Below the pieces are notes generated by a model. The model made no database searches and was not told where the DNA came from. It saw nothing but the letters and a program-made list of their open reading frames with translations. A DNA stretch of 64,000 nucleotides from assembly GCA_026014615.1 (NCBI GenBank), contig JAOZHZ010000021.1, positions 1 to 64,000 on the forward strand, written 5' to 3'. Position numbers and translations under genes: made by a program. The DNA comes from Candidatus Bathyarchaeota archaeon (GTDB taxonomy: Archaea; Thermoproteota; Bathyarchaeia; Bathyarchaeales; Bathycorpusculaceae). Positions 1 through 64,000 of this stretch are shown here, in pieces. Every line of letters begins with the position of its first letter. Position 1 is the stretch's first letter.

Positions 1-1074
1 ACGCCAACTCTGCCTCCTACGACTAACCAAAATATAAATAAAAAACGGAACCCCCAACAAAGAAGTAACAATACCCACCGGCAACTCAGCAGGAGCCAAC
101 ACCAACCGCCCCACAGTATCAGAACACACAAGCAAACAAGCCCCAACAAACGCACTACAAGGAATAAGAAAACGATGATCACTACCAATAAGCATACGAG
201 CAATATGCGGAGAAATCAAACAAACAAACCCAATAACCCCAGTAAAAGCAATAATAACAGCAGTTGCAAGTGTCTCTAAAACCATAGTTACTGCAAGTAC
301 ACGTTTAGAATTAACACCTAAGCTTGTTGCGACCTCCTCACCCATGCTTAACACGTTAATATTCCACGACTGCTGCAACATTAGAACCGCAGTCAGCACT
401 ACAATTGGAAGGACAATTAGTATGTTTTGCCATGTTGCTGAGTTAAGGCCGCCCATAAGCCAAAAAACAACCGCCCGCACAGCCTCATGCTCAGGAGCAA
501 GATACTGAATCAAAGACAACATCGCAGAAAACAAATAACCCACAGCCACACCAGCCAAAATAACCGTCTCCGTAGTCATACTACGAATACGAGCAATACC
601 ATAAACCAACAACATAGCCAACATACTAAAAACAAACGCATTAACAATAACCAAATAACTACCATACCCAGAAATCAAACCTATGCCAAAAGTTATGGCT
701 AGAGCGGCGCCAAAGCCTGCAGCGGCAGAGATTCCTAAAATGTAGGAGGATACAAGAGGATTTCGCAAAACACCCTGCATCGTCGCACCTGAAGCGGCAA
801 GTCCAGCGCCAGCGATTAAAGCTAAGACAATTCTCGGCAGTCTCAAGTCCAAAATTATTGTTTGAGTTAGTCTAGCGCCGGGGTCCATATTAAGGAAAGG
901 CAAAAGCTTTGCGGATATAACTTGCATAGCCTCATTAAATCGAGGCGAACCGGCACCTACACTAACAGAAATTACGATAGCTATTACTAGAGTGATAGTG
1001 AGTACGAGTATGGCGAGTGCCTTGCGTTTTCGGCCTTTTTTGTATAGTCTTTTAAGTTCAGCGGCGGTACTCAC
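1..1074 (-). CDS. FecCD/BtuC-type ABC transporter permease (almost complete, runs off the window)
   Basis: Integral membrane permease of an importer for a siderophore, haem, corrinoid or similar chelate, presumably partnered by a binding protein and ATPase outside the window. I translated it by eye from a GTG at 1074. An N-terminal basic stretch is followed by a first membrane span, then the family signature LRLPRIVLALIAGAGLAASG with the following MQGVLRNPLV. The frame stays open to base 1 and ends in a hydrophobic stretch plus Arg-rich tail typical of FecCD C-termini, so only a few codons are missing. The GTG lies inside the end of the upstream small ORF (17-bp overlap) and is preceded by GGAG, consistent with an operon. 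Coding-strand codons are strongly T/G-ending in parts of the gene and mixed elsewhere. The substrate cannot be told from sequence. Confidence 0.9.
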   Translation of the reverse strand, partial: MSTAAELKRLYKKGRKRKALAILVLTITLVIAIVISVSVGAGSPRFNEAMQVISAKLLPFLNMDPGARLTQTIILDLRLPRIVLALIAGAGLAASGATMQGVLRNPLVSSYILGISAAAGFGAALAITFGIGLISGYGSYLVIVNAFVFSMLAMLLVYGIARIRSMTTETVILAGVAVGYLFSAMLSLIQYLAPEHEAVRAVVFWLMGGLNSATWQNILIVLPIVVLTAVLMLQQSWNINVLSMGEEVATSLGVNSKRVLAVTMVLETLATAVIIAFTGVIGFVCLISPHIARMLIGSDHRFLIPCSAFVGACLLVCSDTVGRLVLAPAELPVGIVTSLLGVPFFIYILVSRRRQSWR

Positions 1075-1285
1075 GGGTGTCCACACACTCCTTAAGTTCC
1101 TCAAAAAACTGACCTCGCCGTCGATGTTCCAAAACCTGAACAGCCAAAAACTTAGTAGGCGTCGCACTTCGAAGAGGCATACCACCAATTTTAGGGGTAG
1201 TAGCGTTCAAAATTAGTGTAAGCTTCGTTTTCTTTTGACTGACAATATCGCTGAACGGATAGACAGTTTTATTCCGCCACTGCAA
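1058..1285 (-). CDS. Small hypothetical protein overlapping the FecCD permease
   Basis: 75-residue frame beginning at a TTG at 1285, about 17 bp downstream of the palindromic operator at 1302-1320. It ends inside the permease start. The C-terminal half (GGMPLRSATPTKFLAVQVLE and beyond) is charged and looks like real protein, but I do not recognise a family. It may be the remnant C-terminus of an ABC substrate-binding protein, since that is the gene expected directly upstream of a FecCD permease; this is inference. A TAG lies four codons upstream in frame, so a longer version is not possible without a frameshift. Position just after a regulated promoter, together with the overlap, supports translation. 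Confidence 0.4.
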   Translation of the reverse strand: MQWRNKTVYPFSDIVSQKKTKLTLILNATTPKIGGMPLRSATPTKFLAVQVLEHRRRGQFFEELKECVDTREYRR

Positions 1286-1301
1286 ATGCTTCCCCTACGC
1301 A

Positions 1302-1363
1302 TGGCTGGATTAGCCAACCAGTAATATAAATATTGATTTAACAAAAGTTGAGCATAAGTTGAT
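1302..1363 (-). promoter_or_regulatory. Regulated promoter P1 of the fecCD-side transcript
   Basis: Three blocks read on the minus strand. The upstream 26-bp element is at 1338-1363 (TCAAC-N10-NTTTTGTTAA form). The TATA box TTTATATT is within 1321-1337. The 19-bp operator at 1302-1320 is TGGCTGGATTAGCCAACCA, a dyad with one central base. The same blocks with the same 17-bp spacing occur at 2168-2229 and 5918-5979. The operator lies between the TATA box and the predicted transcription start, which suggests repression. Confidence 0.7.
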
Positions 1364-1408
1364 AAGATGGTGAGCAAGCCCTGTTTCATGTCGGAGCCAC
1401 AGCGCTAT

Positions 1409-1837
1409 TTATATCCCGGAGGCGGATTCCCAGATTTGTTCGAAGCAGGTTTGGGTCATCTCAATCAGAAAGAAGCCGGTAGACCATAAAAAAAGGTCAT
1501 CTCTTTCTCGGTTCGCTACCGTCGATATGAAAACCTCTTTACAATCCACTATAAAAAAACAAGGGTACGAGTAGGTAAAGTGGCGCACCTCAAAAAGGGA
1601 ATTTTGCAGTAAGGCATCCTTAAAAATAGAAAAGGTGTCTTTGTTAGAATTAGTTAGTATGAAACGGAATTTAATGCCCTTTCGGATAGCCCGCTTAAAT
1701 ATTTCAACAAATTGTGATAGTATTTTTTCAAAGCGGTCTACAGAAAGTATACAATCACAACTCTTTTGAGCACCATTAAGCACATTTTCCATCTCTGATC
1801 CAGATAATTCAAACCCAGAGAGTAAAATACACTGCAT
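1409..1837 (-). CDS. TrmB-type effector-binding domain without its DNA-binding domain
   Basis: 142 residues resembling the C-terminal (phospholipase-D-like) ligand domain of archaeal TrmB-family regulators. The visible pattern is a helix-strand segment ending GIKFRFILT, then FFIVDCKEVFIST, then FLWSTGFFLIEMTQTCFEQI. TrmB proteins normally carry about 80-100 residues of winged helix and linker first. Here an in-frame TAA lies 34 codons before the first ATG and the intervening residues do not look like an HTH. The gene is therefore either a truncated relic or a stand-alone effector-sensing subunit. It lies in the leftward transcript from the regulated promoter at 2168-2229. Similarity to TrmB is by eye only. 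Confidence 0.5.
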   Translation of the reverse strand: MQCILLSGFELSGSEMENVLNGAQKSCDCILSVDRFEKILSQFVEIFKRAIRKGIKFRFILTNSNKDTFSIFKDALLQNSLFEVRHFTYSYPCFFIVDCKEVFISTVANRERDDLFLWSTGFFLIEMTQTCFEQIWESASGI

Positions 1838-1927
1838 TTTGCTATTTTGGCGTTCACTGTAACTGCTTTTTTTAACACTTGAAGGAAAACAGCAGGTATT
1901 GTCTGTAACTTTACAAGGTCTCCAGTT

Positions 1928-2158
1928 TTATCGGAAAATAGAAAAATGCATCACCCCAACAGAATGTTCCTTAAGAAAGATTTGATGCAAAGCAAGACTC
2001 TTCCAGCCATGGCAATTAATGGATTTGCTGGGGCTCTGGACCGAATTAATGGAGAGAGAAAATGGAAAAACCAACGAGCAAGTTGGAAATCGCCCCCAAA
2101 GTCCATTCAGCTCCAACCTTTTCCAGAAGATACCGTTTATGTTAATTACGCCATCCAA
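1928..2158 (-). CDS. Possible small protein behind regulated promoter P2
   Basis: 76-residue frame starting with ATG ten bases downstream of a perfect 19-bp operator and about 9 nt from the transcription start predicted from the TATA box. That placement is the main argument that it is real. The sequence (begins MDGVININGIFWKRLELNGL) matches no family I know. A competing 96-residue frame lies on the opposite strand (1946-2236), and another minus-strand frame is open for about 50 codons, so the coding status is uncertain. It could be a decayed gene whose promoter survives. Confidence 0.25.
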   Translation of the reverse strand: MDGVININGIFWKRLELNGLWGRFPTCSLVFPFSLSINSVQSPSKSINCHGWKSLALHQIFLKEHSVGVMHFSIFR

Positions 2159-2167
2159 CAGTTAATA

Positions 2168-2229
2168 TGGATGGATTATCCATCCAAAGATATAAACGTT
2201 GAGTTAACTAAACACAAGTTCGAGTTGAA
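2168..2229 (-). promoter_or_regulatory. Regulated promoter P2 with a perfect 19-bp palindrome
   Basis: Operator TGGATGGATTATCCATCCA at 2168-2186 is a perfect inverted repeat around one central base. The TATA box (GATATAAAC on the plus strand, 2189-2197) follows on the upstream side, and the 26-bp element is at 2204-2229. Operator, 17-bp gap and element have exactly the geometry of P1 and P3. It would drive the leftward small ORF and TrmB-like gene. Confidence 0.75.
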
Positions 2230-2337
2230 CAACTGAAGGTACTAACTTGGTGTTTGCTGGTCTTCCTTGAAACTTAGTTTTAGAACTAAGTGTTTGCCGC
2301 GGGTGAGTCATGTTCCGTGTAGCCTTGGTTTTGAAGG

Positions 2338-3678
2338 TTAAGGTATGCTTTTTCGAGTTAGATAGTAATGTCGGAATGAGTTTAGGATGTCTTCAACTAA
2401 AGTTAACGTTCCGTTGAAGCCAATCAAAGGTCGCTGTGTAAGCAAAGTTTTCTCGTTGTAAGGAAATGAAATGGGTATAAACTCCGGTGGTTCCTTGACC
2501 ATCATCGAAAGATACTCCTCGATGCTACTGCCGAAAACAAGGACAGGCTCACGTTCATTTATGGAATCCATGATTTCGTATTGGTCGGGGTTAACCATAA
2601 TTGAAGTATCTAAGGAATTAGCGGCAAAGTAATTTTGGAGTGCGTCATAGCTTATTTGCCCTACCTCTCTAAAACCTATAATAACAGGGTACAGACCTAG
2701 ATATTCATAGAGAAATGTTGTTAAAGCTAACACTTGAGAACAATCCCCGAAAATAGCAAACGGTACTCCCCGCAACGTATTGTTAACTATTGACATCCTT
2801 GAAAGCGCTGTGTAACATTTCACTCGAACATTCTTTGATTTCAATTCGATTGGTTTGTGTGAAAGATGGAAAAAGTCTGCCACTGTCCTGAACCAAGTTT
2901 CTGAGGGACTTAAACCAAAAGGCGCATACATATCTAAGCCTATACTTGGAGTTCCGTATTCTTTGTCAAGAAAAAGAGCAACAGAGTCACCGTACTCTTC
3001 GCAGACAACTAGATTAAGTGCCGCCTCACTGGCGCGTTCAAGATTTGCGATTTTTTCGCCAGCGCAGATAACAGACACTACCTCAACTCCTATAGTTCGA
3101 AGTGCCCGTTTGAGCTCCACAACGTCACTCGCCCAGTTATAGTGGAAAACTGTGGGTCCAATTAGGTTAACGCTTTTAGGAAGTTTTTCTTTTGGGGTCC
3201 GGGCTAATCGTTCAAGAATTTTAATTGCCCCCGTTTTGAACCCATCTGCGTAAGTCCCGGTGAAACCTGAACTATCAACGACCATAGTCCGAGTTTTTAT
3301 CCCTGACTCCTGAATAATTCTACATAAATCATCGCCAATTAAGGCAGTACCCGAGTGATTAATAACCCCAATCAAGCCATAAGCTTTTAAGTCCAGCAAT
3401 TGAATCGCGCGGGCTATTTTTTTTTCTGTACCATACACGAAGTCTTGCTCGTCGGTATATGTACAAGGAAGACGGCGTTGCCCAAAGTAAAAATCGGCAT
3501 AAGCGTTGTCCTCAGAATTAACATGTGAACCCAGTACATCAACGTTGTAGCTTAAGGGGTGTTTACAGCCTATGGGACTGTTAAGCATTGTGTAAGCATC
3601 GCTGATTCCTTCGAATGCAGCTACTATGCCTGATAGTGAATCAGGTCTATGCGCAGCCTTGGACAAGTTTTTTATCAT
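2338..3678 (-). CDS. Nitrogenase component 1-like protein, NifK/NifN-like subunit
   Basis: 446-residue Oxidored_nitro-family protein, the likely second subunit of the complex begun by the upstream fusion gene. Its start overlaps that gene by 32 bp. Cluster-ligand region: Cys38 ([12 protein letters not shown]) and Cys72 in [14 protein letters not shown], the NifE/N/K-type signature. The third nitrogenase Cys position is replaced ([10 protein letters not shown], where the partner has [10 protein letters not shown]). It is shorter than true NifK and lacks its N-terminal extension. Known relatives with this simplified make-up are group IV enzymes (F430 biosynthesis CfbD, protochlorophyllide reductase, methylthio-alkane reductase). 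I see nothing that fixes the substrate, and no nifB, nifE/N pair or molybdate transport genes nearby, so nitrogen fixation is unlikely. Confidence 0.85.
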
Positions 3679-5872
3679 GTCTCCAACCTTCTATAGTAGG
3701 ATATTTCAATTTTAAGCGTAATCGTTTAGCGTAAACAAGTCCTCCGTCAAAACCATAAGTGGGAAGAACCGGAAGGATAGGTGTAGGAAGAGCATCAAAG
3801 GGTAGATGGTTAAAAGCGAAAGTAGTGGTAAGCACGAAGTCTGGGCGTTCTTCGAGAATAGCTTTTTCAAAATTACTCACTGGAAAATTATGTTCAACTC
3901 GGATTTTGGCAGAATACTTAGTTGAAAAATGCTCTCGTGGAGGGAAAACACTTGAAGAGTAAAGCTTACATATTTTAACGCCTAAATCCATCATGGTTGA
4001 TATTAACCAGTCGATGTTGTGTGGCGAGCTAAAAATTAAGGCTTTTTTCCCGGAAAAATCTTTTCGCAGTAGGGGTAATTGACGTTCATAATCTAAACGT
4101 GCTTCGTTGATGACCCGTTCAGCCTCAGATATTTTATTAAACCGCCGCCCGAGTGCGCGAGTGAACTCTGCTGTCTGCTCAAATCCAACGGGCAAAGGCG
4201 CTTCAAGGGTCTCCATAGAAAAACGAGTTTCTAAAAAATTAGCTACGTCTCGAACTAAAGGATCATGGAAAAAGGGAATGTTCACTTTTGCCTTTTTGAA
4301 CTGCCTTATCTCCGCTATTGTGGTGTTGCCAATAAATCGGCAATTCACTTTAATGTTCAGTTTCTGAAAAATTTGGTCAATCGCCTCACAGTTTTTGCTA
4401 CCATAAGGAAAAAGAGTTTGCTCTCCAATTATGTTAACCAGATTATCCTCAGAGCTAACGCTGGTATCAATTAAGCCCTCTGCCACCGCACGGTAAGAGT
4501 TAATCATACCCGTGTAGAAATCACCACTGTCCATAACGCCGTCTGTTGGGATGTAGTAAAGCTGAACCCCGTCGACTCTTAGTTCATTCACGACTTGATT
4601 AATGTCGTCTCCGATTATTCCAGCAGGACAAGAGGTAATTATGAAGATTGTATATGAGGGAAACCTTTTGTGAACTCTCAAAACTGTATCTTTTAGATTT
4701 TTCGCACCGCCAAATATGACGTCTATTTCCTGCATGTTTGTGCACAAAAGATTCGGAGAGAGTCGAGCTTCAGAAGGCGAGAAATTAGCGCGACTTAGAA
4801 AACCAGAAAAGCTAACATATGCGCAACCCTGAGGAGCATGCATTACTGCTACTCCATCCTTGATTTTTCTGATGGCTGAGAAGGCACCCGCTAGAGAACA
4901 CCCCTGAACAGGCGGTCGGGTTTTTTCGGAAGGTGAACATGCCTTATTTTTATTTGAAGCCTCGGGTTTTTTTTGAGTCAATGAGCAAGAGCCATCTGCA
5001 GGTCGTGGCGTCTGAGTGCTGTTCATGGATGTGGGAACAGCACTGGTGTGGTTTGTTGATTTTGGGTTGTAGCAGAAGTCACGCAGGAATTTGTCCAACT
5101 CCGTGTCCGTGAGTGGTTTGGGTGCAACTGGAACTTGTTGGCGTTCAATGTGTTCTGCTATAGATTGGAACACTGTGGCTAGTTCGGAGTTAGGGGCAAA
5201 GTCCATTATGGATTTAGAGTCAAATTCTGCTTGGACAATAAGCTCACTTTTAGGTATGAACGCAACCATTTCCGTACCAATCAACCGCGCAAAAGCAGCA
5301 ATTGTCTCCCGCTCGTTTCTAGTTCCCCGTCCATTACCAATCACGCCACCTAATTTTCCTCGAGTGGTGGAGAATCTCTTCACGCCTTTGGCGATATTGT
5401 TAGCCGCATACAAAGCAGCAATTTCTCCTGAAGTTACGATGTAAACTTCATCTGCGTACCCTTCCCGCATAGGCACTGCAAAACCGCCACAAACTACATC
5501 ACCCAAAACATCAAAGAAAACGTAATCAAACTGCTCCATGTCTAGACCTGGTTCTTTTAGAAGATTAAGCATCTGGATGATGCCTCTTCCAGCGCATCCA
5601 ACGCCTGGCTCGGGACCGCCGCTTTCAATACATTTAATCCTGTTATATCCTGTAAGCATAACGGAATCAAGAGAAACATGACCTTGGGTGTTAAGTTGCT
5701 CCAACACAGTCGACTGCGTAAAACCGCCCAGAATGAGCCGAGTTGAATCATGTTTAGGGTCACAGCCTATCTGTAGAATTCTTCTGCCTCTTGCGGACAA
5801 AGCTGCCGTAACATTTGAAAGAACTGTGGATTTGCCGATGCCGCCTTTACCATAAAATGCAATACTTCTCAA
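3647..5872 (-). CDS. NifH-NifD/E fusion: nitrogenase-like reductase joined to component 1-like domain
   Basis: 741 residues in two parts. Residues 1-270 are a NifH/BchL/CfbC-type ATPase: P-loop GKGGIGKS (8-15) and the two cluster cysteines Cys93 (PGVGCAGRG) and Cys128 (GDVVCGG). A low-complexity linker (about 270-320, rich in Ser, Thr, Pro, Lys) leads to a NifD/E-like domain (320-741). That domain has three cluster cysteines: Cys325 (VQGCSLAGA), Cys350 ([11 protein letters not shown]) and Cys415 ([11 protein letters not shown]). Normally NifH is a separate dimer that docks and leaves each electron-transfer cycle, so covalent tethering is notable. Start ATG at 5872 is 46 bp downstream of operator P3. 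With the NifK-like gene it would form an H-D/K complex. FecCD permease and TrmB-like neighbours suggest a metal- or tetrapyrrole-related role; this is inference. Confidence 0.88.
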
Positions 5873-5917
5873 AAAGTCTCCTCCAGTTTTTCTTTTCCGT
5901 TTTCACTGTTCAATGCA

Positions 5918-5979
5918 CGGTGGGATTATCCAGCCACATATTTAAAATTTGGTTTAACTAAAAGTAACCAAAGGTTGAA
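5918..5979 (-). promoter_or_regulatory. Regulated promoter P3 of the nitrogenase-like operon
   Basis: Operator at 5918-5936 (minus strand TGGCTGGATAATCCCACCG), TATA box TTTTAAATAT within 5937-5953, and 26-bp upstream element at 5954-5979 (plus strand TTAACTAAA, ten bases, then GTTGAA after one base). Spacing is identical to P1 and P2. The rest of the 5,980-6,119 gap shows no gene. Confidence 0.72.
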
Positions 5980-6119
5980 TAAAAAGTGACTCCCACAACC
6001 ATTTTTGAGCTACACTTCTCTGACGGAAAAATCTGAATGTGTTAGTAACTGAATCTTAGAAAAAACGTTTACTTGATTCCTAACGGGTCGCGTGGCTGTT
6101 ACCAAGACAGTACGGTTAC

Positions 6120-6683
6120 CTATGGATTCTGTACGGTTTCTTCAAACCCAATCGCCAGAGGCAACTGGCTGTTTGGCGCCAACACAATTCTGTCACCGTG
6201 CTTGAGCATCCACGGTTCTCCCAGTTTCAGCATATGGTCGTTAACTGCGGTTCCATTTGTGCTTTTGCAGTCCTCAACTGTGCATTTCTTTTTGTTAATC
6301 ACCCGTTTAGATTCCCCACAAGACGAGATACTGATTTCGTCCTGCATCTTTATCCGTAGATGTGGGCACCTAGAAACGTAGGGGTTTCTAATGCAAATGT
6401 TCTGCTTAAGCGAAGGGTTTAGGTCGCTTTGTATGGTTATGAAGTTGCTGCTGCCCTCACGCCCAATCAAAACCCCTGTAGCCAAAGCGTATTCGAAAGT
6501 TTGTTTTTCTTCATCTTCAAACCTAAGCTTAGGCACCAAATGAACCTCGGGGTTGTATTCGTAGACGGAACGGCAAAACTCGCATGTAATAACCGTGCTG
6601 TCTGTAGTCAACGGAATTTGGATTAAACCGCCGCAATTTTCGCATTTAACCTGTTTTTCTGTTAGAAAAAACCCGCTTGACAT
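6120..6683 (-). CDS. Zinc-ribbon plus FHA-domain protein
   Basis: 187 residues. N-terminal zinc ribbon with CENCGG (about residues 14-19) and CEFC (34-37). It is followed by a forkhead-associated domain (about 90-180): GREGSSNF, NPYVSRCPHLRI and EDCKSTNGTAVND, which carry the conserved Gly-Arg, Ser-Arg-x-His-like and Ser-x-Asn-Gly motifs that read phosphothreonine. The ATG follows the kinase stop by 2 bp, so the two are surely co-expressed. The simplest role is a reader of phosphorylation made by that kinase, tethered by the zinc ribbon to another partner. It is the last gene of the ESCRT array. The domain is confident; the partner is inferred. Confidence 0.85.
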   Translation of the reverse strand: MSSGFFLTEKQVKCENCGGLIQIPLTTDSTVITCEFCRSVYEYNPEVHLVPKLRFEDEEKQTFEYALATGVLIGREGSSNFITIQSDLNPSLKQNICIRNPYVSRCPHLRIKMQDEISISSCGESKRVINKKKCTVEDCKSTNGTAVNDHMLKLGEPWMLKHGDRIVLAPNSQLPLAIGFEETVQNP

Positions 6684-6685
6684 GG

Positions 6686-8911
6686 TTAACTGCCCCTTCT
6701 TTTAGGTGCAACGTGTTTTGTTTTGCTGCTACTGAATACTGCTAAAAGTTCACGGATGCTTGGTCTATCCATGGGTTTAGGGCTCAGCATCTTTTCCACA
6801 ATGTCTACGTAGACTTTGAGTTCTTCCCGCACTTGTCCGCTGTAGCGGTTTTGGAGCCTTTGCAAATCGCCGTTCAGTTCTCCCGTGAGGATCTCTCTGA
6901 AAACTACCCCAAGCGAATACAGATCACTTTTCGGAGAGCCTTTGCCTTCCCGCATCTCAGGAGCCATGTACGGCAAGCTACCCCGTGGCGCAGTGATATC
7001 GCCAATGGTTATGGCTTTGGCTAATCCAAAGTCGCCTAGCTTCCAGAGTTTCTTTTTGTTGTCGTAGAATATGTTGGAGGGCTTAATATCGAAGTGGGCA
7101 ACTCCGTGTTGATGAGCATAGGATAGGGCTAAGCAGAGGTCATTCATAATTTCGGTGCATTTAAGAAGCTCGATAGGTTCGCCTGAGGCGAGTCTGCTGC
7201 GTAAGGTGCCTCCGTTGAGGTATTCCATTATGATGTAGGGGTATTCTAGGTCGCCTTGGTTTTCGATGTCCACTTGTCTGACGCTAACAATGTGGTCTTC
7301 GCGTAGATCGCTGGTTAACTTGGCTTCTTCAATGAAGCGTTCCACTACGGCAAGGTTAGATACGAACTCGGATTTCAGGGCTTTGAGCGCCATTTCTTCA
7401 CGGAACTTAGCCCGCCTGACACGGTAAACCTTGGCAAAACCACCCGCGCCAACATCCTCCACGATTCGGTACTGCCCCCCGATGACGTGGTTCAGCTTAA
7501 AGGGCCAACCTAAGCGCGATTGGTTGTTGCCGGTTGCTGTGCCGTTTTCGTGGACTGCCACGGTTAAACCAAAAATATGTTCAACCAAAGTGGTTTCTTC
7601 AACATCCTGCAGTTCCACGTCAAAATCGGGGATAACAAAGTTGCCGTCGTCTGGAGCTTGTAGACGCAGCACAATTTCCTCGGTTTCATCACTCTTTAGT
7701 CGAGGCAGGTTACAGTCTACGATTCCTGACTGGATAAGTTTGGGGTCAATTGGCAGGTTGAAGTGGACGTTTTTGGCGTCACCTTCTCCTATGTTTGAAA
7801 TCCGCACGGTGACGGGAAACACCCTTTTTTGGGCAACTCCTTCAGGAGCAAACAGCTCGACTTTGAGTTTCGGTTTCGGAGTCATGACGTTTACTTCTAT
7901 TGCAGGCACTTGAGTGCTAAAAGGTATCCCTAAAAGGTCTTCGTAGTACAAAACAAGCTCATCGAAACTTGTGGTGCCGCTTCTTTTCGGCTTAAGGCTT
8001 ACCTTGAATTTGACGCTACCGTGAGAGGCAACGTTGCCGATTTTTGTTGGCTCCAGAACCTCAAAATCAGAATACTTCTCCAATCCCCTAAGTTCCGTGT
8101 TTTGGGCAGTGCCTAAGCCGCGGTTGTTAATGTCCAGCACCAGCCTGAAAGGTTCCTGATAAAACGCTTCGCAGCAGCTTTGGTCATCCAACACCACCAA
8201 CTCAGGCGGTAAAGGCATTACCTCCAGGGTCGCCGAAAGAGTAGTTTTAGAATCCAAATTTATGCCTTCAACCACTCCACCTAAACTGATTGCAACAGGC
8301 AGATGACCATGAAAGCTGGTGTTGTATTGATACTTGCCCGTGAATTTACCCTTAAAGATTTTTGAGGGTAGTTTGGGTTCTTCTTCAAGTTCAAGACCAT
8401 GCGGGAGCACAGTTGTTATACGAGGGGCCACAATTTCGCAGGGACATGTTACCTCGATGTTTAAGATTGTTCTTTCTCCGACTGAAACTTTGCCGGGCTC
8501 AAACCATGCCCTCAGAGAAGGCTTGTTTTTAACTTCAGTATAGTAATCATGCAAAGCTTTGCCGATGGTTCCCCTATTCATTAATTCAGAAAGCAGCCAG
8601 TTTATATCCTTCGCGGTAACCCCGAAATGGACCACCAAATCCGTAAAACCCAGTTTTCCGTGTCCAGCATCAAGAAACTCAAGGTCTGCTTTGTCTACGA
8701 CTACAACTTTGGCGGATTGCCTGTTGTTGTTTACGAGGTAGTGGGTGTCAAGTTTTTTGTTTTGGAGTTGTTTGATTACTTCAGGAATTTCACTGGAAAT
8801 CGCGGATTCGTCAACATTCAGTTCTTGTGCTAGTTCTCGAATGCTGAGGCACTTCATGAACTCACAACAGTTGACAGTAGGTTGCTCTATACGCATAAAT
8901 GCTTTTTCCAA
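6686..8911 (-). CDS. Ser/Thr protein kinase with winged-helix-like and beta-sandwich N-terminal region
   Basis: 741 residues. Residues about 15-115 look like two winged-helix units (SIRELAQELNVDESAI and later ITWLLSEL-like helices). Residues about 130-460 form beta-rich CARDB/immunoglobulin-like repeats (FEPGKVSVGERTILNIEVTC, LDINNRGLGTAQNTEL, VRISNIGEGDAKNVHF). The C-terminal 260 residues are a Hanks-type kinase: glycine loop VGAGGFAKVYRV, lysine in ALKALK, catalytic HFDIKPSN, DFGLAK and YMAPEM. The residue before the catalytic Asp is Phe instead of Arg, making it a non-RD kinase, which usually means no activation-loop phosphorylation is needed. No membrane span is seen, so it is cytoplasmic. 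It sits between SPFH and FHA genes inside the ESCRT array. Confidence 0.9.
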   Translation of the reverse strand: MEKAFMRIEQPTVNCCEFMKCLSIRELAQELNVDESAISSEIPEVIKQLQNKKLDTHYLVNNNRQSAKVVVVDKADLEFLDAGHGKLGFTDLVVHFGVTAKDINWLLSELMNRGTIGKALHDYYTEVKNKPSLRAWFEPGKVSVGERTILNIEVTCPCEIVAPRITTVLPHGLELEEEPKLPSKIFKGKFTGKYQYNTSFHGHLPVAISLGGVVEGINLDSKTTLSATLEVMPLPPELVVLDDQSCCEAFYQEPFRLVLDINNRGLGTAQNTELRGLEKYSDFEVLEPTKIGNVASHGSVKFKVSLKPKRSGTTSFDELVLYYEDLLGIPFSTQVPAIEVNVMTPKPKLKVELFAPEGVAQKRVFPVTVRISNIGEGDAKNVHFNLPIDPKLIQSGIVDCNLPRLKSDETEEIVLRLQAPDDGNFVIPDFDVELQDVEETTLVEHIFGLTVAVHENGTATGNNQSRLGWPFKLNHVIGGQYRIVEDVGAGGFAKVYRVRRAKFREEMALKALKSEFVSNLAVVERFIEEAKLTSDLREDHIVSVRQVDIENQGDLEYPYIIMEYLNGGTLRSRLASGEPIELLKCTEIMNDLCLALSYAHQHGVAHFDIKPSNIFYDNKKKLWKLGDFGLAKAITIGDITAPRGSLPYMAPEMREGKGSPKSDLYSLGVVFREILTGELNGDLQRLQNRYSGQVREELKVYVDIVEKMLSPKPMDRPSIRELLAVFSSSKTKHVAPKRRGS

Positions 8912-8979
8912 AACTTCGTCGAACAGACAGTACTATGTAGCAAAACTTCGTTTCCAAAATCCTGCTGAACAGGTCCCCT

Positions 8980-9600
8980 CTACTTTGAACCTAAATTCTG
9001 CCAAGTCATACCCGTAACATCCATCGAAATGAGCTCAATGCCGTACTTGGACAACTCATAGACAAGTCTAGGTCGTAAATCAAGATTTACAAAGTTTTCG
9101 CGGTCCAGTCGTTTGAATTCTTCAAGCGTGCGGTTCTTTAGGATATCACGCAAAACTGAGGCTAAAGGTCCCCTGCGAAGCCAATCAACCACTTGCGCGG
9201 CGTCAAAACGGGGGTTACCTCCGACCATTTCAAGAAGAAAAGCCTTGACGTCTTCTTTCGTGAAAGCAACTCTGGAGGTGACGGTGCCGCTTAGACCAAT
9301 TTGGTAGTTGTCTTGTGATATTGGTCCGTTGAAGACGGGTATTCCGAAAGGCTGAGTTTTGGGGGACACATCCACCCAAACAATCTCGTCTAAGTCTTTG
9401 GGCACAGGATGTTTGCCCGAGGACAGGATGTTTTGGAACATGCCGTTCTTCACGAACACCGCTTTCTCAAATTCCTTCACGATTATTTGGTCTATCGCTT
9501 TGACTTTGGGGAAGTTTTCATTCGGAATACGCCAGATCAACGCGCCAAGTTCATCTTTGTTGAGGGCTCGTGAAACTACTTTCTTTTTAAGAAATGGCAT
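8980..9600 (-). CDS. SPFH/band-7 domain protein
   Basis: 206 residues, essentially one SPFH domain: IIVKEFEKAVFVKNGM, then FGIPVFNGPISQDNYQIGLSG and a C-terminal YGIELISMDVTGM segment. There is no N-terminal membrane helix and no long C-terminal coiled coil, so it is shorter than stomatin or flotillin and closer to the cytosolic SPFH proteins found with zinc-ribbon partners. Such proteins scaffold membrane microdomains. It lies between the EAP30-like and kinase genes, all in one direction, which suggests it helps localise the ESCRT and kinase parts at a membrane patch (inference). Confidence 0.8.
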   Translation of the reverse strand: MPFLKKKVVSRALNKDELGALIWRIPNENFPKVKAIDQIIVKEFEKAVFVKNGMFQNILSSGKHPVPKDLDEIVWVDVSPKTQPFGIPVFNGPISQDNYQIGLSGTVTSRVAFTKEDVKAFLLEMVGGNPRFDAAQVVDWLRRGPLASVLRDILKNRTLEEFKRLDRENFVNLDLRPRLVYELSKYGIELISMDVTGMTWQNLGSK

Positions 9601-9685
9601 TGTGAGTCTCCCAGTTACTCCTATGTCTGTTAACTGAATATTTTAGGCTAATGTATGATTGAGGAACGGAGAAAAATGAACACTG

Positions 9686-10786
9686 TTAAGCAGGTGATGT
9701 TGATAATCCTGGGAAATAGTATCTTGCGGTGTTGTCCGGGGTTAGGACTTTGCGGGTGATGTCTTCTGTTTCCAAGCTTGTTAACACCAAGTTGCCGTAG
9801 TCTTTGGACCAACCAGTTTTCTGCATAAGCTGTTCCACGGTTAAACCATTATTCTGTACCGATACGTCGGCTTGAACCAAGTCTAAGACTGATTTGCAAT
9901 CCAGCTTCAGTATGGCGGTTTTGCTGCCGTCGTTGAAGACTTGAACGCTATGAATTAACCCGTGCTCGGCCAGAGTACCCAAAGCTTTCTCTATATCCTC
10001 ATGGTTTATGTTCACGTCGGGATTCAACTTCTGGAACTCCAAACAGAAATCCTTCAAACTAACCAGCGGCTTTTGCTGTACTTCTAAAGCTTTAACAACG
10101 TTAATTGCCCGTTCACTGACTTCTTGAAGGAAGGCTTTCTTAAACAATCCCTTTTTTGTCTTGGCATTATAAAAAGCGAAACTCGCAATGCCTTTGACTT
10201 GTTCATATACTTCGGGAGCACGCGCTTGCAATATCTGCAAAAACTGTCTTTCGCCTACGGTGATTGCTAAAGACTTCACATGTTGCACATTTTCGACGTT
10301 TTGAGCTGCTTTTTTTATAGTTTTCAGCGCCAAAACGTTAGCCTGAGCGCCCCCGCCCAGATCGAGAAGCTCAGCTCTTACAGTTTCCAACATGATAAAA
10401 CAGTCACTCAGAATGATTAGGTCAAGGCAGGCTAACCCGTTTATAGCAACGTCCTTTTTGGGTTCGATTACTTCTGAAGAGTTTATGGAGCGGCATAGGC
10501 GTTCAACAATAACGCGGGTTTCCTCCAACTCCCCTCTGAAGTGGGAGTCGCTTAGTTTAAGGGCGGAATTTGATGTAAAAGACAATTCTCTCTGAACTCT
10601 ACTTAACTCCTCCAAAATCTCCTCCCGCACCGTCCTGTCAAAACTGGCAAACTCATCAGCAGTTTGAGGAAGGATACTAAGGGATCCGTAAAGTCGCCCC
10701 CGAACTTTTTCCAGCACTTTTTCTGAAGCATTTATTGTCGCTGATTTTGCTAAATCAAAGATGAGCCAGTCGAAAGGAAGAGACAT
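9686..10786 (-). CDS. EAP30-like (Vps22/Vps36-type) ESCRT-II subunit candidate
   Basis: 366 residues. The first 230 are alpha-helical without a known signature. The last 130 form two predicted winged helices whose layout follows eukaryotic SNF8/Vps22. The first is LVSLKDFCLEFQ, a loop, then IEKALGTLAEHGLIHSV and TAILKLD. The second is LTVEQLMQKTGWSKDYGNLV followed by an ARYYFPGL end, aligning with the VTVSEIKASLKWETERARQV and HYWLPAL segments of Vps22 as I remember it. Its neighbour is a Vps25-like protein, the other ESCRT-II subunit, which strengthens the call. The longer helical N-terminus differs from Vps22. Homology is by eye and needs profile or structure comparison. Confidence 0.65.
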   Translation of the reverse strand: MSLPFDWLIFDLAKSATINASEKVLEKVRGRLYGSLSILPQTADEFASFDRTVREEILEELSRVQRELSFTSNSALKLSDSHFRGELEETRVIVERLCRSINSSEVIEPKKDVAINGLACLDLIILSDCFIMLETVRAELLDLGGGAQANVLALKTIKKAAQNVENVQHVKSLAITVGERQFLQILQARAPEVYEQVKGIASFAFYNAKTKKGLFKKAFLQEVSERAINVVKALEVQQKPLVSLKDFCLEFQKLNPDVNINHEDIEKALGTLAEHGLIHSVQVFNDGSKTAILKLDCKSVLDLVQADVSVQNNGLTVEQLMQKTGWSKDYGNLVLTSLETEDITRKVLTPDNTARYYFPGLSTSPA

Positions 10787-10860
10787 GTTTTCCCCCTAAT
10801 TACTGTTAGAACATGCAAATTTAAGGCTTAACGCACCTAAAAAACAAGAAAAGAGGGCAC

Positions 10861-11358
10861 TTATTGATTTATTCGGAGTGTGCAATCCTTCTTTTTTATC
10901 CAGCGGGCAAATTTTTTATCCACTAAAATCTTTAGGACCTGCAGTTTCTCTTTTTCAGGCATTGAAGCCAGTGAGGGTTCCAAGTCGGTTAACCCTTGAA
11001 TTCCGTTAATAACCCTTGTTTTCTGTTCCTTTGTCAAATTGTAGATGTAGTCTGCCCATGCATCCAAAGAGCGCCAATAAATCCTAAGTAAGCCACTTTT
11101 TTTGTTCCACCATTTACCATAACCTGTCTGCATTAACGAGTTTAGGAGAGTCTGGAAGGTGTCACCGTCGAACCTGTTAAACGGCGCCTCACGATGAAGG
11201 TCAGCAACGTTTACAAGGTAAATGTTTTTGTTTTCGGCAAACCTCAAAAAATACTTGACCCACGTTTCTTTCCAGTTAGCCAGCAGCTCGGAGCTCTTTG
11301 GCTCCGAATACATCCAAGGCTTGTCAAGCCAGCCGTCATCTACAGAGGCAGAGTCCAA
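10861..11358 (-). CDS. Vps25-like ESCRT-II subunit candidate
   Basis: 165 residues with the size and order of eukaryotic Vps25. An N-terminal helix (PKSSELLANWKETWVKYFL) and first winged helix contain REAPFNR and end with LLRIYWRSLDAWADYIYNL, which parallels the Vps25 segment SFLIMWRRPEEWGKLIYQW. A second winged-helix-like part follows (LDKKF-type helix, then ARWIKKKDCTLRI). Vps25 bridges the Vps22/36 core to the ESCRT-III subunit Vps20. Here the gene directly follows an ESCRT-III-like gene (6-bp spacing) and precedes the EAP30-like gene, so all expected partners are adjacent. The conserved Trp-Arg motif region makes chance resemblance unlikely, but this is still by eye. Confidence 0.7.
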   Translation of the reverse strand: MDSASVDDGWLDKPWMYSEPKSSELLANWKETWVKYFLRFAENKNIYLVNVADLHREAPFNRFDGDTFQTLLNSLMQTGYGKWWNKKSGLLRIYWRSLDAWADYIYNLTKEQKTRVINGIQGLTDLEPSLASMPEKEKLQVLKILVDKKFARWIKKKDCTLRINQ

Positions 11359-11364
11359 CGAGGG

Positions 11365-11928
11365 TTAACCTGTCTCTTTTCGTCTTACTTTTCCCCGTTT
11401 TGCCGGGGAGTTGGTCACTGATTTTTTGTTTGGCACCTCAGGAAGCCCAGCCGCGACGACTGCTAACGTTTCAGGTTTGGCAACAGCAGGCTGCGATTTT
11501 CCTTTTAGCTTCGCAAACTCTGCGCTTATAACTTTTTCTTGAATGCCATAGCCTTCAAGTTCAGTCATCGTCTGCTCTACGTTTACTTGGGTAATGAAGG
11601 ATAAATTATTGAGTGCCTTCACGGTTTTGTCTCGGTCCGTGACGGAACCACGCAGGCTACTGTTGACTTTTTCTATGGTCTGCGAGGTTGGGTGGTCGGG
11701 CTGCATCAACAGTTGCAGTCTAGCCGCATCCAAGTCCGCCATAACCGCTTCTTCATTGTTTCTTAGCTGTTTACACAGCAGGTAAACTGCAAGCCTACGT
11801 TTTGCAGCGTCATCCATCTCTTCCTCAGCAAGCTCGGCAGCTTTCCGCCGATTCTGCTCGCTTTCCTCTTTAAGCACACGACTTCTTTTTGCATGCTCGG
11901 CTATCTCTAAGTCCAAAGCATCTAACAA
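11365..11928 (-). CDS. ESCRT-III-like coiled-coil protein (Vps20/32/60-like)
   Basis: 187 residues, nearly all helical. A long charged hairpin (from LDALDLEIAEHAKRSRVLKE through AAKRRLAVYLLCKQLRNNEE) is followed by a shorter helical segment and a C-terminal tail containing AAGLPEVPNKK. The hairpin composition and length fit the ESCRT-III core. The LPEVP core in the tail matches the MIM2 motif by which Vps20/32-type subunits bind the MIT domain of Vps4. It is the second gene of the leftward array, before the Vps25-like gene, which would be its nucleating partner. Subclass assignment is tentative. Confidence 0.65.
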   Translation of the reverse strand: MLDALDLEIAEHAKRSRVLKEESEQNRRKAAELAEEEMDDAAKRRLAVYLLCKQLRNNEEAVMADLDAARLQLLMQPDHPTSQTIEKVNSSLRGSVTDRDKTVKALNNLSFITQVNVEQTMTELEGYGIQEKVISAEFAKLKGKSQPAVAKPETLAVVAAGLPEVPNKKSVTNSPAKRGKVRRKETG

Positions 11929-11972
11929 GTCTTGCTTGTTGTCCTTAATTTTGAACAGAACCCTCGCCCCAG

Positions 11973-12596
11973 TTACTTAATGTCCTCCATACTAGAACCC
12001 TTCAGGCTTTGACGCCGCTGCTGCAGCTCCGAAAGCTTGGTTTCGGGAAGCCCTGATGCGGGACCCTCAGCTATGACCTCGCTTACCATTTTGTCCATGA
12101 CTTTGTCTAAGTCTTTGCCTGTTGTGGGTTCGACACTGAAGGGTTCATAATCTTTAAGTTGGTCGAAAATCTGGCCTGTCTTGAAGCCGATTTTCTCCAT
12201 CTGCTGCCCAACTTTACCCATTACTTTACCTACGCCGCGTGTCTTCAGAAGATTAAGTTTGTCAAGACTTTTGCTTATTTTTCCCAGACTCAACCCTATG
12301 TTTTCAACGGACTGCGCGTTGTTTAAGTCAAAAATGAGATTATCCATATTGACAACGAACATGTCTAAAGAGAAGGCAGTACGGTCTAAGCTTATGTGCT
12401 GCTGAGCATACATTTTTGCGCGGTAATCGTCCCCTTTGACTATGCAGTCTTTCGCTTGATCATACATGGCAGTCGCCCGCTGCTTGTATTTGTCTCGTGT
12501 GCGAGCGATTTCCTTGTTGTACATTTTCAAATCAATAACCAAATCTTCAAGCGGTTGACCCCATATGAAGTTCCTAAACTTTTCCGTAATAGGCAT
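11973..12596 (-). CDS. ESCRT-III/Snf7-family protein (Vps2/24/46-like, CdvB-like)
   Basis: 207 residues from the ATG at 12596, which has GGGGAT four bases upstream; a TTG at 12653 would add 19 unlikely residues. Core: KFRNFIWGQPLEDLVIDLKM, a basic helix with many Lys/Arg (KYKQRATAMYDQAKDCI), then helices with SLGKISKSLDKLNLLK and MGKVGQQMEKIGFKTG. The C-terminal tail has LSELQQRRQSLK, close to the MIM1 consensus LxxRLxxLK recognised by Vps4 MIT domains. ESCRT-III proteins polymerise on membrane necks in division, budding and repair. First gene of the array, divergent from vps4 with overlapping promoters. Confidence 0.85.
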   Translation of the reverse strand: MPITEKFRNFIWGQPLEDLVIDLKMYNKEIARTRDKYKQRATAMYDQAKDCIVKGDDYRAKMYAQQHISLDRTAFSLDMFVVNMDNLIFDLNNAQSVENIGLSLGKISKSLDKLNLLKTRGVGKVMGKVGQQMEKIGFKTGQIFDQLKDYEPFSVEPTTGKDLDKVMDKMVSEVIAEGPASGLPETKLSELQQRRQSLKGSSMEDIK

Positions 12597-12659
12597 GGAA
12601 ATCCCCAAGCATAGTTCACCGCTTGGCAATAAAAAACTTGTCCCAACCGCCAACAGAGA

Positions 12660-12700
12660 ATCGGCTCTTTAGGTCTTAATAAAAGCTTATTATTACAAAA
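12660..12700. promoter_or_regulatory. Divergent promoter shared by the ESCRT array and vps4
   Basis: An AT-rich near-palindrome (plus strand TTAATAAAAGCTTATTATTA, about 12674-12693) gives a TATA-like box in each direction. The rightward box would start transcription near 12708 for vps4. The leftward box would start near 12657 for the ESCRT-III gene. One promoter region thus sets polymer and disassembly ATPase levels together. Confidence 0.5.
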
Positions 12701-12732
12701 GAAACATCTAGAAACCCAAAAGTGATGCACGC

Positions 12733-13884
12733 TTGTCTTCCCGTCTGTATAATCTAGCAGTAAATGCAGCCAACGACGCCGCAAAACTTGATTCTGAAGG
12801 AGACAAAGAGCAGGCAGTAAGCAAGTACCTGCAAGCGTTTGACCTGCTTATGTCCATAATCCGCCACACAGACAACAAAAAGCTAAAGGACTTCTATGAA
12901 GAACGCGCAGAGCAATACTTAGCAAGAGCATACGCCCTGAAAAATGCAGCCAGCAAAGCAGACCAAGTGGGCGGAAAAGAGGACAGTAGAGAAGAGAAAG
13001 ACCAAGAGGAATTGCAGTCAAAAGTCGCCTCCATGATTCTACCAGAAAAACCCAACGTATCATGGAAAGACATCGCGGGACTCCAAACCGCAAAAGAAGC
13101 CATCGAAGACGCCATAATTCTGCCGCTACGCCGAATAGACCTCTTCAAAGGCATGCCAACCTGGAAAGGCATCCTACTGTTTGGTCCACCCGGATGTGGA
13201 AAAACGCTTCTCGCAAAAGCGGCTGCAACTGAATGCGAAGCCACTTTTTTCAGTGTAAGCGCTGCGGATGTCATGGTCAAATGGGTTGGAGATTCAGAGC
13301 AACGCGTCAAAGCATTGTTTGAATCGGCAAGGAAGAACCAACCTGCAATTATATTCATCGACGAAGTTGACTCGTTGGGCACTGAAAGAACAGGAGAAGA
13401 ATCCGCTGTTTCTACACGGGTTTTGACTCAGATGTTGCAAATGATGGATGGGATTCAAGGGAAACCTGATGACCGAATCGTGGTTTTGGGAGCCACTAAC
13501 AGAGCGTGGAAGCTTGACTCTGCCATACTACGCCGTTTCGACAAGAGAATCCTCGTTTCGTTGCCCGACGCCGCCGCGAGGGAAGAAGTTTTTAGAATCA
13601 CTATAGGAAAAATGCCCAGCTTCAAACTGGCGGACAAAGTAGACGTGCATGAACTTGCTCAACTCACTGAGGGACTTAGCGGGGACGACATCAAAAAACT
13701 ATGTCTTGACGCATGGTATAGACCCATCCACGAACTCAAGCAGCAGAACAATCTAGAGTCAGGTGTGCCAAGACCCGTAACGATGCAGGATTTTGTAGAG
13801 GCATTGGAGATCAGGCGGGCATCAGTTTCAAGTGAAGAGGTAAGGCTTAACGAGGGATGGGCAAAAACATTCGGAATAAACTAA
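12733..13884 (+). CDS. vps4: Vps4/CdvC-type AAA ATPase with N-terminal MIT domain
   Basis: 383 residues. MIT domain at about 1-75 (three helices, for example NDAAKLDSEGDKEQAVSKYL), acidic linker (80-95), then one AAA module: Walker A GPPGCGKT, Walker B IIFIDEVDSL, pore-loop region MVKWVGDSE, sensor GATNR and arginine finger RRFDKR. The C-terminal helix ends after a Vps4-like helical region. It disassembles ESCRT-III polymers, recognising their MIM tails with the MIT domain; both MIM1- and MIM2-like tails occur in the divergent genes. The start is a TTG at 12733 with GTGAT seven bases before it. The stop lies 22 bp from the convergent beta-helix gene. Confidence 0.93.
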   Translation: MSSRLYNLAVNAANDAAKLDSEGDKEQAVSKYLQAFDLLMSIIRHTDNKKLKDFYEERAEQYLARAYALKNAASKADQVGGKEDSREEKDQEELQSKVASMILPEKPNVSWKDIAGLQTAKEAIEDAIILPLRRIDLFKGMPTWKGILLFGPPGCGKTLLAKAAATECEATFFSVSAADVMVKWVGDSEQRVKALFESARKNQPAIIFIDEVDSLGTERTGEESAVSTRVLTQMLQMMDGIQGKPDDRIVVLGATNRAWKLDSAILRRFDKRILVSLPDAAAREEVFRITIGKMPSFKLADKVDVHELAQLTEGLSGDDIKKLCLDAWYRPIHELKQQNNLESGVPRPVTMQDFVEALEIRRASVSSEEVRLNEGWAKTFGIN

Positions 13885-13906
13885 AAATAAAAAGGAAGTT
13901 GTGGAT

Positions 13907-16900
13907 TCAGCTTAATCGGGTGAACAACTGCTGCCGTATGTAACCCTTTGAAACGTAACGTTTACCGTCGTTTGAGAAGACACCATCTGCTTTCTGCAAT
14001 TCCACACCACGAGCCAACAACTTCACGGCAGCCACCGTGCTGTACCCCAACTTTTCCGCTAATGCAATTACTGAAATTTGGTCTACGCCCTGCAGGGTAT
14101 TCTTGAAATGCTCTGACAGTTCTACATCGTTTAGCATCTCGTTTACCACGAAATCCAAATCCCCCCCGCGAGCTCTGGAAAGCAGAACATCTAAGACGTG
14201 AATCTTGTCCAGGTTAACGTTTGGAATGAGCGCCATCGTTTTTGCGTTAGACAGGTCCTTTTTCAGGGCAGAGTTGATTTTGTTGATTCGTTTAAGCTTC
14301 CAGGAGTTAGGCGCTTTTTCTTTTCCTACACTCATGAATGTTTGCAACGTTAAAGATTTTGCCAATGCAGCGTATTGGATTAGTGCTTGGATGGCGGCTT
14401 GGGGTTGGTTTAGTTTGATGTAGGACTGGTAGGCTTTGGCGTAAAATTTAGCTGCGTCTAAAGGGTTGCCTTTTTTCTGCAGGTCGTCTGCTTTTGTCTT
14501 GAGTATGTTTCCGCGGTTTTTGCGGTAAACCCTTATGGTTGGAACTGAAACGGCGGTGCTTAGGACACCGATCATGGTTAAGGTGATTAGTATTGTTTGG
14601 ATTGTCCAAAACGGAGAGGACGCAACGGACGAAGAGGGGGAAGGTGACTGAGGCGGTGGGGCTGTTTGAACCGACGCGATTCTATACGTTACGCCGTTCA
14701 CCATCAGTTCATCGGCATACAGCGGTTCCCCAAACCCGTCGGGTTCGAAAGACTCATAATCAAGACCGACTCCAATGAACAGAACCGCAGCATCTCCATA
14801 GTTGGTTTCCCAGTCGCCAAGCGGTTTCCAGTTGCCCTCATAGCCCGATAGGGAATTAACTGCTTCAGACCAATCCCCATTGCCGTTGGTGATGGCTGCC
14901 CATTCACCGTTGTTTGTTTCCTGATAGTGGCTTAGCAGGACAGCATCTGTGAATTCGTCATTGTTTGTATCAAGGTAAAGCAAGAATCGGGGCGCCGCAT
15001 CCTTGTAGGAAGCGTAAACGGAAAATGTTGATAATGAACGTAACGTTTGACCGTACGGGTATAGAGCTATTGCCCATGAACCTGAGTTTGCACCTTTGGG
15101 GATGGATAGTTTTGCAGAGTAGGGACTGGTGTGGGTTTTTTCGTTGGTAAATACTGCTTGTCCGTCATATCGACTGTCGAGTTGCACGTTAATGGAGTCA
15201 GAGGCAGGTTTGGGTGAAACAGGATGGGTCGACGTTGGGGTAGGGATTGAGTTTGGGGTGGGCGTTTGAGTTGCTGGTGTTGGGGCAGGTGTAGGCGGGG
15301 GAGTTTGGGTTACTTGAGGCGTTGCGGAGGGAGTGGAAGTTGATGAAGGGGATTCTGAGGATGATGCATCAGGAGCGTTCGGGTTTGGCTCACTCAAAAA
15401 GGGAATGAAATTCACGGTGCCTATGTCATAGTCATTGTTGAAGTCTATGATTGTCTGTTGTATCGCTTGCGAATCAGTGGTTCCCCACCAATTACTGACT
15501 GCGTTAACGTTGCCTGAAAGACCTGCGTACGATTGACCTGGAGATAAATCGATGTTTTCGTGCGTATTGTTTTCAATATTATTGTTAATTACTGTCATTG
15601 GGGAAGGAATAGCTGATAGATAAAAACCCCACCAGTTTTTAGTTATGGTGTTGTTCTGGATTGTTACTTGGGCGTTTTTAATCTGTGTGTCTGTCCCTGT
15701 TTGGATAGCGTTGATGTTTCGGGTTAGTAGGTTTTTTTCAATTGCTATTGTTCCAGAACTAAAAATTTTGATGCCGGCAAAAGAGCTATCGATGACGTTA
15801 TTATTGATGAAAGCGTTGGTGTTTCCTTCAAGAAGAATTCCGTCCCTGCCGAAAGACTCTTGGGTAATACTATTGCCTGAAATTTCGATTGTGCCGCCCG
15901 ATGTCTCTATTTTGCCGATTAGAGTGTTACCGCAAAATTTTAGATAACAACAGCTGGATTTTATGTCAGTCAACTCGATAACTGTATTTTCGATTATGCA
16001 ACCTGAACTTGTCTGGTCACTCCACCCAGAACTGACAGAAGTAAATTCGATGTAACCACCACCAGTTATTTGGACTCTATCGACACTGCTACCGCGGGCG
16101 CTTAAAGTCCCGTTTACTTTAATGCAGTACTGTTTAAGTTCTACGCGAGCGCCAGCTTCGATGATTAAAGTTGCTCCGCTTCTTACTGCCACATGTCCTG
16201 TAAGAATGTAGGGGCTGCCTGCTTTAGTCCATTGAGTGTCAGAGATAATTACACCATTGACGTATACTGGACCTTGCGAAGCTGAACTGGAAGAGGAATC
16301 TGCTGATATTGGAGAAGCTTGAGAATTTGGCTCTATTAAGAAGGGAACAAAATTTACGGTGCCTAATGAGAATTCGTTTTTAAAATCGTATATTGTCTGG
16401 TTTATTGTTTGTGTTTCGGTTGTGCCCCACCAATTATAAGGAGCATCAAAATTGGTTGAAGTTGACAGTATAAGGTTGTTTTGGCTGTTGTTTTGAATAT
16501 TGTTATAGGTCAGGGTAACCGATGAGGTAGGTCCAGAAACGCCCCATCGGTTGTTAGCGATAGTGTTGTTTTGAATCAAGATATTATTGTAACCGCCGAA
16601 CTCGATTCCGTACCGATTCTCAATAATTAAATTCCGCTCAACTTTCGCATAACCTCCCGCGTTAATACCTGTCCAATAGTGAGAAATAACATTGTCAGAA
16701 ACGTATGCACTACCGCCTAGACTAAGCCCAGTTGCAGTACCGCTATCTTGAGTGATTATGTTATGGGAAATTGTTGGCGCCCCACTGGTTACTGAAATGC
16801 CACCGCCGCTGGAGTTTATGGTATTGTTCAGAATTGTTGCGGAGCCGCCCGTAATAGAAATTACTGTCGTTAAAAACGTATTTTTAAAAATATTTTGGCT

Positions 16901-17365
16901 TATTTTTGGGGACGCATTGTCAATTTTCAAAACTATTTGGTTACAGCTGGTTTTTTCAATTATGCATCCCATATTGGTGTTTTCCATCCAAGGTGTACTT
17001 GTAGATGAAAAAATGACCCCCTGAGTAGTATAAGGGTCGAAGTTTTTGTCTGTGAAGAAAACTATGTTTTCGGCGCTGCTGCCTTTTGCTTTTAGCGTGC
17101 CTCTTATCTGTAAGTAATAAGCGTCGAAGTTAACGGTTACGCCCGGCTCAATAGTTAGGGTTACGCCGTTGTTCACAAGTACGTTCCCAATAAGTATGTA
17201 GGGACTTTTTGCTTTAGTCCACACTGTATCTACACCTATGATACCGTTGACGTTTGTGGAGACTTGTGCGGCACTAAAATTTGCTGCACCCAAAAAAGCG
17301 AACCCACTAACTATTATAGAGATAAGGAATGCACTAAACAGCATATTCCTCATGGCGTGTCCCAT
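13907..17365 (-). CDS. Large beta-helix surface protein with one membrane span and helical/winged-helix cytoplasmic tail
   Basis: 1152 residues. Signal peptide (first about 33). Two homologous right-handed beta-helix halves follow (about 40-350 and 368-660). Each opens with the same unit (VNGIIGVDTVWTKAKSPYIL against VNGVIISDTQWTKAGSPYIL) and closes with NWWGTTE/D. Then come a Ser/Thr/Pro-rich linker (about 665-720), a jelly-roll-like domain with acidic DTNNDEFTD, and a membrane span near 915-940. The final 205 residues would be cytoplasmic: a MIT/TPR-like helical part (ADDLQKKGNPLDAAKFYAKA) and a winged-helix-like end (VIALAEKLGYSTVAAVKLLA). The gene is convergent to vps4. The extracellular part is NosD-like and may bind carbohydrate. 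A link of the tail to the ESCRT machinery is inference. Confidence 0.75.
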   Translation of the reverse strand: MGHAMRNMLFSAFLISIIVSGFAFLGAANFSAAQVSTNVNGIIGVDTVWTKAKSPYILIGNVLVNNGVTLTIEPGVTVNFDAYYLQIRGTLKAKGSSAENIVFFTDKNFDPYTTQGVIFSSTSTPWMENTNMGCIIEKTSCNQIVLKIDNASPKISQNIFKNTFLTTVISITGGSATILNNTINSSGGGISVTSGAPTISHNIITQDSGTATGLSLGGSAYVSDNVISHYWTGINAGGYAKVERNLIIENRYGIEFGGYNNILIQNNTIANNRWGVSGPTSSVTLTYNNIQNNSQNNLILSTSTNFDAPYNWWGTTETQTINQTIYDFKNEFSLGTVNFVPFLIEPNSQASPISADSSSSSASQGPVYVNGVIISDTQWTKAGSPYILTGHVAVRSGATLIIEAGARVELKQYCIKVNGTLSARGSSVDRVQITGGGYIEFTSVSSGWSDQTSSGCIIENTVIELTDIKSSCCYLKFCGNTLIGKIETSGGTIEISGNSITQESFGRDGILLEGNTNAFINNNVIDSSFAGIKIFSSGTIAIEKNLLTRNINAIQTGTDTQIKNAQVTIQNNTITKNWWGFYLSAIPSPMTVINNNIENNTHENIDLSPGQSYAGLSGNVNAVSNWWGTTDSQAIQQTIIDFNNDYDIGTVNFIPFLSEPNPNAPDASSSESPSSTSTPSATPQVTQTPPPTPAPTPATQTPTPNSIPTPTSTHPVSPKPASDSINVQLDSRYDGQAVFTNEKTHTSPYSAKLSIPKGANSGSWAIALYPYGQTLRSLSTFSVYASYKDAAPRFLLYLDTNNDEFTDAVLLSHYQETNNGEWAAITNGNGDWSEAVNSLSGYEGNWKPLGDWETNYGDAAVLFIGVGLDYESFEPDGFGEPLYADELMVNGVTYRIASVQTAPPPQSPSPSSSVASSPFWTIQTILITLTMIGVLSTAVSVPTIRVYRKNRGNILKTKADDLQKKGNPLDAAKFYAKAYQSYIKLNQPQAAIQALIQYAALAKSLTLQTFMSVGKEKAPNSWKLKRINKINSALKKDLSNAKTMALIPNVNLDKIHVLDVLLSRARGGDLDFVVNEMLNDVELSEHFKNTLQGVDQISVIALAEKLGYSTVAAVKLLARGVELQKADGVFSNDGKRYVSKGYIRQQLFTRLS

Positions 17366-17676
17366 TATAACTAATGCAATGTTTCAGTATTATGAATTAT
17401 GGCTTTGCATCCTTCACTGAAGACCTTTTTGGAAAACTGCATCAACCGAATAAGGTAATACGAGAGAAATAACACGTGAAAAGCTACAAGAATCCAGCGA
17501 TGAGGTCATGTCTGGCGGCGGTCAGTAGGTTACGGTACAGGTGAAAAATAAACAATACATTTTTGCTGAGGGTTCGGGTGTGCCGTTGTGTATTTGTGTA
17601 GTTTAAGTCAACACTTTAAGCCGTCAGCTAGCAACGCTTATTAAGACTCCAGAGTCAAGGTGGGACGGTGATTTAT
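17366..17676. other. Intergenic region between divergent genes
   Basis: About 310 bp between the beta-helix gene (leftward) and the unknown rightward gene. It must hold both promoters; an AT-rich stretch near 17,545-17,560 is a weak TATA candidate. GGTGATT just before 17677 is a good ribosome-binding site for the downstream gene. No ORF or RNA gene is evident. Confidence 0.4.
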
Positions 17677-20061
17677 ATGGCCAACCGTAGTTTTGAATCC
17701 ACTCCACCTAATAAACAAACTATTAAAAATCTTGAAGTGAGGAAGGTTTTGGCGAAGCAGCCCCAACGTAACAGAATCAGCTTGATGGTTTCTGTGAAAG
17801 TGTTGGGGGAAGCAAAGCCGGAGGAGCTTTCCAAGGGCACAGCGTATGTTTTTTCTAAAGGAGGCGCGCTTCTTGGGAAAACAGCTTTGAACTCGCAAGG
17901 TACCGCACGGGTAGATGTCAATTTGCCCGTTGTAGAAACGGTGCAGTCTTTGCGTTTGATTGTTGGACCCGACCTAAAGGAAGACGTTACGGCTAGTGCG
18001 TTGCTGCGTCTTGGGGGCGAACAATCATTTGTTCAGGTAGCTCCAAAAGTTTTGCGAAAAGAAGTTGTGGTGCAAGTTATTCCTAAACAGGTGCTCTGTT
18101 GGCTGTTAAGCGCATGCATAGTGCAAGGAAAAGTCATGAAAAAGGTCGCAAGCGGCGGAATAACCATGAACTTGCCTGTCTGCGGAGCGACCATTGAAAT
18201 CTACGAAGTTGACCCTGTCCCCATATTGATTTCTAAGTTGCCGCTTGACATAATCGAACGCATACGAGACTTTCTTGTGTACCCGCCCCCACCGCCTCCA
18301 CCACCGATTAGGCAACGTTACGAGGTAACAGTTGGCCCCGTTCCTCCACAACCGTTGATTCTGGGCGACCATGCGACAAATCAACTTGCCGAGAACGTGG
18401 AGAAGCCAGTGTCGAGGTTGGCGTTGAAGAAAGCCAGTTGCCTTGACGCCTCCATCGAGGACCTTAGCGTTGCATCCACGTTGCTTGCAGGCGAAGAAAT
18501 GAAGAAACTTCGTGTTCTAGCAAACACTACCAACGGAGAGCAGTTCCGACAAATTCTCATAAGCAATGCACCAGTGATCAAGAACATTCTTTGCCTGTTC
18601 CCCTTTGTGAAGGCACACATGGATTTGGTTGCCACAGCGACAACGGCAGAGTGCGACAAGTTCAAAGCGTTGTTTTTCCGCGGGTGTGGAAATCTGGATG
18701 CGCCTGATTTGTACTTTAAGGTGAAGCAGAAGATTTTTGTGCCTTTCCCGCCGATTACAATCTATGCGCCTACCCCTGTACTTTGCAATACTTTCTGGAA
18801 TTACCAGTGTGGAACCCAAGACGTAACATTGTATGTAACGCATCCTCTTGCTAGAGTCTGTCCACCATGCCCACCTGTTAATGCACCTCAAAATTGGGTT
18901 CTGTTCATGGCGATTGGTAATCATCCGCTGAGCAGAATACGCGGTACAGGCGTTTCAGAGGCAGCCACCACGAACTCCACAAATGTGGGCTTGACGGATG
19001 GTGATGCTCCCTTCGGTGAAACGTTGCGCCCAAGAATTGAATTCGACAACAGTCTGCGAGAAGATTTAGGCGTAAAATACTATCAGGTATCTTACCGCAA
19101 AGGAACATCAGGACCCTTCACGCCGATAACAGCCACAATCAACCGGCACTACACGCATGAAGTGGGCGGAGATTTGGTACTGGAAGCGTATAATCTGGGA
19201 CCAAAATCTGAAAAGTCACCAGGAGTTCCGTTGGCAAACACGAATCTGTTTGAGATTCCACCTGCTCTGCCACCCACAGGACAATGGAGCATACCCAACG
19301 CGGTTGAAGACACAGCCAACGCAAAGTTCAAGACCGTAGACTTAGCGTCTTTGCAAGACCCAGGTGTGATTTGGCCTGAGAGCGGTCTGTACCAACTGAA
19401 GATTGACTTGTTTGACGAAAATGGAAACCTTGTCAACATTGATGGCTTAGGCATCTGTTTCCGTGTACCCACCTCCACTGACATTTCTGGAACTGTTGAA
19501 ACCGAAGACGCCACCAGTACACTGCTAACAAACAACGGTGCGTTCTCGCCTACGGGATTGGTGCAGGATGATGACGGTGACGGAAAGAAAAGCATGATTG
19601 TCGCGTTGTACATCGACAACAGCCGTTGCAAAGCAGAGATACCTGCGCCTACACTTGACGGCGTCGCTGCAGGAGATGATTGCGGTGTAATGAAGTATCA
19701 GGTTGGACCGCCACCAGCTGAGGAGCCTTTAGGAACCGTGGAGATGTACTATCGACCTGCTCACCCCGCAGGCGTCGGGTCAGAAGGGTTCGCAACGTAC
19801 ATGTTCTCGTTGACCCGCGGAGGCAATCCTTCGGTGACGTTAAGTTCAGGTCGCACACCTTTGCCCGCCACCTCTATGTCGACCACCCGTTCAGTCAGCG
19901 ATATCTTGGGAACCTGCGACACAGCAGGCTTTGTGGAACACATGCACGTCTACGCTATGGCAACCTCTGGATGGCGCAGGCTATACGAGTACGACGCTGA
20001 AGTGGTTAGAGGATTTGTGCTGGCACCGAAACCCAAAGCCCACGGTCCCCCAAGCCCTTAA
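17677..20061 (+). CDS. Large protein of unknown function
   Basis: 794 residues from the ATG at 17677, preferred over the ATG nine bases earlier because GGTGAT precedes it. I recognise no family. It has no signal peptide and no membrane span. Visible parts: an N-terminal beta-sandwich-like domain (AYVFSKGGALLGKT, SLRLIVGPDL), a segment with VLCWLLSACIVQGKV, a run of eight prolines near residue 210, a helical region (about 240-330), a Cys-rich stretch near 400-415 (VCPPCPPV), and C-terminal beta domains with LVQDDDGDGKKSMIVALYID, an Asp-rich calcium-site-like loop. The layout suggests a multidomain binding or structural protein. It stands alone between the ESCRT-linked surface protein and a NapH-like gene, with good codon quality throughout. 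Confidence 0.8.
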   Translation: MANRSFESTPPNKQTIKNLEVRKVLAKQPQRNRISLMVSVKVLGEAKPEELSKGTAYVFSKGGALLGKTALNSQGTARVDVNLPVVETVQSLRLIVGPDLKEDVTASALLRLGGEQSFVQVAPKVLRKEVVVQVIPKQVLCWLLSACIVQGKVMKKVASGGITMNLPVCGATIEIYEVDPVPILISKLPLDIIERIRDFLVYPPPPPPPPIRQRYEVTVGPVPPQPLILGDHATNQLAENVEKPVSRLALKKASCLDASIEDLSVASTLLAGEEMKKLRVLANTTNGEQFRQILISNAPVIKNILCLFPFVKAHMDLVATATTAECDKFKALFFRGCGNLDAPDLYFKVKQKIFVPFPPITIYAPTPVLCNTFWNYQCGTQDVTLYVTHPLARVCPPCPPVNAPQNWVLFMAIGNHPLSRIRGTGVSEAATTNSTNVGLTDGDAPFGETLRPRIEFDNSLREDLGVKYYQVSYRKGTSGPFTPITATINRHYTHEVGGDLVLEAYNLGPKSEKSPGVPLANTNLFEIPPALPPTGQWSIPNAVEDTANAKFKTVDLASLQDPGVIWPESGLYQLKIDLFDENGNLVNIDGLGICFRVPTSTDISGTVETEDATSTLLTNNGAFSPTGLVQDDDGDGKKSMIVALYIDNSRCKAEIPAPTLDGVAAGDDCGVMKYQVGPPPAEEPLGTVEMYYRPAHPAGVGSEGFATYMFSLTRGGNPSVTLSSGRTPLPATSMSTTRSVSDILGTCDTAGFVEHMHVYAMATSGWRRLYEYDAEVVRGFVLAPKPKAHGPPSP

Positions 20062-20172
20062 ACGCAAACGCTGAAAACCGAATCTCGGTTAGGCTAACCT
20101 AACCACCAACTCTTTTTTCTTTGAGAAAAATTTGCCCAAACAATTTTTGCCGCGCTTCGAAAAAGAAACGAG

Positions 20173-21402
20173 CTAATTTTCTGTTTTCTCCGATTCTAAC
20201 CAATCTCTGGATTTGAAAACATCTTTCCCCGCAAACGACACTTTCAAAGCATCCTTCTGGGGGCACATCTCCACACAACGCAGACACAGCATACATCGAG
20301 ATTCAGTTACGTCACCGCCTTTCTTCTCGTACATGTCTGTAGCTTGGGTGGGGCAAACGCGCTTACAGATGCCGCATTTGGTACATTTCTCCGCGTCCTT
20401 GTTTAACTTGGTTAGGGCGATTTTCTTGAAAGGCTTAAAGGTGCTGAAAAGCGCGGTTAATCCACCAAGGGGGCAGATGCGACAGAAGAACCGTCTGTAC
20501 GCCAAACCCAAAATCGTGATGACTATCAAAACTGCTAGGTTTATGGAGGTCACGTAGAAGCCGCTTATCCAGAAAGGCCCCGAAGTAATCTGGGAGACGT
20601 AGTCGAAGTTCATGCTGCCGATGGCGCATTCCACCAGCACACACAGGGGACGCATCGGGCATACCAGACAGAAGGGCTCGTTGATTCTGCCTACTATGCC
20701 TGCTTCTGTTCCTAGTGGTCCGCCGGGGGTGGTTCCGGGGATGAGTTGGGTGCCGAATATTGCTTGGGAGCCGAAAATGACGCTTAAAATCAGGAAAATG
20801 GCTATGATGATGTATCGGAGTTGTCCGAGTTTGGTGTTGGTTTTTTCTGAGAAAGTGAGGTGTCGTCGTTTGAAGGCTTTTCGAAGGTTAGTCAGCAGGT
20901 CCATGTATAAGCCGAAGGGACAAATCCAGCCGCACCAGAAACGTCCCAGCACAATGGACATTATGATGACCAAGCCGAAGGTTATGGCTAGTTTTTCTAA
21001 GCCTGTGGTGGAGTAGTAGACTGCATAGCCTCGTTGATAGTCCCAGAATGGGAAAATGTAAGCTTGGATTTGCCAGATGGGGCAGGTTACGGTTCGTCCG
21101 TTTGCGTAATAACACGCAAGAATAGGTACGGAGAGACCGTCTGGGAACTGATTGGCAAAGAATTCCGCTCCAACCAGTCGGTCACGGGGTGAAGAACCTA
21201 AAGGTTCCCATACGGGCACGTTGAAGGGTCCCAGAATGAGTCCCATGAAAACAACAACGACGGCGGCTATTTGGATGAAGAGTCGGAGTCTGCTGACGTT
21301 TTTGGTTTTGTTTTTTGTGTACCGCAGAATCGCGAATATGCCTATGCTCACTACCGCAGCGAATATGAGCAGGACCAAGACACTGGAGTTTTCCCAAGGC
21401 AT
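20173..21402 (-). CDS. NapH/CcoG-like membrane 4Fe-4S ferredoxin
   Basis: 409 residues. About six membrane spans carry CxxxCP-type motifs at membrane faces: GRFWCGWICPFGLYMDLL, CLVCPMRPLCVLVECAIG and RRFFCRICPLGGLTALF. The C-terminal domain holds two classic 4Fe-4S sites (CTKCGICKRVCPTQA and CMLCLRCVEMCPQKDA). NapH-type proteins move electrons between quinol or ferredoxin and an extracytoplasmic partner. The preceding gene, 18 bp upstream in the same direction, encodes a secreted, membrane-anchored protein that is probably that partner. The terminal oxidoreductase is not identifiable here. Confidence 0.85.
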   Translation of the reverse strand: MPWENSSVLVLLIFAAVVSIGIFAILRYTKNKTKNVSRLRLFIQIAAVVVVFMGLILGPFNVPVWEPLGSSPRDRLVGAEFFANQFPDGLSVPILACYYANGRTVTCPIWQIQAYIFPFWDYQRGYAVYYSTTGLEKLAITFGLVIIMSIVLGRFWCGWICPFGLYMDLLTNLRKAFKRRHLTFSEKTNTKLGQLRYIIIAIFLILSVIFGSQAIFGTQLIPGTTPGGPLGTEAGIVGRINEPFCLVCPMRPLCVLVECAIGSMNFDYVSQITSGPFWISGFYVTSINLAVLIVITILGLAYRRFFCRICPLGGLTALFSTFKPFKKIALTKLNKDAEKCTKCGICKRVCPTQATDMYEKKGGDVTESRCMLCLRCVEMCPQKDALKVSFAGKDVFKSRDWLESEKTEN

Positions 21403-21420
21403 ACTCGTTTTTTCCTAAGC

Positions 21421-22149
21421 TCATTCATGTTTTGGATGTTGGTTTATTAGTTTATCCAATTGCCACGAACCGTTCGGTTCATTTTTCTTTTTGGCGACTA
21501 CGGCTAAAACAACCACAACTGTGACGGCTGCCGCTGTTGTTATGGCTACTGAATGCTGCTCGTAAAAGGGTTTCGCGGAGTCCTCTGCGTCGCCGAAGGA
21601 TTCAGGCAGGTTAAAGTAGAATATTGAAACGTTGTTTTTTGCTCCTGTTACGATCAACGTGTGGTCTGCTGAAACGGTCCAGCCTTCATTTATTCCTATG
21701 AAATCTTCATCGAAGAGGACGCTCCATTCGCCGCTTCTCAATGCTGAGCCAAAATTGAATTCTTGCACGCCTTCCCCAGTCACCGTGTATCTGAACAGAA
21801 GCCCTCTGATGGTGCTGTTTGAGAGGGCAGACTCATCAAAGTTGCTATACTCGGTGATTGTTATGTCGGAGTTTTGGGCTGACGCTTTGAGGTTGGATGT
21901 TTGCGTTGATCCGTTGATGCTCAGGTCCATGAAGTTCCAGAAGCCGTCTTCTAGAGTTGCTTGTTTGTAGGTGCCGTTTAAGGCGAAGCGGATGGTACCT
22001 TGCAGTTCAGGGATGGCAAATTCGTCTTTTGGTCCGAAGTTGGTTTCGGTTTGTGCTTGAGCAGGAATGTAAGTTGAAAAGAGGAGTAAGGCGAGTGTGA
22101 GGGCTGCCGTAATGGTTGATAGCAGAAGTTTTTGTTTACGTGTTGTCAA
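21421..22149 (-). CDS. Secreted, C-terminally anchored hypothetical protein
   Basis: 242 residues. N-terminal signal peptide with cleavage probable after PAQAQ (about residue 32). A beta-rich extracytoplasmic domain carries several N-glycosylation sequons (NGT, NGS, NNV). A C-terminal span (about 200-222, ITTAAAVTVVVVLAVV) is followed by a basic tail. No catalytic motif is visible. It is co-directional with, and 18 bp before, the NapH-like ferredoxin, so it likely works at the outer face with that electron carrier. Confidence 0.7.
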   Translation of the reverse strand: MTTRKQKLLLSTITAALTLALLLFSTYIPAQAQTETNFGPKDEFAIPELQGTIRFALNGTYKQATLEDGFWNFMDLSINGSTQTSNLKASAQNSDITITEYSNFDESALSNSTIRGLLFRYTVTGEGVQEFNFGSALRSGEWSVLFDEDFIGINEGWTVSADHTLIVTGAKNNVSIFYFNLPESFGDAEDSAKPFYEQHSVAITTAAAVTVVVVLAVVAKKKNEPNGSWQLDKLINQHPKHE

Positions 22150-22281
22150 ACTTGCGCAACCGTCTCAACGGTATTAAAGGTTGATTTGGCTATAACTTTT
22201 TTGTTGAATAAACTGTTTGCTGGCTGTCACTGTTAAAAGCGGAAAGTTCTGTTAACAATACTTTTAAGGGAATTGCCACAG

Positions 22282-22860
22282 ATGAAAAGACATTCTGAGG
22301 GCTTTGACATGAAGATGCGCATCATAAAGCTGACTCCTGAATTCCTTGTGGAGAGACTGCAGGGAAAAACCTCGTTATACTCGAATTTGCCAAGCGATAC
22401 GGAGCTTTTAGACATAAAATACGACTTGTTCTCTAAACAGGTAACTGCGGTTGTCAGAAGCGAGAGCTTTGAGGACATCGCAGACACGTTTCCGATTCCA
22501 GAGTTCAGTTTGACGTATTCGCCAAGCGCCAAAAATTCAGCAGCACCTTCGCTTTCACCCACACCTACTCCACTCATACCTCAAACCAAACCTACCCTAA
22601 CGTCGGTTGTGAAACCTCAGCCCGTTCCCGAAAAGAAGCCGCCTGTTTCGACAAAAACGGACACAAGCATGACTGAGGAAGAGTTTACGGAGGACCAGCG
22701 GAATCTGTTGAGTTTTTCTGTTGACGGGGATTTTGTTGTAATAAAGCCTGTTAGGTTTCTGAAAGGTGAATGGGAAGACATCAACGACACAGTGAGGAGT
22801 TTAGGCGGCAGATGGGTGAAAGGCGACATAATCAGCTACTGGGAAGTACCACGCCCATAA
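22282..22860 (+). CDS. Hypothetical protein with proline-rich linker and C-terminal alpha/beta unit
   Basis: About 192 residues from the ATG at 22282; GGGA lies ten bases upstream, and an in-frame TTG at 22273 is the alternative. An N-terminal beta-alpha unit (FLVERLQGKTSLYSNLPSDT) is followed by a Pro/Ser/Thr linker (about 80-125) and a C-terminal block, VIKPVRFLKGEWEDINDTVR then GGRWVKGDIISYWEVP. I do not recognise the family. The tail looks like a small nucleic-acid or peptide-binding fold, but nothing proves it. No operon partner. Confidence 0.65.
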   Translation: MKRHSEGFDMKMRIIKLTPEFLVERLQGKTSLYSNLPSDTELLDIKYDLFSKQVTAVVRSESFEDIADTFPIPEFSLTYSPSAKNSAAPSLSPTPTPLIPQTKPTLTSVVKPQPVPEKKPPVSTKTDTSMTEEEFTEDQRNLLSFSVDGDFVVIKPVRFLKGEWEDINDTVRSLGGRWVKGDIISYWEVPRP

Positions 22861-22895
22861 ACAAGTTGCCTCGCTTTTCTTTGTTTTAAAAGTTA

Positions 22896-22990
22896 GCGTT
22901 AGGGTGCCATGGCCTGCTTGGGGGGAAGTGTTGCATTCGGGGGAGTTCTCAACCGTGACACCCTAAGCTGTACTGCTAATGGGTTTTTTT
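22896..22990 (+). ncRNA. Candidate small structured RNA
   Basis: In a 425-bp gap, two arms pair perfectly over eight bases: TTAGGGTG at 22899-22906 and CACCCTAA at 22959-22966. They enclose a G-rich 50-nt segment. A T7 run at 22984-22990 could end transcription. A TATA-like TTTTAAAAG lies just upstream (22884-22892), although its predicted start falls inside the left arm, which weakens the case. It is not a tRNA: no T-arm signature. No match to SRP or RNase P RNA is apparent. Confidence 0.25.
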
Positions 22991-23199
22991 GATAGATAAT
23001 AATTGTTGCAAAGAACAGTTCGCTTGTTTGCCAAGCGGAGCAGGAAAGAAAATAAGAACATTTAGTACGTTCGGGCAAGTTGTTTTAAGCAACGCTCCAA
23101 TTCGTAGGTTGACAAAAACGCTGGTTAAGCTACGTTTCGACCTGACCCCTGCTCCTCTACACTTCAACATGTTTTTGAACTGAAAATTCTTCAATAGCG
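22991..23199. other. Non-coding stretch with an integrase-tag-like translation
   Basis: The plus-strand frame at 22989-23183 contains GAGKKIRTFSTFGQVVLSNA. It resembles the GxGxxIRTxD-type N-terminal tag often seen on annotated recombinases or as a spurious ORF in archaeal and bacterial genomes. No recombinase core follows. I treat it as non-coding, possibly a decayed insertion. Confidence 0.25.
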
Positions 23200-23257
23200 T
23201 AGACCCCCTATAGTTTCTGCATAGATATGATATTAGCATCCAAATAGGCTGCAAATA
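23200..23257 (+). repeat. 58-bp dispersed element, copy A
   Basis: It begins TAGACCCCCTATAGTTTCTG and ends CCAAATAGGCTGCAAATA. The first 26 and last 20 bases are identical to the reverse complement of 46012-46069, with a 12-base divergent centre and equal total length. It lies just downstream of the NSUN gene 3' end. Function unknown. Confidence 0.8.
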
Positions 23258-23285
23258 TGAAGGCAGAAGGAATTTTTGGTTGAAG

Positions 23286-24635
23286 TTAAGCTATTTTTTG
23301 CAGTTTGGCGATGAAAAAGCCATTGCTGCGGTGAACATGCGGATAAAGCCTTTGACACTTTTCAAGCCCGCGCAGTCCAGGCAAACCCATCCTCGGCGCA
23401 ACATCAACCAACTGGAATTCAGGATGCCTCTGCAAGAAGCGTTCCACAATCATCTCGTTCTCCTCCACCGTCACGCTACAAGTCGAGTAGGTCAAGAAGC
23501 CACCTGTTTTGACTTTGTCGACGCAGTTGTTAATCATCATCCACTGAATATCCGTCATCTTCTCAATGCTTTTGGGGGAAAGGCGCCATTTGGCTGCGGG
23601 GAGCTTGGCGAAGACGCCTGTGCTAGTGCATGGCGGGTCCAAAATGACCACGTCAGCTTCCACCTGCAGCGGCAAGGGGCTGCGTGCGTCGGCTATGACT
23701 GGGTCGGCGATGTTTACCCACATGCGTCCCACTTCCTGCCGCCACGTCTTCATCCGCCGTTTCGAGTAATCCACCGAGTAGACGACGCCCCTATTTTGCA
23801 TGAGTTGGGCAAGGTAGGTGGTTTTTGCTCCTGGAGCAGCGCAGAGGTCCAGCACGGTGTCGTCGGGTTTGGGGTCGGCGGCTTCCGCGGCGAAACAACT
23901 GGCTTTGTCTTGAATGTAAAAGAAGCCCAAACGGTAACTGTCAATACGGTTCAGCGAGTTTTTGGAGCGAATTACCCTGTACGTATGCTTTAAGGGTTCA
24001 ACCTTCTCTAACGTGACGCCTTCGGCGTCCAGTTTCTGCAAAATTTCCTCTTGGCTGGAGCGGAGGGTACTTAGTCGGATGCAGGTTTCAGGGGGCGTCA
24101 GGTTGCCTTCAAGAAACGCCACGGCTTCTTCTTTGCCGAAGAGGTCAAAGCAGTACTTGACAAACCACGCTGGATGGTAGGTTTGGAGGGCAACTTTTTC
24201 CTCGTCTTTGGCTGCCTCGAGGATGGGCTCGATTTTTTGGGTCAGCAGAAAACCCAAGTACGGCTCCACTTCGCGCAGGGTTTCCCACCCCAGAATTGCC
24301 CTACCCAATCTGGCAATGTGCTCTGCTTCTTTGAGGTCAAAGCCCTCCCAGTCTCGGGTAACGCGGGTTTGATACACGTATAGCCTTAGGAACGCTTGGA
24401 TACCCACAGTGAATTCTTCAAGCTTCTTGGAGCCTAAGGTGTGGTTTAGGTATTTGTCGATAAGGTTACGGCGCCGCTCAGTCTCTAAGACCAACCCGTA
24501 GCCTAAACGGATGGCATCAGGATTCCGTATACTTAGCTGTTTAACGGTTTTTGCAAGAGCCATGTGTTCGCTAAATTTTTTCAGTTCAATCCAACTAAGG
24601 GTTTCGATAGCCAGAGACCAAGCGTCTTTCAACAA
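23286..24635 (-). CDS. NSUN-family RNA m5C methyltransferase
   Basis: 449 residues. The N-terminal NusB-like helical part (about 1-150) is followed by a RsmB/NOP2-type Rossmann methyltransferase: SAM loop DLCAAPGAKTTYLA, acidic SVDYSK, motif IV DPPCTSTGVF and motif VI TYSTCSV. The cysteine in TCS is the covalent nucleophile and the one in PPC releases the product. It methylates cytosine C5 in rRNA or tRNA; the target is not deducible. It ends FFIAKLQKIA with no PUA domain. Monocistronic. Confidence 0.92.
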   Translation of the reverse strand: MLKDAWSLAIETLSWIELKKFSEHMALAKTVKQLSIRNPDAIRLGYGLVLETERRRNLIDKYLNHTLGSKKLEEFTVGIQAFLRLYVYQTRVTRDWEGFDLKEAEHIARLGRAILGWETLREVEPYLGFLLTQKIEPILEAAKDEEKVALQTYHPAWFVKYCFDLFGKEEAVAFLEGNLTPPETCIRLSTLRSSQEEILQKLDAEGVTLEKVEPLKHTYRVIRSKNSLNRIDSYRLGFFYIQDKASCFAAEAADPKPDDTVLDLCAAPGAKTTYLAQLMQNRGVVYSVDYSKRRMKTWRQEVGRMWVNIADPVIADARSPLPLQVEADVVILDPPCTSTGVFAKLPAAKWRLSPKSIEKMTDIQWMMINNCVDKVKTGGFLTYSTCSVTVEENEMIVERFLQRHPEFQLVDVAPRMGLPGLRGLEKCQRLYPHVHRSNGFFIAKLQKIA

Positions 24636-24913
24636 AGTAATGCACGCGGGCTAGAAAACGCGGTGACCCTAATAAAATATGACACTAAATGGCTTTATTC
24701 TGCCCACAGATTCTTGCCAAAACGAAGACATAGAAACGTTTGTGCCAAAGCCTAGTATACGCGGTAGAAAAGCTATTCCGTAAGGATGCATATATGATGT
24801 ATTGGTGTCAACCCTGTTTCTGATGGGAAACTGGCGGTGGATGCCAACGGAAAATGGATCAATCAGCGAACAAATCAGAGATTTTAAAATCGAAGATACA
24901 CAGGTTTTGAAAG
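24636..24913. other. Intergenic region without a supported gene
   Basis: 278 bp between the divergent NSUN and SDR genes. AT-rich blocks near 24,673-24,681 and 24,887-24,895 (GATTTTAAAATC, a perfect 12-bp palindrome) may be promoter elements. A box-C-like ATGATGT near 24,795 lacks matching D boxes, so I do not call a C/D RNA. Confidence 0.4.
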
Positions 24914-25726
24914 ATGCAAAAAAGCAAAGGTAAAGAAAACATACCTTTATCGAACCTAGTTTCACTGTCGGGAAAAACCGCATTAATCACGGGAGCGGCT
25001 TCAGGCATAGGCAAAGCAATAGCATTCCGATTTGCCGAGGCAGGCGCCGACCTGCAGCTTGTGGACATTAGTGACCAAAGACTTCAAGCTTGCTGTAGCG
25101 ACCTGTCAAAATTTGATGTTAAAATCAGCGCCCATAATGTTGACCTGCGCAAAAAGAAACAGATAGAACAGTTATGGACAGACATAAGAAACACTGAGCC
25201 AGACATTTTGGTTAACAATGCGGGAAGCTACCCGTTGAAGGACTTTTTAGCGCTTGATGAAGAATTTCTTAAGAAAGTTATGGACTTGAATCTGAACTCA
25301 GTTTTGTGGATGTGTCAAAATATGATTAGAGCTCGCCTGAAAAAGGGGGGCGTGATAATTAATACGGCTTCGGTTGAGGCGGTGATGCCGTTCAAAGAGG
25401 AACTGGTACCGTATGGCTTAAGCAAAATCGGCGTCATAGCCCTAACAAGGGCGTTAGCTGCAGAGTACGGCAGAAAAGGTTTCAGAATAAACGCGTTAGT
25501 ACCCGGCGGAGTTTTAACTCCCGGAACCAAGAGCCTCGTTAAAGAAGTCCTCAAATTTAACGTTGGAATAATACAGTCAGGACTAGAATACAGGCAAAGA
25601 TTGCCTATGGGTAGGCTTGGGAAACCAGATGAGGTTGCGCGTATGGCTCTAGTATTGGCCTGTGACCTGTCGAGTTATGTGCATGGAGCACTTGTTGTGG
25701 TTGACGGTGGATTTCTCTCTGCCTAA
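24914..25726 (+). CDS. Short-chain dehydrogenase/reductase
   Basis: 270 residues, classical SDR. Cofactor motif TGAASGIG, then Asp in LQLVDIS at the end of beta-2 (favours NAD(H) over NADP(H)), NNAG, catalytic Ser in INTASVEA and YGLSK (Tyr-x3-Lys), and C-terminal VVVDGGFLS. An extra 14 residues precede the usual start. Related to FabG or sugar/alcohol dehydrogenases; substrate unknown. Preceded by a 278-bp gap and not in an operon. Confidence 0.9.
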   Translation: MQKSKGKENIPLSNLVSLSGKTALITGAASGIGKAIAFRFAEAGADLQLVDISDQRLQACCSDLSKFDVKISAHNVDLRKKKQIEQLWTDIRNTEPDILVNNAGSYPLKDFLALDEEFLKKVMDLNLNSVLWMCQNMIRARLKKGGVIINTASVEAVMPFKEELVPYGLSKIGVIALTRALAAEYGRKGFRINALVPGGVLTPGTKSLVKEVLKFNVGIIQSGLEYRQRLPMGRLGKPDEVARMALVLACDLSSYVHGALVVVDGGFLSA

Positions 25727-25776
25727 AAGATCACAGATAAGTTGTTTAAAAAAAGAAAGTGAGGAAGTAGATCTAC

Positions 25777-27474
25777 TTATTTCAGCAGGTCGACCGCTTC
25801 TTGGGGTATGAAGAACTCGTCTATCTGCGAAGAGTAAACAACAAGCCCTTCAAGCGTGTAGGTTTGCTCTGAGTTTCCGTGTGACACTGTCATGGTGTCT
25901 TTGCTGGCGGGCAACGTTGCGGTTACGCCGTTGATGGTTATTTGCAGAACTGGGTTTGCGGGGTCGGCTTGGTTGATGGTCATTTGATTTGCGGAGTACA
26001 CGTCAGATGCTTTCACGTAAAGCTGCTTTTGTGCTTCGTCTAAACTTACGCCCAGAGCGTCTGCGGTGATGTATGCGAGGGCAGTGTTGTCAAAGTGCCC
26101 TACTGGGGGGTTGCCGTCTGGTGAGTAAGCCCATAGTGGAACATCTGAGCCGTCGTGTCCATGAGTAGCCCATCCGAACACTGTATATGCCTGGCATATG
26201 TACTCGGAGATGGAGTAGTAGTTGGTTAGGTCCATGGCGGCTATGTCATCGTCCGTTATATCCAGTCCCCACCACTCCTTGAAAACGGCTTTGATTTGGC
26301 TGTTGTCGGTGATTCCGTCGAGTTTTGCGGCTAAACCTTGTGAAGTGATTTCCATACCCTTCAACGGGCCCACGAGGTCTTCAACGGTCAAGGCGGTGTA
26401 GCCGTGTCCTATGGCGTTTGTGTCTTGATAGTAGCTGCCTATGCTTAAGCCGCCTGTGTTGTGGTCAGGAAACGCCAAGACGAGCGTGTGTCCATCCTGC
26501 ATTGCAAAATTCAGAGCAACGCCGACAGCATCATCAAAAGCTAAGAAGTCTGTAACTGAGTAGATGGGGTCGTTTGCGTGGTTAGCCCAGTCCACGTGGC
26601 TGCCTTCCACCATCAAGAAGAAACCGTCTTTGTCTTTAGAGAGCATCTGGATTGCTTGTGCAGTCATTTCAGCCAAAGAGGGCTCAGTGGGAGCGAATTC
26701 TTGGCGGTCAATGTCAGGCTGCATGGCTTTGGGAGCGAAAAGACCCCATGCTTTGCCAGAGATTAAGGAGAGCATGCTGTCTTTGCTGTCCACGAAGCGG
26801 TATCCGCGGTCCAGAAGTTCCTCGTACAGGTTGTCTCCGTCGGTGCGGCTGCCTGTCCATGTGGCTCCGAAGCTGGTGGTGTAGGTTGCGGATTCGGGGA
26901 ACAGTTCGCTTGCGCCTCCTCCGAAAACCACGTCCACATCGTTGTAAACCATCTGCTCGATGATGTCGAGTTCGTCGCCTCGGTTGTAGTTGTGGGCTGC
27001 GTGGGCTGCGGGGGTGGCGTGGCTTATGGTGCTTGTGGCGATTAAGCCCGTTGCTTTGCCTTCAAGCTTAGCTGCTTCAAGAACCGTAGCCAACGGCACA
27101 TAAGGCTCCGCGTCAGGCGTGTATCCTGTCAAAAGATTGCTTGTTTTGGGTCCCATGCTGATGAATTTGTCGGTTGATTTGTGTCCAGTTGCAAACGCGG
27201 TTGCGGCAGGAGCGGAGTCCGTGATTATGGAGTTGGTCATCCATGTTTCCACAGTTCCCGTTATGAAGCCGTCAAGGTTAAGCGAAGTGCCCTTGTACCA
27301 GCGAGCCACGGTCTGTATGCTTTGTGAGCAGCCGTCAGGAACAAGCACAATTACGTTCTTTATTCCTTGGCTGTTTGAGTTTGTGGGTGTTGAGAAAGCT
27401 GGAAGCGCCAGTGACGAAACAGCGAGAAGTGCTACCAGCAACGCGATGGAAACGATTTTGTGTTTATTTTCCAT
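25777..27474 (-). CDS. Secreted alkaline phosphatase
   Basis: 565 residues. Signal peptide (cleavage near ALPAFS, residue 29). Alkaline-phosphatase fold: VIVLVPDGCSQ (first metal Asp), nucleophile Ser in TDSAPAATAFATG, STISHATPAAHAAH, VEGSHVDWANHANDP, FPDHNTGG and WATHGHDGSDVP (metal His/Asp). A C-terminal extra domain of about 90 residues (DEAQKQLYVKASDVYSANQM and beyond) resembles a copper-amine-oxidase-like or other beta cap. It releases phosphate from extracellular phosphomonoesters. No Pho-box-like site is recognisable. Confidence 0.93.
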   Translation of the reverse strand: MENKHKIVSIALLVALLAVSSLALPAFSTPTNSNSQGIKNVIVLVPDGCSQSIQTVARWYKGTSLNLDGFITGTVETWMTNSIITDSAPAATAFATGHKSTDKFISMGPKTSNLLTGYTPDAEPYVPLATVLEAAKLEGKATGLIATSTISHATPAAHAAHNYNRGDELDIIEQMVYNDVDVVFGGGASELFPESATYTTSFGATWTGSRTDGDNLYEELLDRGYRFVDSKDSMLSLISGKAWGLFAPKAMQPDIDRQEFAPTEPSLAEMTAQAIQMLSKDKDGFFLMVEGSHVDWANHANDPIYSVTDFLAFDDAVGVALNFAMQDGHTLVLAFPDHNTGGLSIGSYYQDTNAIGHGYTALTVEDLVGPLKGMEITSQGLAAKLDGITDNSQIKAVFKEWWGLDITDDDIAAMDLTNYYSISEYICQAYTVFGWATHGHDGSDVPLWAYSPDGNPPVGHFDNTALAYITADALGVSLDEAQKQLYVKASDVYSANQMTINQADPANPVLQITINGVTATLPASKDTMTVSHGNSEQTYTLEGLVVYSSQIDEFFIPQEAVDLLK

Positions 27475-27728
27475 AAATTTTTCCCTACTTTCATGTTGAC
27501 ATGAATTTCAGATTCAGGTCAAATGGAGAAACCGCTGGAAACCATCTTATGCCTTCTCGACATAGAATATAGCGGCAAAAATTGGCTATAACTCAAAACT
27601 GAAGCTATATAGAAATTAGCGGATGGTTACTCTTTGCTTACTGATTCGTTAAGAAGAAAAGTAACACGTTGCTGAGACAAAAAAGATTTTTATTCAACTC
27701 AAACCAACCTTTTAAACAGGTGTTTTTG

Positions 27729-28013
27729 TTGAGTTTTGAAAAGCTTGTTGGATTAAAAGTTATAGCTGCAGGGGCTTTTTCTTTGGGCGAAGTGAAAGGA
27801 GCAGAGGTGGACTTTGCAACGTGGCAAATAACGCATCTGCAAATAAAACTGGACGACGTCGCCGCAGAAAAGCTTGGCTTAAAAAAGAGATTCCGAAGCT
27901 CAATTGTCTGCATGCCCGTAAGCATGATAGACGCAATAGGCGACTACATCACCATAAGCAAGTCAATAGATGAATTAAGCCAGTCCTCAGAAATCACCGA
28001 ATGCAAAGAATAA
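27729..28013 (+). CDS. PRC-barrel domain protein
   Basis: About 94 residues from a TTG at 27729 with AGGTG six bases before it; the frame is open upstream, but those residues do not fit the family. The pattern EKLVGLKVIAAGAFSLGEVK, then WQITHLQIKLDDVAAEKLGL and VSMIDAIGDYITISKSIDEL, is that of the small archaeal PRC-barrel proteins. These are linked to RNA metabolism or, in CdvA, cell division. No DNA-binding part is present. Function unknown. Confidence 0.75.
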   Translation: MSFEKLVGLKVIAAGAFSLGEVKGAEVDFATWQITHLQIKLDDVAAEKLGLKKRFRSSIVCMPVSMIDAIGDYITISKSIDELSQSSEITECKE

Positions 28014-28157
28014 AACACCCCACAAACGCCAGTTTATCCTATGTTTTTAGCGTGTTTGGTTTAGTTATGTTTTCTAGTTATTCTGCCAGAAGGTTATTAA
28101 TCTGCCACTAAAGAGTATAGACTAACTCTGCGTTAAAGAATTCAAGGTTAAGAATAG

Positions 28158-30863
28158 ATGCCCCAGCAGAAAAGCCTGTTTGACTTCAGTCCACCTGCAC
28201 CACCCAAAAAACCCGTCACCATAGAGGAAGCTAAGAAAAACGAAAAAACCGAAAAACAACCCACCCAACAAGCAAAGGAAGCCGTGAAAAAGAAACGTGA
28301 GCGCCCCGCGTATCCGCCTGTGGCTCCAAAAGATTTACCTGCGTCGTGGTTTGTTTCGGCATCTTATGATGGTCGCCAGCGGAAGGCAGTGTTGAAGCTT
28401 TACGAGCCAGAGTCAGGCAACATTTACTTCTGGTACGACAACACGGGGCACAAACCGTACTGCCTTACCAACTTGTCACCGATGGAACTGGACCGCATGC
28501 CACGCGTCGTAGAACATCAGGGCTATAACCACAGTGAAACCGTGCAGCTTTTCGACCCCCTCTCCGACAGGGAAGCCAACGTCACAAAAATCGTCACCGA
28601 CGACCCCTTAGCCATCGGAGGCAAACCCCAAGGCAGCATCAGAGACATAATCCCCGAAGACTACCCCAAAGACGCCCCCGTAGAGCCTAAAGTTTGGGAA
28701 GCAAAAATAAAGTACTACCAAAGTTACATTTACGATACGCATTATTTGCCAGGCATGGTTTTTGAAGTTAAAGACGGCAGCCTTGTGCCCTGCGTTTTTG
28801 AGGAAGCCGAAAAAACCATTAGCAACCTGAAGGGGCTCTTTAAAGGCGCTTCACCCGAAGAACTTGAGTATGTAGAGAAGTGGGCAAGGCTCATCGAGTA
28901 TCCTGCGCCCAAGTTTAGGAGGGCAGCCATAGACATCGAAGTTTACGCGCCTCTAAGTACCCGAGTTCCCGACCCAAGGGAAGCCGTTTACCCCGTGGTC
29001 TGCTGTAGCCTCTACAGTTCTGACGGTGAAAAGAAAGTTCTGGTTCTTAAACGCCCAGGCATGGAAGAGGGCAACTACCCGATGCCTGAGGACTCAGAAA
29101 TCGAGTACTTTGACACAGAAGTAGAACTCATTAAAGCAATTTTTGGCATCCTCTGGGACTACCCGTTCATCTTGACGTTTAACGGTGACGACTTTGACCT
29201 ACGATACTTGTCTCACCGAGCCGCTAACCTTGGAATACCCAGATATGAGGTGCCTATAGAAATCGGCAGACGCGTATGTCTCTTGCGGTACGGTATCCAC
29301 ATTGACCTGTACAAGTTCTTCTTCAACCGAGCTGTACAGATTTACGCTTTCAACAACCGCTACCGCGACGTATCCCTCAACGACGTCGGCAAAGGCGTGC
29401 TTGGGCTGGAAAAAATCAAGTCAGAAAAAGCCATAGGCGACCAAAACTACACGGAACTCGCCGCGTACTGCCTGCGGGACAGCGAAATCACCTACAAATT
29501 GACCAGCTTTGAAGACGAGCTCGCTATGAAGCTGATTCTGGTTTTGACGCGGATAAGCAGCATGCCCATGGAAGACGTCAGCCGCCAAGGCGTCTCCAGA
29601 TGGATACGAAACTTCATGCACCGCGAACACCGCCACCGACACATGCTCATCCCCAACTCCGAAGACATCCTCGCCAAAAAAGGCAAAACAACCACCACCG
29701 CCGTGATTAAAGGCAAAAAGTACCAAGGCGCCACCGTCGTAGACCCCGTGCCGGGGGTGCACTTCAACGTTGCCGTCATGGACTTTCCCAGCCTGTACCC
29801 CTCTATAATCAAAGTCTGGAACCTCGGCTACCAATCAATCCTGTGCCCACATCCTGAATGCCGAAGCAATGTTATTCCGAACACGCCGCATTGGGTTTGC
29901 ACTAAAGAACGCGCCCTTGAAAGCTTGCTCATCGGCAGCCTACGGGACCTACGGGTTAGCTGGTATAAGTCACGCGCGAAAGACCAATCCCTGCCTGTTG
30001 AGCAACGGAACTGGTACAAGGTTGCTCAAGGAGCCCTCAAAGTTATCCTTAACGCTAGCTATGGCGTTTTTGGGGCGGAAAGCTTTGACCTTTACTGCCC
30101 ACCCGTCGCGGAAGCAACCGCAGCCATCGGAAGGCACAGCATCACCCAAATCCTGAGCCACGCTAAAGCTCCCGGCGTCCAAGTGCTCTACGGCGACACC
30201 GACAGTGTCTTTCTCAAAAATCCCACCAAAGAACAAATTGAAGAGGTCACCCGCTTCACCGAGCAAGAGCTAAAGATGGGCATTGACATGGAGAAAACTT
30301 ACCGGTACGCCGTTTTCAGCAGCCGCAAAAAGAACTACCTCGGCGTCCTCGAAGACGGCACCGTGGATGTGAAGGGGTTAACGGGGAAGAAGAAGCACAT
30401 TCCAATTTTCATTAAAGACGCCTTTAATCAGATGAAGGCGCGCCTCGCGCAGGTTAAGAACCCAGCGGACTTCGAAAAAGCCAAAAAAGACATCGCCAGC
30501 ATAGTTCGCGAAAGATACATGACACTTAAGCGCCGGGAATGGAAAGACATGGATGAACTCGCCTTCAACGTGGTTTTAGGCGAAGACCTGTCGCATTACA
30601 CGAAAACGACACCACAGCACGTGAAGGCAGCCAAAGTTCTGCAGGCGAGTGGTGTGGAGCTTAAAGCGGGTGACTTGATACGGTTTGTGAAAACCATCCG
30701 AGGCGACCACGTGAAACCCATTGAGCTGGCAAATAGAAACGAGGTGGACGTGGACAAGTACATCGCGTACCTGCACAGCACCTTTGACCAAGTTTTGGAC
30801 GCGTTGGGTCTAAGTTTTGACGAAATTATCGGGTTGACCAAGCTGGAAAGGTTTCTGGCTTAA
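28158..30863 (+). CDS. polB: Family B DNA polymerase
   Basis: 901 residues. It opens with a PIP-like box (QKSLFDF) for sliding-clamp binding, then a Lys/Glu-rich linker. Exonuclease motifs: AIDIEVYAP (Exo I), FNGDDFDL (Exo II) and YCLRDSE (Exo III). Polymerase motifs: MDFPSLYPSIIK (A), KVILNASYGVFG (B) and YGDTDS (C), the last holding two catalytic Asp. A Cys set CPHPECRSNV and WVCTKE sits between motifs A and B. The N-terminal PIP box is unusual; archaeal PolB normally has it at the C-terminus. Replicative or repair polymerase. Confidence 0.95.
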   Translation: MPQQKSLFDFSPPAPPKKPVTIEEAKKNEKTEKQPTQQAKEAVKKKRERPAYPPVAPKDLPASWFVSASYDGRQRKAVLKLYEPESGNIYFWYDNTGHKPYCLTNLSPMELDRMPRVVEHQGYNHSETVQLFDPLSDREANVTKIVTDDPLAIGGKPQGSIRDIIPEDYPKDAPVEPKVWEAKIKYYQSYIYDTHYLPGMVFEVKDGSLVPCVFEEAEKTISNLKGLFKGASPEELEYVEKWARLIEYPAPKFRRAAIDIEVYAPLSTRVPDPREAVYPVVCCSLYSSDGEKKVLVLKRPGMEEGNYPMPEDSEIEYFDTEVELIKAIFGILWDYPFILTFNGDDFDLRYLSHRAANLGIPRYEVPIEIGRRVCLLRYGIHIDLYKFFFNRAVQIYAFNNRYRDVSLNDVGKGVLGLEKIKSEKAIGDQNYTELAAYCLRDSEITYKLTSFEDELAMKLILVLTRISSMPMEDVSRQGVSRWIRNFMHREHRHRHMLIPNSEDILAKKGKTTTTAVIKGKKYQGATVVDPVPGVHFNVAVMDFPSLYPSIIKVWNLGYQSILCPHPECRSNVIPNTPHWVCTKERALESLLIGSLRDLRVSWYKSRAKDQSLPVEQRNWYKVAQGALKVILNASYGVFGAESFDLYCPPVAEATAAIGRHSITQILSHAKAPGVQVLYGDTDSVFLKNPTKEQIEEVTRFTEQELKMGIDMEKTYRYAVFSSRKKNYLGVLEDGTVDVKGLTGKKKHIPIFIKDAFNQMKARLAQVKNPADFEKAKKDIASIVRERYMTLKRREWKDMDELAFNVVLGEDLSHYTKTTPQHVKAAKVLQASGVELKAGDLIRFVKTIRGDHVKPIELANRNEVDVDKYIAYLHSTFDQVLDALGLSFDEIIGLTKLERFLA

Positions 30864-30905
30864 CCTTAAGAGAAAGCTATTTAGAATAAAAAGAAAGAGG
30901 GTGGT

Positions 30906-31403
30906 TTATGTTTTTTCGGGGTTTATCCAGTGCATGTGGACAGCTATCTTTTTCATTGCCTTGTAAAGTGGGTACCCGATGCCTGTTGCTGAAATTGCTA
31001 TGCCGACGAACACGTACAGGATGGTTTCCAGTTGGGGTAGCCCGTACAGGTAGCTGAGCATCACGCCCACTGTTGCACCCAAGACAACTGAGTAAAGTAG
31101 GGTGCCTGCGATGACGCTGCGGTTTCGCAGTTTCCAGATTACGACTGCCATCGCAAAACTTGGAATGGTGTTTAGCAAGTCAATTAATCCTGCTGTGCTG
31201 AAAAGGTTAGCTATAAAGACGCCTACGGTGTGCCCAAGAATACCACCCCACCCTAACAGTGGAATTAACGCCACCATTGCGTCAGAGATTCGCACCTGCA
31301 CAGGACCATAACTAATGGCAGCAAGCGGAACAGTCAACGCAATGTATGAAGCAGCGTAAACTACACTTAGAGCCACCGTTTTTGCGTTAAACCTTTTGCC
31401 CAT
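30906..31403 (-). CDS. queT: QueT-family ECF substrate-binding membrane protein
   Basis: 165 residues with five or six membrane spans. ISYGPVQVRISDAMVALIPL and GHTVGVFIANLFSTAGLIDL are the QueT signature. It would capture a deazaguanine precursor for import through an energy-coupling-factor module encoded elsewhere. It follows queC by 7 bp in the same direction, so import and synthesis of preQ0 for archaeosine are co-expressed. Confidence 0.85.
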   Translation of the reverse strand: MGKRFNAKTVALSVVYAASYIALTVPLAAISYGPVQVRISDAMVALIPLLGWGGILGHTVGVFIANLFSTAGLIDLLNTIPSFAMAVVIWKLRNRSVIAGTLLYSVVLGATVGVMLSYLYGLPQLETILYVFVGIAISATGIGYPLYKAMKKIAVHMHWINPEKT

Positions 31404-31410
31404 CGCCAGT

Positions 31411-32112
31411 TCACCTTTCGTATTCTGTTGGGTCAGCTATACCTGCTTGCTTGAAGCCAGCTTTTCGGTTCACACAGGACTCGCATACGCCGCAGTGCTT
31501 TTCGCCGTCAAGGTAACATGACCATGTAAGCTCAAAGGGTACACCGAGGTCTTTGCCGATTTTAAGCAGTTCAGATTTGGGCATACCACTGAACGGGGCC
31601 TGAATTTCGATATTCATTTCTGTTCCTAGCCGTGCGGTTTGCTCCATGGATTTGTAGAATGCTTCTCGGCAGTCAGGGTAGTTGGCGGCGTCCGAGCCGT
31701 GGGCGCCGTAGAAGATTGTGTTTGAGCATGTGGCTGCGGCGTAAGATACGGCTATGCTTAGGAAGATGGCGTTGCGGAAGGGCACCACGATGGGTTGGGT
31801 GAACTCTGAGGTTAAGGCGATGTTGCGGTCGCAAAGCGAAGTGACGCCTAAAAAGATTTCCTTAAGGCTGGTCACATCAATTATTTTAATGGGGGCGCCC
31901 AGCTTCTCGGCTATAAGGACAGCTTGACGTGTTTCTTTTTCGGCGATTTGCCCGTACTTAAAAGATAAACAGTTCACGGTGTAGCCACGGTTTTTTGCCC
32001 AAAAAGCCACAACAGCTGAGTCGGGTCCTCCGCTGAGGACAACAACACATTTCTTGTCTTGGATATTGTTTAGGGTAACGTTTGGTTTCAAGTCAAATTT
32101 TTCCTCCGACAC
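31411..32112 (-). CDS. queC: 7-cyano-7-deazaguanine synthase QueC
   Basis: 233 residues starting at GTG 32112. PP-loop VVLSGGPDSAVVAFW, FKYGQ, VPFRNAIFLSIA, GAHGSDAANYPDCR and zinc site CYLDGEKHCGVCESCVNRK. It converts carboxy-deazaguanine to preQ0 with ATP and ammonia, the precursor of archaeosine at tRNA position 15. First gene of the queC-queT operon. The leader contains a dyad and a hairpin region (32127-32177). Confidence 0.95.
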   Translation of the reverse strand: MSEEKFDLKPNVTLNNIQDKKCVVVLSGGPDSAVVAFWAKNRGYTVNCLSFKYGQIAEKETRQAVLIAEKLGAPIKIIDVTSLKEIFLGVTSLCDRNIALTSEFTQPIVVPFRNAIFLSIAVSYAAATCSNTIFYGAHGSDAANYPDCREAFYKSMEQTARLGTEMNIEIQAPFSGMPKSELLKIGKDLGVPFELTWSCYLDGEKHCGVCESCVNRKAGFKQAGIADPTEYER

Positions 32113-32126
32113 CGGGGTTTATGTTA

Positions 32127-32193
32127 CGGCGGAACGGGTGGAGGCCCACTTACCCGCCGATACAGTAGGCACCTACATAGACGTATTAAAAGT
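32127..32193 (-). promoter_or_regulatory. Promoter and leader of queC with dyad and alternative stems
   Basis: TATA-like TTTTAATA (about 32184-32193, minus strand) is followed by a dyad GTAGG-N2-CCTAC (32166-32177) next to the predicted start. The leader can pair CGGGT/ACCCG (32035-type arms at 32135-32139 and 32152-32156) or GGCGG/CCGCC (32128-32132 and 32154-32158). These share bases, so they exclude each other. This could be a simple operator plus an attenuating leader. It does not match known preQ1 riboswitch classes. Confidence 0.3.
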
Positions 32194-32241
32194 TATTGCG
32201 ACGAATAATCTGATAATTAGTCAAAGTGTCCCAACATGCAA

Positions 32242-33132
32242 TTAGAGGAACTGATAGATAACCCCAAACGCCGTGAAAACCGCAACAATAACCGAGATTA
32301 CGGCAACAATTTGCCTCTCCGTCAAAGGCCTACGATAAGTTAGTAAAGTGACTAAGCTACGTCGGTGTTCAGAGACAAGCCGTTTGCCGTCGAAAATGAC
32401 GTTTGCCTTCTTTTTGACAAAGAAAACGCTAAGCAAAATAAAAGCTGAGTTGAAAATGTAGGGCAGGATGGAAATAATCAGGCTTGATTTCAGATCCGTG
32501 ATGACGGCAAACGAAGCCACTGTTAACCCGATGGCGAAGGAACCTGTGTTGCCCACGAAGATTTTTCCCCGCACGTTAAAGTAAGCCAGAACCAGCCAGA
32601 AAATTAATGGTCCAATCATCAGAAGCTGAGCGGTCGGTGAGGAAAGCGCCGTTAACCCGATTAGGATTATTGCGGGACAGACTGTTTCTAGTCCATTTAG
32701 TCCTCCGAGCATGTTTATGACGTTAGTTATTATCATTACGATTAGTGGGATTATGAGGAAGTAGTAGAAGCCGTCAAAGTTGATTAACCCGATGAAGGGT
32801 AGGGATATGGAGGTTCGGACTATGTCGGAGTTCGCGATGGCGTAGTACATCAATGGCAAGGCAGCGATGAGGGGCATGAAGGCTTTGTAGCGCCATTTCA
32901 GGTCAATCCAGTCGTCAAGCATCCCCATGAAGCCACCGAAAAGAATGCAAATTGCCAGGGTTAAAGCGGCGGAGACCCCAGCCGTTGAAAGGTCAATTCC
33001 GAGCGTGTAGACTTCATTTAGAAAATAAATTGCAAAAAGGTAGACGGTGGTGAACAAGACGTAGGTGACGCCTAAGCCCCATGGGACAAGCGGTTTGCCG
33101 GGCTTGTGTTGATCGGGGACTTTTGGCCACAC
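32242..33132 (-). CDS. Polyprenyl-phosphate sugar-1-phosphate transferase (GPT/MraY family), short N-terminus
   Basis: 296 residues from GTG 33132. Core motifs: DDWIDLKWRYKAFMPLIAAL, NVINMLGGLNGLETVCPA and IFVGNTGSFAIGLTVA. It transfers a sugar phosphate to dolichyl phosphate, the first step of N-glycan assembly, just downstream of STT3 in the same operon (14-bp gap). Family members begin with a first membrane helix before the substrate loop; here translation can start only at the loop (VPDQHKPGKPLVPWG), because an in-frame TGA lies three codons upstream. The first helix is therefore missing. Confidence 0.88.
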   Translation of the reverse strand: MWPKVPDQHKPGKPLVPWGLGVTYVLFTTVYLFAIYFLNEVYTLGIDLSTAGVSAALTLAICILFGGFMGMLDDWIDLKWRYKAFMPLIAALPLMYYAIANSDIVRTSISLPFIGLINFDGFYYFLIIPLIVMIITNVINMLGGLNGLETVCPAIILIGLTALSSPTAQLLMIGPLIFWLVLAYFNVRGKIFVGNTGSFAIGLTVASFAVITDLKSSLIISILPYIFNSAFILLSVFFVKKKANVIFDGKRLVSEHRRSLVTLLTYRRPLTERQIVAVISVIVAVFTAFGVIYQFL

Positions 33133-33146
33133 GCTGCTGTTTCACC

Positions 33147-35480
33147 TTAAGGCTGCAGTGAAGGGTTGGCTGCGTAGAAGGCGTCCCAGTTGATTTCGTA
33201 GAGCGCAACGATGGGTATTAGACCTTGATATTGGTAGGTGGCTGCGTCTTGCGGGGACACTTCTAGACCTGCGATGTAGACGGGCGTGAAGTAGGTTGGT
33301 GCTCCACTGGGGTTCTCGTCTAATATTGTGGCGCCGTAGGTGTTTGCCCATTCCTGCTCAGCATAACTCATCAGCTTGTATATTGTGGCGTTTTGCCCCA
33401 TTTGGTTAACGAATGTTTCGCCTTGGTCTGCTTGTCCGTTTTCGTTTGAGTCTACCCAGTTAGTTCCTAAGGTGTAGTTGCCGAAGGTTGTTTCGTTAGT
33501 CCAACGGTAGTCATCGGTCATCCAATTTGTCCCGAACGTTGTGTCAGAGAGGAACCTGCTTTCGGCTTCGCCGGAGATTCTTGCCATCCAGTACCATTTG
33601 CCTTCGTCACCATAGCCTCCAAAGCTAACTCCTGCCAAGGTGCCGTCGCGGTTAATTTGTAGCTGCAATGTGATGGATACTAGGACGTATTCGGTGTCGT
33701 AGTTGCGGAGCATCTTTAATGATTGGGTCTCGTTTGCCATCATGGCGTAGGCGACGTTTTCTATTTGGGTGGTGTTTGTGGTGGTGTTGTCACATAGGGT
33801 GGTGACGTTGCCGAACATGCCTAGCCAGTCTCCGTAGTCCCACCAGCTAGCCACAACCGTGGTTGAATCCAAGTTGTTTCTGGTGTAGCTGAGCATGTTT
33901 GTCCATTCTGGAATGGGCTCGTCGGGCGTTATGGGGAGGCTTGCCGAGCTTATCGTTATCGGGTTATACGCTGCGCCGTAGACTCTGGGTTGACTATCAC
34001 CTTGAACCCAATTTGGAATGGAAAAGGCATAGGTAGACACCAGCAGAATGAAAACCACGCCGATGGCTAACAGGCTGTATTCTTTGCCGATTCGTTTGAG
34101 TCCACGTTTGGATTTCACGGCGACTTTCGTTTTAGATTCTCGAAGTAACGTTAAGAACGGTTTCAGTAAGCCCATAACTCCGAGAGCTGCCAAGATAGCG
34201 AAGGCAGGACCTAACAGGACTAGCAGACGCACCATGGAGCCAGCGAAGTATAAGGTAGTTAAGCCGAAAACCGCGAGGAACACGTTGCGGTTGGTTGGGT
34301 TCTTCACGGCGAAGTAAAGCCCCATCAGGAAGAACAGGACCGCTATGCCCAACTCGTAGTACATTGAGCCCCAAGCGGTGATTCGGTGTTCAGCCACTGA
34401 TTCGATGATGGGTAAAGCTGAACGTGCGAAGGGGTCAAGAACTGAACCGAACTTTGCAGCTATAGAAGATAAGTCACCCAAGCCGACTAAAGCCACAAAC
34501 GCTACAACCAGTACCGCAAGGAAGCCGGCGGTAAGCATGGTTTTGGTTCGGGCGGTTAACTGTGCGCGGTAGACTTCTGCTATGCACAGCAAGGCAAAGA
34601 TTCCTGCGATGGGCAATACGACCGCTGTGGTTAGGTAACTGGGTGAAAGGAAGGGCACCATGGTTGCGATGAAGAGACCTAACCCGAAGGTTATGCTGTA
34701 GGAGAACAGGAGCCTTTGGGTGTACCGTTTCAGAATCAAAAGCGCAAACACGAATATTGCTGCGAGCCCAATCAGGTAGTACGCGCCACCCCAGCCGCCG
34801 CTGAAGTATGCTAACGCTCCTGCAGCGCCAAGAGAGTACAGCACCATTGAACGTAGGGAACGGTTCGGGTCGATGGCTCTTAGGAACAACAATATGAACA
34901 GTAAAAGAGAAACCACACCAACGGTTTCGGTGTCAAAGAAACCCAAAGAGGACCGTTGGATAACAGCAGGGCTTAAAGCCATAATAAGGGCGGCTAGCAG
35001 ACCCACCGCTTTTCCACCCATATCTTTTCCTACAAAGTAAAGTATGAAAACCGCTAAAACACCTAAAATTGGCGCCATGAGTGAACAGAACGACATGAGG
35101 TCAATGCTTACCCCTAACGTCGTGACAATTGAGTATAGCGCCGCCGCCGTCATCGGTAAAGAAGGCAAGGACATGTCCATGTCGATTCCTTGCGGGTAGA
35201 ACTGCTGTGTGTTTATCCAGTGAGTTGGATAGTATGGAGAGAATAAACCGTGTTGAACCATGTAATTAGTGGCGGTGTATTGATAATAGGGGTCGAACTC
35301 GTTAAGACCTAAAGTACCTGAAGGGATTTCCCAGCGGATAGGCAGAACACGTACAGTAAAAGCGATGATGAGAATCAGAAGCAACGCGGTAAAAGTGAGA
35401 ACTGCTCCGTGGCTTGCTTGAAAGCGCCCGAAGCCTTTAAAACCTTTTGACAGTGACTGTTTAAGTGCCATTTGAGCCAT
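33147..35480 (-). CDS. aglB: Oligosaccharyltransferase catalytic subunit STT3/AglB
   Basis: 777 residues. About 13 membrane spans in the first 480, with the metal and acceptor motifs LNEFDPYYQYTATNYMV (D-x-Y type) and GFFDTETVG. A large C-terminal extracytoplasmic domain contains the WWDYG motif (VVASWWDYGDWLG). It transfers lipid-linked glycan to Asn in N-x-S/T sequons. It is the first gene of an operon with the lipid-linked sugar phosphotransferase. Many sequons (for example NTTTNTTQ) in its own C-terminal domain suggest self-glycosylation. Confidence 0.95.
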   Translation of the reverse strand: MAQMALKQSLSKGFKGFGRFQASHGAVLTFTALLLILIIAFTVRVLPIRWEIPSGTLGLNEFDPYYQYTATNYMVQHGLFSPYYPTHWINTQQFYPQGIDMDMSLPSLPMTAAALYSIVTTLGVSIDLMSFCSLMAPILGVLAVFILYFVGKDMGGKAVGLLAALIMALSPAVIQRSSLGFFDTETVGVVSLLLFILLFLRAIDPNRSLRSMVLYSLGAAGALAYFSGGWGGAYYLIGLAAIFVFALLILKRYTQRLLFSYSITFGLGLFIATMVPFLSPSYLTTAVVLPIAGIFALLCIAEVYRAQLTARTKTMLTAGFLAVLVVAFVALVGLGDLSSIAAKFGSVLDPFARSALPIIESVAEHRITAWGSMYYELGIAVLFFLMGLYFAVKNPTNRNVFLAVFGLTTLYFAGSMVRLLVLLGPAFAILAALGVMGLLKPFLTLLRESKTKVAVKSKRGLKRIGKEYSLLAIGVVFILLVSTYAFSIPNWVQGDSQPRVYGAAYNPITISSASLPITPDEPIPEWTNMLSYTRNNLDSTTVVASWWDYGDWLGMFGNVTTLCDNTTTNTTQIENVAYAMMANETQSLKMLRNYDTEYVLVSITLQLQINRDGTLAGVSFGGYGDEGKWYWMARISGEAESRFLSDTTFGTNWMTDDYRWTNETTFGNYTLGTNWVDSNENGQADQGETFVNQMGQNATIYKLMSYAEQEWANTYGATILDENPSGAPTYFTPVYIAGLEVSPQDAATYQYQGLIPIVALYEINWDAFYAANPSLQP

Positions 35481-35662
35481 CTCTTCACACAGATTATTTG
35501 CGTAGCTTAATATTTTTGCGGTTATTGGGTTATATCATCGCGCCGTTCATATATTCCTTTCCCAGAATCAAAAAATAAAAACCAGAAACAGCGTTCATCA
35601 GGACTTTACGGTAAAAAACCGAATAAAAACAACCGTAAGCTAAACCACACTTTAGTTTTAAA

Positions 35663-35830
35663 CTACTTGCGTGCGGGTTTAACTTCGACGTCTTGAGGTA
35701 GCAGTGACAGTTTTTTGCCGCAGTTAGGGCATTTTCCTTCGTATTGATGGATAATTTCGTCGGGAGGTCTAAGCTCAGCGCCTTCATACAAAAGGTGTTT
35801 GCATCCGTGACAAATGACACGCTGCGGCAT
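35663..35830 (-). CDS. Small two-CxxC zinc-ribbon protein
   Basis: 55 residues. The sequence begins MPQRVICHGCKHLLYEG and contains KCPNCGKKLSLL, so CxxC and CxxC are 23 residues apart: a compact zinc ribbon. GAGGGG lies a few bases before the ATG at 35830. The tail is Pro- and Lys-rich. Such mini-ribbons in archaea often accompany transcription or ribosome functions, but this one is not assignable. A longer overlapping frame on the same strand (35530-35820) lacks a coherent protein pattern and is its shadow. Confidence 0.8.
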   Translation of the reverse strand: MPQRVICHGCKHLLYEGAELRPPDEIIHQYEGKCPNCGKKLSLLPQDVEVKPARK

Positions 35831-36063
35831 CATGTTCCCCTCTTAAGCTAAGATGAACGTATCGGACATATTTATCGATTGCTACCTTTTCAACTATGGG
35901 AGTGTATCCTTGATTTATGGGTTCAGGAAAAGCCGTTTTAGTTCACCAAAAGCAACCATCTTTAACTTTGTTGAGAGCCTAAAGGTCTACCACGACGCGC
36001 TAAAGAGAGAACCATAACGGCTTGGTGTGGCAATCTTTATTTTACTGTGAAGTTGAATGACAA

Positions 36064-38193
36064 ATGAGCTGCACCCCCTTGGATGGATACACACTTATTG
36101 TCACAGAGAAACCTGACGCCGCCAAAAGAATAGCTTCAGCGCTGGACAAAAACGGCAAAGCCAAACGAGCACTTGCAAATGGGGTTCCATACTACGAGGC
36201 GTATAGAAGCGGGCGGATAGTGGTGGTTCCAGCGCTTGGGCATCTGTACACGGTTTCCGCGGCAGCCAGAGAAAAAGGCAGGAAACGATACCCAATTTAT
36301 GATTACGAGTGGGTACCGCGTTACAAAGCGGAAAAGAAAGCAAGCAGAATCAAAGTTTGGCTACAAACCATAACGCAGCTTTCCAAAGGTGCGGACGTGT
36401 TTGTTGATGCCTGCGACTACGACATTGAAGGAAGCATAATCGGCTACTGCATCCTCAAATACGCTTGTGGGGGCAGAGAGAAAGAAGCCAAACGCATGAA
36501 GTACAGCACACTGACAACAGAGGAACTGGAAAAAGCCTACGCGTCACTTTTGCCGCATCTGGATTTTGCGCTTGTTGAGGCTGGGCTTGCAAGGCACGAA
36601 GTGGATTGGCTCTACGGCATAAACCTTTCTCGAGCGTTAACCACAGCAACTAAGAACTACAGTAAACAGTATGCGACGCTTAGCACGGGTCGGGTACAGG
36701 GTCCAACACTGCAGTTTCTTGTGGCACAAGAAAAAAGAATAGCCTCTTTTGAGCCGACACCATACTGGCTTATCAAGGCAAAAATTCAAATCGGCGAAGA
36801 GCTTTTTGAGGCGGAACATGAAAAGGGCACAATTCAAAGCAAGGATGAAGCCGAAGCCATAATGTTCAACTGCAAAGGCAGAGCAAGAAAAGGCAAAATA
36901 GAACACGTTGAAAACGAAGAACACACGCAAATGCCGCCGCCACCGTTTGATTTGGGTGCTCTCCAAACTGAAGCGTACCGCTTGTTCCGCTGCACCCCCA
37001 TGCGCACCTCAAGCATCACCCAGCGACTGTACTTGGATGCGTTGATTTCTTATCCTCGAACCAGCAGCCAAAAACTGCCGTCCAGCATAGGATACCAAAA
37101 AATCCTAGAAAACCTAGCCCGAAACCCCGAATTCACCCGACATGCAGAAGAACTGCTTTCCAAAGACCACTTGAAGCCCACTGAAGGAAAAAAGTTTGAC
37201 CCCGCACACCCAGCCATCTACCCAACGGGAAAGCTGCCGCAGAAAAAGCTTGTTGGCCTGGAACGAAACGTCTACAACTTGATTGTTAAGCGTTTTTTGG
37301 CTGTTTTCGGCGAACCGGCTCTGCGGCAAACGGTCAAAGTTGTGGTGAATCTTCAGGGCGAAAAGTTTCTTTTGAACGGCAGAAGAACGCTGAAAGAAGG
37401 TTGGATTCACTTCTACGAAGGCTATGCACGGATTAAGGATACGCCCTTGCCGCCAGTAAATGAAGGACAGGAGGTCGCGGTGAGGAAAGTTGCGTTGACG
37501 GACAAGTTCACTCAACCGCCGCCGAGGTATGATTACGGCAGTCTTTTGAGAAAAATGGAACAGTGCAATATCGGAACTAAAGCAACCCGAGCAGGCATCA
37601 CCCAAACCCTGTACGACAGGAAGTACGTTCAGGGAGAAAAAATGGTGGTCACCGACTTGGGCTCACAGGTTACTGACGTTTTGAGCAAGTTCTGCCCCAG
37701 CGTGGTGTCAGCCGAGTTCACCCGCAGACTCGAAGAGAAGATGAGTTTGGTTCAGAGTGGGCAGGAAACCAAGCAGAAAATCATCGCTGAAGCAATAGAG
37801 ATTCTTGAGCCTGTGATGGCGAGTTTGGAGGAAAACGAGAGGGCAGTCGGCGAACAGTTAAGCGGCGCTATCCAGCAGGCGAACTTAGAGGAACGAATAG
37901 TTGGCGCGTGCCCCACCTGCCAAGACGGAAAGGTGATTATCCAGCATTCAAAGAAAACTGGGAAACGGTTTGTGGGCTGCACAAACTACTTCAACGGCAC
38001 CTGTAAAACGGCGTTTCCGCTGCCTCAGAGCGGCTACGTGAAGCCGTCGGACAAAACGTGTAGAAGCTGCGGTTGGTCAACAGTGCTGGTGTGGCTGAAG
38101 AGAAAACGCCCATGGAACCTATGCCTAAATCCACAATGTCCAACCAAAACTAAAAAGAAAACCGCCAAGAAAAAGAAGACGTTGACTAAATAA
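36064..38193 (+). CDS. topA: DNA topoisomerase IA
   Basis: 709 residues. Toprim domain: LIVTEKPDAAKRIA and acidic DACDYDIEGS. Active-site tyrosine is in LISYPRTSS. TGRVQGPTLQ and GIGTKATR-like NIGTKATRAGI are family motifs. The C-terminus has two zinc-finger units (CPTCQDGK with CTNYFNGTC; CRSCGW with CLNPQC) and a Lys-rich tail. It relaxes negative supercoils and acts in replication and decatenation. No helicase domain, so it is not reverse gyrase. Monocistronic. Confidence 0.94.
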   Translation: MSCTPLDGYTLIVTEKPDAAKRIASALDKNGKAKRALANGVPYYEAYRSGRIVVVPALGHLYTVSAAAREKGRKRYPIYDYEWVPRYKAEKKASRIKVWLQTITQLSKGADVFVDACDYDIEGSIIGYCILKYACGGREKEAKRMKYSTLTTEELEKAYASLLPHLDFALVEAGLARHEVDWLYGINLSRALTTATKNYSKQYATLSTGRVQGPTLQFLVAQEKRIASFEPTPYWLIKAKIQIGEELFEAEHEKGTIQSKDEAEAIMFNCKGRARKGKIEHVENEEHTQMPPPPFDLGALQTEAYRLFRCTPMRTSSITQRLYLDALISYPRTSSQKLPSSIGYQKILENLARNPEFTRHAEELLSKDHLKPTEGKKFDPAHPAIYPTGKLPQKKLVGLERNVYNLIVKRFLAVFGEPALRQTVKVVVNLQGEKFLLNGRRTLKEGWIHFYEGYARIKDTPLPPVNEGQEVAVRKVALTDKFTQPPPRYDYGSLLRKMEQCNIGTKATRAGITQTLYDRKYVQGEKMVVTDLGSQVTDVLSKFCPSVVSAEFTRRLEEKMSLVQSGQETKQKIIAEAIEILEPVMASLEENERAVGEQLSGAIQQANLEERIVGACPTCQDGKVIIQHSKKTGKRFVGCTNYFNGTCKTAFPLPQSGYVKPSDKTCRSCGWSTVLVWLKRKRPWNLCLNPQCPTKTKKKTAKKKKTLTK

Positions 38194-38323
38194 AATCGCC
38201 AACAGCTAAACCGTTCTGACCAAAGTAAGAGGCACTTCTTGGAAAGACTATTTAAGTCAGGTTGCAGAGAATTCATCAACAGAAACAGGGCAAAACAAGC
38301 CCAACACACAACGGGGAAAACGA

Positions 38324-38746
38324 ATGTCCAACAAAGCCAAGAAACAGGCATCAGAGCTTTCATTCTCAATCAGCAAGTGGTTCAGCAAAATCAGCACCAT
38401 GAAACCCTCATCAGTCGCAGTAACAGTAGTGGTTATGGGGGCAGCTGTGTTTCTTTTAGGTGGAGGAGTCTACGACATAATCAACCAGCCGTACCCCGCA
38501 ATCTACGTTAACAACAGGTTCTATTTCCTGTATCCCTCGTTGAGCGAACAATTCCTCTTCGACACGGTTCTATCAGTAATCCTCTACGGGATAGGGTTCG
38601 TTGGGTTACTAACGCTCTACCAAAGCGCCAGACACGTAACCAACCAAAGACAAGCTTACATGTCGATGGTAATTGGCATAACCTTGGTGGCTTTAGCGTA
38701 CATATTCCTTGAATACTTCGTCTACCTAAAACTTACAGGCGGATAA
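38324..38746 (+). CDS. OST3/OST6-like membrane protein lacking the thioredoxin domain
   Basis: 140 residues, about four membrane spans. After the first span comes YDIINQPYPAIYVNNRFYFL, then an aromatic loop and the spans VILYGIGFVGLLTLYQSA and MVIGITLVALAYIFLEYFVY. Eukaryotic OST3/OST6 C-terminal regions have the same order (span, NHIRGPPYAH-like loop, two or three spans, Lys end), as far as I recall. The redox thioredoxin domain is absent. The STT3 gene lies 3 kb away, so a small OST accessory subunit is plausible. Homology is by eye. Confidence 0.55.
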   Translation: MSNKAKKQASELSFSISKWFSKISTMKPSSVAVTVVVMGAAVFLLGGGVYDIINQPYPAIYVNNRFYFLYPSLSEQFLFDTVLSVILYGIGFVGLLTLYQSARHVTNQRQAYMSMVIGITLVALAYIFLEYFVYLKLTGG

Positions 38747-38776
38747 AAAAACCAAAAAACAAATTTTTTCTTCTTT

Positions 38777-39286
38777 TCACCAAGGATTCTTTTTCAGTTT
38801 CAGCTTGTAAGCAACAAAGTTTGTGGACAAATGAATCGGTGGCGTAATTAACAGCACGGTCACCGCCAGCTGCCAACTTATCACCATAATAGGCAAAGCA
38901 AACACCAAAGCCCCAACAACAAAGTCAATTTGGTCCACCACAGGAAGCAAAGCCCCAGGAGCAAGATTCAGGCGCCTTTTTAGAAAAGCACCCACCAAGT
39001 CACCAATCAAGGCACCTAAAGGAGTTAAAACCGCAAACAACCATGGAAAACCAAAAACTAAACAATCTATTACGCCAACTATTGTACCGATGGCTAAGCC
39101 AACGAAGAAGCCTCTGAAGGTTTTGTGAGCCCCGAAGATGCGTTTGTCGTCGAAAAAGTCTCTGTCAAAATCCATAGGTTTTCCGCCGCCGCCGAGCACT
39201 GGAGCAGCGTTTGCACAGTAGGCTGGGAATATGAATTTTAAGGCTTCAACGACGAGTAAAGCTATTTCCATGGCGTTAACCAACAC
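38777..39286 (-). CDS. carS: CDP-archaeol synthase CarS
   Basis: 169 residues with five membrane spans. Family motifs: IFPAYCANAAPVLGGGGKPM, DDKRIFGAHKTFRGFFVGLA, GALIGDLVGAFLKRR and PVVDQIDFVVGAL. It makes CDP-archaeol from the unsaturated archaetidic acid precursor and CTP, the branch point of archaeal phospholipids. It sits 6 bp after radB in the same direction, a linkage with no obvious functional meaning. Confidence 0.95.
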   Translation of the reverse strand: MLVNAMEIALLVVEALKFIFPAYCANAAPVLGGGGKPMDFDRDFFDDKRIFGAHKTFRGFFVGLAIGTIVGVIDCLVFGFPWLFAVLTPLGALIGDLVGAFLKRRLNLAPGALLPVVDQIDFVVGALVFALPIMVISWQLAVTVLLITPPIHLSTNFVAYKLKLKKNPW

Positions 39287-39292
39287 TTCCGT

Positions 39293-40021
39293 TTACGGAC
39301 ACGGGTTATCGTGTATTCCTGTTTGTGTTATCCGTAAATAGCACGTTACTTCTTGAGCGTTACGGTTTTTTATGTCTGCTTTGATTACCTGCTGGGTTTC
39401 AGCGGGTTTCAGGGCGATTGTGGTGTCTGCCCAAAACTGCAAAACACGCGTAGCCACAGGCAAAACGCTGACGTAGGGGTCATCAAACTTAGCCCGCACT
39501 TGACTGGTAACAATCACAGGGACATGCTGGGTTTTAGCGGTTTCCGCCAGAAGCGCCATTTGACGGTTCAATTCACGATTCACAGCAAAAGAAGCTTTAG
39601 CTTTAGTGGCGGTTTCCGCCATCCTTGCACGATAAAGCGAATTAAACGTGTCAATAACAACTAAACCAAAGCCTCGGCGTATGTAGTCCGTGATGTTGTC
39701 CACAACAAGGGTTTGCTCAGAAAAATCCTTCGGCTTCATTAAGATTATCTGTTCCGCAGCTTCAGCGAAGCGTTCTTGGGTTATTTGGCTAAGGCGTTCA
39801 GTGGCGAAGGTGTTGTCGCAGTCGACAAAAAGCGTTTTGAGTTTCAGTTGAATGGCGCAGTTTGCGGCGCATTGGATGGCAAACGTGGTTTTTCCTGTTT
39901 CAGGTTCACCGTAAAGCATGGTTATGGTTCTAGGTGTGACACCACCTTCAAGGTACTCGTCTATGCAGCTGCAGCCTGTGGGTACTTTTTGCGTCAAGTT
40001 TATGCACGCTGAGAAGTACAC
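39293..40021 (-). CDS. radB: RadB recombinase paralog
   Basis: 242 residues from GTG 40021 (a TTG 21 bases later is possible). RecA core without the N-terminal helix-hairpin-helix domain of RadA: VPTGCSCIDEYLEGG, Walker A GEPETGKTT, Walker B FGLVVIDTFNSLYRA and PVIVTSQVRAKF. It modulates RadA in homologous recombination. It overlaps nothing and starts the radB-carS pair. Confidence 0.92.
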   Translation of the reverse strand: MYFSACINLTQKVPTGCSCIDEYLEGGVTPRTITMLYGEPETGKTTFAIQCAANCAIQLKLKTLFVDCDNTFATERLSQITQERFAEAAEQIILMKPKDFSEQTLVVDNITDYIRRGFGLVVIDTFNSLYRARMAETATKAKASFAVNRELNRQMALLAETAKTQHVPVIVTSQVRAKFDDPYVSVLPVATRVLQFWADTTIALKPAETQQVIKADIKNRNAQEVTCYLRITQTGIHDNPCP

Positions 40022-40150
40022 GGTTGAAACTAATAACTTGTATTGCTAATTTGTGATACCGATTTTACGGCATGAGTGTTCGAACATGTCGTTTTTCTGG
40101 TTTGTAGTGCTGAACCTTTAAGCGGTAGAGTATTCTAGAAGTCTATTGGT

Positions 40151-40825
40151 ATGAAAGCAAGAGTTGCTGTCGCCACAGTCAACGGAAAAGCATACTTCTT
40201 CATTGTAAATGAGCTTTGGAAACGCAAAATACCATTTCTAAGCCTCATACCCAGCGAGTCCATTCCAGCACAGATCAAACTCGTCGTCACCACGCCCGAA
40301 GAAAAACAACAGATAACCCACCCCAAAATCCTGACATACGACTCCGCTTCGGACCCGGACATCATGGGAAGCGAAGTTGTGAAACTGCTTCAGGGAAAAG
40401 CAGTTTACGAAAACGTAACAGTTGGGGTGGACCCGGGCGAAGTAACTGGGTTAGCTGTTGTAGCTGACAGCGTAACGATAAATGCTGAAAACTGTTTCAG
40501 CGCGGAAGAAACCTTAAACAGCATAAAGAACATCTTCAGAACCGTTGATGCCTCAAAAAGCGCAGTAACCGTGAAAATCGGCAACGGCGTACCTGTCTTT
40601 AGAAACCTTGTGAAGGCACTGGATGAATCTCTTCCGTCAGAGGTTGCGCTGGAAATCGTTAACGAAGCAGGAACCAACAAGCATACCCGCGGGTTAAAAA
40701 ACGGGCGCGGACTTAGGCATATAGTTTCAGCGTTGCGCATAGCAGAGAGGCAGGGACACATTTACTCACGGAGGAAAACCACTACTGAACTTGACAGTTG
40801 GGAAAGGCAAGACGCTGCTAGTTGA
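40151..40825 (+). CDS. Archaeal protein of unknown function with RNase H-like motif
   Basis: 224 residues. The N-terminal half (ARVAVATVNGKAYFFIVNEL) is alpha/beta. The central VGVDPGEVTGLAVVADSV has the Asp-x-Gly pattern of RNase H/RuvC-like folds. The C-terminus, LKNGRGLRHIVSALRIAERQ, is conserved-looking and basic. It may be a nuclease-like or RNA-processing factor. It overlaps the Clp1-like gene by 35 bp, so translation is coupled; that gene's RNA role supports an RNA link (inference). Confidence 0.65.
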   Translation: MKARVAVATVNGKAYFFIVNELWKRKIPFLSLIPSESIPAQIKLVVTTPEEKQQITHPKILTYDSASDPDIMGSEVVKLLQGKAVYENVTVGVDPGEVTGLAVVADSVTINAENCFSAEETLNSIKNIFRTVDASKSAVTVKIGNGVPVFRNLVKALDESLPSEVALEIVNEAGTNKHTRGLKNGRGLRHIVSALRIAERQGHIYSRRKTTTELDSWERQDAAS

Positions 40826-41897
40826 CGGCCCAGCCTCCGTGACGCTTACGGCGGGCAAAGCAGAAGTTTTCAGGTTTCAAATCAGGCAAGCGCGGAAAAT
40901 TGTGATTCGGGAAGGAAAACGCTTGCCCTTCAATGTTCAAGAAAACGCAAGTTTTAACCTTGCGTTGGGCGCTGAGGCACAGGCTCAAGAAGTGGAAGGG
41001 GATACTGTTCCACATTCTTGGCAGGCAGCTTACCAAACGCTGCGGGAAACCCCAAAAAAACCAGCCGCAGCCATGGTGTTTGGCAGAGTAGATTCGGGTA
41101 AAACAAGCTTTTGCACGTACTTAGTAAACAGGTTGGTCGCTGAAGGATTAAAGGTGGCGCTTTTGGATGAGGACCTTGGGCAGTCAGATGTTGGTCCACC
41201 CTGCACCGTCGCCTACACAAACGTGACCAAGCCAGTTACGGACCTGTTTAAGCTGAAACCTGCGAAGGTCTTTTTTGTAGGCGCAAACACTCCCAGCTTA
41301 GAAACTAAAAAAACAAGCCAAGGCGTAACGTATCTTACACAAGAGATTCTGGCGACCCCCACGGTGGATTATGTAATTGTTAACACGGATGGGTGGGCAA
41401 CCGAGGAAGCGGTCCAGTTTAAAGCAGATTTAGCAGAGGCGGTTAAGCCTGATGTGGTTTTCTGTCTCCAAGGAGAGGAGCTGCCCACTTTCTGTGCAAT
41501 GTTGGGCGACGCTTTGGCAGGTTTCAGGCAGGAGCGAGTAGAATCCCCCGTTGCCATCAGGGAACGAACCCGAGAAAAACGGCGCAACCTGCGCGAGTTA
41601 GGCTACGCCAAGTACTTTGAGAACGGCAGAGTCAAAGTCTACGCTCTCAACCACATAACAGTGGAAAACAAAGAAAGTAACACTTTAATTTGGCAGCGAC
41701 GCGCCGAAAACCTTCTGGTCGCGCTCTACGATGGAAGCCGCCAATTTATGGGTGTAGGTGTAATCCGCGACGTCGACTACAACAGAAAAGCTCTCAAAGT
41801 CTTCACTGCAGTGCAAGAAAAACCTGCAAGCGTGGTTTTTGGGAAAATTCGGCTGGACGAGAACCTGCGTGAAATCCCAGAAAAAGCTAGCGCTTAA
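40791..41897 (+). CDS. Clp1/Grc3-family polynucleotide 5'-kinase
   Basis: 368 residues from TTG 40791. Beta-rich N-terminal domain (about 1-95), P-loop domain with FGRVDSGKTSFCTYL, LLDEDLGQSDVGPPC (Clp1-type lid and catalytic Asp) and later DYVIVNTDGW, and a C-terminal beta domain ending GKIRLDENLREI. Archaeal relatives phosphorylate RNA 5'-OH ends, as in tRNA or rRNA processing. Its 3' end overlaps the convergent XPD-like gene by 11 bp. Confidence 0.88.
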   Translation: MTVGKGKTLLVDGPASVTLTAGKAEVFRFQIRQARKIVIREGKRLPFNVQENASFNLALGAEAQAQEVEGDTVPHSWQAAYQTLRETPKKPAAAMVFGRVDSGKTSFCTYLVNRLVAEGLKVALLDEDLGQSDVGPPCTVAYTNVTKPVTDLFKLKPAKVFFVGANTPSLETKKTSQGVTYLTQEILATPTVDYVIVNTDGWATEEAVQFKADLAEAVKPDVVFCLQGEELPTFCAMLGDALAGFRQERVESPVAIRERTREKRRNLRELGYAKYFENGRVKVYALNHITVENKESNTLIWQRRAENLLVALYDGSRQFMGVGVIRDVDYNRKALKVFTAVQEKPASVVFGKIRLDENLREIPEKASA

Positions 41898-43818
41898 AGA
41901 AGCCTTGAAGTTCCTGAGCAAGCACGCCGTCTTTTGCTGGAAGAACTTTCATGTCCCGCAGTACCCATGAGGGCAAGAAGCCTTTGCAGTAGCCAGTGGC
42001 GAAGCGGTGGTCCAGAAACACTATGGCGCCTTGGTCGTCTAGGGTTCGGACGGGGCGACCTGCACACTGCGACGCCTTCTTCATAGCAGGAAGCGTATAA
42101 CCATACTCACGACCGTGAGTGGGGAACCGTTTCTCGAAATACGAAATTTGCGCCTTCACCCGCGGCGTAGGCTCCGCATAAGGAACGCCGATGATTATCA
42201 CGCTGTTCATCTGGTTACCAGGAAAATCCACCCCTTCCGAAGTACGCCCACCCTGAACACCCAGAAACACGGCGCCGCCTGTCAAAGCGCTGTCCTTGAA
42301 GTCTGAGACGAGTTTTTCGTTGGCTTTGCTGGTCATGCCTCGGCGCTCATAATACAGCGGCTTCTCCAAAGCGTCTTGTAAGCCTTCGGCTAGCAGGTTT
42401 CGCGTAACCTCATAAGACGCAGTGAATATGCCTGTGTTTACAGGGGTGTTGCGGACGACTTCTTGTATGCGGCGGATGAAGGTTTGGTACATGGCGCTGG
42501 TGCGGTACTCCATAGCGGTTGTGACCCCACAGCAAACTACAGAAAGAATGTGTTCCCGCGGAAAAGGCGAACAGGCTATATGTTCGACGGTGTTTTCAGG
42601 CATTTTGGTAATTTTTGCGTAAGCATCCAAAGGCTGAAGCGTGCCCGACATGACTACGTTAGCGTAGGTTGACGAAAAAACAGGCAAAGTCACCTTGGAG
42701 GGGTCTAACGCGACGATTTCCAGCTTAGCCGTCTGCGAGTTATCCCGAGTAAAATACTTGCTGATTACGTTGATGTATGCTTCGTCGTCTGCGGTTTCCG
42801 TCCACCGTAACAAAAACTCGCTCAAGCTGTGAATGTAGCTGCGTGGGTGTTTGCCTTCTGAAAGCAGCGTTTTTTTGACGCTGGTGCCGATTTCGTTCAG
42901 GTGCTGATAGAAGCTTCTCGGCGCCAGAACCCCTGCTTTTTCGCGGACTTCATCCAGAAACAGCGGAGAAATCTGCTCTTCCTTACGCACACTGGCAACA
43001 CGTTTTTCCGTCTCCTTGTAGAGCAGTTTAGCGAAGGCTTCAACGTCTTCGTAACCGAACTTCTTGGCTTCCATCTCCGCTTGATGCATCATGAAAAGCG
43101 AGAGGTTACTACTGGAGATGTCCACAGCGGTGTCAGGCAGGTTGTGAGCTTCGTCTACAACAAGGATGATTTTGTGCATTTGGGTATCAAGGTTTTTGAG
43201 AAAGGCGTTACGGATGTCAGGGTCAAACACGTACAGGTAGCTAAGCGCGATAACGTTCACGTCTGAGAGCGCGGCTTTTACGAGTTCGTAGGGGCACAGG
43301 TTCTTTTTCTTGCAGATACGCATAATTTCAGAGGCTTTGTAGCTACGGCTACCGATTTGCTGCTGAAGCGCAAGGTAATCGTAACTTTGTTTTTCGGCGC
43401 TTTTGTAGTAGGGGCAGGTGCCTTTTGCCTTCATGAGGTCGCAGACTTCCATAAGCGACTTCGCATCGTAGTGCTGGCTGGAATCAAAACGGTACAGACA
43501 CATCTCGTTGCGTCCGCGTAGCGAAACCCCAGCGACGGGATGGTTTTTGCTTACGGCTTTGAGTTCTTCGATGACACGTTCATGTTGGCGGTGAGTCCGC
43601 GCCACATACAGCACCTTAAGCTTCTTCTCTATGGCAATTGGGAGCACCGCTGAAAGTGCCGAGATGGTTTTTCCTAAGCCGTTGCTGCCTTCGATTAGGA
43701 CGCTGCGTCGTTCTTTCACGGCAGAATGGATGGTGCTTATGTATTGGTCTTGGAAGGGGCGAACGACTTTGTAGGGGAAGTATTCTGCGACTTCTTTGGG
43801 CAACGCAGACACGGTCAT
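41887..43818 (-). CDS. xpd: XPD/Rad3-family Fe-S DNA helicase
   Basis: 643 residues from the ATG at 43818, which overlaps the endonuclease III stop as ATGA; an upstream in-frame ATG at 43848 is less likely. Walker A EGSNGLGKTISAL. Four cluster cysteines in NEMCLYRF, KGTCPYYK and ICKKKNLCPYE. DEAH in VVDEAHNLPD. Helicase C motifs: VMSGTLQPL, GGRTSEGVDFPG and QCAGRPVR. 5'-3' helicase of the XPD/DinG group. It is coupled with endonuclease III, suggesting a shared repair role. Confidence 0.93.
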   Translation of the reverse strand: MTVSALPKEVAEYFPYKVVRPFQDQYISTIHSAVKERRSVLIEGSNGLGKTISALSAVLPIAIEKKLKVLYVARTHRQHERVIEELKAVSKNHPVAGVSLRGRNEMCLYRFDSSQHYDAKSLMEVCDLMKAKGTCPYYKSAEKQSYDYLALQQQIGSRSYKASEIMRICKKKNLCPYELVKAALSDVNVIALSYLYVFDPDIRNAFLKNLDTQMHKIILVVDEAHNLPDTAVDISSSNLSLFMMHQAEMEAKKFGYEDVEAFAKLLYKETEKRVASVRKEEQISPLFLDEVREKAGVLAPRSFYQHLNEIGTSVKKTLLSEGKHPRSYIHSLSEFLLRWTETADDEAYINVISKYFTRDNSQTAKLEIVALDPSKVTLPVFSSTYANVVMSGTLQPLDAYAKITKMPENTVEHIACSPFPREHILSVVCCGVTTAMEYRTSAMYQTFIRRIQEVVRNTPVNTGIFTASYEVTRNLLAEGLQDALEKPLYYERRGMTSKANEKLVSDFKDSALTGGAVFLGVQGGRTSEGVDFPGNQMNSVIIIGVPYAEPTPRVKAQISYFEKRFPTHGREYGYTLPAMKKASQCAGRPVRTLDDQGAIVFLDHRFATGYCKGFLPSWVLRDMKVLPAKDGVLAQELQGFFKR

Positions 43819-44483
43819 TGTTTGCTCCACTTCCCATTCGAAGGACAATAAGTGTTAACTGGGCACTGCCCGCAGAGAGGACGCTGTGCCTTGCAGGTTT
43901 TTCGTCCGTGCGCAATAAGCAGCAAATGCACCGCCAAATAGTCCGTGGGGTCGAAAAGTGTTTGCAGGCTACCTCGGACATCCTCGTAGTCGCCGTTTTC
44001 AGGCACAAACCCCAAACGCTTTGCCACACGGTTCACATGTGTATCCACGGGCACGGTTGGTTGCTGGGCGGAGAAAAGCAGCACAACATCCGCTGTTTTC
44101 GGACCCACCCCCGCAAACTGCAGGAGAGCGTTTCTTGCTGCTTCCAGCGGCAACGTCAAGATGGGCTGTAGGGAGCCGTGGTACTTTTCGAGAATGCCCG
44201 TTGCGGCTTGTTTTATGGTTTGGGCTTTGGCTTTGTAGAGCCCCGCAGTTTTAATTGCTTCTTCAATTTGGGGCAGTTCGGCGTTCGCGAGGGCTTCGGG
44301 CGTGATTTTGAAGCGGTTCGACAGTTGTTCGAAGGCTCTGGCGGTGTTGGTGTCCGCGGTGTTCTGCGAAATAATCGTGACGATGAGTGTTTCAAATGGA
44401 TCACGTTTGTTTTTTGTCCAGCTTGGCAAAGCTAGGGTCTTTTTAAGTATCTGCAGGACTGTTGCTGCCTGATTTTCAGTCAC
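43815..44483 (-). CDS. nth: Endonuclease III
   Basis: 222 residues. Helix-hairpin-helix LLQFAGVGPKTADVVLLF with catalytic Lys, then catalytic Asp in VPVDTHVNRVAKRLG. The 4Fe-4S loop CKAQRPLCGQCPVNTYC has spacing C-x6-C-x2-C-x5-C. Glycosylase/AP lyase for oxidised pyrimidines. First gene of the nth-xpd pair. Confidence 0.95.
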   Translation of the reverse strand: MTENQAATVLQILKKTLALPSWTKNKRDPFETLIVTIISQNTADTNTARAFEQLSNRFKITPEALANAELPQIEEAIKTAGLYKAKAQTIKQAATGILEKYHGSLQPILTLPLEAARNALLQFAGVGPKTADVVLLFSAQQPTVPVDTHVNRVAKRLGFVPENGDYEDVRGSLQTLFDPTDYLAVHLLLIAHGRKTCKAQRPLCGQCPVNTYCPSNGKWSKQ

Positions 44484-44651
44484 TTTGCCATCTCGCCCAC
44501 TTGAAATAAGTAGGATAGTGAACCTTCTTCAGGCTATAAATAGCATCTGGACAAAATCTTGAAAAATTTTAGCCGCATCAAAAGTAGAAACTGGGCTTCA
44601 AATCGGACTTTCGCTATTACTCTGCAGTTTTCATTCCCGATTAGCCTTAAC

Positions 44652-44912
44652 TCATCTAAAGCTACTTGCTGTCAGCCCCTGCTTAAGTGTGGTTGTTAGG
44701 TCGTTCTTTAAATCTTCAAAGCATGCGCTTAGACGGCTGGCGTCTTCTTTAGACATACCCTGCTGTAGTAGTTGCTTCTCAAAGGCTCGGCGCGTCTTGC
44801 GAACTCGGCTACCAAGCGTTAGGTACATCCACGCGAGGTTAAGCCCAAGTACCCCCACGTGCGGGGTAACCTTCACCAGAGTTGTAACTATTGTGGCTGC
44901 GCTCATGTTCAT
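44652..44912 (-). CDS. Small membrane-associated hypothetical protein
   Basis: 86 residues. A hydrophobic segment (VTPHVGVLGLNLAWMYLTLG, about 14-33) is followed by a basic region (SRVRKTRRAFEKQLLQ) and an amphipathic helix. No family recognised. Last gene of a three-gene leftward operon with the protein at 44945 and an HTH regulator. The 33-bp spacing suggests co-transcription. Confidence 0.6.
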   Translation of the reverse strand: MNMSAATIVTTLVKVTPHVGVLGLNLAWMYLTLGSRVRKTRRAFEKQLLQQGMSKEDASRLSACFEDLKNDLTTTLKQGLTASSFR

Positions 44913-44944
44913 TCAACCTCAAAGACCAGAAGAAGGAAGAGTGG

Positions 44945-45334
44945 TTACTCCTCTTCTTGCTGCTTTTTCTCTTGCACTTTTCTATGGATGCGCTCTTTTA
45001 TGAGTTCACCGAATTCATCGTCGTGATATCCGTGTCCATGTCCGCCCCAGCTACCTTTGGTCGCATTTCGGAGCATTTCACCAAGACTGGTGAACGTCCG
45101 CATGTACTCCTCTGTCAACTTCACCGCTACCGCATCAGGCAACCCACCGTTTTTAAGTTCGCTATAGTATGCCGCCGCTGCTTTGCCCATGTTTCGCCCA
45201 GCTTCCTCAGAAAAAACCGAGGAAAGAACGCTCTTTATCATGCTGGGAATTTCTGTGGAGACAACGCTGAGAATTTCTTTCAAGTTCTCTGCGTCCATTT
45301 GATTTTCTTTTCCTTCATGTGTCATATTTTTCAC
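44945..45334 (-). CDS. Hypothetical helical protein with His/Gly-rich loop
   Basis: 129 residues, mainly helical (ENLKEILSVVSTEIPSMIKS, AVAVKLTEEYMRTFTSLGEM). The loop GSWGGHGHGYHDDEF could bind metal, and the tail is Lys/Glu/Gln-rich. No signal or span. Sits in the middle of the regulator operon. The function is unknown; the His/Asp cluster and regulator context hint at a metal- or stress-linked role, which is a guess. Confidence 0.6.
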   Translation of the reverse strand: MKNMTHEGKENQMDAENLKEILSVVSTEIPSMIKSVLSSVFSEEAGRNMGKAAAAYYSELKNGGLPDAVAVKLTEEYMRTFTSLGEMLRNATKGSWGGHGHGYHDDEFGELIKERIHRKVQEKKQQEEE

Positions 45335-45421
45335 CTCAACACCATAATAGAGTGGTCACAGTAGTTAGCTATTCTGAGCAAAAGTGACCATCCTGCTGGT
45401 CAGACTTGGCAGACTTGGTTA

Positions 45422-45868
45422 CTAAATCGTAAAAAAGGGGGTTTTCCCTTCGGTCTTCACTAAAATGCCTTGTTTCTGTAGTTTTTGAACTCTTTCGCGG
45501 ATTATGCGTCTGTTGGCTTTGCCCCTCATCGCCGCAACCTGCCTGGTAATGGATGACAGATTCAGGTGCCCTTTCATGGCTAAAGCTTGAATGATACATC
45601 TGGAAATGTCATCTTGGGCAATTGATTGCTGCTGGAGATATTTCTGCGCGTTCTTAAGTCGGGAAGCAATCTTGAGGGGTTCTCCATACATTCCGATACC
45701 AACACGGGTCAACTTCAATGCGGTAGTTAACCCTTCGTATTCGGGTTTTTCTAGAATTAGTTCCTCTAGCAGATCCAGACGGCGAAGTATTTGATCTAGT
45801 TTTTTGCCTAACTCGTCGATGTTGCTTCCCGCGTTTTTGGTGTCGCCGCTCAAACTGGTTCTGCTCAA
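45422..45868 (-). CDS. Winged-helix transcriptional regulator
   Basis: 148 residues from TTG 45868. N-terminal coiled coil (IDELGKKLDQILRRLDLLEE), central helices, C-terminal winged helix (HLNLSSITRQVAAMRGKANR followed by RIIRERVQKLQKQG and a beta wing TEGKTPFF). It likely controls its own operon: the promoter about 45,885-45,905 has a TATA region that is also palindromic (TTAATATTAA). Effector unknown. Confidence 0.7.
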   Translation of the reverse strand: MSRTSLSGDTKNAGSNIDELGKKLDQILRRLDLLEELILEKPEYEGLTTALKLTRVGIGMYGEPLKIASRLKNAQKYLQQQSIAQDDISRCIIQALAMKGHLNLSSITRQVAAMRGKANRRIIRERVQKLQKQGILVKTEGKTPFFTI

Positions 45869-46238
45869 CCATTCGAAGATTAATCGGTTTGATATTTAAT
45901 ATTAACTAACCTGAAGCTCAGTGGTTTCTTGAAAAACGTCGGAAACCTGTAACGAGTGAAGAAAACAAGAAAAACTCGAAAAAAATAAGCTGATCCAAGA
46001 AAAAACTGACCTATTTGCAGCCTATTTGGATCCAAATAGCAATTCTATGCAGAAACTATAGGGGGTCTATCGCGATTAGCCGACAACAAGTAAACCAAAC
46101 CACAAAAGCATTGATTTTAATTGTGCATAGCAGCTAATGAGTCACAACAAAAGAAAAACAGCCAGACACCCGAACGGCGAGCAGTAGGTATAAACAGAAA
46201 TAAGCCACGCCGCCCAAACCTATGCGGAGACACTAAAC
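45869..46238. other. Intergenic region with promoter palindrome and the 58-bp element
   Basis: 370 bp between divergent genes. The left end has an AT-rich TATA region containing TTAATATTAA, probably the promoter/operator of the winged-helix operon. The middle holds the 58-bp element (46012-46069). The right end has GGTATAAACA (about 46,187-46,196), a TATA candidate for the THUMP gene. Confidence 0.5.
46012..46069 (-). repeat. 58-bp dispersed element, copy B (inverted)
   Basis: The reverse complement matches 23200-23257 with 26 identical bases at one end and 20 at the other. The centre of this copy completes a perfect 18-bp palindrome CTATTTGGATCCAAATAG (46022-46039), which is imperfect in copy A. 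It lies 22.8 kb away in opposite orientation, again outside genes. Confidence 0.8.
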
Positions 46239-46766
46239 TTGCTGTCGGACTTTAATCTGTTAGCTTCAACCATGCGTGGAAACGAACGCCAAATGCGCTA
46301 TGAACTCAAATTCTTACTCAAAGAAGTAGGCGACCCAGAACCCAAAGTGGACAAAGCAGGCATCAGAGGCTTAGTTGTAGCCAAAACCACGTTGGACCCC
46401 GTTGAAGTCACAGAGAAATTCCATGCCTTGCTGCAGGAACGCCCCTACGAGTTCCGCTACGCCCTCCGAATCATACCTATCGAAAAAGTCGCCCAAACAG
46501 GCATCGAAGAAATCAAAGCCACAGCCTTAGAGTTAGCTGCTGCAAAGCTGGCTGAAAACGAGTCGTTTCGCATAACCGTCGAAAAACGCTTCACCAACAT
46601 ACACAGCCGAGAAATCATCGAAGCCATAGCCACAAACATCCCAAACAAAGTAGACCTGCATAACCCCGACAAAATCTTACTCATCGAAGTCCTCGGCGGC
46701 TACACAGGCATATCCATTGTAAAACCCACAGACGTAATATCTGTGCAGAAAGAAAAAATGCTCTAA
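46239..46766 (+). CDS. THUMP-domain protein (Tan1-like)
   Basis: 175 residues from TTG 46239. It begins LSDFNLLASTMRGNERQMRY and holds one THUMP domain (ESFRITVEKRFTNIHSREII, ending LLIEVLGGYTGISIVKP). Stand-alone archaeal THUMP proteins of this length resemble Tan1, the adaptor for N4-acetylcytidine formation in tRNA. The enzyme partner is not in the window. It overlaps the convergent Cgi121 gene by 4 bp. Confidence 0.85.
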   Translation: MLSDFNLLASTMRGNERQMRYELKFLLKEVGDPEPKVDKAGIRGLVVAKTTLDPVEVTEKFHALLQERPYEFRYALRIIPIEKVAQTGIEEIKATALELAAAKLAENESFRITVEKRFTNIHSREIIEAIATNIPNKVDLHNPDKILLIEVLGGYTGISIVKPTDVISVQKEKML

Positions 46767-47329
46767 AGCCGTGTGGAGAGCAAAGCCGCCCGTTCAACAA
46801 CGAGGGCAACCAGCGCCTGCGCTCCATCGCCATCTGAAAAAACCGCGCTTAACTCGTCGTCAGAAACATCAAATACTTCCCGAATTCGCCTGCGCTTGGC
46901 TTGGGAAAGCTCCAACACCGAATCATCACGCTTCACGCCCATGTGTTTTGTTACTGTTGAAAACCCAGTTTCCACTGATTCCGCGGCGTCCCCAATTAGC
47001 ATTACGGCGGTGTTTGTAGATTCAGGCTTCAAGCCGATTAGGTCTAGGGCTTTTTTGATTTGCCTTTGCGCCGAAGCATAAAGCGCCGTTTCCACCGCTA
47101 AGCTTTTGGAGAGGTTACGTTCGTTCCTGAAAGCCGTAAGCGCGTTTAAGGCGGCAAAGTAGAGGTGCTGCCAAGTAGCCACCAAGTCAGCATCAAACAA
47201 CTGAACCTCCACACCCGCAGGCAACTCACCACGAACATTGTCGGAGAAAGCTTTGGCATCGCCAATTTGGGTTTTCTTGAATCCACCGATTTCCACGTAC
47301 TTTCCGAATTCTTCCAAATGCTTTAACAT
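46763..47329 (-). CDS. cgi121: KEOPS complex subunit Cgi121
   Basis: 188 residues. Characteristic pattern: VQLFDADLVATWQHLYFAAL, then AVETALYASAQRQIKKALDL (the conserved LYASGQRQI-like motif) and TAVMLIGD. It binds Bud32 and tRNA in the KEOPS complex that makes t6A37. Pcc1, another subunit, is also in the window (59445-59699). The start overlaps the phosphoribosyltransferase stop by 7 bp. Confidence 0.9.
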   Translation of the reverse strand: MLKHLEEFGKYVEIGGFKKTQIGDAKAFSDNVRGELPAGVEVQLFDADLVATWQHLYFAALNALTAFRNERNLSKSLAVETALYASAQRQIKKALDLIGLKPESTNTAVMLIGDAAESVETGFSTVTKHMGVKRDDSVLELSQAKRRRIREVFDVSDDELSAVFSDGDGAQALVALVVERAALLSTRL

Positions 47330-47925
47330 ATCTTTGCCTCTGAGAATTCCTTAAGAAACCGAGTCATTAGCTTTCTAGAAACCCCCGCATTCGCCAGCTC
47401 TGCCAGTTCCTGCTCAGTCTTCGCAGCATCAGTCTTGTGGGCTTCCACGATTCCGCGTATGGTTTCTTTCATTTCCCAAGGAAAAACAACCCAACAACTC
47501 GTTTCCGCCGCCCACCAATCAGGCCTAAAAATGCTGCGGGGTTTATAGTACAAGACTGCGGTTTTGATTTCCTTTGCGCCTTCTTCGCGTATATGGTTGA
47601 ATGTTAGTTGAAGGCTTCTGCCAGAATCGGCAACCTCATCAACGACCAGCACGCGTTTGCTGGCAACACTTGCAGAAACACACTGCGTTAAACGTGGAGT
47701 CTCCCCCGACTTGTCTATGCCCAGATAGCATTCGACTTTCACGTTAGCTAAATTAGCGTTCTCCAACAGGTCTGACAGGACACGCGCGGGAAGCCAGCCG
47801 CCTCTTGAAACACCAACGATAACGTCGGGTTTGAAGCCGCTTTGACATATTTGTTGGCTTTGTTTAAGCAGCATTCGGTAGATTTTGATCCAATTTGGAG
47901 CGTCAAAACGGGGTTTATCAGTCAC
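47323..47925 (-). CDS. Purine-type phosphoribosyltransferase
   Basis: 200 residues from GTG 47925, with AGAAGGAA upstream; the open frame extends to 48240 but that part is not protein-like. Motifs: DVIVGVSRGGWLPARVLSDL and PRPP loop VLVVDEVADSGRSL, then YYKPRSIFRPDWWAAET. Similar to archaeal Gpt/Hpt-like and xanthine-guanine PRTases; the base specificity is not clear. It precedes cgi121 with overlap. Confidence 0.85.
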   Translation of the reverse strand: MTDKPRFDAPNWIKIYRMLLKQSQQICQSGFKPDVIVGVSRGGWLPARVLSDLLENANLANVKVECYLGIDKSGETPRLTQCVSASVASKRVLVVDEVADSGRSLQLTFNHIREEGAKEIKTAVLYYKPRSIFRPDWWAAETSCWVVFPWEMKETIRGIVEAHKTDAAKTEQELAELANAGVSRKLMTRFLKEFSEAKIC

Positions 47926-48183
47926 GCTTCTTTCCTTCTGCTGTGTGATATGGAAGGTTAAAAGTTTAAGGGTTAGCTTTTTGGTTTTTACGTGGTTACC
48001 GTTGCCGCAGCTTTGGGTAACGTATATTACTATGTAAGATACAAAGCTATACTTCATGTTCCAGGGCGTGAAAGCGTTGCCAAGCTGTGATGGCCAAAGG
48101 CAAGCTAAGGCTGTCTTATCGCTAAAACGCGCGAAACAAGGCACAAACAGGTTCAACCATGATGGGAAAGGAGAACGGCGATT

Positions 48184-49503
48184 TTGAAAAAGAATCCGAA
48201 AAGTAGGAAAAGAGAAAGCGTGGACATACTCATCATACACGCTGAAGAAATGCTTACATTAGCAGGAAGCAGCCAGACACCCCGAACGGGAAAACAGATG
48301 CGCGACCTTGCAATTATTCGGGATGGAGCAGTAGCCATACGGGAAGGCAAAATAGTTGCAGTAGGAAAAACCCACGACGTAACCAAAACCTTCCGAGGAG
48401 AAAACATCCTCAACGCCAAAGGAAAAACCGTTCTCCCAGGCTTTGTTGACCCACATACACACCTAGTTTTTGCTGGCTCACGCGAAGATGAATTCCAAAT
48501 GCGAATTGAAGGCGCATCATTTCTTGAAATGCTAAACGGCGGCGACGCCATCTTAAAAACGGCGAGGGAAACACGCAGAGCACGATTTGAGAAACTCGTT
48601 GAACGGGGCATAGAGAGAATGGACACAATGATGGCTCACGGCACAACAACTGTGGAAACCAAAAGCGGTTACGGCTTAACCACCGAAGACGAAATGCGAA
48701 TCTTGCAAGTCACTAGACGCATAAACCGCCTTCACAGCATGTGCATGGCAACCACGTTTATGGGTGCACACGCGGTTCCTTTTGAGTACAAAAACAACGT
48801 GGAAGAATATGTAGACATTTTAACTGAAGAAGCCCTTCCGAAGGTGGCTCAGTCGGGGATGGCAGAATTCTGCGATGTCTTCTGCGAAAGGGGAATCTTT
48901 AGCTTAGAACAAACCAAACGCATTTTAGTGAAAGCCAAAAACTTAGGCTTAAAACCCAAAATTCACGCAGACCACATGAGCATGTTTGGAGGCACTGAAA
49001 TCGCCGCAGACATAGGCACAATCTCAGCGGACCACCTGAATTACGCATCCGCTGAAGGCGTGAAGGCGATGGCGGAAAAAGGAGTCGTTGCTGTTCTGCT
49101 TCCAGTATCAACTTTCAGCATGTTGATGACGAGGTATCCAGATGCACGGTTAATGATTGAATATGGAGTTCCAGTGGCGTTGGGAACGGACTTTAACGCG
49201 GGCAACTGGACCCTAAACCAGCAACTCGTCATCGCCATGGCATGCCACCTCATGCACATAACTCCTGCAGAAGCCATTACAGCTGCCACCATAAACGCTG
49301 CACATGCAATTTGTCGGGCTGGCGAAGTGGGCAGCTTAGAAGTGGGAAAAAGAGCGGATGTTGCTGTTCTTAATGTGCCTAATCACAGGTTTTTGGGGTA
49401 CAGTTTGGGTGTGAACTTGGTGGATAAAGTGATAGCTAACGGCAGATTAGTTGTCGATAGAGAAAAACGTGTCGAACCAATTTTTATGAACAAAATGGAA
49501 TAA
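48184..49503 (+). CDS. hutI: Imidazolonepropionase-like amidohydrolase
   Basis: 439 residues from TTG 48184 (GGAG ten bases before) or GTG 48220. Metal motif VDPHTHLVFAGSREDEF, GTTTVETKSGYGL, KIHADHMSMFGGTEIAADIG, ISADHLNYAS and LGTDFNAGNW are HutI signatures. It opens imidazolone-5-propanoate in histidine degradation. No hutH, hutU or hutG is nearby, so the physiological substrate may differ. The stop is 5 bp from the convergent flavodoxin gene. Confidence 0.88.
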   Translation: MKKNPKSRKRESVDILIIHAEEMLTLAGSSQTPRTGKQMRDLAIIRDGAVAIREGKIVAVGKTHDVTKTFRGENILNAKGKTVLPGFVDPHTHLVFAGSREDEFQMRIEGASFLEMLNGGDAILKTARETRRARFEKLVERGIERMDTMMAHGTTTVETKSGYGLTTEDEMRILQVTRRINRLHSMCMATTFMGAHAVPFEYKNNVEEYVDILTEEALPKVAQSGMAEFCDVFCERGIFSLEQTKRILVKAKNLGLKPKIHADHMSMFGGTEIAADIGTISADHLNYASAEGVKAMAEKGVVAVLLPVSTFSMLMTRYPDARLMIEYGVPVALGTDFNAGNWTLNQQLVIAMACHLMHITPAEAITAATINAAHAICRAGEVGSLEVGKRADVAVLNVPNHRFLGYSLGVNLVDKVIANGRLVVDREKRVEPIFMNKME

Positions 49504-49508
49504 AAAAG

Positions 49509-50045
49509 TTAGATTTTGCTGGCTAAAGCCTTGGCGTCTTCTTTGATTTTCTGCAGGTCTTCCACTGTGGGTTTACCCCGAATGTCGCCCATTCTGCCTT
49601 TAGTGCTGTTTTCTTCGTTGCCACAGAACTCACTTAAAACGTACCATTCGTCAACTATGTTGAAGCCTACGTGTGCAAAGAACTGAGCCAGGTACTTGCC
49701 TGCAGGGGTAGCCTCGTCCAATCCAGTGTGAGGCCCACTGTAGGTGACAAAAACCAGCACGTTCTTGCCTACAACTTTGGGAGCAGAAGGCTTGATTTTG
49801 CCATCTTTGCGGTAAGCGGCCATTTTGGCTTTAAGGAAGTCATCCATCTGCCTTGTTGGGTGCCATTGGATAGCGGGGGTACCGACGCAAACAAGGTCGT
49901 AGGAGAAGTAGTCTACATCGGCAGCTTCTTGAGGCTTCTTTATGGTAACCTGCACGCCTGCCTCTTCTAAGCCCAACTGTATAGCATAAGCTACTTTTTC
50001 AGTATTGCCAGTGTTTGAAGAGTACACTATCAAAGCCGTTTTCAT
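49509..50045 (-). CDS. Flavodoxin-like protein
   Basis: 178 residues. FMN phosphate loop VYSSNTGNTEKVAYAI, then LVCVGTPAIQWHP and VFVTYSGPHTGLDEA. The C-terminal EFCGNEENSTKGRMGDIRGK extends past a minimal flavodoxin. It carries electrons for anaerobic redox steps. It lies next to NifX-like, peroxiredoxin and Mrp genes, consistent with an Fe-S or redox maintenance cluster. Confidence 0.88.
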   Translation of the reverse strand: MKTALIVYSSNTGNTEKVAYAIQLGLEEAGVQVTIKKPQEAADVDYFSYDLVCVGTPAIQWHPTRQMDDFLKAKMAAYRKDGKIKPSAPKVVGKNVLVFVTYSGPHTGLDEATPAGKYLAQFFAHVGFNIVDEWYVLSEFCGNEENSTKGRMGDIRGKPTVEDLQKIKEDAKALASKI

Positions 50046-50129
50046 AAATCTAATCCCCCATTTCTACCTTAGTTGTAAACAATTTTCCACCCATTCTTGT
50101 TCTTGCGGGTAGACAAGATTATTTTATGT

Positions 50130-50504
50130 TTAATGTTGATGAGAGTGTTGACAGCCGCCTTCAAGTGCCGCTAGTTTACCTGCCTTAAACGCATTGACAA
50201 CATCGTTCACGGTGCTTCCAACAGCTTTCAGAACGGTTACGCCCATGTTTTGAAGACTTCTTAAACAGCCGGGCCCCATACCGTACACTATGAACATGTC
50301 AGGTTTCAAAACCAAAAGGTTTTCATGTGGAAGACCAACGCCTCCAGCATGTTCGCTTCGGTTCATTTCGGTTTTTATGTTTAACACGTTTTTGTTATCG
50401 TCCAAATCAACGATGGCAAAGTATGGCGCTTTTCCGAAGTGTTCTGCAACAGGTGCTTCTAAACCAGCTTGGTTTATTACCGGCATTACTAGTCTTGTGG
50501 TCAT
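50130..50504 (-). CDS. NifX/NifB-C-like (Fe-Mo cofactor binding-type) protein, paralog 1
   Basis: 124 residues. Dinitrogenase iron-molybdenum cofactor family: PVINQAGLEAPVAEHFGKAP, FAIVDLDDNK, HAGGVGLPHENL and VYGMGPGCLRSLQNMGVTVL, with a His-rich tail (CQHSHQH). Stand-alone members occur in many anaerobes next to Mrp ATPases and probably bind or carry a metal cluster. Its promoter (50541-50586) has the same twin dyads as the Mrp/Lrp promoter, so it belongs to that regulon. Confidence 0.9.
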   Translation of the reverse strand: MTTRLVMPVINQAGLEAPVAEHFGKAPYFAIVDLDDNKNVLNIKTEMNRSEHAGGVGLPHENLLVLKPDMFIVYGMGPGCLRSLQNMGVTVLKAVGSTVNDVVNAFKAGKLAALEGGCQHSHQH

Positions 50505-50540
50505 GTAAATTCAACCTTTTTTTAAACTTTATTGTAACCA

Positions 50541-50586
50541 GTTTAATACATAAACAATATTAATACTTTTTGTTTAAAAACCAAAC
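50541..50586 (-). promoter_or_regulatory. Twin-dyad promoter of the NifX-like gene
   Basis: Two 15-bp inverted repeats of form GTTTA-N5-TAAAC at 50541-50555 and 50572-50586 (the latter with one mismatch), separated by 16 bp containing the TATA box TATTAATA. The same arrangement occurs at 54785-54830. Centres are 31 bp apart, three helical turns, so one regulator could clamp the TATA box from both sides. Confidence 0.75.
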
Positions 50587-50644
50587 ATATACGCATGAAC
50601 AAACCCAGCGCTCCCCAGAAGAAAAACCGCGTATCTTGACCAGA

Positions 50645-50977
50645 TTATTCTGTGCTGCCTTCTGAAGACGAATCCACCGCCACAACCAAAGAGCAGCCCT
50701 CAGTTAAAGCTTTAACAACTTTTTTCCGACCATCCTGTAAGAGACGCCATATGGTCCCCCTAGAAACGCCCATACGAACACCAGCCTCCTCCTGAGAAAA
50801 ATCTTCCAAATCAACAAGCCTGAGGGCTTCAATTTCGGCTTGCTCAATAATCACGGGAACAGAACATGTCTGAGGAGTGGGCACAAACTTGCGAACCTCT
50901 AAAGGCCTCTGTAAGTTAATCGGTTTTGGAAGCCTTCCCCTGCACCCACGCCTATGACGCCAACCCATAGCTATCAA
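50645..50977 (-). CDS. DUF134/UPF0251 helix-turn-helix protein
   Basis: 110 residues. It begins with an Arg-rich, Cys-containing segment (RRGCRGRLPKP). The C-terminal sigma-70-region-4-like HTH is ALRLVDLEDFSQEEAGVRMG followed by SRGTIWRLLQDGRKKV. DUF134 proteins commonly neighbour NifX-like proteins, as here. A regulatory role is likely, possibly metal-sensing. Confidence 0.88.
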   Translation of the reverse strand: MIAMGWRHRRGCRGRLPKPINLQRPLEVRKFVPTPQTCSVPVIIEQAEIEALRLVDLEDFSQEEAGVRMGVSRGTIWRLLQDGRKKVVKALTEGCSLVVAVDSSSEGSTE

Positions 50978-51205
50978 GTATTGAATTTACGTTTTAGCCC
51001 TTAAATATTTTCATGAATAATCCCACAATTAACCAAAAAACCCGCCTCATAGAAACGAGCATTTAAAGACACCGCAGGAACAATTTCACCAAATAACCAA
51101 TATTGGGACACTGTAAGAGCAGTTTCATTTTCTGAACTATTCGCAAAAATATTTTTATTAACCGCAGAAGATAACTTTAGATGCAATTTTAGTAAGGTGA
51201 ATCAA

Positions 51206-51862
51206 ATGGCAGAGATTCAAAAAGAAATAAGCTTTCCCATATTAGGTCAAAAAGCACCCGATTTTGAAGCTTTAACAACTCAAGGGACGTTAAGGCTGTC
51301 AGATTATGAAGGAACATGGCTTATCCTGTTCTCGCATCCAGCGGACTTTACACCTGTATGTACAACAGAGTTCATTGCCTTCTCCGAAATCTACGACGAA
51401 TTAAAGAAGCGAAACGTTGAACTCTTGGGTTTGAGCGTTGACAGTGTCTCTTCTCACATCGCTTGGATAAGAAACTGTGAAGCAAAAATGGGGGTCAAGA
51501 TACCGTTCCCCATAATTGCGGACTTGAATAAGGAAGTCGCCAAAAAGTACGGCATGATTCATCCAGAGCAAAGCAAAACCGAAACCGTACGATGCGTTTT
51601 CATCATTGACCCAGAAAGCAAGATACGGGCTATGCTTTACTATCCTTTAACCACAGGCAGGAACATGCAAGAAATTCTCAGGCTGGTTGATGCCCTGCAG
51701 ACAACCGACAAATACAAAGTAGCTACCCCTGCTAACTGGAAGCCAGGAGAACCAGTTGTTGTTCCACCCCCAGCCACCATCGAGGGAGCAGAGGAAAGAC
51801 TCAAAGAAGGCTATGAATGCAAAGACTGGTACCTCTGCAAAAAGAAACTCCCAGAGAGCTGA
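51206..51862 (+). CDS. Peroxiredoxin (Prx6/archaeal TPx type)
   Basis: 218 residues from the ATG at 51206, preceded by AAGGTGA; the in-frame GTG at 51197 overlaps that ribosome site. Peroxidatic motif HPADFTPVCTTEF (Cys near residue 52), KIPFPIIADLNKEVAKKYGM, and C-terminal cysteines in YECKDWYLCKKK, as in the thermophilic archaeal enzymes whose extra Cys pair resolves the oxidised state. Reduces peroxides. A small winged-helix gene follows after 4 bp. Confidence 0.95.
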   Translation: MAEIQKEISFPILGQKAPDFEALTTQGTLRLSDYEGTWLILFSHPADFTPVCTTEFIAFSEIYDELKKRNVELLGLSVDSVSSHIAWIRNCEAKMGVKIPFPIIADLNKEVAKKYGMIHPEQSKTETVRCVFIIDPESKIRAMLYYPLTTGRNMQEILRLVDALQTTDKYKVATPANWKPGEPVVVPPPATIEGAEERLKEGYECKDWYLCKKKLPES

Positions 51863-51866
51863 GCGC

Positions 51867-52088
51867 ATGCCTTGCATATCTGCTGACGGAAAACCCACAT
51901 CAACTGGCATGACAACACTAAAGGCGCTAAAGGATGGAGCGTTGTCTCCTGAAGAAGTCGCAGGCAAAACAGGTCAGCCGCTGTTTCGAGTCCGGAGCGG
52001 TCTTCGCGAGTTGCAAAACGCAGGGTTCGTAGAGCAAACAGAAAACAAGTATACGCTTTCGAAAAGTGGAACTGCAGCAATCCAGTGA
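51867..52088 (+). CDS. Small winged-helix protein
   Basis: 73 residues from the ATG at 51867, 4 bp after the peroxiredoxin stop. A single winged helix: TTLKALKDGALSPEEVAGKT, then FRVRSGLRELQNAGFVEQ and a wing NKYTLSKSG. The N-terminus MPCISADGK contains a Cys that could sense redox state (guess). It likely regulates or is co-regulated with peroxiredoxin. The same frame is open upstream within prx but in the wrong register for that gene. Confidence 0.7.
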   Translation: MPCISADGKPTSTGMTTLKALKDGALSPEEVAGKTGQPLFRVRSGLRELQNAGFVEQTENKYTLSKSGTAAIQ

Positions 52089-52208
52089 TTCTTTGCTGAA
52101 AACCAACTTCTTTTTCTTTTTATTTTGAAATATTTATTTTGGGTAACTAGCAGATACTGAGCCGCAGAAATATAGAGAATACGGGGTTTATAGACAACGC
52201 CTCAGCTT

Positions 52209-52664
52209 GTGAAGGGCGGCAAATACGCCTACGCTTGGTCAAAGGTGAGCCAAAAAGGAAAAATTACTATCCCCCATGAAGCCTTAGCAGAATACAACCT
52301 ATTAGAAAGTAAGAAGCTAATTCTGATGCCGGGCAGCAAACGGTCGGGAGGATTTGGTTTAACATCAGAAGAGTTGCTGAAGGATTCACCGCTTCATATT
52401 ATTTTAGACGAAAACCCTCAACTGGTCACGTTTAAGACACCTGAAGGCGAAGCGGTACAGATTAAAGGAAAAACTTTCTGCGGGGTTAAGCTAAGCAAAG
52501 ATGAGAGCATTGTTGTTCCAGTTGAAACACTAAAAAACTATGGAGTGAATCCGGGGGATAGTTTGCTTTCGGTGAGGGGAAGCCGGTACGCCATTGGTTT
52601 TCCAGTAAAAGGCCCAATAATTGAGGAAGCAAAAAAGCATCAGAATCTAGAGACATACAAATGA
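52209..52664 (+). CDS. Tandem AbrB/SpoVT-like domain protein
   Basis: 151 residues from GTG 52209. Two related halves. KVSQKGKITIPHEALAEYNL leads into SKKLILMPGSKRSGGFGL. KLSKDESIVVPVETLKNYGV leads into DSLLSVRGSRYAIGFPVKGP. Each resembles a swapped-hairpin AbrB barrel strand set, with the conserved order of hydrophobic, Pro and Gly. Such fused pairs act as DNA-binding or antitoxin-like proteins. No toxin gene is adjacent. Confidence 0.65.
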   Translation: MKGGKYAYAWSKVSQKGKITIPHEALAEYNLLESKKLILMPGSKRSGGFGLTSEELLKDSPLHIILDENPQLVTFKTPEGEAVQIKGKTFCGVKLSKDESIVVPVETLKNYGVNPGDSLLSVRGSRYAIGFPVKGPIIEEAKKHQNLETYK

Positions 52665-52709
52665 AAAGATAGAGATAGGTTTGTTGGGTTTTAGCCCGAT
52701 TAGAAGAAG

Positions 52710-53000
52710 CTATTTACCCAGTTCTTCTTTGACTTCTTCTTTGCCAGCCTCCAACTCTTTAACCTGCTCCGCATCGGCAGCCAACAGCAAAGTTTGGAAT
52801 TCGCCCACGTGTGTTTTTTCTTCCTTTGCTATGTCCAACAGAATCACTTTGATGTCTGGATTCTGAGCCAGCGCAGCCATCTGCTCATATAAGTTTATGG
52901 CATCCAATTCGGCGATTATACCAGCTCTGAGAATTTCTTTATCCAAGTTTTCTTTGGATATTTTTTCTAAGTTTATGGGAATTTTTGACAACAAACACAT
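52710..53000 (-). CDS. Short ferritin-like/rubrerythrin-type diiron protein
   Basis: 96 residues from the ATG at 53000. Two helices with the carboxylate pattern RAGIIAELDAINLYEQMAAL and ILLDIAKEEKTHVGEFQTLL (Glu...Tyr, Glu-Glu-x2-His). Half the length of a four-helix ferritin, like the encapsulin-associated ferritin-like family that dimerises to form the iron site. No encapsulin gene is in the window. Iron or peroxide handling fits the neighbouring peroxiredoxin. Confidence 0.8.
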   Translation of the reverse strand: MCLLSKIPINLEKISKENLDKEILRAGIIAELDAINLYEQMAALAQNPDIKVILLDIAKEEKTHVGEFQTLLLAADAEQVKELEAGKEEVKEELGK

Positions 53001-53097
53001 CAACTCCTGTTCTTGCCTGTAGATTAGGCGCCCGTTATTTTTAAAGGATATTTGGCAAAATCAGCAAATTAAGCATACAAATGTCAGTTTTAGTTTC

Positions 53098-53472
53098 TCA
53101 TCCATGATGTGCGTGAGGGCAACCTTCGATTAGTTCTTCAAGTGCGTCGTCTTTGTAGCCAGCAATCACTTCGCCAACAATGTCAGCGTTGGCTTTAAGC
53201 ACAGTTATACCAACGTCGTGGAATGCTTGCAAACCACGTGGGCCCATGCCGTAAACTACTATTGCTTCTGGCGCCAATTTTACTATGTTGTCGTGGGCGT
53301 GACCCATTCCTCCCGCATGCTCTCCAACATTTACAACGGTTTTGGTTTCCAAGACTTCGTCGTTATCGTTCAAGTCTACGACTGCAAAGAAAGGAGCGCG
53401 CCCAAAATGTTCTGCCAAACGAGCAGCCAAGCCGTTCTGGTCGGCTACGGGGACTACTATTCGGCGTGGCAA
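53098..53472 (-). CDS. NifX/NifB-C-like protein, paralog 2
   Basis: 124 residues from TTG 53472, chosen because GGAGGG precedes it by seven bases and the length then equals its paralog; an upstream ATG in frame would overlap the previous gene by 44 bp. Motifs: VPVADQNGLAARLAEHFGRA, FAVVDLNDNDEV, HAGGMGHAHDNI and VYGMGPRGLQAFHDVGITVL, ending in CPHAHHG. Third gene of the mrp operon. Confidence 0.88.
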   Translation of the reverse strand: MPRRIVVPVADQNGLAARLAEHFGRAPFFAVVDLNDNDEVLETKTVVNVGEHAGGMGHAHDNIVKLAPEAIVVYGMGPRGLQAFHDVGITVLKANADIVGEVIAGYKDDALEELIEGCPHAHHG

Positions 53473-53473
53473 A

Positions 53474-53845
53474 CTAGCGCCCTCCCATACCGGAGTGTTC
53501 GCCGACTGTAGGAGCATCCGTCTTTGTTAATTCGCCCCGCTTGTATTGCTCAACAACTTCACGGACCACGCCGGAAGCACCTGTTATGATTTCCACGCCT
53601 GCAACTGATAAAGCTTGAAAAGCGTTGGGTCCAACGTTTCCCGTTATGACAACTTTTACCCCTTTGTTTGCGATAACTTGAGCTGCTTGAATTCCTGCTC
53701 CGCCCGATGCATCCTGAGAAGAATTTGGAACAGCTTCAAACTGCGCTGTTTCTGGGTCTATGATTATGAAGTAGGCACACCGTCCAAAGCGGGGGTCAAG
53801 CGCCGCATCTAAACTGTTCGAGGTGGAGGTTAAGCAGATCTTCAT
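53474..53845 (-). CDS. NifX/NifB-C-like protein, paralog 3
   Basis: 123 residues. The more divergent member: SNSLDAALDPRFGRCAYFII, SSQDASGGAGIQAAQVIANK and ITGNVGPNAFQALSVAGVEI. The start overlaps the Mrp stop as ATGA, giving tight translational coupling. It has Cys in FGRCAYF where the other two have none. Confidence 0.9.
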   Translation of the reverse strand: MKICLTSTSNSLDAALDPRFGRCAYFIIIDPETAQFEAVPNSSQDASGGAGIQAAQVIANKGVKVVITGNVGPNAFQALSVAGVEIITGASGVVREVVEQYKRGELTKTDAPTVGEHSGMGGR

Positions 53846-54771
53846 TGCCCAGCCTCCCGTTTGGGACTATTTTTTGAGAATTGCTCTATTTCCTGAACTA
53901 CCGCCTTGAAGGCGATAGCTGAGGGCGAAGACGGGTTCTCAACTGTGAAAGGTAAACCGTTGTCAGAGTTGGTACATACTTGAGGGTCAATAGGGATGCT
54001 GCCTAAAAATGGAACGGACGGGTCGCGGGCGATTCGTTTTCCTGCACCTGCCTTGAATATATCAATTTTGGCGCCGCAGTCGGGGCAGACAAATCCGCTC
54101 ATGTTCTCCACAATACCGATTATGGGAACCTTCGCCTGCTTTGCAAACGAAACCGACTTTTTCACAACTGCCTCAGAAACCTCAGAGGGCATCGTCACTA
54201 TAACTACGCCGTCTAAGTCTGGAATCAACTGGACCACACTCAAAGGTTCATCACCTGTTCCCGGAGGCAGATCAATGAACAAGAAGTCAAGGGCGCCCCA
54301 CGCTATGTCTGAAAGGAATTGCCGAATAAGCTGCATTTTCAGTGGCCCACGCCAAATAACTGGAGCATCATCATTTGGCAGCATAAAATCCACTGACGCT
54401 ACTTTGACGCCAAGGTTGCTGCTTACGGGAGAAATTAACCCGTCTGGTCCACCCTTCAAGTTTTGGCCTTTTAGCCCGAGCATTTTGGGGATGCAGGGTC
54501 CGTGTATGTCTGCGTCGAGAACGCCCACTTTTCCTTTGTGCCCGTTCATTGCTAGTGCCATAGCGAGGTTTGCGGTAACCGTGCTTTTGCCCACACCGCC
54601 TTTGCCGCTCATGACAGCTATTTTAAATTTAATTTTGTTAAGCCTAAGTTTCAGGCTTTGTTCTTGTTTTTTTTGGTCGTTACATTCGTTTGAGGTTGAG
54701 CATGAATCGCACTTTCCGTTGCATTCATCGGAGCTGTTTGCTGGTTTAGCTGAACTTTCCATGATTTTCAC
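53842..54771 (-). CDS. Mrp/ApbC-type Fe-S cluster carrier ATPase
   Basis: 309 residues. N-terminal Cys-rich extension (CNGKCDSCSTSNEC), deviant Walker A MSGKGGVGKSTVTANLA, DADIHGPCIPKMLGL, LFIDLPPGTGDEPLSV and the cluster CxxC in ENMSGFVCPDCGAKIDIF. It binds and delivers 4Fe-4S clusters. First gene of mrp-nifX3-nifX2, driven leftward from the twin-dyad promoter shared with the Lrp-type regulator. Confidence 0.93.
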   Translation of the reverse strand: MKIMESSAKPANSSDECNGKCDSCSTSNECNDQKKQEQSLKLRLNKIKFKIAVMSGKGGVGKSTVTANLAMALAMNGHKGKVGVLDADIHGPCIPKMLGLKGQNLKGGPDGLISPVSSNLGVKVASVDFMLPNDDAPVIWRGPLKMQLIRQFLSDIAWGALDFLFIDLPPGTGDEPLSVVQLIPDLDGVVIVTMPSEVSEAVVKKSVSFAKQAKVPIIGIVENMSGFVCPDCGAKIDIFKAGAGKRIARDPSVPFLGSIPIDPQVCTNSDNGLPFTVENPSSPSAIAFKAVVQEIEQFSKNSPKREAGQ

Positions 54772-54784
54772 CGCACATGCGGCA

Positions 54785-54830
54785 GTTTAATAGATAAACC
54801 TTATTAATACTTTATGTTTATAAAGTAAAC
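54785..54830. promoter_or_regulatory. Divergent twin-dyad promoter of mrp and the Lrp-type regulator
   Basis: GTTTAATAGATAAAC (54785-54799) and GTTTATAAAGTAAAC (54816-54830) flank 16 bp holding TATTAATA, the leftward TATA box. The right dyad contains TTTATAAAG, a rightward TATA box that places the start near the TTG at 54846, so the regulator mRNA is probably leaderless. Same layout as 50541-50586. The neighbouring Lrp-type protein is the natural candidate to bind. Confidence 0.78.
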
Positions 54831-54845
54831 AAATAGGCGAGAAAG

Positions 54846-55415
54846 TTGGACGAAATCGACAAAAAAATAGTGTCGCAACTACAAGAAAACGGCAGAACGA
54901 CGCTAGAGGAACTATCCAAAAACATCGGATTCACAAGCATGGGCACCAAAAAAAGAGTGGAAAAACTGTTGAAAAACGGCACCATTAAAGTGTCCGCGCT
55001 CATTAACCCAATTGCGCTTAAACTGCACCCGGCAATCGTGATGCTGGAAATGGAAAGCGCAGAAGCCATGCAGAACCTCCTCGACAGATTTGAGGAATGC
55101 CCCCGAGTAATCCAAATATTCAAAACCGTAGGCGGCTTCAACTTAATCGCTTTAGTTGTTGCTGAAACGCCCGAAACCCTTGAGAGTATTTCCATGGAGA
55201 AATGCTCCCTGAGATGCAGCAAGGGAATCCGCCGTTCTGAGTTTTACCCGATTAGCGACACCTACTTCTCGCCGTTTCTGCAAATAAGAGAGAAATTGGC
55301 ACATAGAGAAAGGAAAGTTACCCCCTGTAAAGTGGATTGCCACCCTTGTGAGCGTTACGAAAAGGGGAAATGTGTAGGCTGCCCAACAACAAACAAGTAT
55401 AGAGGAACACTCTAA
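54846..55415 (+). CDS. Lrp/AsnC-type regulator with C-terminal cysteine cluster
   Basis: 189 residues from TTG 54846. Winged helix (IDKKIVSQLQENGRTTLEEL, SMGTKKRVEKLLKNG), then a RAM-like ligand/oligomer domain (VMLEMESAEAMQNLLDRFEE, FNLIALVVAETPETLE). The unusual tail has CKVDCHPCERYEKGKCVGCP, that is C-x3-C-x2-C-x7-C-x2-C. The cysteines could bind zinc or an Fe-S cluster and so sense oxidation. First gene of a rightward operon with the MBL-fold and radical SAM genes. Confidence 0.85.
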   Translation: MDEIDKKIVSQLQENGRTTLEELSKNIGFTSMGTKKRVEKLLKNGTIKVSALINPIALKLHPAIVMLEMESAEAMQNLLDRFEECPRVIQIFKTVGGFNLIALVVAETPETLESISMEKCSLRCSKGIRRSEFYPISDTYFSPFLQIREKLAHRERKVTPCKVDCHPCERYEKGKCVGCPTTNKYRGTL

Positions 55416-55426
55416 GGGGAAGGAAG

Positions 55427-56410
55427 ATGGAAGCACCCAAGCAAAACGGTGGCTTAAGAGAAATCGACAGCGTAGAAATAATTAGCTTAATGGATAACTC
55501 GGTAGATTTTCTGTCTACCATCGACAAGAAAGGCGTTCATTCGTTTCGGCACTGGACCAAAAAACGTTATGGCGAAGACTGGATGCATACGCACGCCAAG
55601 TTGCCCATTGGTGAACACGGATTTTCAATGCTTATTCGCGTTCAAGATGAAGGGCAAACCAGAAGCATCCTTTTTGATACAGGCTGCAGCCCTGAAGGCA
55701 TAACCGAAAACGCCTCTCGAATGGGAATAGACCTTCGCGAAGTGGAGTGCCTAGTCTTGTCACACGGACACTGGGACCACACAGGTGGACTGGTAACAGC
55801 ACTGGCAGCAATCAACAAGCCAGAATTGCCAGTTATCATCCATGAAGAAATGTTCAGAACCAGAGGAACAGCCAACCCAGACGGCACTGTTCGAAAATAC
55901 GCGCCGTTTCCATCAAAACAACGGATGCCGCAAGCCAAGCTAATTGAAACGAAACAACCCTTTGCCGTTGCAGGCGGCACCGTTCTGGTTACTGGGGAGA
56001 TTCCACGTGAAATCCCCTTCGAGAAAGGCTACCAAAAGCACAGAGTTCTGGAAGGAGGAACATGGAAAGCAGAACCATGGATTCCAGATGACCGCGGAAT
56101 AGTCCTCAATGTCAAAGGAAAAGGTCTGGTTGTTCTTTCAGGTTGCGCCCACGCAGGCATAATCAACACGGCAGAATACGCTCAAAAAATCACGGGCATT
56201 TCGAAAATCTACGCGGTTATTGGCGGGTTTCATTTGGTAGGTAAAGAAAACGAAAAAAGAATCGAGCCAACCGTCAATGCGCTTAAACAGATTAATCCAA
56301 AACTCATTGTTCCTTCTCACTGCACTGGATGGAAAGCCATGTTTGCAATAGCCGAAGCGTTACCGGAGGCTTTTGTCTGGAACAGCGTAGGGAACCTTTA
56401 CGAGGTATGA
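55427..56410 (+). CDS. Metallo-beta-lactamase-fold hydrolase
   Basis: 327 residues. Metal motif LSHGHWDHTGGL, then SGCAHAGIINTAEYAQ, IGGFHL and PSHCTGWKA. This subgroup includes proteins annotated as ribofuranosylaminobenzene phosphate (dihydropteroate-like) synthases, but the activity is uncertain. Cysteines replace some usual metal-site neighbours (SGCAH, SHCTG). 12 bp after the Lrp-type regulator. Confidence 0.88.
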   Translation: MEAPKQNGGLREIDSVEIISLMDNSVDFLSTIDKKGVHSFRHWTKKRYGEDWMHTHAKLPIGEHGFSMLIRVQDEGQTRSILFDTGCSPEGITENASRMGIDLREVECLVLSHGHWDHTGGLVTALAAINKPELPVIIHEEMFRTRGTANPDGTVRKYAPFPSKQRMPQAKLIETKQPFAVAGGTVLVTGEIPREIPFEKGYQKHRVLEGGTWKAEPWIPDDRGIVLNVKGKGLVVLSGCAHAGIINTAEYAQKITGISKIYAVIGGFHLVGKENEKRIEPTVNALKQINPKLIVPSHCTGWKAMFAIAEALPEAFVWNSVGNLYEV

Positions 56411-56467
56411 AAGGAAAATTTGGAAAAAACATGAACAGATAAATAACATCTGGAGGCTTGATTAAGC

Positions 56468-57535
56468 ATGCAACGAAAAGGACCTTTGTATATTCTGCCT
56501 TGGCGATGCACTTTTGGTTGTGACTTCAACTGTTTACACTGCACTTCCGCTTGCAAACCTGCGTATCCAGACGAAATAGACACCGCCTCTGCAAAGAAGT
56601 TGGTTGACCAGGCATACGAGTTTGGCGCAACGTATTTTGGGATAACGGGCGGCGAAGCCCTGCAGCGTAAGGATCTGTTTGATGTAGTTGCTTACGCTCG
56701 AAGGGTAGGCATGAATGCAAGCATAATTACCGACGGACGTTTGCTTGACGATGAAGCTTTTGACCAAATCGTCAAGAATGAAGTCAAGGTTTCAGTCAGC
56801 ATAGATGGTGGCGAAGCCACAAACGACCTTGTCCGAGGGAAGGGGGCCTACTCGGGCTCAGTCAAAGCAATTGAACGGTTATCGCGGGAAAAGCTACTCA
56901 ACTGCCTTGTTTACACCCTTGCCAACGTGAACGATTCAGTCACCAACGTTAACGAAGCTGACTTCAGGGATGTGTTGGATTTAGCTGAAAAATACGGTGC
57001 ACGATGGGTCATTTACCACGGAATGATTCCCTACAGCAAAGACCCAGATAGCCTAAAAGCCTGCCCATCCCCAGAACAAAATGAATGGGCGTGGAACAAA
57101 CTCTACGACCTACGCATCGAGTACAAAGGTAAACCAGACATTAACGTTTACTACCCCAGTTTTGCACGGGTTGCCAAACAACGCGGAATCGCAGATTGGG
57201 ATAACTGGTTCAACCACTTCTTCCTTGGAAGATGTTTCTTTGGCAAATTCATGAGCATAGCCGAAAACGGCGACGCCATCCCCTGCAGCTACAACGACGT
57301 CTACCGATTCGGAAACGTCAAAAACCAATCAATCCAAAGCATCTGGGACCACATGCAGAAAAGCGAATTCTTCAGTCAAGTCCGCGACAAAGCCAATCTC
57401 AAAGGCAAATGCGGCGTCTGCGAATACAAAGAAATCTGCGGCGGCTGCAGAACATCAGCACTATTTTTCACAGGAGACATCTTAGGACCAGACCCACAAT
57501 GTGCATACATACCCAAGGTTCTGCGTGAAAAATAA
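56468..57535 (+). CDS. Radical SAM/SPASM-domain protein
   Basis: 355 residues. SAM cluster motif CTFGCDFNCLHC contains CxxxCxxC; ITGGEAL follows. The SPASM-type C-terminus has CSYNDVYRFGNVK and CGVCEYKEICGGCRTSA for auxiliary clusters. Members modify peptides or haem, for example anaerobic haem synthesis AhbD-like or PqqE-like enzymes. The final Cys block and neighbouring Fe-S genes fit an oxygen-sensitive enzyme. No precursor peptide gene is seen. RBS GGAGG is present at about -12. Confidence 0.9.
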   Translation: MQRKGPLYILPWRCTFGCDFNCLHCTSACKPAYPDEIDTASAKKLVDQAYEFGATYFGITGGEALQRKDLFDVVAYARRVGMNASIITDGRLLDDEAFDQIVKNEVKVSVSIDGGEATNDLVRGKGAYSGSVKAIERLSREKLLNCLVYTLANVNDSVTNVNEADFRDVLDLAEKYGARWVIYHGMIPYSKDPDSLKACPSPEQNEWAWNKLYDLRIEYKGKPDINVYYPSFARVAKQRGIADWDNWFNHFFLGRCFFGKFMSIAENGDAIPCSYNDVYRFGNVKNQSIQSIWDHMQKSEFFSQVRDKANLKGKCGVCEYKEICGGCRTSALFFTGDILGPDPQCAYIPKVLREK

Positions 57536-57580
57536 AACAGATTTAGCTCACACAAACCCTCTTCACCATTTTTGAGATTG

Positions 57581-59305
57581 CTATTTTTGAGTAGCTTTGA
57601 TAGGAAGCTGCACTGTTACTTGGGTTCCCTGTTCTAAAACGCTTTTCACCCAGATTCTGCCGCCGTGAGCTTCAACGATGCGTTTGCAGATTGCCAAGCC
57701 AAAACCCATACCCTTAGCTTTAGTCGTGAAAAGCGGATTCCAAAGCTTGCTTAACGTTTCTTTTGTCATTCCAACACCTGTATCTTCAAAACTGAGCAAA
57801 ACATGGTCACCTAATTTTTGGCTTTTAATAGTCAATTTTCCACTGTGAGGCATTGCGTCAATCGCATTGGTTAAAATGTTTACAAACACCCTAGTCAGTT
57901 GGGTTTTATCAACACCAACCTCATAGGTAGATTCGGCGAAATCAATTACTCTGACGTTTGGTGGAATTTGAAAAATAGATAAGGCGTTGTTTACCATTGA
58001 TTTTGGAGTGACAGATTCTGGTTCCAGCTTTATTTCGCTGGAGTAATCCAGCAGGTCATTTATTATTTTGTTGGAGTACGCTATACTGTTCTCGATTGTT
58101 TCAAACATAAGAACATCTTTATCATCTAACTTGGAGCAGTGTTTAGTTTTCAAATAATACACCGCACTCTTAATGCTGGTAAGGGGGTTACGTAAGTCAT
58201 GACCAATCATGCCAGCCAACTCTCCGATGGACGCGTACCTTTTTGCTTCGAGAAGTTTCTGCTCCATCTGCTTCTGAAGGGTAATGTCGTGTAAAACGCA
58301 GTTAACTCCGACCTCCTGACCTCTTTTGTTTTTAACAACTGAAGCCGAAATAGCCACAAATTTTTCAACTCCTGTTTTGGTAACGCAGACAATTTCGCGG
58401 TTCTTGATTTCTCTTTTCTTTTTAAGTTCAGCGAAGATTTTGGTGGAAGCCGTTTTTTCTGAACAGAGCACAAGTGCGGGTTTATCTATTAACTCATTTT
58501 CTTTGTACCCAAATAAATCCAGAAGAGACTGGTTTACACTTAAGATTTTGCCGTTGAGGTCAGCCAAAATCAAAGAATCAGGCATTGTGGTGACAATGTT
58601 TTCCGCTGCAACAGCAGGATTCAAAGTGAACAGATCGTACTTCCAGATAGCATAAATAACAAAACCGCTTAAGACCGCCCCAGAAAAGCTGCCTATACCG
58701 GGAAATTGGATGCCTAAAACGGGAAAAAGAGAGTCCGTTATTATTGAGAGAAAAACAGGAATTGCTATGCCTACACAGACGTATTTGGTTTGTTTTTTAC
58801 GAGTTTCGTCATAAACGCGATGGTGATACATGAAGAATAGGAAAACGGTCAAAACTAAGAGTGCGGCTTCCCAAACGCCTTCTAGGTGACATACCCAAGA
58901 ACCGACTGCTACAGGTAAATTGTAACCCCAAAACTGTTTAACCGGAAGGGTATAAATCAAGTCAGTTGTTAAATGAAGTACCGAGAAAACCAATGCTGGA
59001 GCATACAAAAACACGTAAGTTAATTTCTTTTTCAGAAGTTCGCTTTCAGTAAAGACTAATGAGAAATGCAACAGCAACGGCATCAAAAAGGGCAACAGGA
59101 AAAGGAGTTTGCTCCATAAAATCGCGGTTTCAATGCTGGCTGCTTGGCGAATCATAAATTCAGCGAATGCCCAATAAGCGTTTACGAAGAGACCCATCAT
59201 AAGAAGCTTGTTCAGAAGGGAGTTCCTATTGAGAAAAAACACAAGCAATCCTGAGAAAACACAGATAACGCTGGCAACAAGCGAGATTAACGGAAAAACA
59301 TTCAT
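57581..59305 (-). CDS. Membrane sensor histidine kinase
   Basis: 574 residues. Seven or eight N-terminal membrane spans (about 1-225, 7TM-type sensor), one PAS domain (about 235-350, LILADLNGKILSVNQSLLDL), HisKA H-box GMIGHDLRNPLTSIKSAVYY and HATPase motifs NILTNAIDAMPHSG, FEDTGVGM and GMGFGLAICKRIVEAHGG. Autophosphorylates on His. No response regulator is adjacent, so it is an orphan sensor. Confidence 0.94.
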   Translation of the reverse strand: MNVFPLISLVASVICVFSGLLVFFLNRNSLLNKLLMMGLFVNAYWAFAEFMIRQAASIETAILWSKLLFLLPFLMPLLLHFSLVFTESELLKKKLTYVFLYAPALVFSVLHLTTDLIYTLPVKQFWGYNLPVAVGSWVCHLEGVWEAALLVLTVFLFFMYHHRVYDETRKKQTKYVCVGIAIPVFLSIITDSLFPVLGIQFPGIGSFSGAVLSGFVIYAIWKYDLFTLNPAVAAENIVTTMPDSLILADLNGKILSVNQSLLDLFGYKENELIDKPALVLCSEKTASTKIFAELKKKREIKNREIVCVTKTGVEKFVAISASVVKNKRGQEVGVNCVLHDITLQKQMEQKLLEAKRYASIGELAGMIGHDLRNPLTSIKSAVYYLKTKHCSKLDDKDVLMFETIENSIAYSNKIINDLLDYSSEIKLEPESVTPKSMVNNALSIFQIPPNVRVIDFAESTYEVGVDKTQLTRVFVNILTNAIDAMPHSGKLTIKSQKLGDHVLLSFEDTGVGMTKETLSKLWNPLFTTKAKGMGFGLAICKRIVEAHGGRIWVKSVLEQGTQVTVQLPIKATQK

Positions 59306-59444
59306 ACGGCCCCCTCCATATTACTTTAAAGGATTCTTGCTGTTAGCAATTGGTTACACCCTTAGTTTCCAGCACCACAATTCGTTAGATTTCATATATA
59401 TCTATATGTACCAAAAAGCAAGAAATTAAGGCATTCACAAAAGG

Positions 59445-59699
59445 TTAAGAAGCAGTCTCCAAAAAGCCCAGTACGTTAATTATGGAGGTTATCCATCTTA
59501 AGTAAGCATTTAATGCTGCTCTAAGCGCCACTGCATCTTTAGCTTCAACTTTTAGCACAATGTTGTGTTGATCAGTTATCAACATAACTTTTGAACGGAC
59601 TCCAACTTGCCAAAGAACTTCAGGGGCTAAAGCTTCCGTTAACGCGTTCAACTGTTTTTCTGATTGGAAAGGCAAACTGACAACAGCGTTAGCTTTCAC
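59445..59699 (-). CDS. pcc1: KEOPS complex subunit Pcc1
   Basis: 84 residues from GTG 59699. CTAG/Pcc1 pattern: ANAVVSLPFQSEKQLNALTE and VEAKDAVALRAALNAYLRWI. It dimerises and binds Kae1 in the t6A37 KEOPS complex. Terminal gene of the exosome superoperon. The 105-bp gap before it is where many archaea place rpoP, which is not found here. Confidence 0.88.
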   Translation of the reverse strand: MKANAVVSLPFQSEKQLNALTEALAPEVLWQVGVRSKVMLITDQHNIVLKVEAKDAVALRAALNAYLRWITSIINVLGFLETAS

Positions 59700-59804
59700 A
59701 GGGCATCTTACCTGAAGGAAAAGTACTTGAACTAACTAAAAAATCTTAGCAGCAAAACAAAAATCAGAAGAACCAAAAGAAGGTAGATAAAAGAGAAAGA
59801 AAAG

Positions 59805-60107
59805 TTAGGCGCTTTTTTCTTCAACAGGTCTCGCAGCAGCGGCAAATGCACCCTCGCTTTTGGCGGCACGTTTCGCAACGACACCGAGCTTGGTTGAAGG
59901 CATGTAGGCTCCACCTGTAAAGGTGAAGTTGCATTTGCTGCATTGCCAGACACCGACGCTTTTGCGTTTGACCCTTAAGAAGCCGCATTGGGGGCATCGG
60001 TGGGCTTTTTTTAGGCCCCCAACGACTTTGATGTATCGCTTTCGAACGGTAGAACCGTAGCGTGTTCCGAAACCTCGAGTTGGGCCAACTTTCTTTGTTC
60101 TTGGCAA
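59805..60107 (-). CDS. rpl37ae: Large-subunit ribosomal protein L37Ae (eL43)
   Basis: 100 residues. Basic N-terminus (PRTKKVGPTRGFGTRYGSTV), zinc finger CPQCGFLRVKRKSVGVWQC with CSKC, and the family end TFTGGAYMPST. Longer than usual by an Ala/Lys/Glu tail of about 25 residues. 6 bp after rrp42. Confidence 0.95.
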   Translation of the reverse strand: MPRTKKVGPTRGFGTRYGSTVRKRYIKVVGGLKKAHRCPQCGFLRVKRKSVGVWQCSKCNFTFTGGAYMPSTKLGVVAKRAAKSEGAFAAAARPVEEKSA

Positions 60108-60113
60108 CTATTT

Positions 60114-60905
60114 TCACCATTTAAGTTTCTTGCGTAATTCAGCCGCTTTTTCTTGAGCAATCTTTGAAGCGTCTATTATCTGTTGTGGTGAAAAGAAACC
60201 TGCTAGCCCTTTCTGTATGGCACAAATGTTGCCTTCGTCGTTGATTGCCAACGTTAGTCGTGCATCGATAACCTGCTCTTCTTCCAGTCCTGGGTCAACA
60301 AGAAGGTTGTCACCTATCTTTGCAACAGTAACTGTTATGGGGTGGCTTCGAATCGGCAAAGGTGTATAACCTTGCTTGATTTTAACTTCGCCGTCTTTGA
60401 CTTCGTAGTTAGGCATCTTTGTGTTCATCAAAGCAGACATCGCAGCTAAGGCAGCGGTGTCAATCAGGTTTCCGTCGTAGTTAAGCACGTAAACGTCAAC
60501 AAAGACCACGAACACTTTTTTGCCGGGTTCAATGCACAGTTTCGCTGTGTTTATGGCTTTTGATTCGCGTATACCACGGTCGACAATGCGCGCGAGCTCG
60601 ATGCTACTTTCATCTGGTGGTCCTGGCTCGTATGTTGGAGAAGCCAATGGCACAAGCTCTGCGTTTACAGTCATTACGCCATCGTTAGGTGTATCTGGGA
60701 AGGGCTCGCCTGTTTCCACTTTCACGCCGACTAGAACGTCGCTGTTGCCGAGATGAACTCTTGCGGATCCTTCAGCTTTTCCGATGACACCCTGCTCAAT
60801 TTTGAATTCACGGAAATCAGTTAATGCTCTGCCGTCTAGGCGATTACCAGCGTCAACTGTTTGGGCAATTTGTCTTTTTCGCACTTTGGTAATTAAGGTT
60901 GACAT
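60114..60905 (-). CDS. rrp42: Exosome subunit Rrp42
   Basis: 263 residues, RNase PH fold without the catalytic residues of Rrp41: NRLDGRALTDFREFKIEQGV, PGPPDESSIELARIVDRGIR, KVFVVFVDVYVLNYDGNLID and LAINDEGNICAIQKG. Forms the hexameric ring with Rrp41 for 3'-5' RNA decay. Start codon overlaps the Rrp41 stop by one base. Confidence 0.97.
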   Translation of the reverse strand: MSTLITKVRKRQIAQTVDAGNRLDGRALTDFREFKIEQGVIGKAEGSARVHLGNSDVLVGVKVETGEPFPDTPNDGVMTVNAELVPLASPTYEPGPPDESSIELARIVDRGIRESKAINTAKLCIEPGKKVFVVFVDVYVLNYDGNLIDTAALAAMSALMNTKMPNYEVKDGEVKIKQGYTPLPIRSHPITVTVAKIGDNLLVDPGLEEEQVIDARLTLAINDEGNICAIQKGLAGFFSPQQIIDASKIAQEKAAELRKKLKW

Positions 60906-61654
60906 TACTCTTCGGCCTCCTCTTTGGTCTCTTCCTTGATTTTCATATACTTATTTTTTAAAGCTTCTTTCTGAAGTGTGTAAATCTGTTTGCAGCCGTC
61001 CATAGCCATGTTCACGGCTTTCTCGAATTCTTCAGGTTTCAGGATGTCATCCATCTGCAGCAAAGTGACAGCGTTGAGGTTTGGCATATACGCTACTGGA
61101 ACATCAGCGGCACCAAGTTTGTCTTCTGCGTCGTAAAGGTCTAAGACGACAGTGTCCTCCACCTTACCAGCTGCGCACGCAACCACGAGGTCGCGCATTG
61201 GAATTCCCGAGTCTGCAAGTGCAAGTGCCGCCGCAGTTATACTAGCACATCGAGTTCCGCCGTCAGCCTGCAGAACCTCAACAAACACGTCTATGCCTGT
61301 TCTTGGGTAAAGCTCCAGAAACAGCGCGGGCTCTAAGGATTCTCTTATTACTTTGCTGAGCTCCACTTCTCTACGTGAGGGCGCGGGTGATTTTCGTTCG
61401 GGAACACTGAAGGGCGCCATATGGTACCGGCATTTAAGGACCATTCGGTCAGAGCGGGACAAGTGTTTTGGGTGTACTTCGCGGGGTCCAAAAACACCCA
61501 CCAGAATCTTGTTTTTTCCGTGTTCAATGTATGCTGACCCGTCAGCGTTGGGTATAACGCCTACTTCAAGTTTCAGCGGTCTTAACTCGTCCGCTTTTCT
61601 TCCGTCGAGGCGTATGCCTTTTTTGTCGATTAATTTTTCATGTTTTTCGCTCAT
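60905..61654 (-). CDS. rrp41: Exosome catalytic subunit Rrp41
   Basis: 249 residues. [60 protein letters not shown] (substrate/phosphate region) and [20 protein letters not shown]-type catalytic Asp segment. Phosphorolytic subunit. Overlaps rrp4 by 4 bp (ATGA) and rrp42 by one. Confidence 0.97.
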
Positions 61655-62358
61655 TGTTTATTCTCCTCCCAGTTAGCTTTCTCGTCTTTAAGAAGTTGGG
61701 TTATGCGGTCTGTGAGACCAGTTGTATGGGATTCGTCCTCGATTTTCTGGATCGCCTTCATGGCGAGTCCTTCGTCCGCTGGATTCTTTCCCGTTACTAA
61801 AATGACACCGTTCAAGCCCAAGATGATTTGGCAGTTGGTTTCCTGCTTAATCATGGAAATCATGGAGCCTTTTCTGCCTATGACGCGTGGAATCTTTGTT
61901 GGTGTTACGCACATGAGTTGCCCGCGGGTAATTTTGCCTAAGCCAGGTTCGCCCACAGTAAGTTGTGGGTCATGTGCCCGGTCGTATGAGGCGATTTTTG
62001 CTACAATTAGGTCTCCTTGGTCGAGAACTTGGCTGAGCTCGTCGTTTTGGGGTTTGAAGGGTCGGCTGAGCACGTCTGAGGCGCGCAGTAGGGCGTCGTA
62101 GGGTGCTTTTATGTCGATGGTCCAGCCGTTAAATCCGACTTCTTTGACTGAACCGATAATTATGTCGCCCACCTTTGGGGCATAGAACGCTTTTAGGGCG
62201 ACTACATTCACTTTTTTGTTGTCTAAGTCTACGAGTCCAATTCGCGAGGCGCAGATTTTTCCTCCCTCTACGTACGTGTTTTCGCCAGTTTGGTATTCGC
62301 CTTCTGCAAGAAGTTCGCCAGGCGTAACCAACTGTTTTGCTTCAAAATAGGTTGGCAT
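61651..62358 (-). CDS. rrp4: Exosome cap subunit Rrp4
   Basis: 235 residues: N-terminal domain ([20 protein letters not shown]), S1 domain ([20 protein letters not shown]) and KH domain with GRKGSM ([20 protein letters not shown]). Caps the exosome ring and feeds RNA. Start lies 41 bp after the SBDS end. Confidence 0.97.
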
Positions 62359-62399
62359 AATTTGTGTTTTTCCTCCATTACTGTGTGGTTCAAGTTTTG

Positions 62400-63089
62400 T
62401 TATTTGATTATTTTTGCTTCTCCGCTGCCTTTGGTTACTTCGCCCAGTTTGTTAAGGAACGAGGCATAGCTGCCCGCGGGCATTTCTATGATGCCAAACC
62501 AGGAACCGTCGCTGCGCCATTCTTCACGTTTGATGGTTCCGAAGGCTTTCATGGCTCCATAGGAGCGTTGGGAGTATTGCGCGGGGATTCGTGTGCCTAC
62601 TGAAAGTTACTCAACTTTCAGGGGTAAGATGGGTCGGAGAAGTTTAATGATGTCTCGGGCTTGTTCATCTATACTTTTGTATGGGTCTATTGGATAACGG
62701 ATTTGTTCCATCGCGTTTTCAATGCGTAAAGGCGGATGCGGAAGGTTAGTTTTAGGGTCAACAGCTTGCCTGCTGATGTAGTCGATAACTTGTTTGCGTT
62801 TGTCTTCGACCATTTTTCGGCGTTGATCAGTGGTGAGTTGCAGTTGTCCTTTTTTGATGATTACGTCAGCGATTTTGAGGGGGTCAGTGGTGTCAAATGC
62901 TTTTTTGAGTTCATCCTCGGCAACTCGGGTACCTTTGTTTGCGTCGCTAAAAATGGTTTCAGCTGCAAGAACCTCTGTGATGGCCGAGATTTTGCCGTTG
63001 TGATAGTCCAAAGCTTTCTCAGGTTTCACGAGGAGTTCAAAATGACTGTTGTCTTTTGTATATCGTGCGATGGTGAACTTTCCGCTCAT
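62400..63089 (-). pseudogene. sbds: SBDS ribosome maturation protein interrupted by one in-frame TAA
   Basis: The full reading frame is 229 codons, the family's normal size, but codon 161 is TAA (62607-62609). Residues 1-160 (KFTIARYTKDNSHFELLVKP through RPILPLKVE) hold domains I-II. The frame continues after the stop without shift through LSVGTRIPAQYSQRSYGAMK, KREEWRSDGSWFGIIEMPAG and TKGSGEAKIIK, which is a typical domain III. Only one residue is replaced, usually Lys in homologues as I recall, so a single AAA-to-TAA change would explain it. SBDS is needed to release eIF6 from the large subunit, so true loss would be surprising. Options: sequencing error, stop readthrough, or a functional two-domain product. 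Confidence 0.85.
62600..62621 (-). other. Perfect 9-bp hairpin around the SBDS stop codon
   Basis: On the coding strand CTGAAAGTT pairs with AACTTTCAG around the loop GAGT. The T of the loop is the first base of the in-frame TAA. With the expected AAA codon the loop would be GAGA, a GNRA tetraloop, so the hairpin does not depend on the stop-forming base. Confidence 0.8.
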
Positions 63090-63096
63090 CAGATTT

Positions 63097-63825
63097 TCAC
63101 TTGCCCGAACTAAACTGTTTTATGTATCCGTCTACAGCTTCGTCCGAGAGCATCTCAAGCGTTTTTGTTTCATTTGTAATTACCGCGAGTTTGATTCTGG
63201 GCGGCAAGGTTCTGGCTTCGAGAGCTTTCACGAGGCATTTCACGGCAAGTTTTTTGGCGTCTTCTAAGTTAAGATCCTCTTTGTACTCCTCTTTGAATAT
63301 GTTTAGCACGGTTTCTCTGCCTGCGCCCAACGCGGTGGCTTTGTATCCGCGGTAGGTTCCGCTTGGGTGAGTACCGAAGACTTTTGCGCCTGTTTTGTCG
63401 ACTCCGCCGAAGATGAGGCTGACGCCGAAGGGTCTGACACCTGCATGTTGTGTGTACATTTGTTGTATGTCACAGATACGTTTGGTTACGACTTCGGTGT
63501 CTATGGGTTCGTCGTAGGTTAATTTGTTACTTTGGGCGTAAACTCTTGCTTGGTCGATAAGTACACGTGCGTCGCTGGATAAGCCGACGAGGGCTGCGCC
63601 GACGTGTTCGTCGACGCGGAAGAGTTTCCAGCTATATCCTGCTTCTTCGAGGGGTTCGATGCTTTCTTCGGCGCCGAGGACTATGCCTTCTGGGCTTTGG
63701 ATACCGAGTATGGTTGCGCCTCGGTTGACTAGTTCCATGGCGTATTCGACTTGGAAAAGCCTTCCGTCGGGTGAGAAAACGGTAATCGCGCGGTCATATG
63801 CTCCGGGTGCTGCAAATACAGACAT
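63097..63825 (-). CDS. psmA: Proteasome alpha subunit PsmA
   Basis: 242 residues. N-terminal gate and signature AYDRAITVFSPDGRLFQVEY, then GIVLGAEES, YTQHAGVRPFGVSLIFGGVD and GTYRGYKATALGAGRET. Forms the outer rings of the 20S proteasome. First gene of the superoperon, 7 bp before SBDS, an arrangement typical of archaea. Confidence 0.97.
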   Translation of the reverse strand: MSVFAAPGAYDRAITVFSPDGRLFQVEYAMELVNRGATILGIQSPEGIVLGAEESIEPLEEAGYSWKLFRVDEHVGAALVGLSSDARVLIDQARVYAQSNKLTYDEPIDTEVVTKRICDIQQMYTQHAGVRPFGVSLIFGGVDKTGAKVFGTHPSGTYRGYKATALGAGRETVLNIFKEEYKEDLNLEDAKKLAVKCLVKALEARTLPPRIKLAVITNETKTLEMLSDEAVDGYIKQFSSGK

Positions 63826-64000
63826 AATTTTAAACCTCTTTTTACTCTATACGCTATTCGCAAAATCAGATGGGTAAGCCACAGTAAAAACCTTTCCTTT
63901 TAAATAAAGCGTCGGAAGGGAAAGTTTAGTTTTTTGTTCGCCATTGCAGTGTTGCCATACAAGACACCACTAAGCAAGTTGAGGTCAGGCTGGGTTTCAG
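63826..64000 (-). promoter_or_regulatory. Promoter region of the psmA-exosome superoperon
   Basis: On the minus strand CTTTATTTAAAAGG (about 63895-63908) is a good BRE/TATA candidate. It would start transcription near 63,873, leaving a leader of about 48 nt. No ORF is supported in the rest of the edge. Confidence 0.5.

Follow-up and report, generated by a model that had tools for sequence, protein, structure and literature searches.

A 64,000 nucleotide stretch of contig JAOZHZ010000021.1 (hereafter the window), which belongs to a Bathyarchaeia MAG that is 89% complete and 7.4% contaminated, carries a compact set of ESCRT genes. Eight open frames are present between positions 6120 and 13884, and they bear out the gene set claimed in an earlier sequence-only reading of this DNA, namely ESCRT-II, ESCRT-III and Vps4 with an SPFH protein, a kinase and an FHA protein, the second of two ESCRT-III proteins being probable. 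A Vps4-type ATPase (12733..13884, plus strand), with MIT (2e-10), AAA (7e-43) and Vps4_C (3e-6) domains in Pfam, diverges from a leftward array on the minus strand, in which a Snf7 family ESCRT-III protein (11973..12596) is followed by a second ESCRT-III-like helical, coiled-coil protein (11365..11928), Vps25 of ESCRT-II (10861..11358), an EAP30-like (Vps22/Vps36-like) ESCRT-II subunit (9686..10786), an SPFH/Band_7 protein of 206 aa (8980..9600), an Ig-repeat Ser/Thr kinase (6686..8857) and a zinc-ribbon and FHA protein (6120..6683). The starts of Snf7 and the kinase were revised to ATG codons, their frames being open to 12653 and 8911 respectively; with the Snf7 start set at 12596, the divergent intergenic stretch comprises 136 bases (12597..12732) and is likely to be a promoter region. 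Within the array, from Snf7 to FHA, genes are spaced by 44, 6, 74, 85, 122 and 2 bases, and this spacing makes a single operon plausible for the tightly spaced blocks. No phosphatase was detected by Pfam among the locus genes, and the reported lack of CdvA, ubiquitin and ESCRT-I families holds across the 15 window frames scanned with Pfam.

The window Snf7 protein scores 26.5 bits in Pfam (6e-6; cut-off 27.3), or 27.4 bits with frame neighbours, and its orthologues match at 2e-10 in G230, a genome of another family, and below the cut-off in G157. A MIM1-like C-terminal stretch of Snf7 and a MIM2-like stretch of the second ESCRT-III candidate (LPEVP in the window) are each kept in four of four genomes; they are putative MIM1 and MIM2 motifs, matched post hoc to the sequence, and a looser LPxxP is also present in the CdvB of the same genome. 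The coiled-coil protein, found in four genomes, is probably a second ESCRT-III and the least certain of the eight calls. Its homologues suggest that the true start lies about 10 codons upstream, near 11958. Pfam gave no Snf7 match for it in the window, G127 (a genome of the same genus) or G157, and a sub-threshold one in G230 (6.5e-5), while a profile comparison with the neighbouring Snf7 returned no significant match and a comparison with PDB sequences nothing useful. Its predicted model is helical (pLDDT 77.6), and Foldseek placed eisosome Lsp1 and arfaptin on top, then Ist1, IST1/CHMP1B and CdvB, with E of 0.18 or more for Ist1/CdvB and nothing at E<=0.001. The ESCRT-III-like frame L013:1071-1724 of G201 matched no Pfam family and neither of our own models.

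The ESCRT-II calls hold for Vps25, which matches PF05871 in the window at 9e-8 (32.8 bits, cut-off 27) and exceeds the cut-off in all five genomes that bear it, and they are upheld for EAP30 by matches over the cut-off in G230 (2e-10) and G201 (8e-9). The window EAP30 lies just below the cut-off of 26.8 (6e-6, 26.5 bits), and that of G127 is also below it (0.0004, 20.6 bits). A Vps25 profile built with three Asgard rows among its sequences recovers human VPS25 (1e-12) and the Vps25 of 7pb9 (1e-37). In a Vps25 tree that contains nine partial rows, and in which row L027 is the G201 contig and not Asgard, a four-row clade receives 95/99 support, and this support alone is used. The EAP30-like protein has a helical N-terminal half, two winged helices at its C-terminus and one hydrophobic stretch near residue 113 (hydropathy 1.95), and the top Foldseek match of its model is human ESCRT-II (3cuq_A, E 2e-4), with a TM of only 0.22/0.34. 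Compared with the PDB, the EAP30 profile matched SNF8 at 4.7e-4 when a weak G201 row from L013 was present (alignment A2); because of that row the comparison was repeated without it, giving SNF8 at E 0.0078 only. The G201 frame L013:122-1069 matches EAP30 weakly (0.0067, below the Pfam cut-off) and was not matched by our own EAP30 model. The 369-aa G201 protein L013:4466-5575 was considered as an SPFH-Vps25 fusion, yet the SPFH model found nothing there and support (1.1e-5) extends to the Vps25-like half alone; consequently, no such fusion is claimed. G183, with a sub-threshold PF05871 match (21.3 bits) and locus genes absent nearby, was set aside.

The kinase matches Pkinase (3e-42) and CARDB (3e-10), with its kinase domain at the C-terminus, and retains in the alignment the catalytic lysine, HxD, DFG and APE motifs, a set that fits a predicted active Ser/Thr kinase. 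The FHA domain of its neighbour is recognised at 3e-11, and the four zinc-ribbon cysteines and the FHA residues are conserved in three genomes. The SPFH protein matches Band_7 (1e-8) and Band_7_1 (9e-8), and is closely related to proteins of 3 of the 256 genomes of the class and more distantly to one of G201. Hydropathy indicated no clear transmembrane stretch in either the kinase or the SPFH protein, and the kinase N-terminus gave no useful match with Vps25.

Within the class, this system is rare. Vps25 was found in 5 of 256 genomes and was unmatched in the remaining 251, which include five of the seven of the same genus; among genomes with a completeness of 90% or more and no more than 5% contamination, the count is 1 of 120. 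The full set of eight genes is present again in G127 and, in a rearranged order, in G230, where the Snf7 frame is likewise opposite in strand to Vps4, and the gene-neighbourhood survey that had been proposed as a check thus places kinase, FHA and SPFH genes beside ESCRT genes in both. The same survey found genes for a kinase and for an FHA-like protein with a zinc ribbon near ESCRT genes in G157 and G201, and an SPFH gene adjoining EAP30 in G201. In these two genomes the kinases lack the Ig part and the FHA matches fall below the Pfam cut-off of 20.7 (18.9 bits in G157, cut at a contig end, and 15.9 bits in G201); moreover, the G201 kinase and FHA genes sit on a different contig from Vps4 and Vps25, the two being linked only by an EAP30 gene and an SPFH gene. 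Searches with full-length models of the kinase (E<=1e-60) and of the FHA protein (E<=1e-6) hit the same 3 of 256 genomes, all among the five with Vps25 (naive chance 3.6e-6, kinship ignored). As the window genome (G000) and G127 belong to one genus, few fully independent lineages are represented.

A separate CdvA/CdvB/CdvC locus exists elsewhere in the same genome and holds the candidate division genes; the locus described here is a second, compact ESCRT set. A recent duplication of Bathyarchaeial CdvC as the source of its Vps4 is rejected (AU p 1e-49), and the locus Vps4 forms a clade of its own with those of G127, G157 and G230 (support 100/100). The Vps4 tree comprises 58 of the 60 loci L040-L099, omitting L074 (no usable frame) and L070 (the window itself), and 12 further rows, eukaryotic rows being absent. 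In the first tree the locus Vps4 was sister to CdvC (95/89) and split from four euryarchaeal rows at 100/99, with long branches meeting in these trees. When all 29 CdvC rows and G201 were dropped, the four locus sequences remained one clade (100/100) apart from Asgard, in a tree in which Asgard unity is weak (47/67). A single clade with Asgard received p 0.038 in the first set and p 0.306 after six long or outgroup rows were dropped, and an old transfer before the Asgard radiation may be compatible with these values. A firm sister relation to CdvC is consequently weakened, and the trees are divided between a putative placement beside CdvC and one beside Asgard.

Several described archaeal systems resemble the locus in part. 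In the Main and Halo_FHA loci (PMC10936438), Vps4 and ESCRT-III occur with an Ig-repeat Ser/Thr kinase, and in Halo_FHA with an FHA protein; however, the available passages name no sequence-recognised Vps25, and the winged-helix proteins of these loci belong to different families (arCOG09748, 08177), with a PP2C present as well. A plasmid locus of Thermococcus peptonophilus has its kinase, Vps4 and PP2C genes adjacent to one another. We find the Bathyarchaeia locus Vps4 in a different clade, and when 23 CDS chosen from four plasmid loci were compared with the locus proteins by phmmer (E<=10), matches were confined to ATPases and kinases. Meth_adaptin loci (PMC10936438) share an SPFH protein and Ig-like and zinc-ribbon domains, but the accessible text names no kinase or FHA for them, and their GOLD and ProX proteins were not seen in the Bathyarchaeia locus. 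The Asgard ESCRT system is similar in that Vps4 lies close to Vps25 and to one protein of Vps22/36 type, and in its two classes of ESCRT-III, which bear MIM1-like and MIM2-like motifs and of which the second is a candidate only in the Bathyarchaeia locus (PMC9192718, PMC7240154, as far as the excerpts extend). Asgard loci also carry Vps28 and UEV/E2-like genes (locus L025), whereas here kinase, FHA and SPFH genes stand in their place; E2/UEV (PF00179) exceeds the cut-off in none of the five Vps25 genomes, the Asgard control being positive and G201 giving one sub-threshold match (4.6e-4). Finally, TACK CdvABC systems likewise have an MIT-Vps4 and ESCRT-III, but the locus differs in lacking CdvA, in its own Vps4 clade and in a Snf7 protein whose 207 aa leave no room for a fused winged helix.

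Read from sequence, the most likely function is a phosphorylation-gated membrane remodelling distinct from division, and we lean, by little more than an even call, towards the view that some Bathyarchaeia possess a second ESCRT system, used for a purpose other than division, in which phosphorylation takes the place of ubiquitin and ESCRT-I. Phosphorylation-controlled scission on an SPFH patch, as suggested earlier, is a reasonable inference from this gene content. The SPFH protein would mark a membrane patch, at which the kinase would phosphorylate a surface or ESCRT protein; the FHA protein would bind phosphothreonine and recruit an EAP30-Vps25 complex, phosphorylation thereby holding the role played by ubiquitin and ESCRT-I in Asgard archaea and eukaryotes. 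Vps25, which two-hybrid data link to ESCRT-IIIB in Asgard (Hatano et al. 2022, PMC9192718, in the part available), would then nucleate the MIM2-bearing subunit, after which the MIM1-bearing Snf7 subunit would be added, and Vps4, via its MIT domain, would remodel and recycle the filament. The outcome could be budding, sorting or repair of the cell membrane.

An alternative is a dedicated secretion or vesicle system, in which a secreted beta-helix protein encoded beside Vps4 (13907..17365, minus strand; Beta_helix 4e-17) would be receptor or cargo, its tail engaging ESCRT and the kinase and FHA proteins regulating release. By hydropathy, this candidate extra partner crosses the membrane once and extends a tail of some 200 residues into the cytosol. 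A beta-helix gene holds the same position in G127 (48% identity, 52% in the tail) and another ends the G201 FHA contig, while in G157 and G230 the genes adjoining Vps4 encode other proteins that hydropathy marks as secreted or membrane-bound (the G230 frame being cut by a contig end). However, these latter proteins match no beta-helix family in Pfam, and comparisons of the tail with Vps4 and EAP30 revealed no significant resemblance to MIT or EAP30, and with the PDB no convincing match; we regard this explanation as unlikely. Archaeal Vps4 and ESCRT-III are best known from division (PMC10936438, in the text available), and no FtsZ match was obtained in this 89% complete genome, both of which would suit a second division or abscission machine acting alongside or after CdvABC; given the CdvABC locus, and a rarity of Vps25 that makes the system look dispensable, we regard this as quite improbable.

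A further possibility, which we rate as very unlikely, is that kinase, FHA and SPFH form a signalling or defence cassette of their own that happens to adjoin the ESCRT locus: HerA-type ATPases next to the kinase and FHA genes in G157 and G201 do recall mobile or defence neighbourhoods and the distribution is patchy, yet the linkage survives rearrangement in G230, and the full-length kinase and FHA models match no Vps25-negative class genome at the thresholds used. That patchiness, the contamination level of the genome and a genome-contig search with one degenerate pattern (A1), whose six loci were three Asgard and three Bathyarchaeota, could also point to an ESCRT set acquired horizontally from Asgard archaea, or else to an error of binning. 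A young import or contamination is nevertheless rejected, as Vps4 lies outside the sampled Asgard clades and the G127 locus sits inside a 1.68 Mb contig; with no UEV or E2 over the cut-off and a locus GC of 0.459 against 0.469 +/- 0.016 along the window, import or misbinning appears highly improbable overall.

The general idea of a phosphorylation-linked archaeal ESCRT is not new: Makarova et al. 2024 (PMC10936438, in the sections available) described kinase, FHA and SPFH partners of ESCRT in euryarchaea and proposed that phosphorylated proteins are sorted. The sequence-only reading knew of no description of such an arrangement, which fails for these partners but stands for this precise gene set in Bathyarchaeia, with an ESCRT-II that can be recognised by sequence, as the literature searched did not contain it. 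Measured against that literature, what is new is the recognition of Vps25 together with EAP30 beyond Asgard, the presence of every component in a single locus and a separate lineage of Vps4. According to the accessible text of earlier work, Vps25 is recognisable in Asgard archaea and eukaryotes only, and the ESCRT of TACK archaea has been pared down to a role in division (PMC10936438, PMC6393860), Vps25 having been called in 2019 one of three new Asgard arCOGs (PMC6393860). Vps25 and EAP30 in a TACK lineage, where they accompany a Vps4 branch of its own and no ubiquitin partners were detected, would place ESCRT-II deeper or reveal an old transfer. A broader reading, which we offer tentatively and consider rather doubtful, is a third deep Vps4-ESCRT lineage beside CdvC and Asgard, with true ESCRT-II, phosphothreonine and FHA replacing ubiquitin and ESCRT-I, an SPFH platform and possibly a transmembrane beta-helix receptor; if true, the full ESCRT-II/III/IV core would predate both the Asgard/TACK split and the link to ubiquitin. 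With this locus it can be tested whether, as an ESCRT signal, phosphorylation came before ubiquitin or took its place, and its eight small genes in a single locus are convenient for reconstitution.

The locus is real, recurrent and uncommon. Eight open frames cover positions 6120-13884 of the window, which comes from contig C23 of a Bathyarchaeia assembly (G000) of 2.63 Mb in 29 contigs (completeness 88.8%, contamination 7.4%). The sequence-only reading had placed ESCRT-II, ESCRT-III and Vps4 here together with an SPFH protein, a kinase and an FHA protein, and Pfam returns these families: FHA, Pkinase together with CARDB (the same protein also having a BatD-like stretch below threshold), Band_7, EAP30, ESCRT-II (Vps25), Snf7, and Vps4 with MIT and Vps4_C, with EAP30 (26.5 bits against a curated cut-off of 26.8) and Snf7 (26.5 against 27.3) falling slightly short in the window. 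Among relatives of the same class, EAP30 exceeds the cut-off in G230 (2e-10) and G201 (8e-9) and reaches only 20.6 bits in G127, Snf7 exceeds it in G230 (2e-10) and stands at 25.9 bits in G157, and Vps25 exceeds it in all five genomes that carry it. Structure prediction for the EAP30 protein (pLDDT 76.8) gives two winged helices at the C-terminal side, and the model's top Foldseek matches are human ESCRT-II (3cuq_A, E 2e-4; 2zme_A, E 3e-4), at low TM-scores of 0.22 and 0.34. In alignments, the kinase retains the kinase motifs (HFDIKPSN, DFG and APE), and the FHA residues are likewise intact. At 2338-5872 (-) of the window lies a gene fusing a NifH domain to a nitrogenase component-1 domain (PF00142, 1e-99; PF00148, 2e-66), overlapped by a second PF00148 gene; blastp found no homologue of either among the frames of the G127 locus.

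A family-alignment search for Vps25 matched 5 of 256 class genomes, namely G000, G127 (same genus), G157 (same family), and G201 and G230 (other families), and a PF05871 search recovered the same five, plus G183 under the cut-off. In a phylum sample of 397 genomes, limited to completeness of at least 80 and hence excluding G157, G201 and G230, Vps25 was found in G000 and G127 only. The expectation that kinase, FHA and SPFH genes would recur beside ESCRT genes is borne out in G127 and, in rearranged form, in G230, with a kinase and a sub-threshold FHA-like gene in both G157 and G201, the latter also having SPFH beside EAP30. G127 keeps the complete eight-gene order and the same beta-helix neighbour, whereas G230 has all eight genes rearranged: Vps4, a divergent Snf7, the coiled-coil protein and Vps25, then SPFH, EAP30, FHA and kinase on the opposite strand. 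On the G157 contig, Vps4, Snf7, the coiled-coil protein and Vps25 come first. Next are a zinc-ribbon protein and a HerA-type ATPase, then two further zinc-ribbon proteins, a kinase and an FHA-like protein, the latter truncated by the contig end; neither EAP30 nor SPFH was seen on this contig, and the rest of the genome gave no SPFH match at 1e-6. In G201 the locus is spread over two contigs, one with Vps4, Vps25 and weak EAP30/ESCRT-III candidates, the other with EAP30 (8e-9), SPFH, a kinase, a HerA-type ATPase and an FHA-like protein that bears a zinc ribbon; in G157 and G201 alike, the FHA match falls below the Pfam cut-off.

Class-wide, the full-length kinase alignment (E <= 1e-60) matched 3 of 256 genomes, all Vps25-positive, and the FHA alignment (E <= 1e-6) matched the same three. 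Taken naively, the kinase overlap has a chance probability of 3.6e-6, its real weight being lower because the genomes are kin. The SPFH model matched 20 of 256 genomes at E <= 1e-6, most strongly G000, G127 and G230 (each 1e-110 or better), then G201 (2e-20); the remaining 16 (6e-10 to 8e-7; open frames of 323-374 aa) are probably ordinary SPFH proteins. Several neighbours also deserve mention. In G000 (window 13907-17365, -) and G127 (L010:12597-16088), Vps4 adjoins a beta-helix protein that is secreted, has a single transmembrane stretch and carries a conserved tail on the cytosolic side; by eye this tail resembles a helical repeat plus winged helix, and profile comparisons of the tail gave no significant result. 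The HerA-type ATPases of G157 (L012:6086-8398) and G201 (L117:3833-5290) adjoin the kinase and FHA-like genes and are absent from the window locus, and in G201 a 369-aa protein (L013:4466-5575) adjoining Vps25 is a second Vps25-like protein, matching the Vps25 profile over its C-terminal half (1.1e-5).

The least secure identification is the second ESCRT-III, the coiled-coil protein. Its predicted model has six helices and a disordered tail, matches Ist1 and CdvB at Foldseek E >= 0.18, ranked under Lsp1 and arfaptin, and a Snf7 match appears in G230 alone, sub-threshold. In 4/4 genomes the C-terminal end of the Snf7 protein is an L-x-x-[RK]-R-x-x-[LF]-[KR] stretch resembling MIM1, and this stretch is not present in three other ESCRT-III-type proteins of G000 (two are PF03357 matches, and the third was judged similar by eye). 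The corresponding motif of the coiled-coil protein, LPEVP or, in G230, LPSIP, occurs in 4/4 genomes and resembles MIM2; it is less specific as a marker, because G000's own CdvB also carries LPEPP. CdvBs are described as without MIM1, and Asgard ESCRT-III classes as having MIM1-like and MIM2-like motifs (Lu et al. 2020, PMC7240154).

We infer that the locus would serve as a second, non-division ESCRT system with phosphorylation in place of ubiquitin, in which Vps25 would act before ESCRT-IIIB, an order drawn from Asgard two-hybrid data (PMC9192718). A link has been described between SPFH proteins and members of the ESCRT-III superfamily, among them YdjI and PspA of bacteria (Makarova et al., PMC10936438). 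No UEV/E2 match rose above the cut-off in any of the five Vps25-positive genomes (one was sub-threshold in G201), whereas one Asgard control gave four matches and in the Asgard locus L025 the neighbours of EAP30, Vps4 and Vps25 include VPS28 and UEV/E2-like genes. A phmmer search found no relative of the locus kinase, FHA or SPFH proteins in the two Asgard loci L025 (about 10 kb covered on each side) and L026 (10 and 8 kb), or in the shorter L028. The kinase alignment gave no full-length match in two whole Asgard genomes, the matches being to the kinase domain only in G257 and to the Ig part, once, in G256.

Our analyses place the locus as a variation on a phospho-linked archaeal ESCRT theme already described. 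The combination had been thought undescribed, and this stands for the exact locus in the sources covered, while kinase, FHA and SPFH partners of archaeal ESCRT were already on record: the Main clade has Ig-repeat kinases and phosphatases, Halo_FHA has FHA proteins and Meth_adaptin has SPFH, with sorting of phosphorylated proteins also proposed (Makarova et al. 2024, PMC10936438). The same paper assigns a minimal CdvABC system to most TACK members, its main text mentioning Bathyarchaea once, for extra CdvA-like proteins. Elsewhere, lineages with full CdvABC include Bathyarchaeia (2022, PMC9723716), ubiquitin and ESCRT-related proteins were noted in Bathyarchaeota single cells (2015, PMC4571567), and Vps25 was counted as a new Asgard arCOG (2019, PMC6393860). 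The portions available of PMC10307638 and PMC12993045 mention no such locus, and searches on Bathyarchaeota/Bathyarchaeia ESCRT, Vps25 and CdvB, on archaeal ESCRT-II, and on ESCRT with FHA, kinase and SPFH yielded no recognised description among the matches listed, in a library with few subscription journals. Added interest comes from a recognisable ESCRT-II outside Asgard and a separate Vps4 lineage.

G000 additionally holds a Cdv locus, located on contig C17, where CdvA (PF18822, 4.5e-10) is accompanied by an ATPase placed in the CdvC clade and by a Snf7 protein with a C-terminal extension that by eye resembles the winged helix of CdvB; a tubulin/FtsZ search of this genome gave no match, 13 of 14 control genomes being positive. 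A further stand-alone Snf7-type gene lies on contig C29 (L016:9747-10391), and the product of L015:11054-11752, beside CdvA, resembles it by eye without a PF03357 match. In a Vps4 tree of 70 rows, 32 of them Asgard, the locus Vps4 of G000, G127, G157 and G230 forms one clade (support 100/100) that adjoins the CdvC clade (95/89), outside all sampled Asgard rows. Grouping it with Bathyarchaeial CdvC was rejected (p 1e-49); grouping with Asgard gave p 0.038, and 0.306 after six rows were dropped. The G201 Vps4 stands apart on a long branch, and joining it to the four was not rejected (p 0.063). Judged from the tree and grouping tests, the locus Vps4 is a deep lineage of its own, for which CdvC and Asgard are both possible sisters. 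Among plasmids, the tblastn matches of the locus Vps4 include two that cover 93% of the query (H12 and H15; bacterial plasmids of Candidatus Chlorohelix and Nostoc sphaeroides), perhaps bacterial ATPases with an MIT-like N-terminus.
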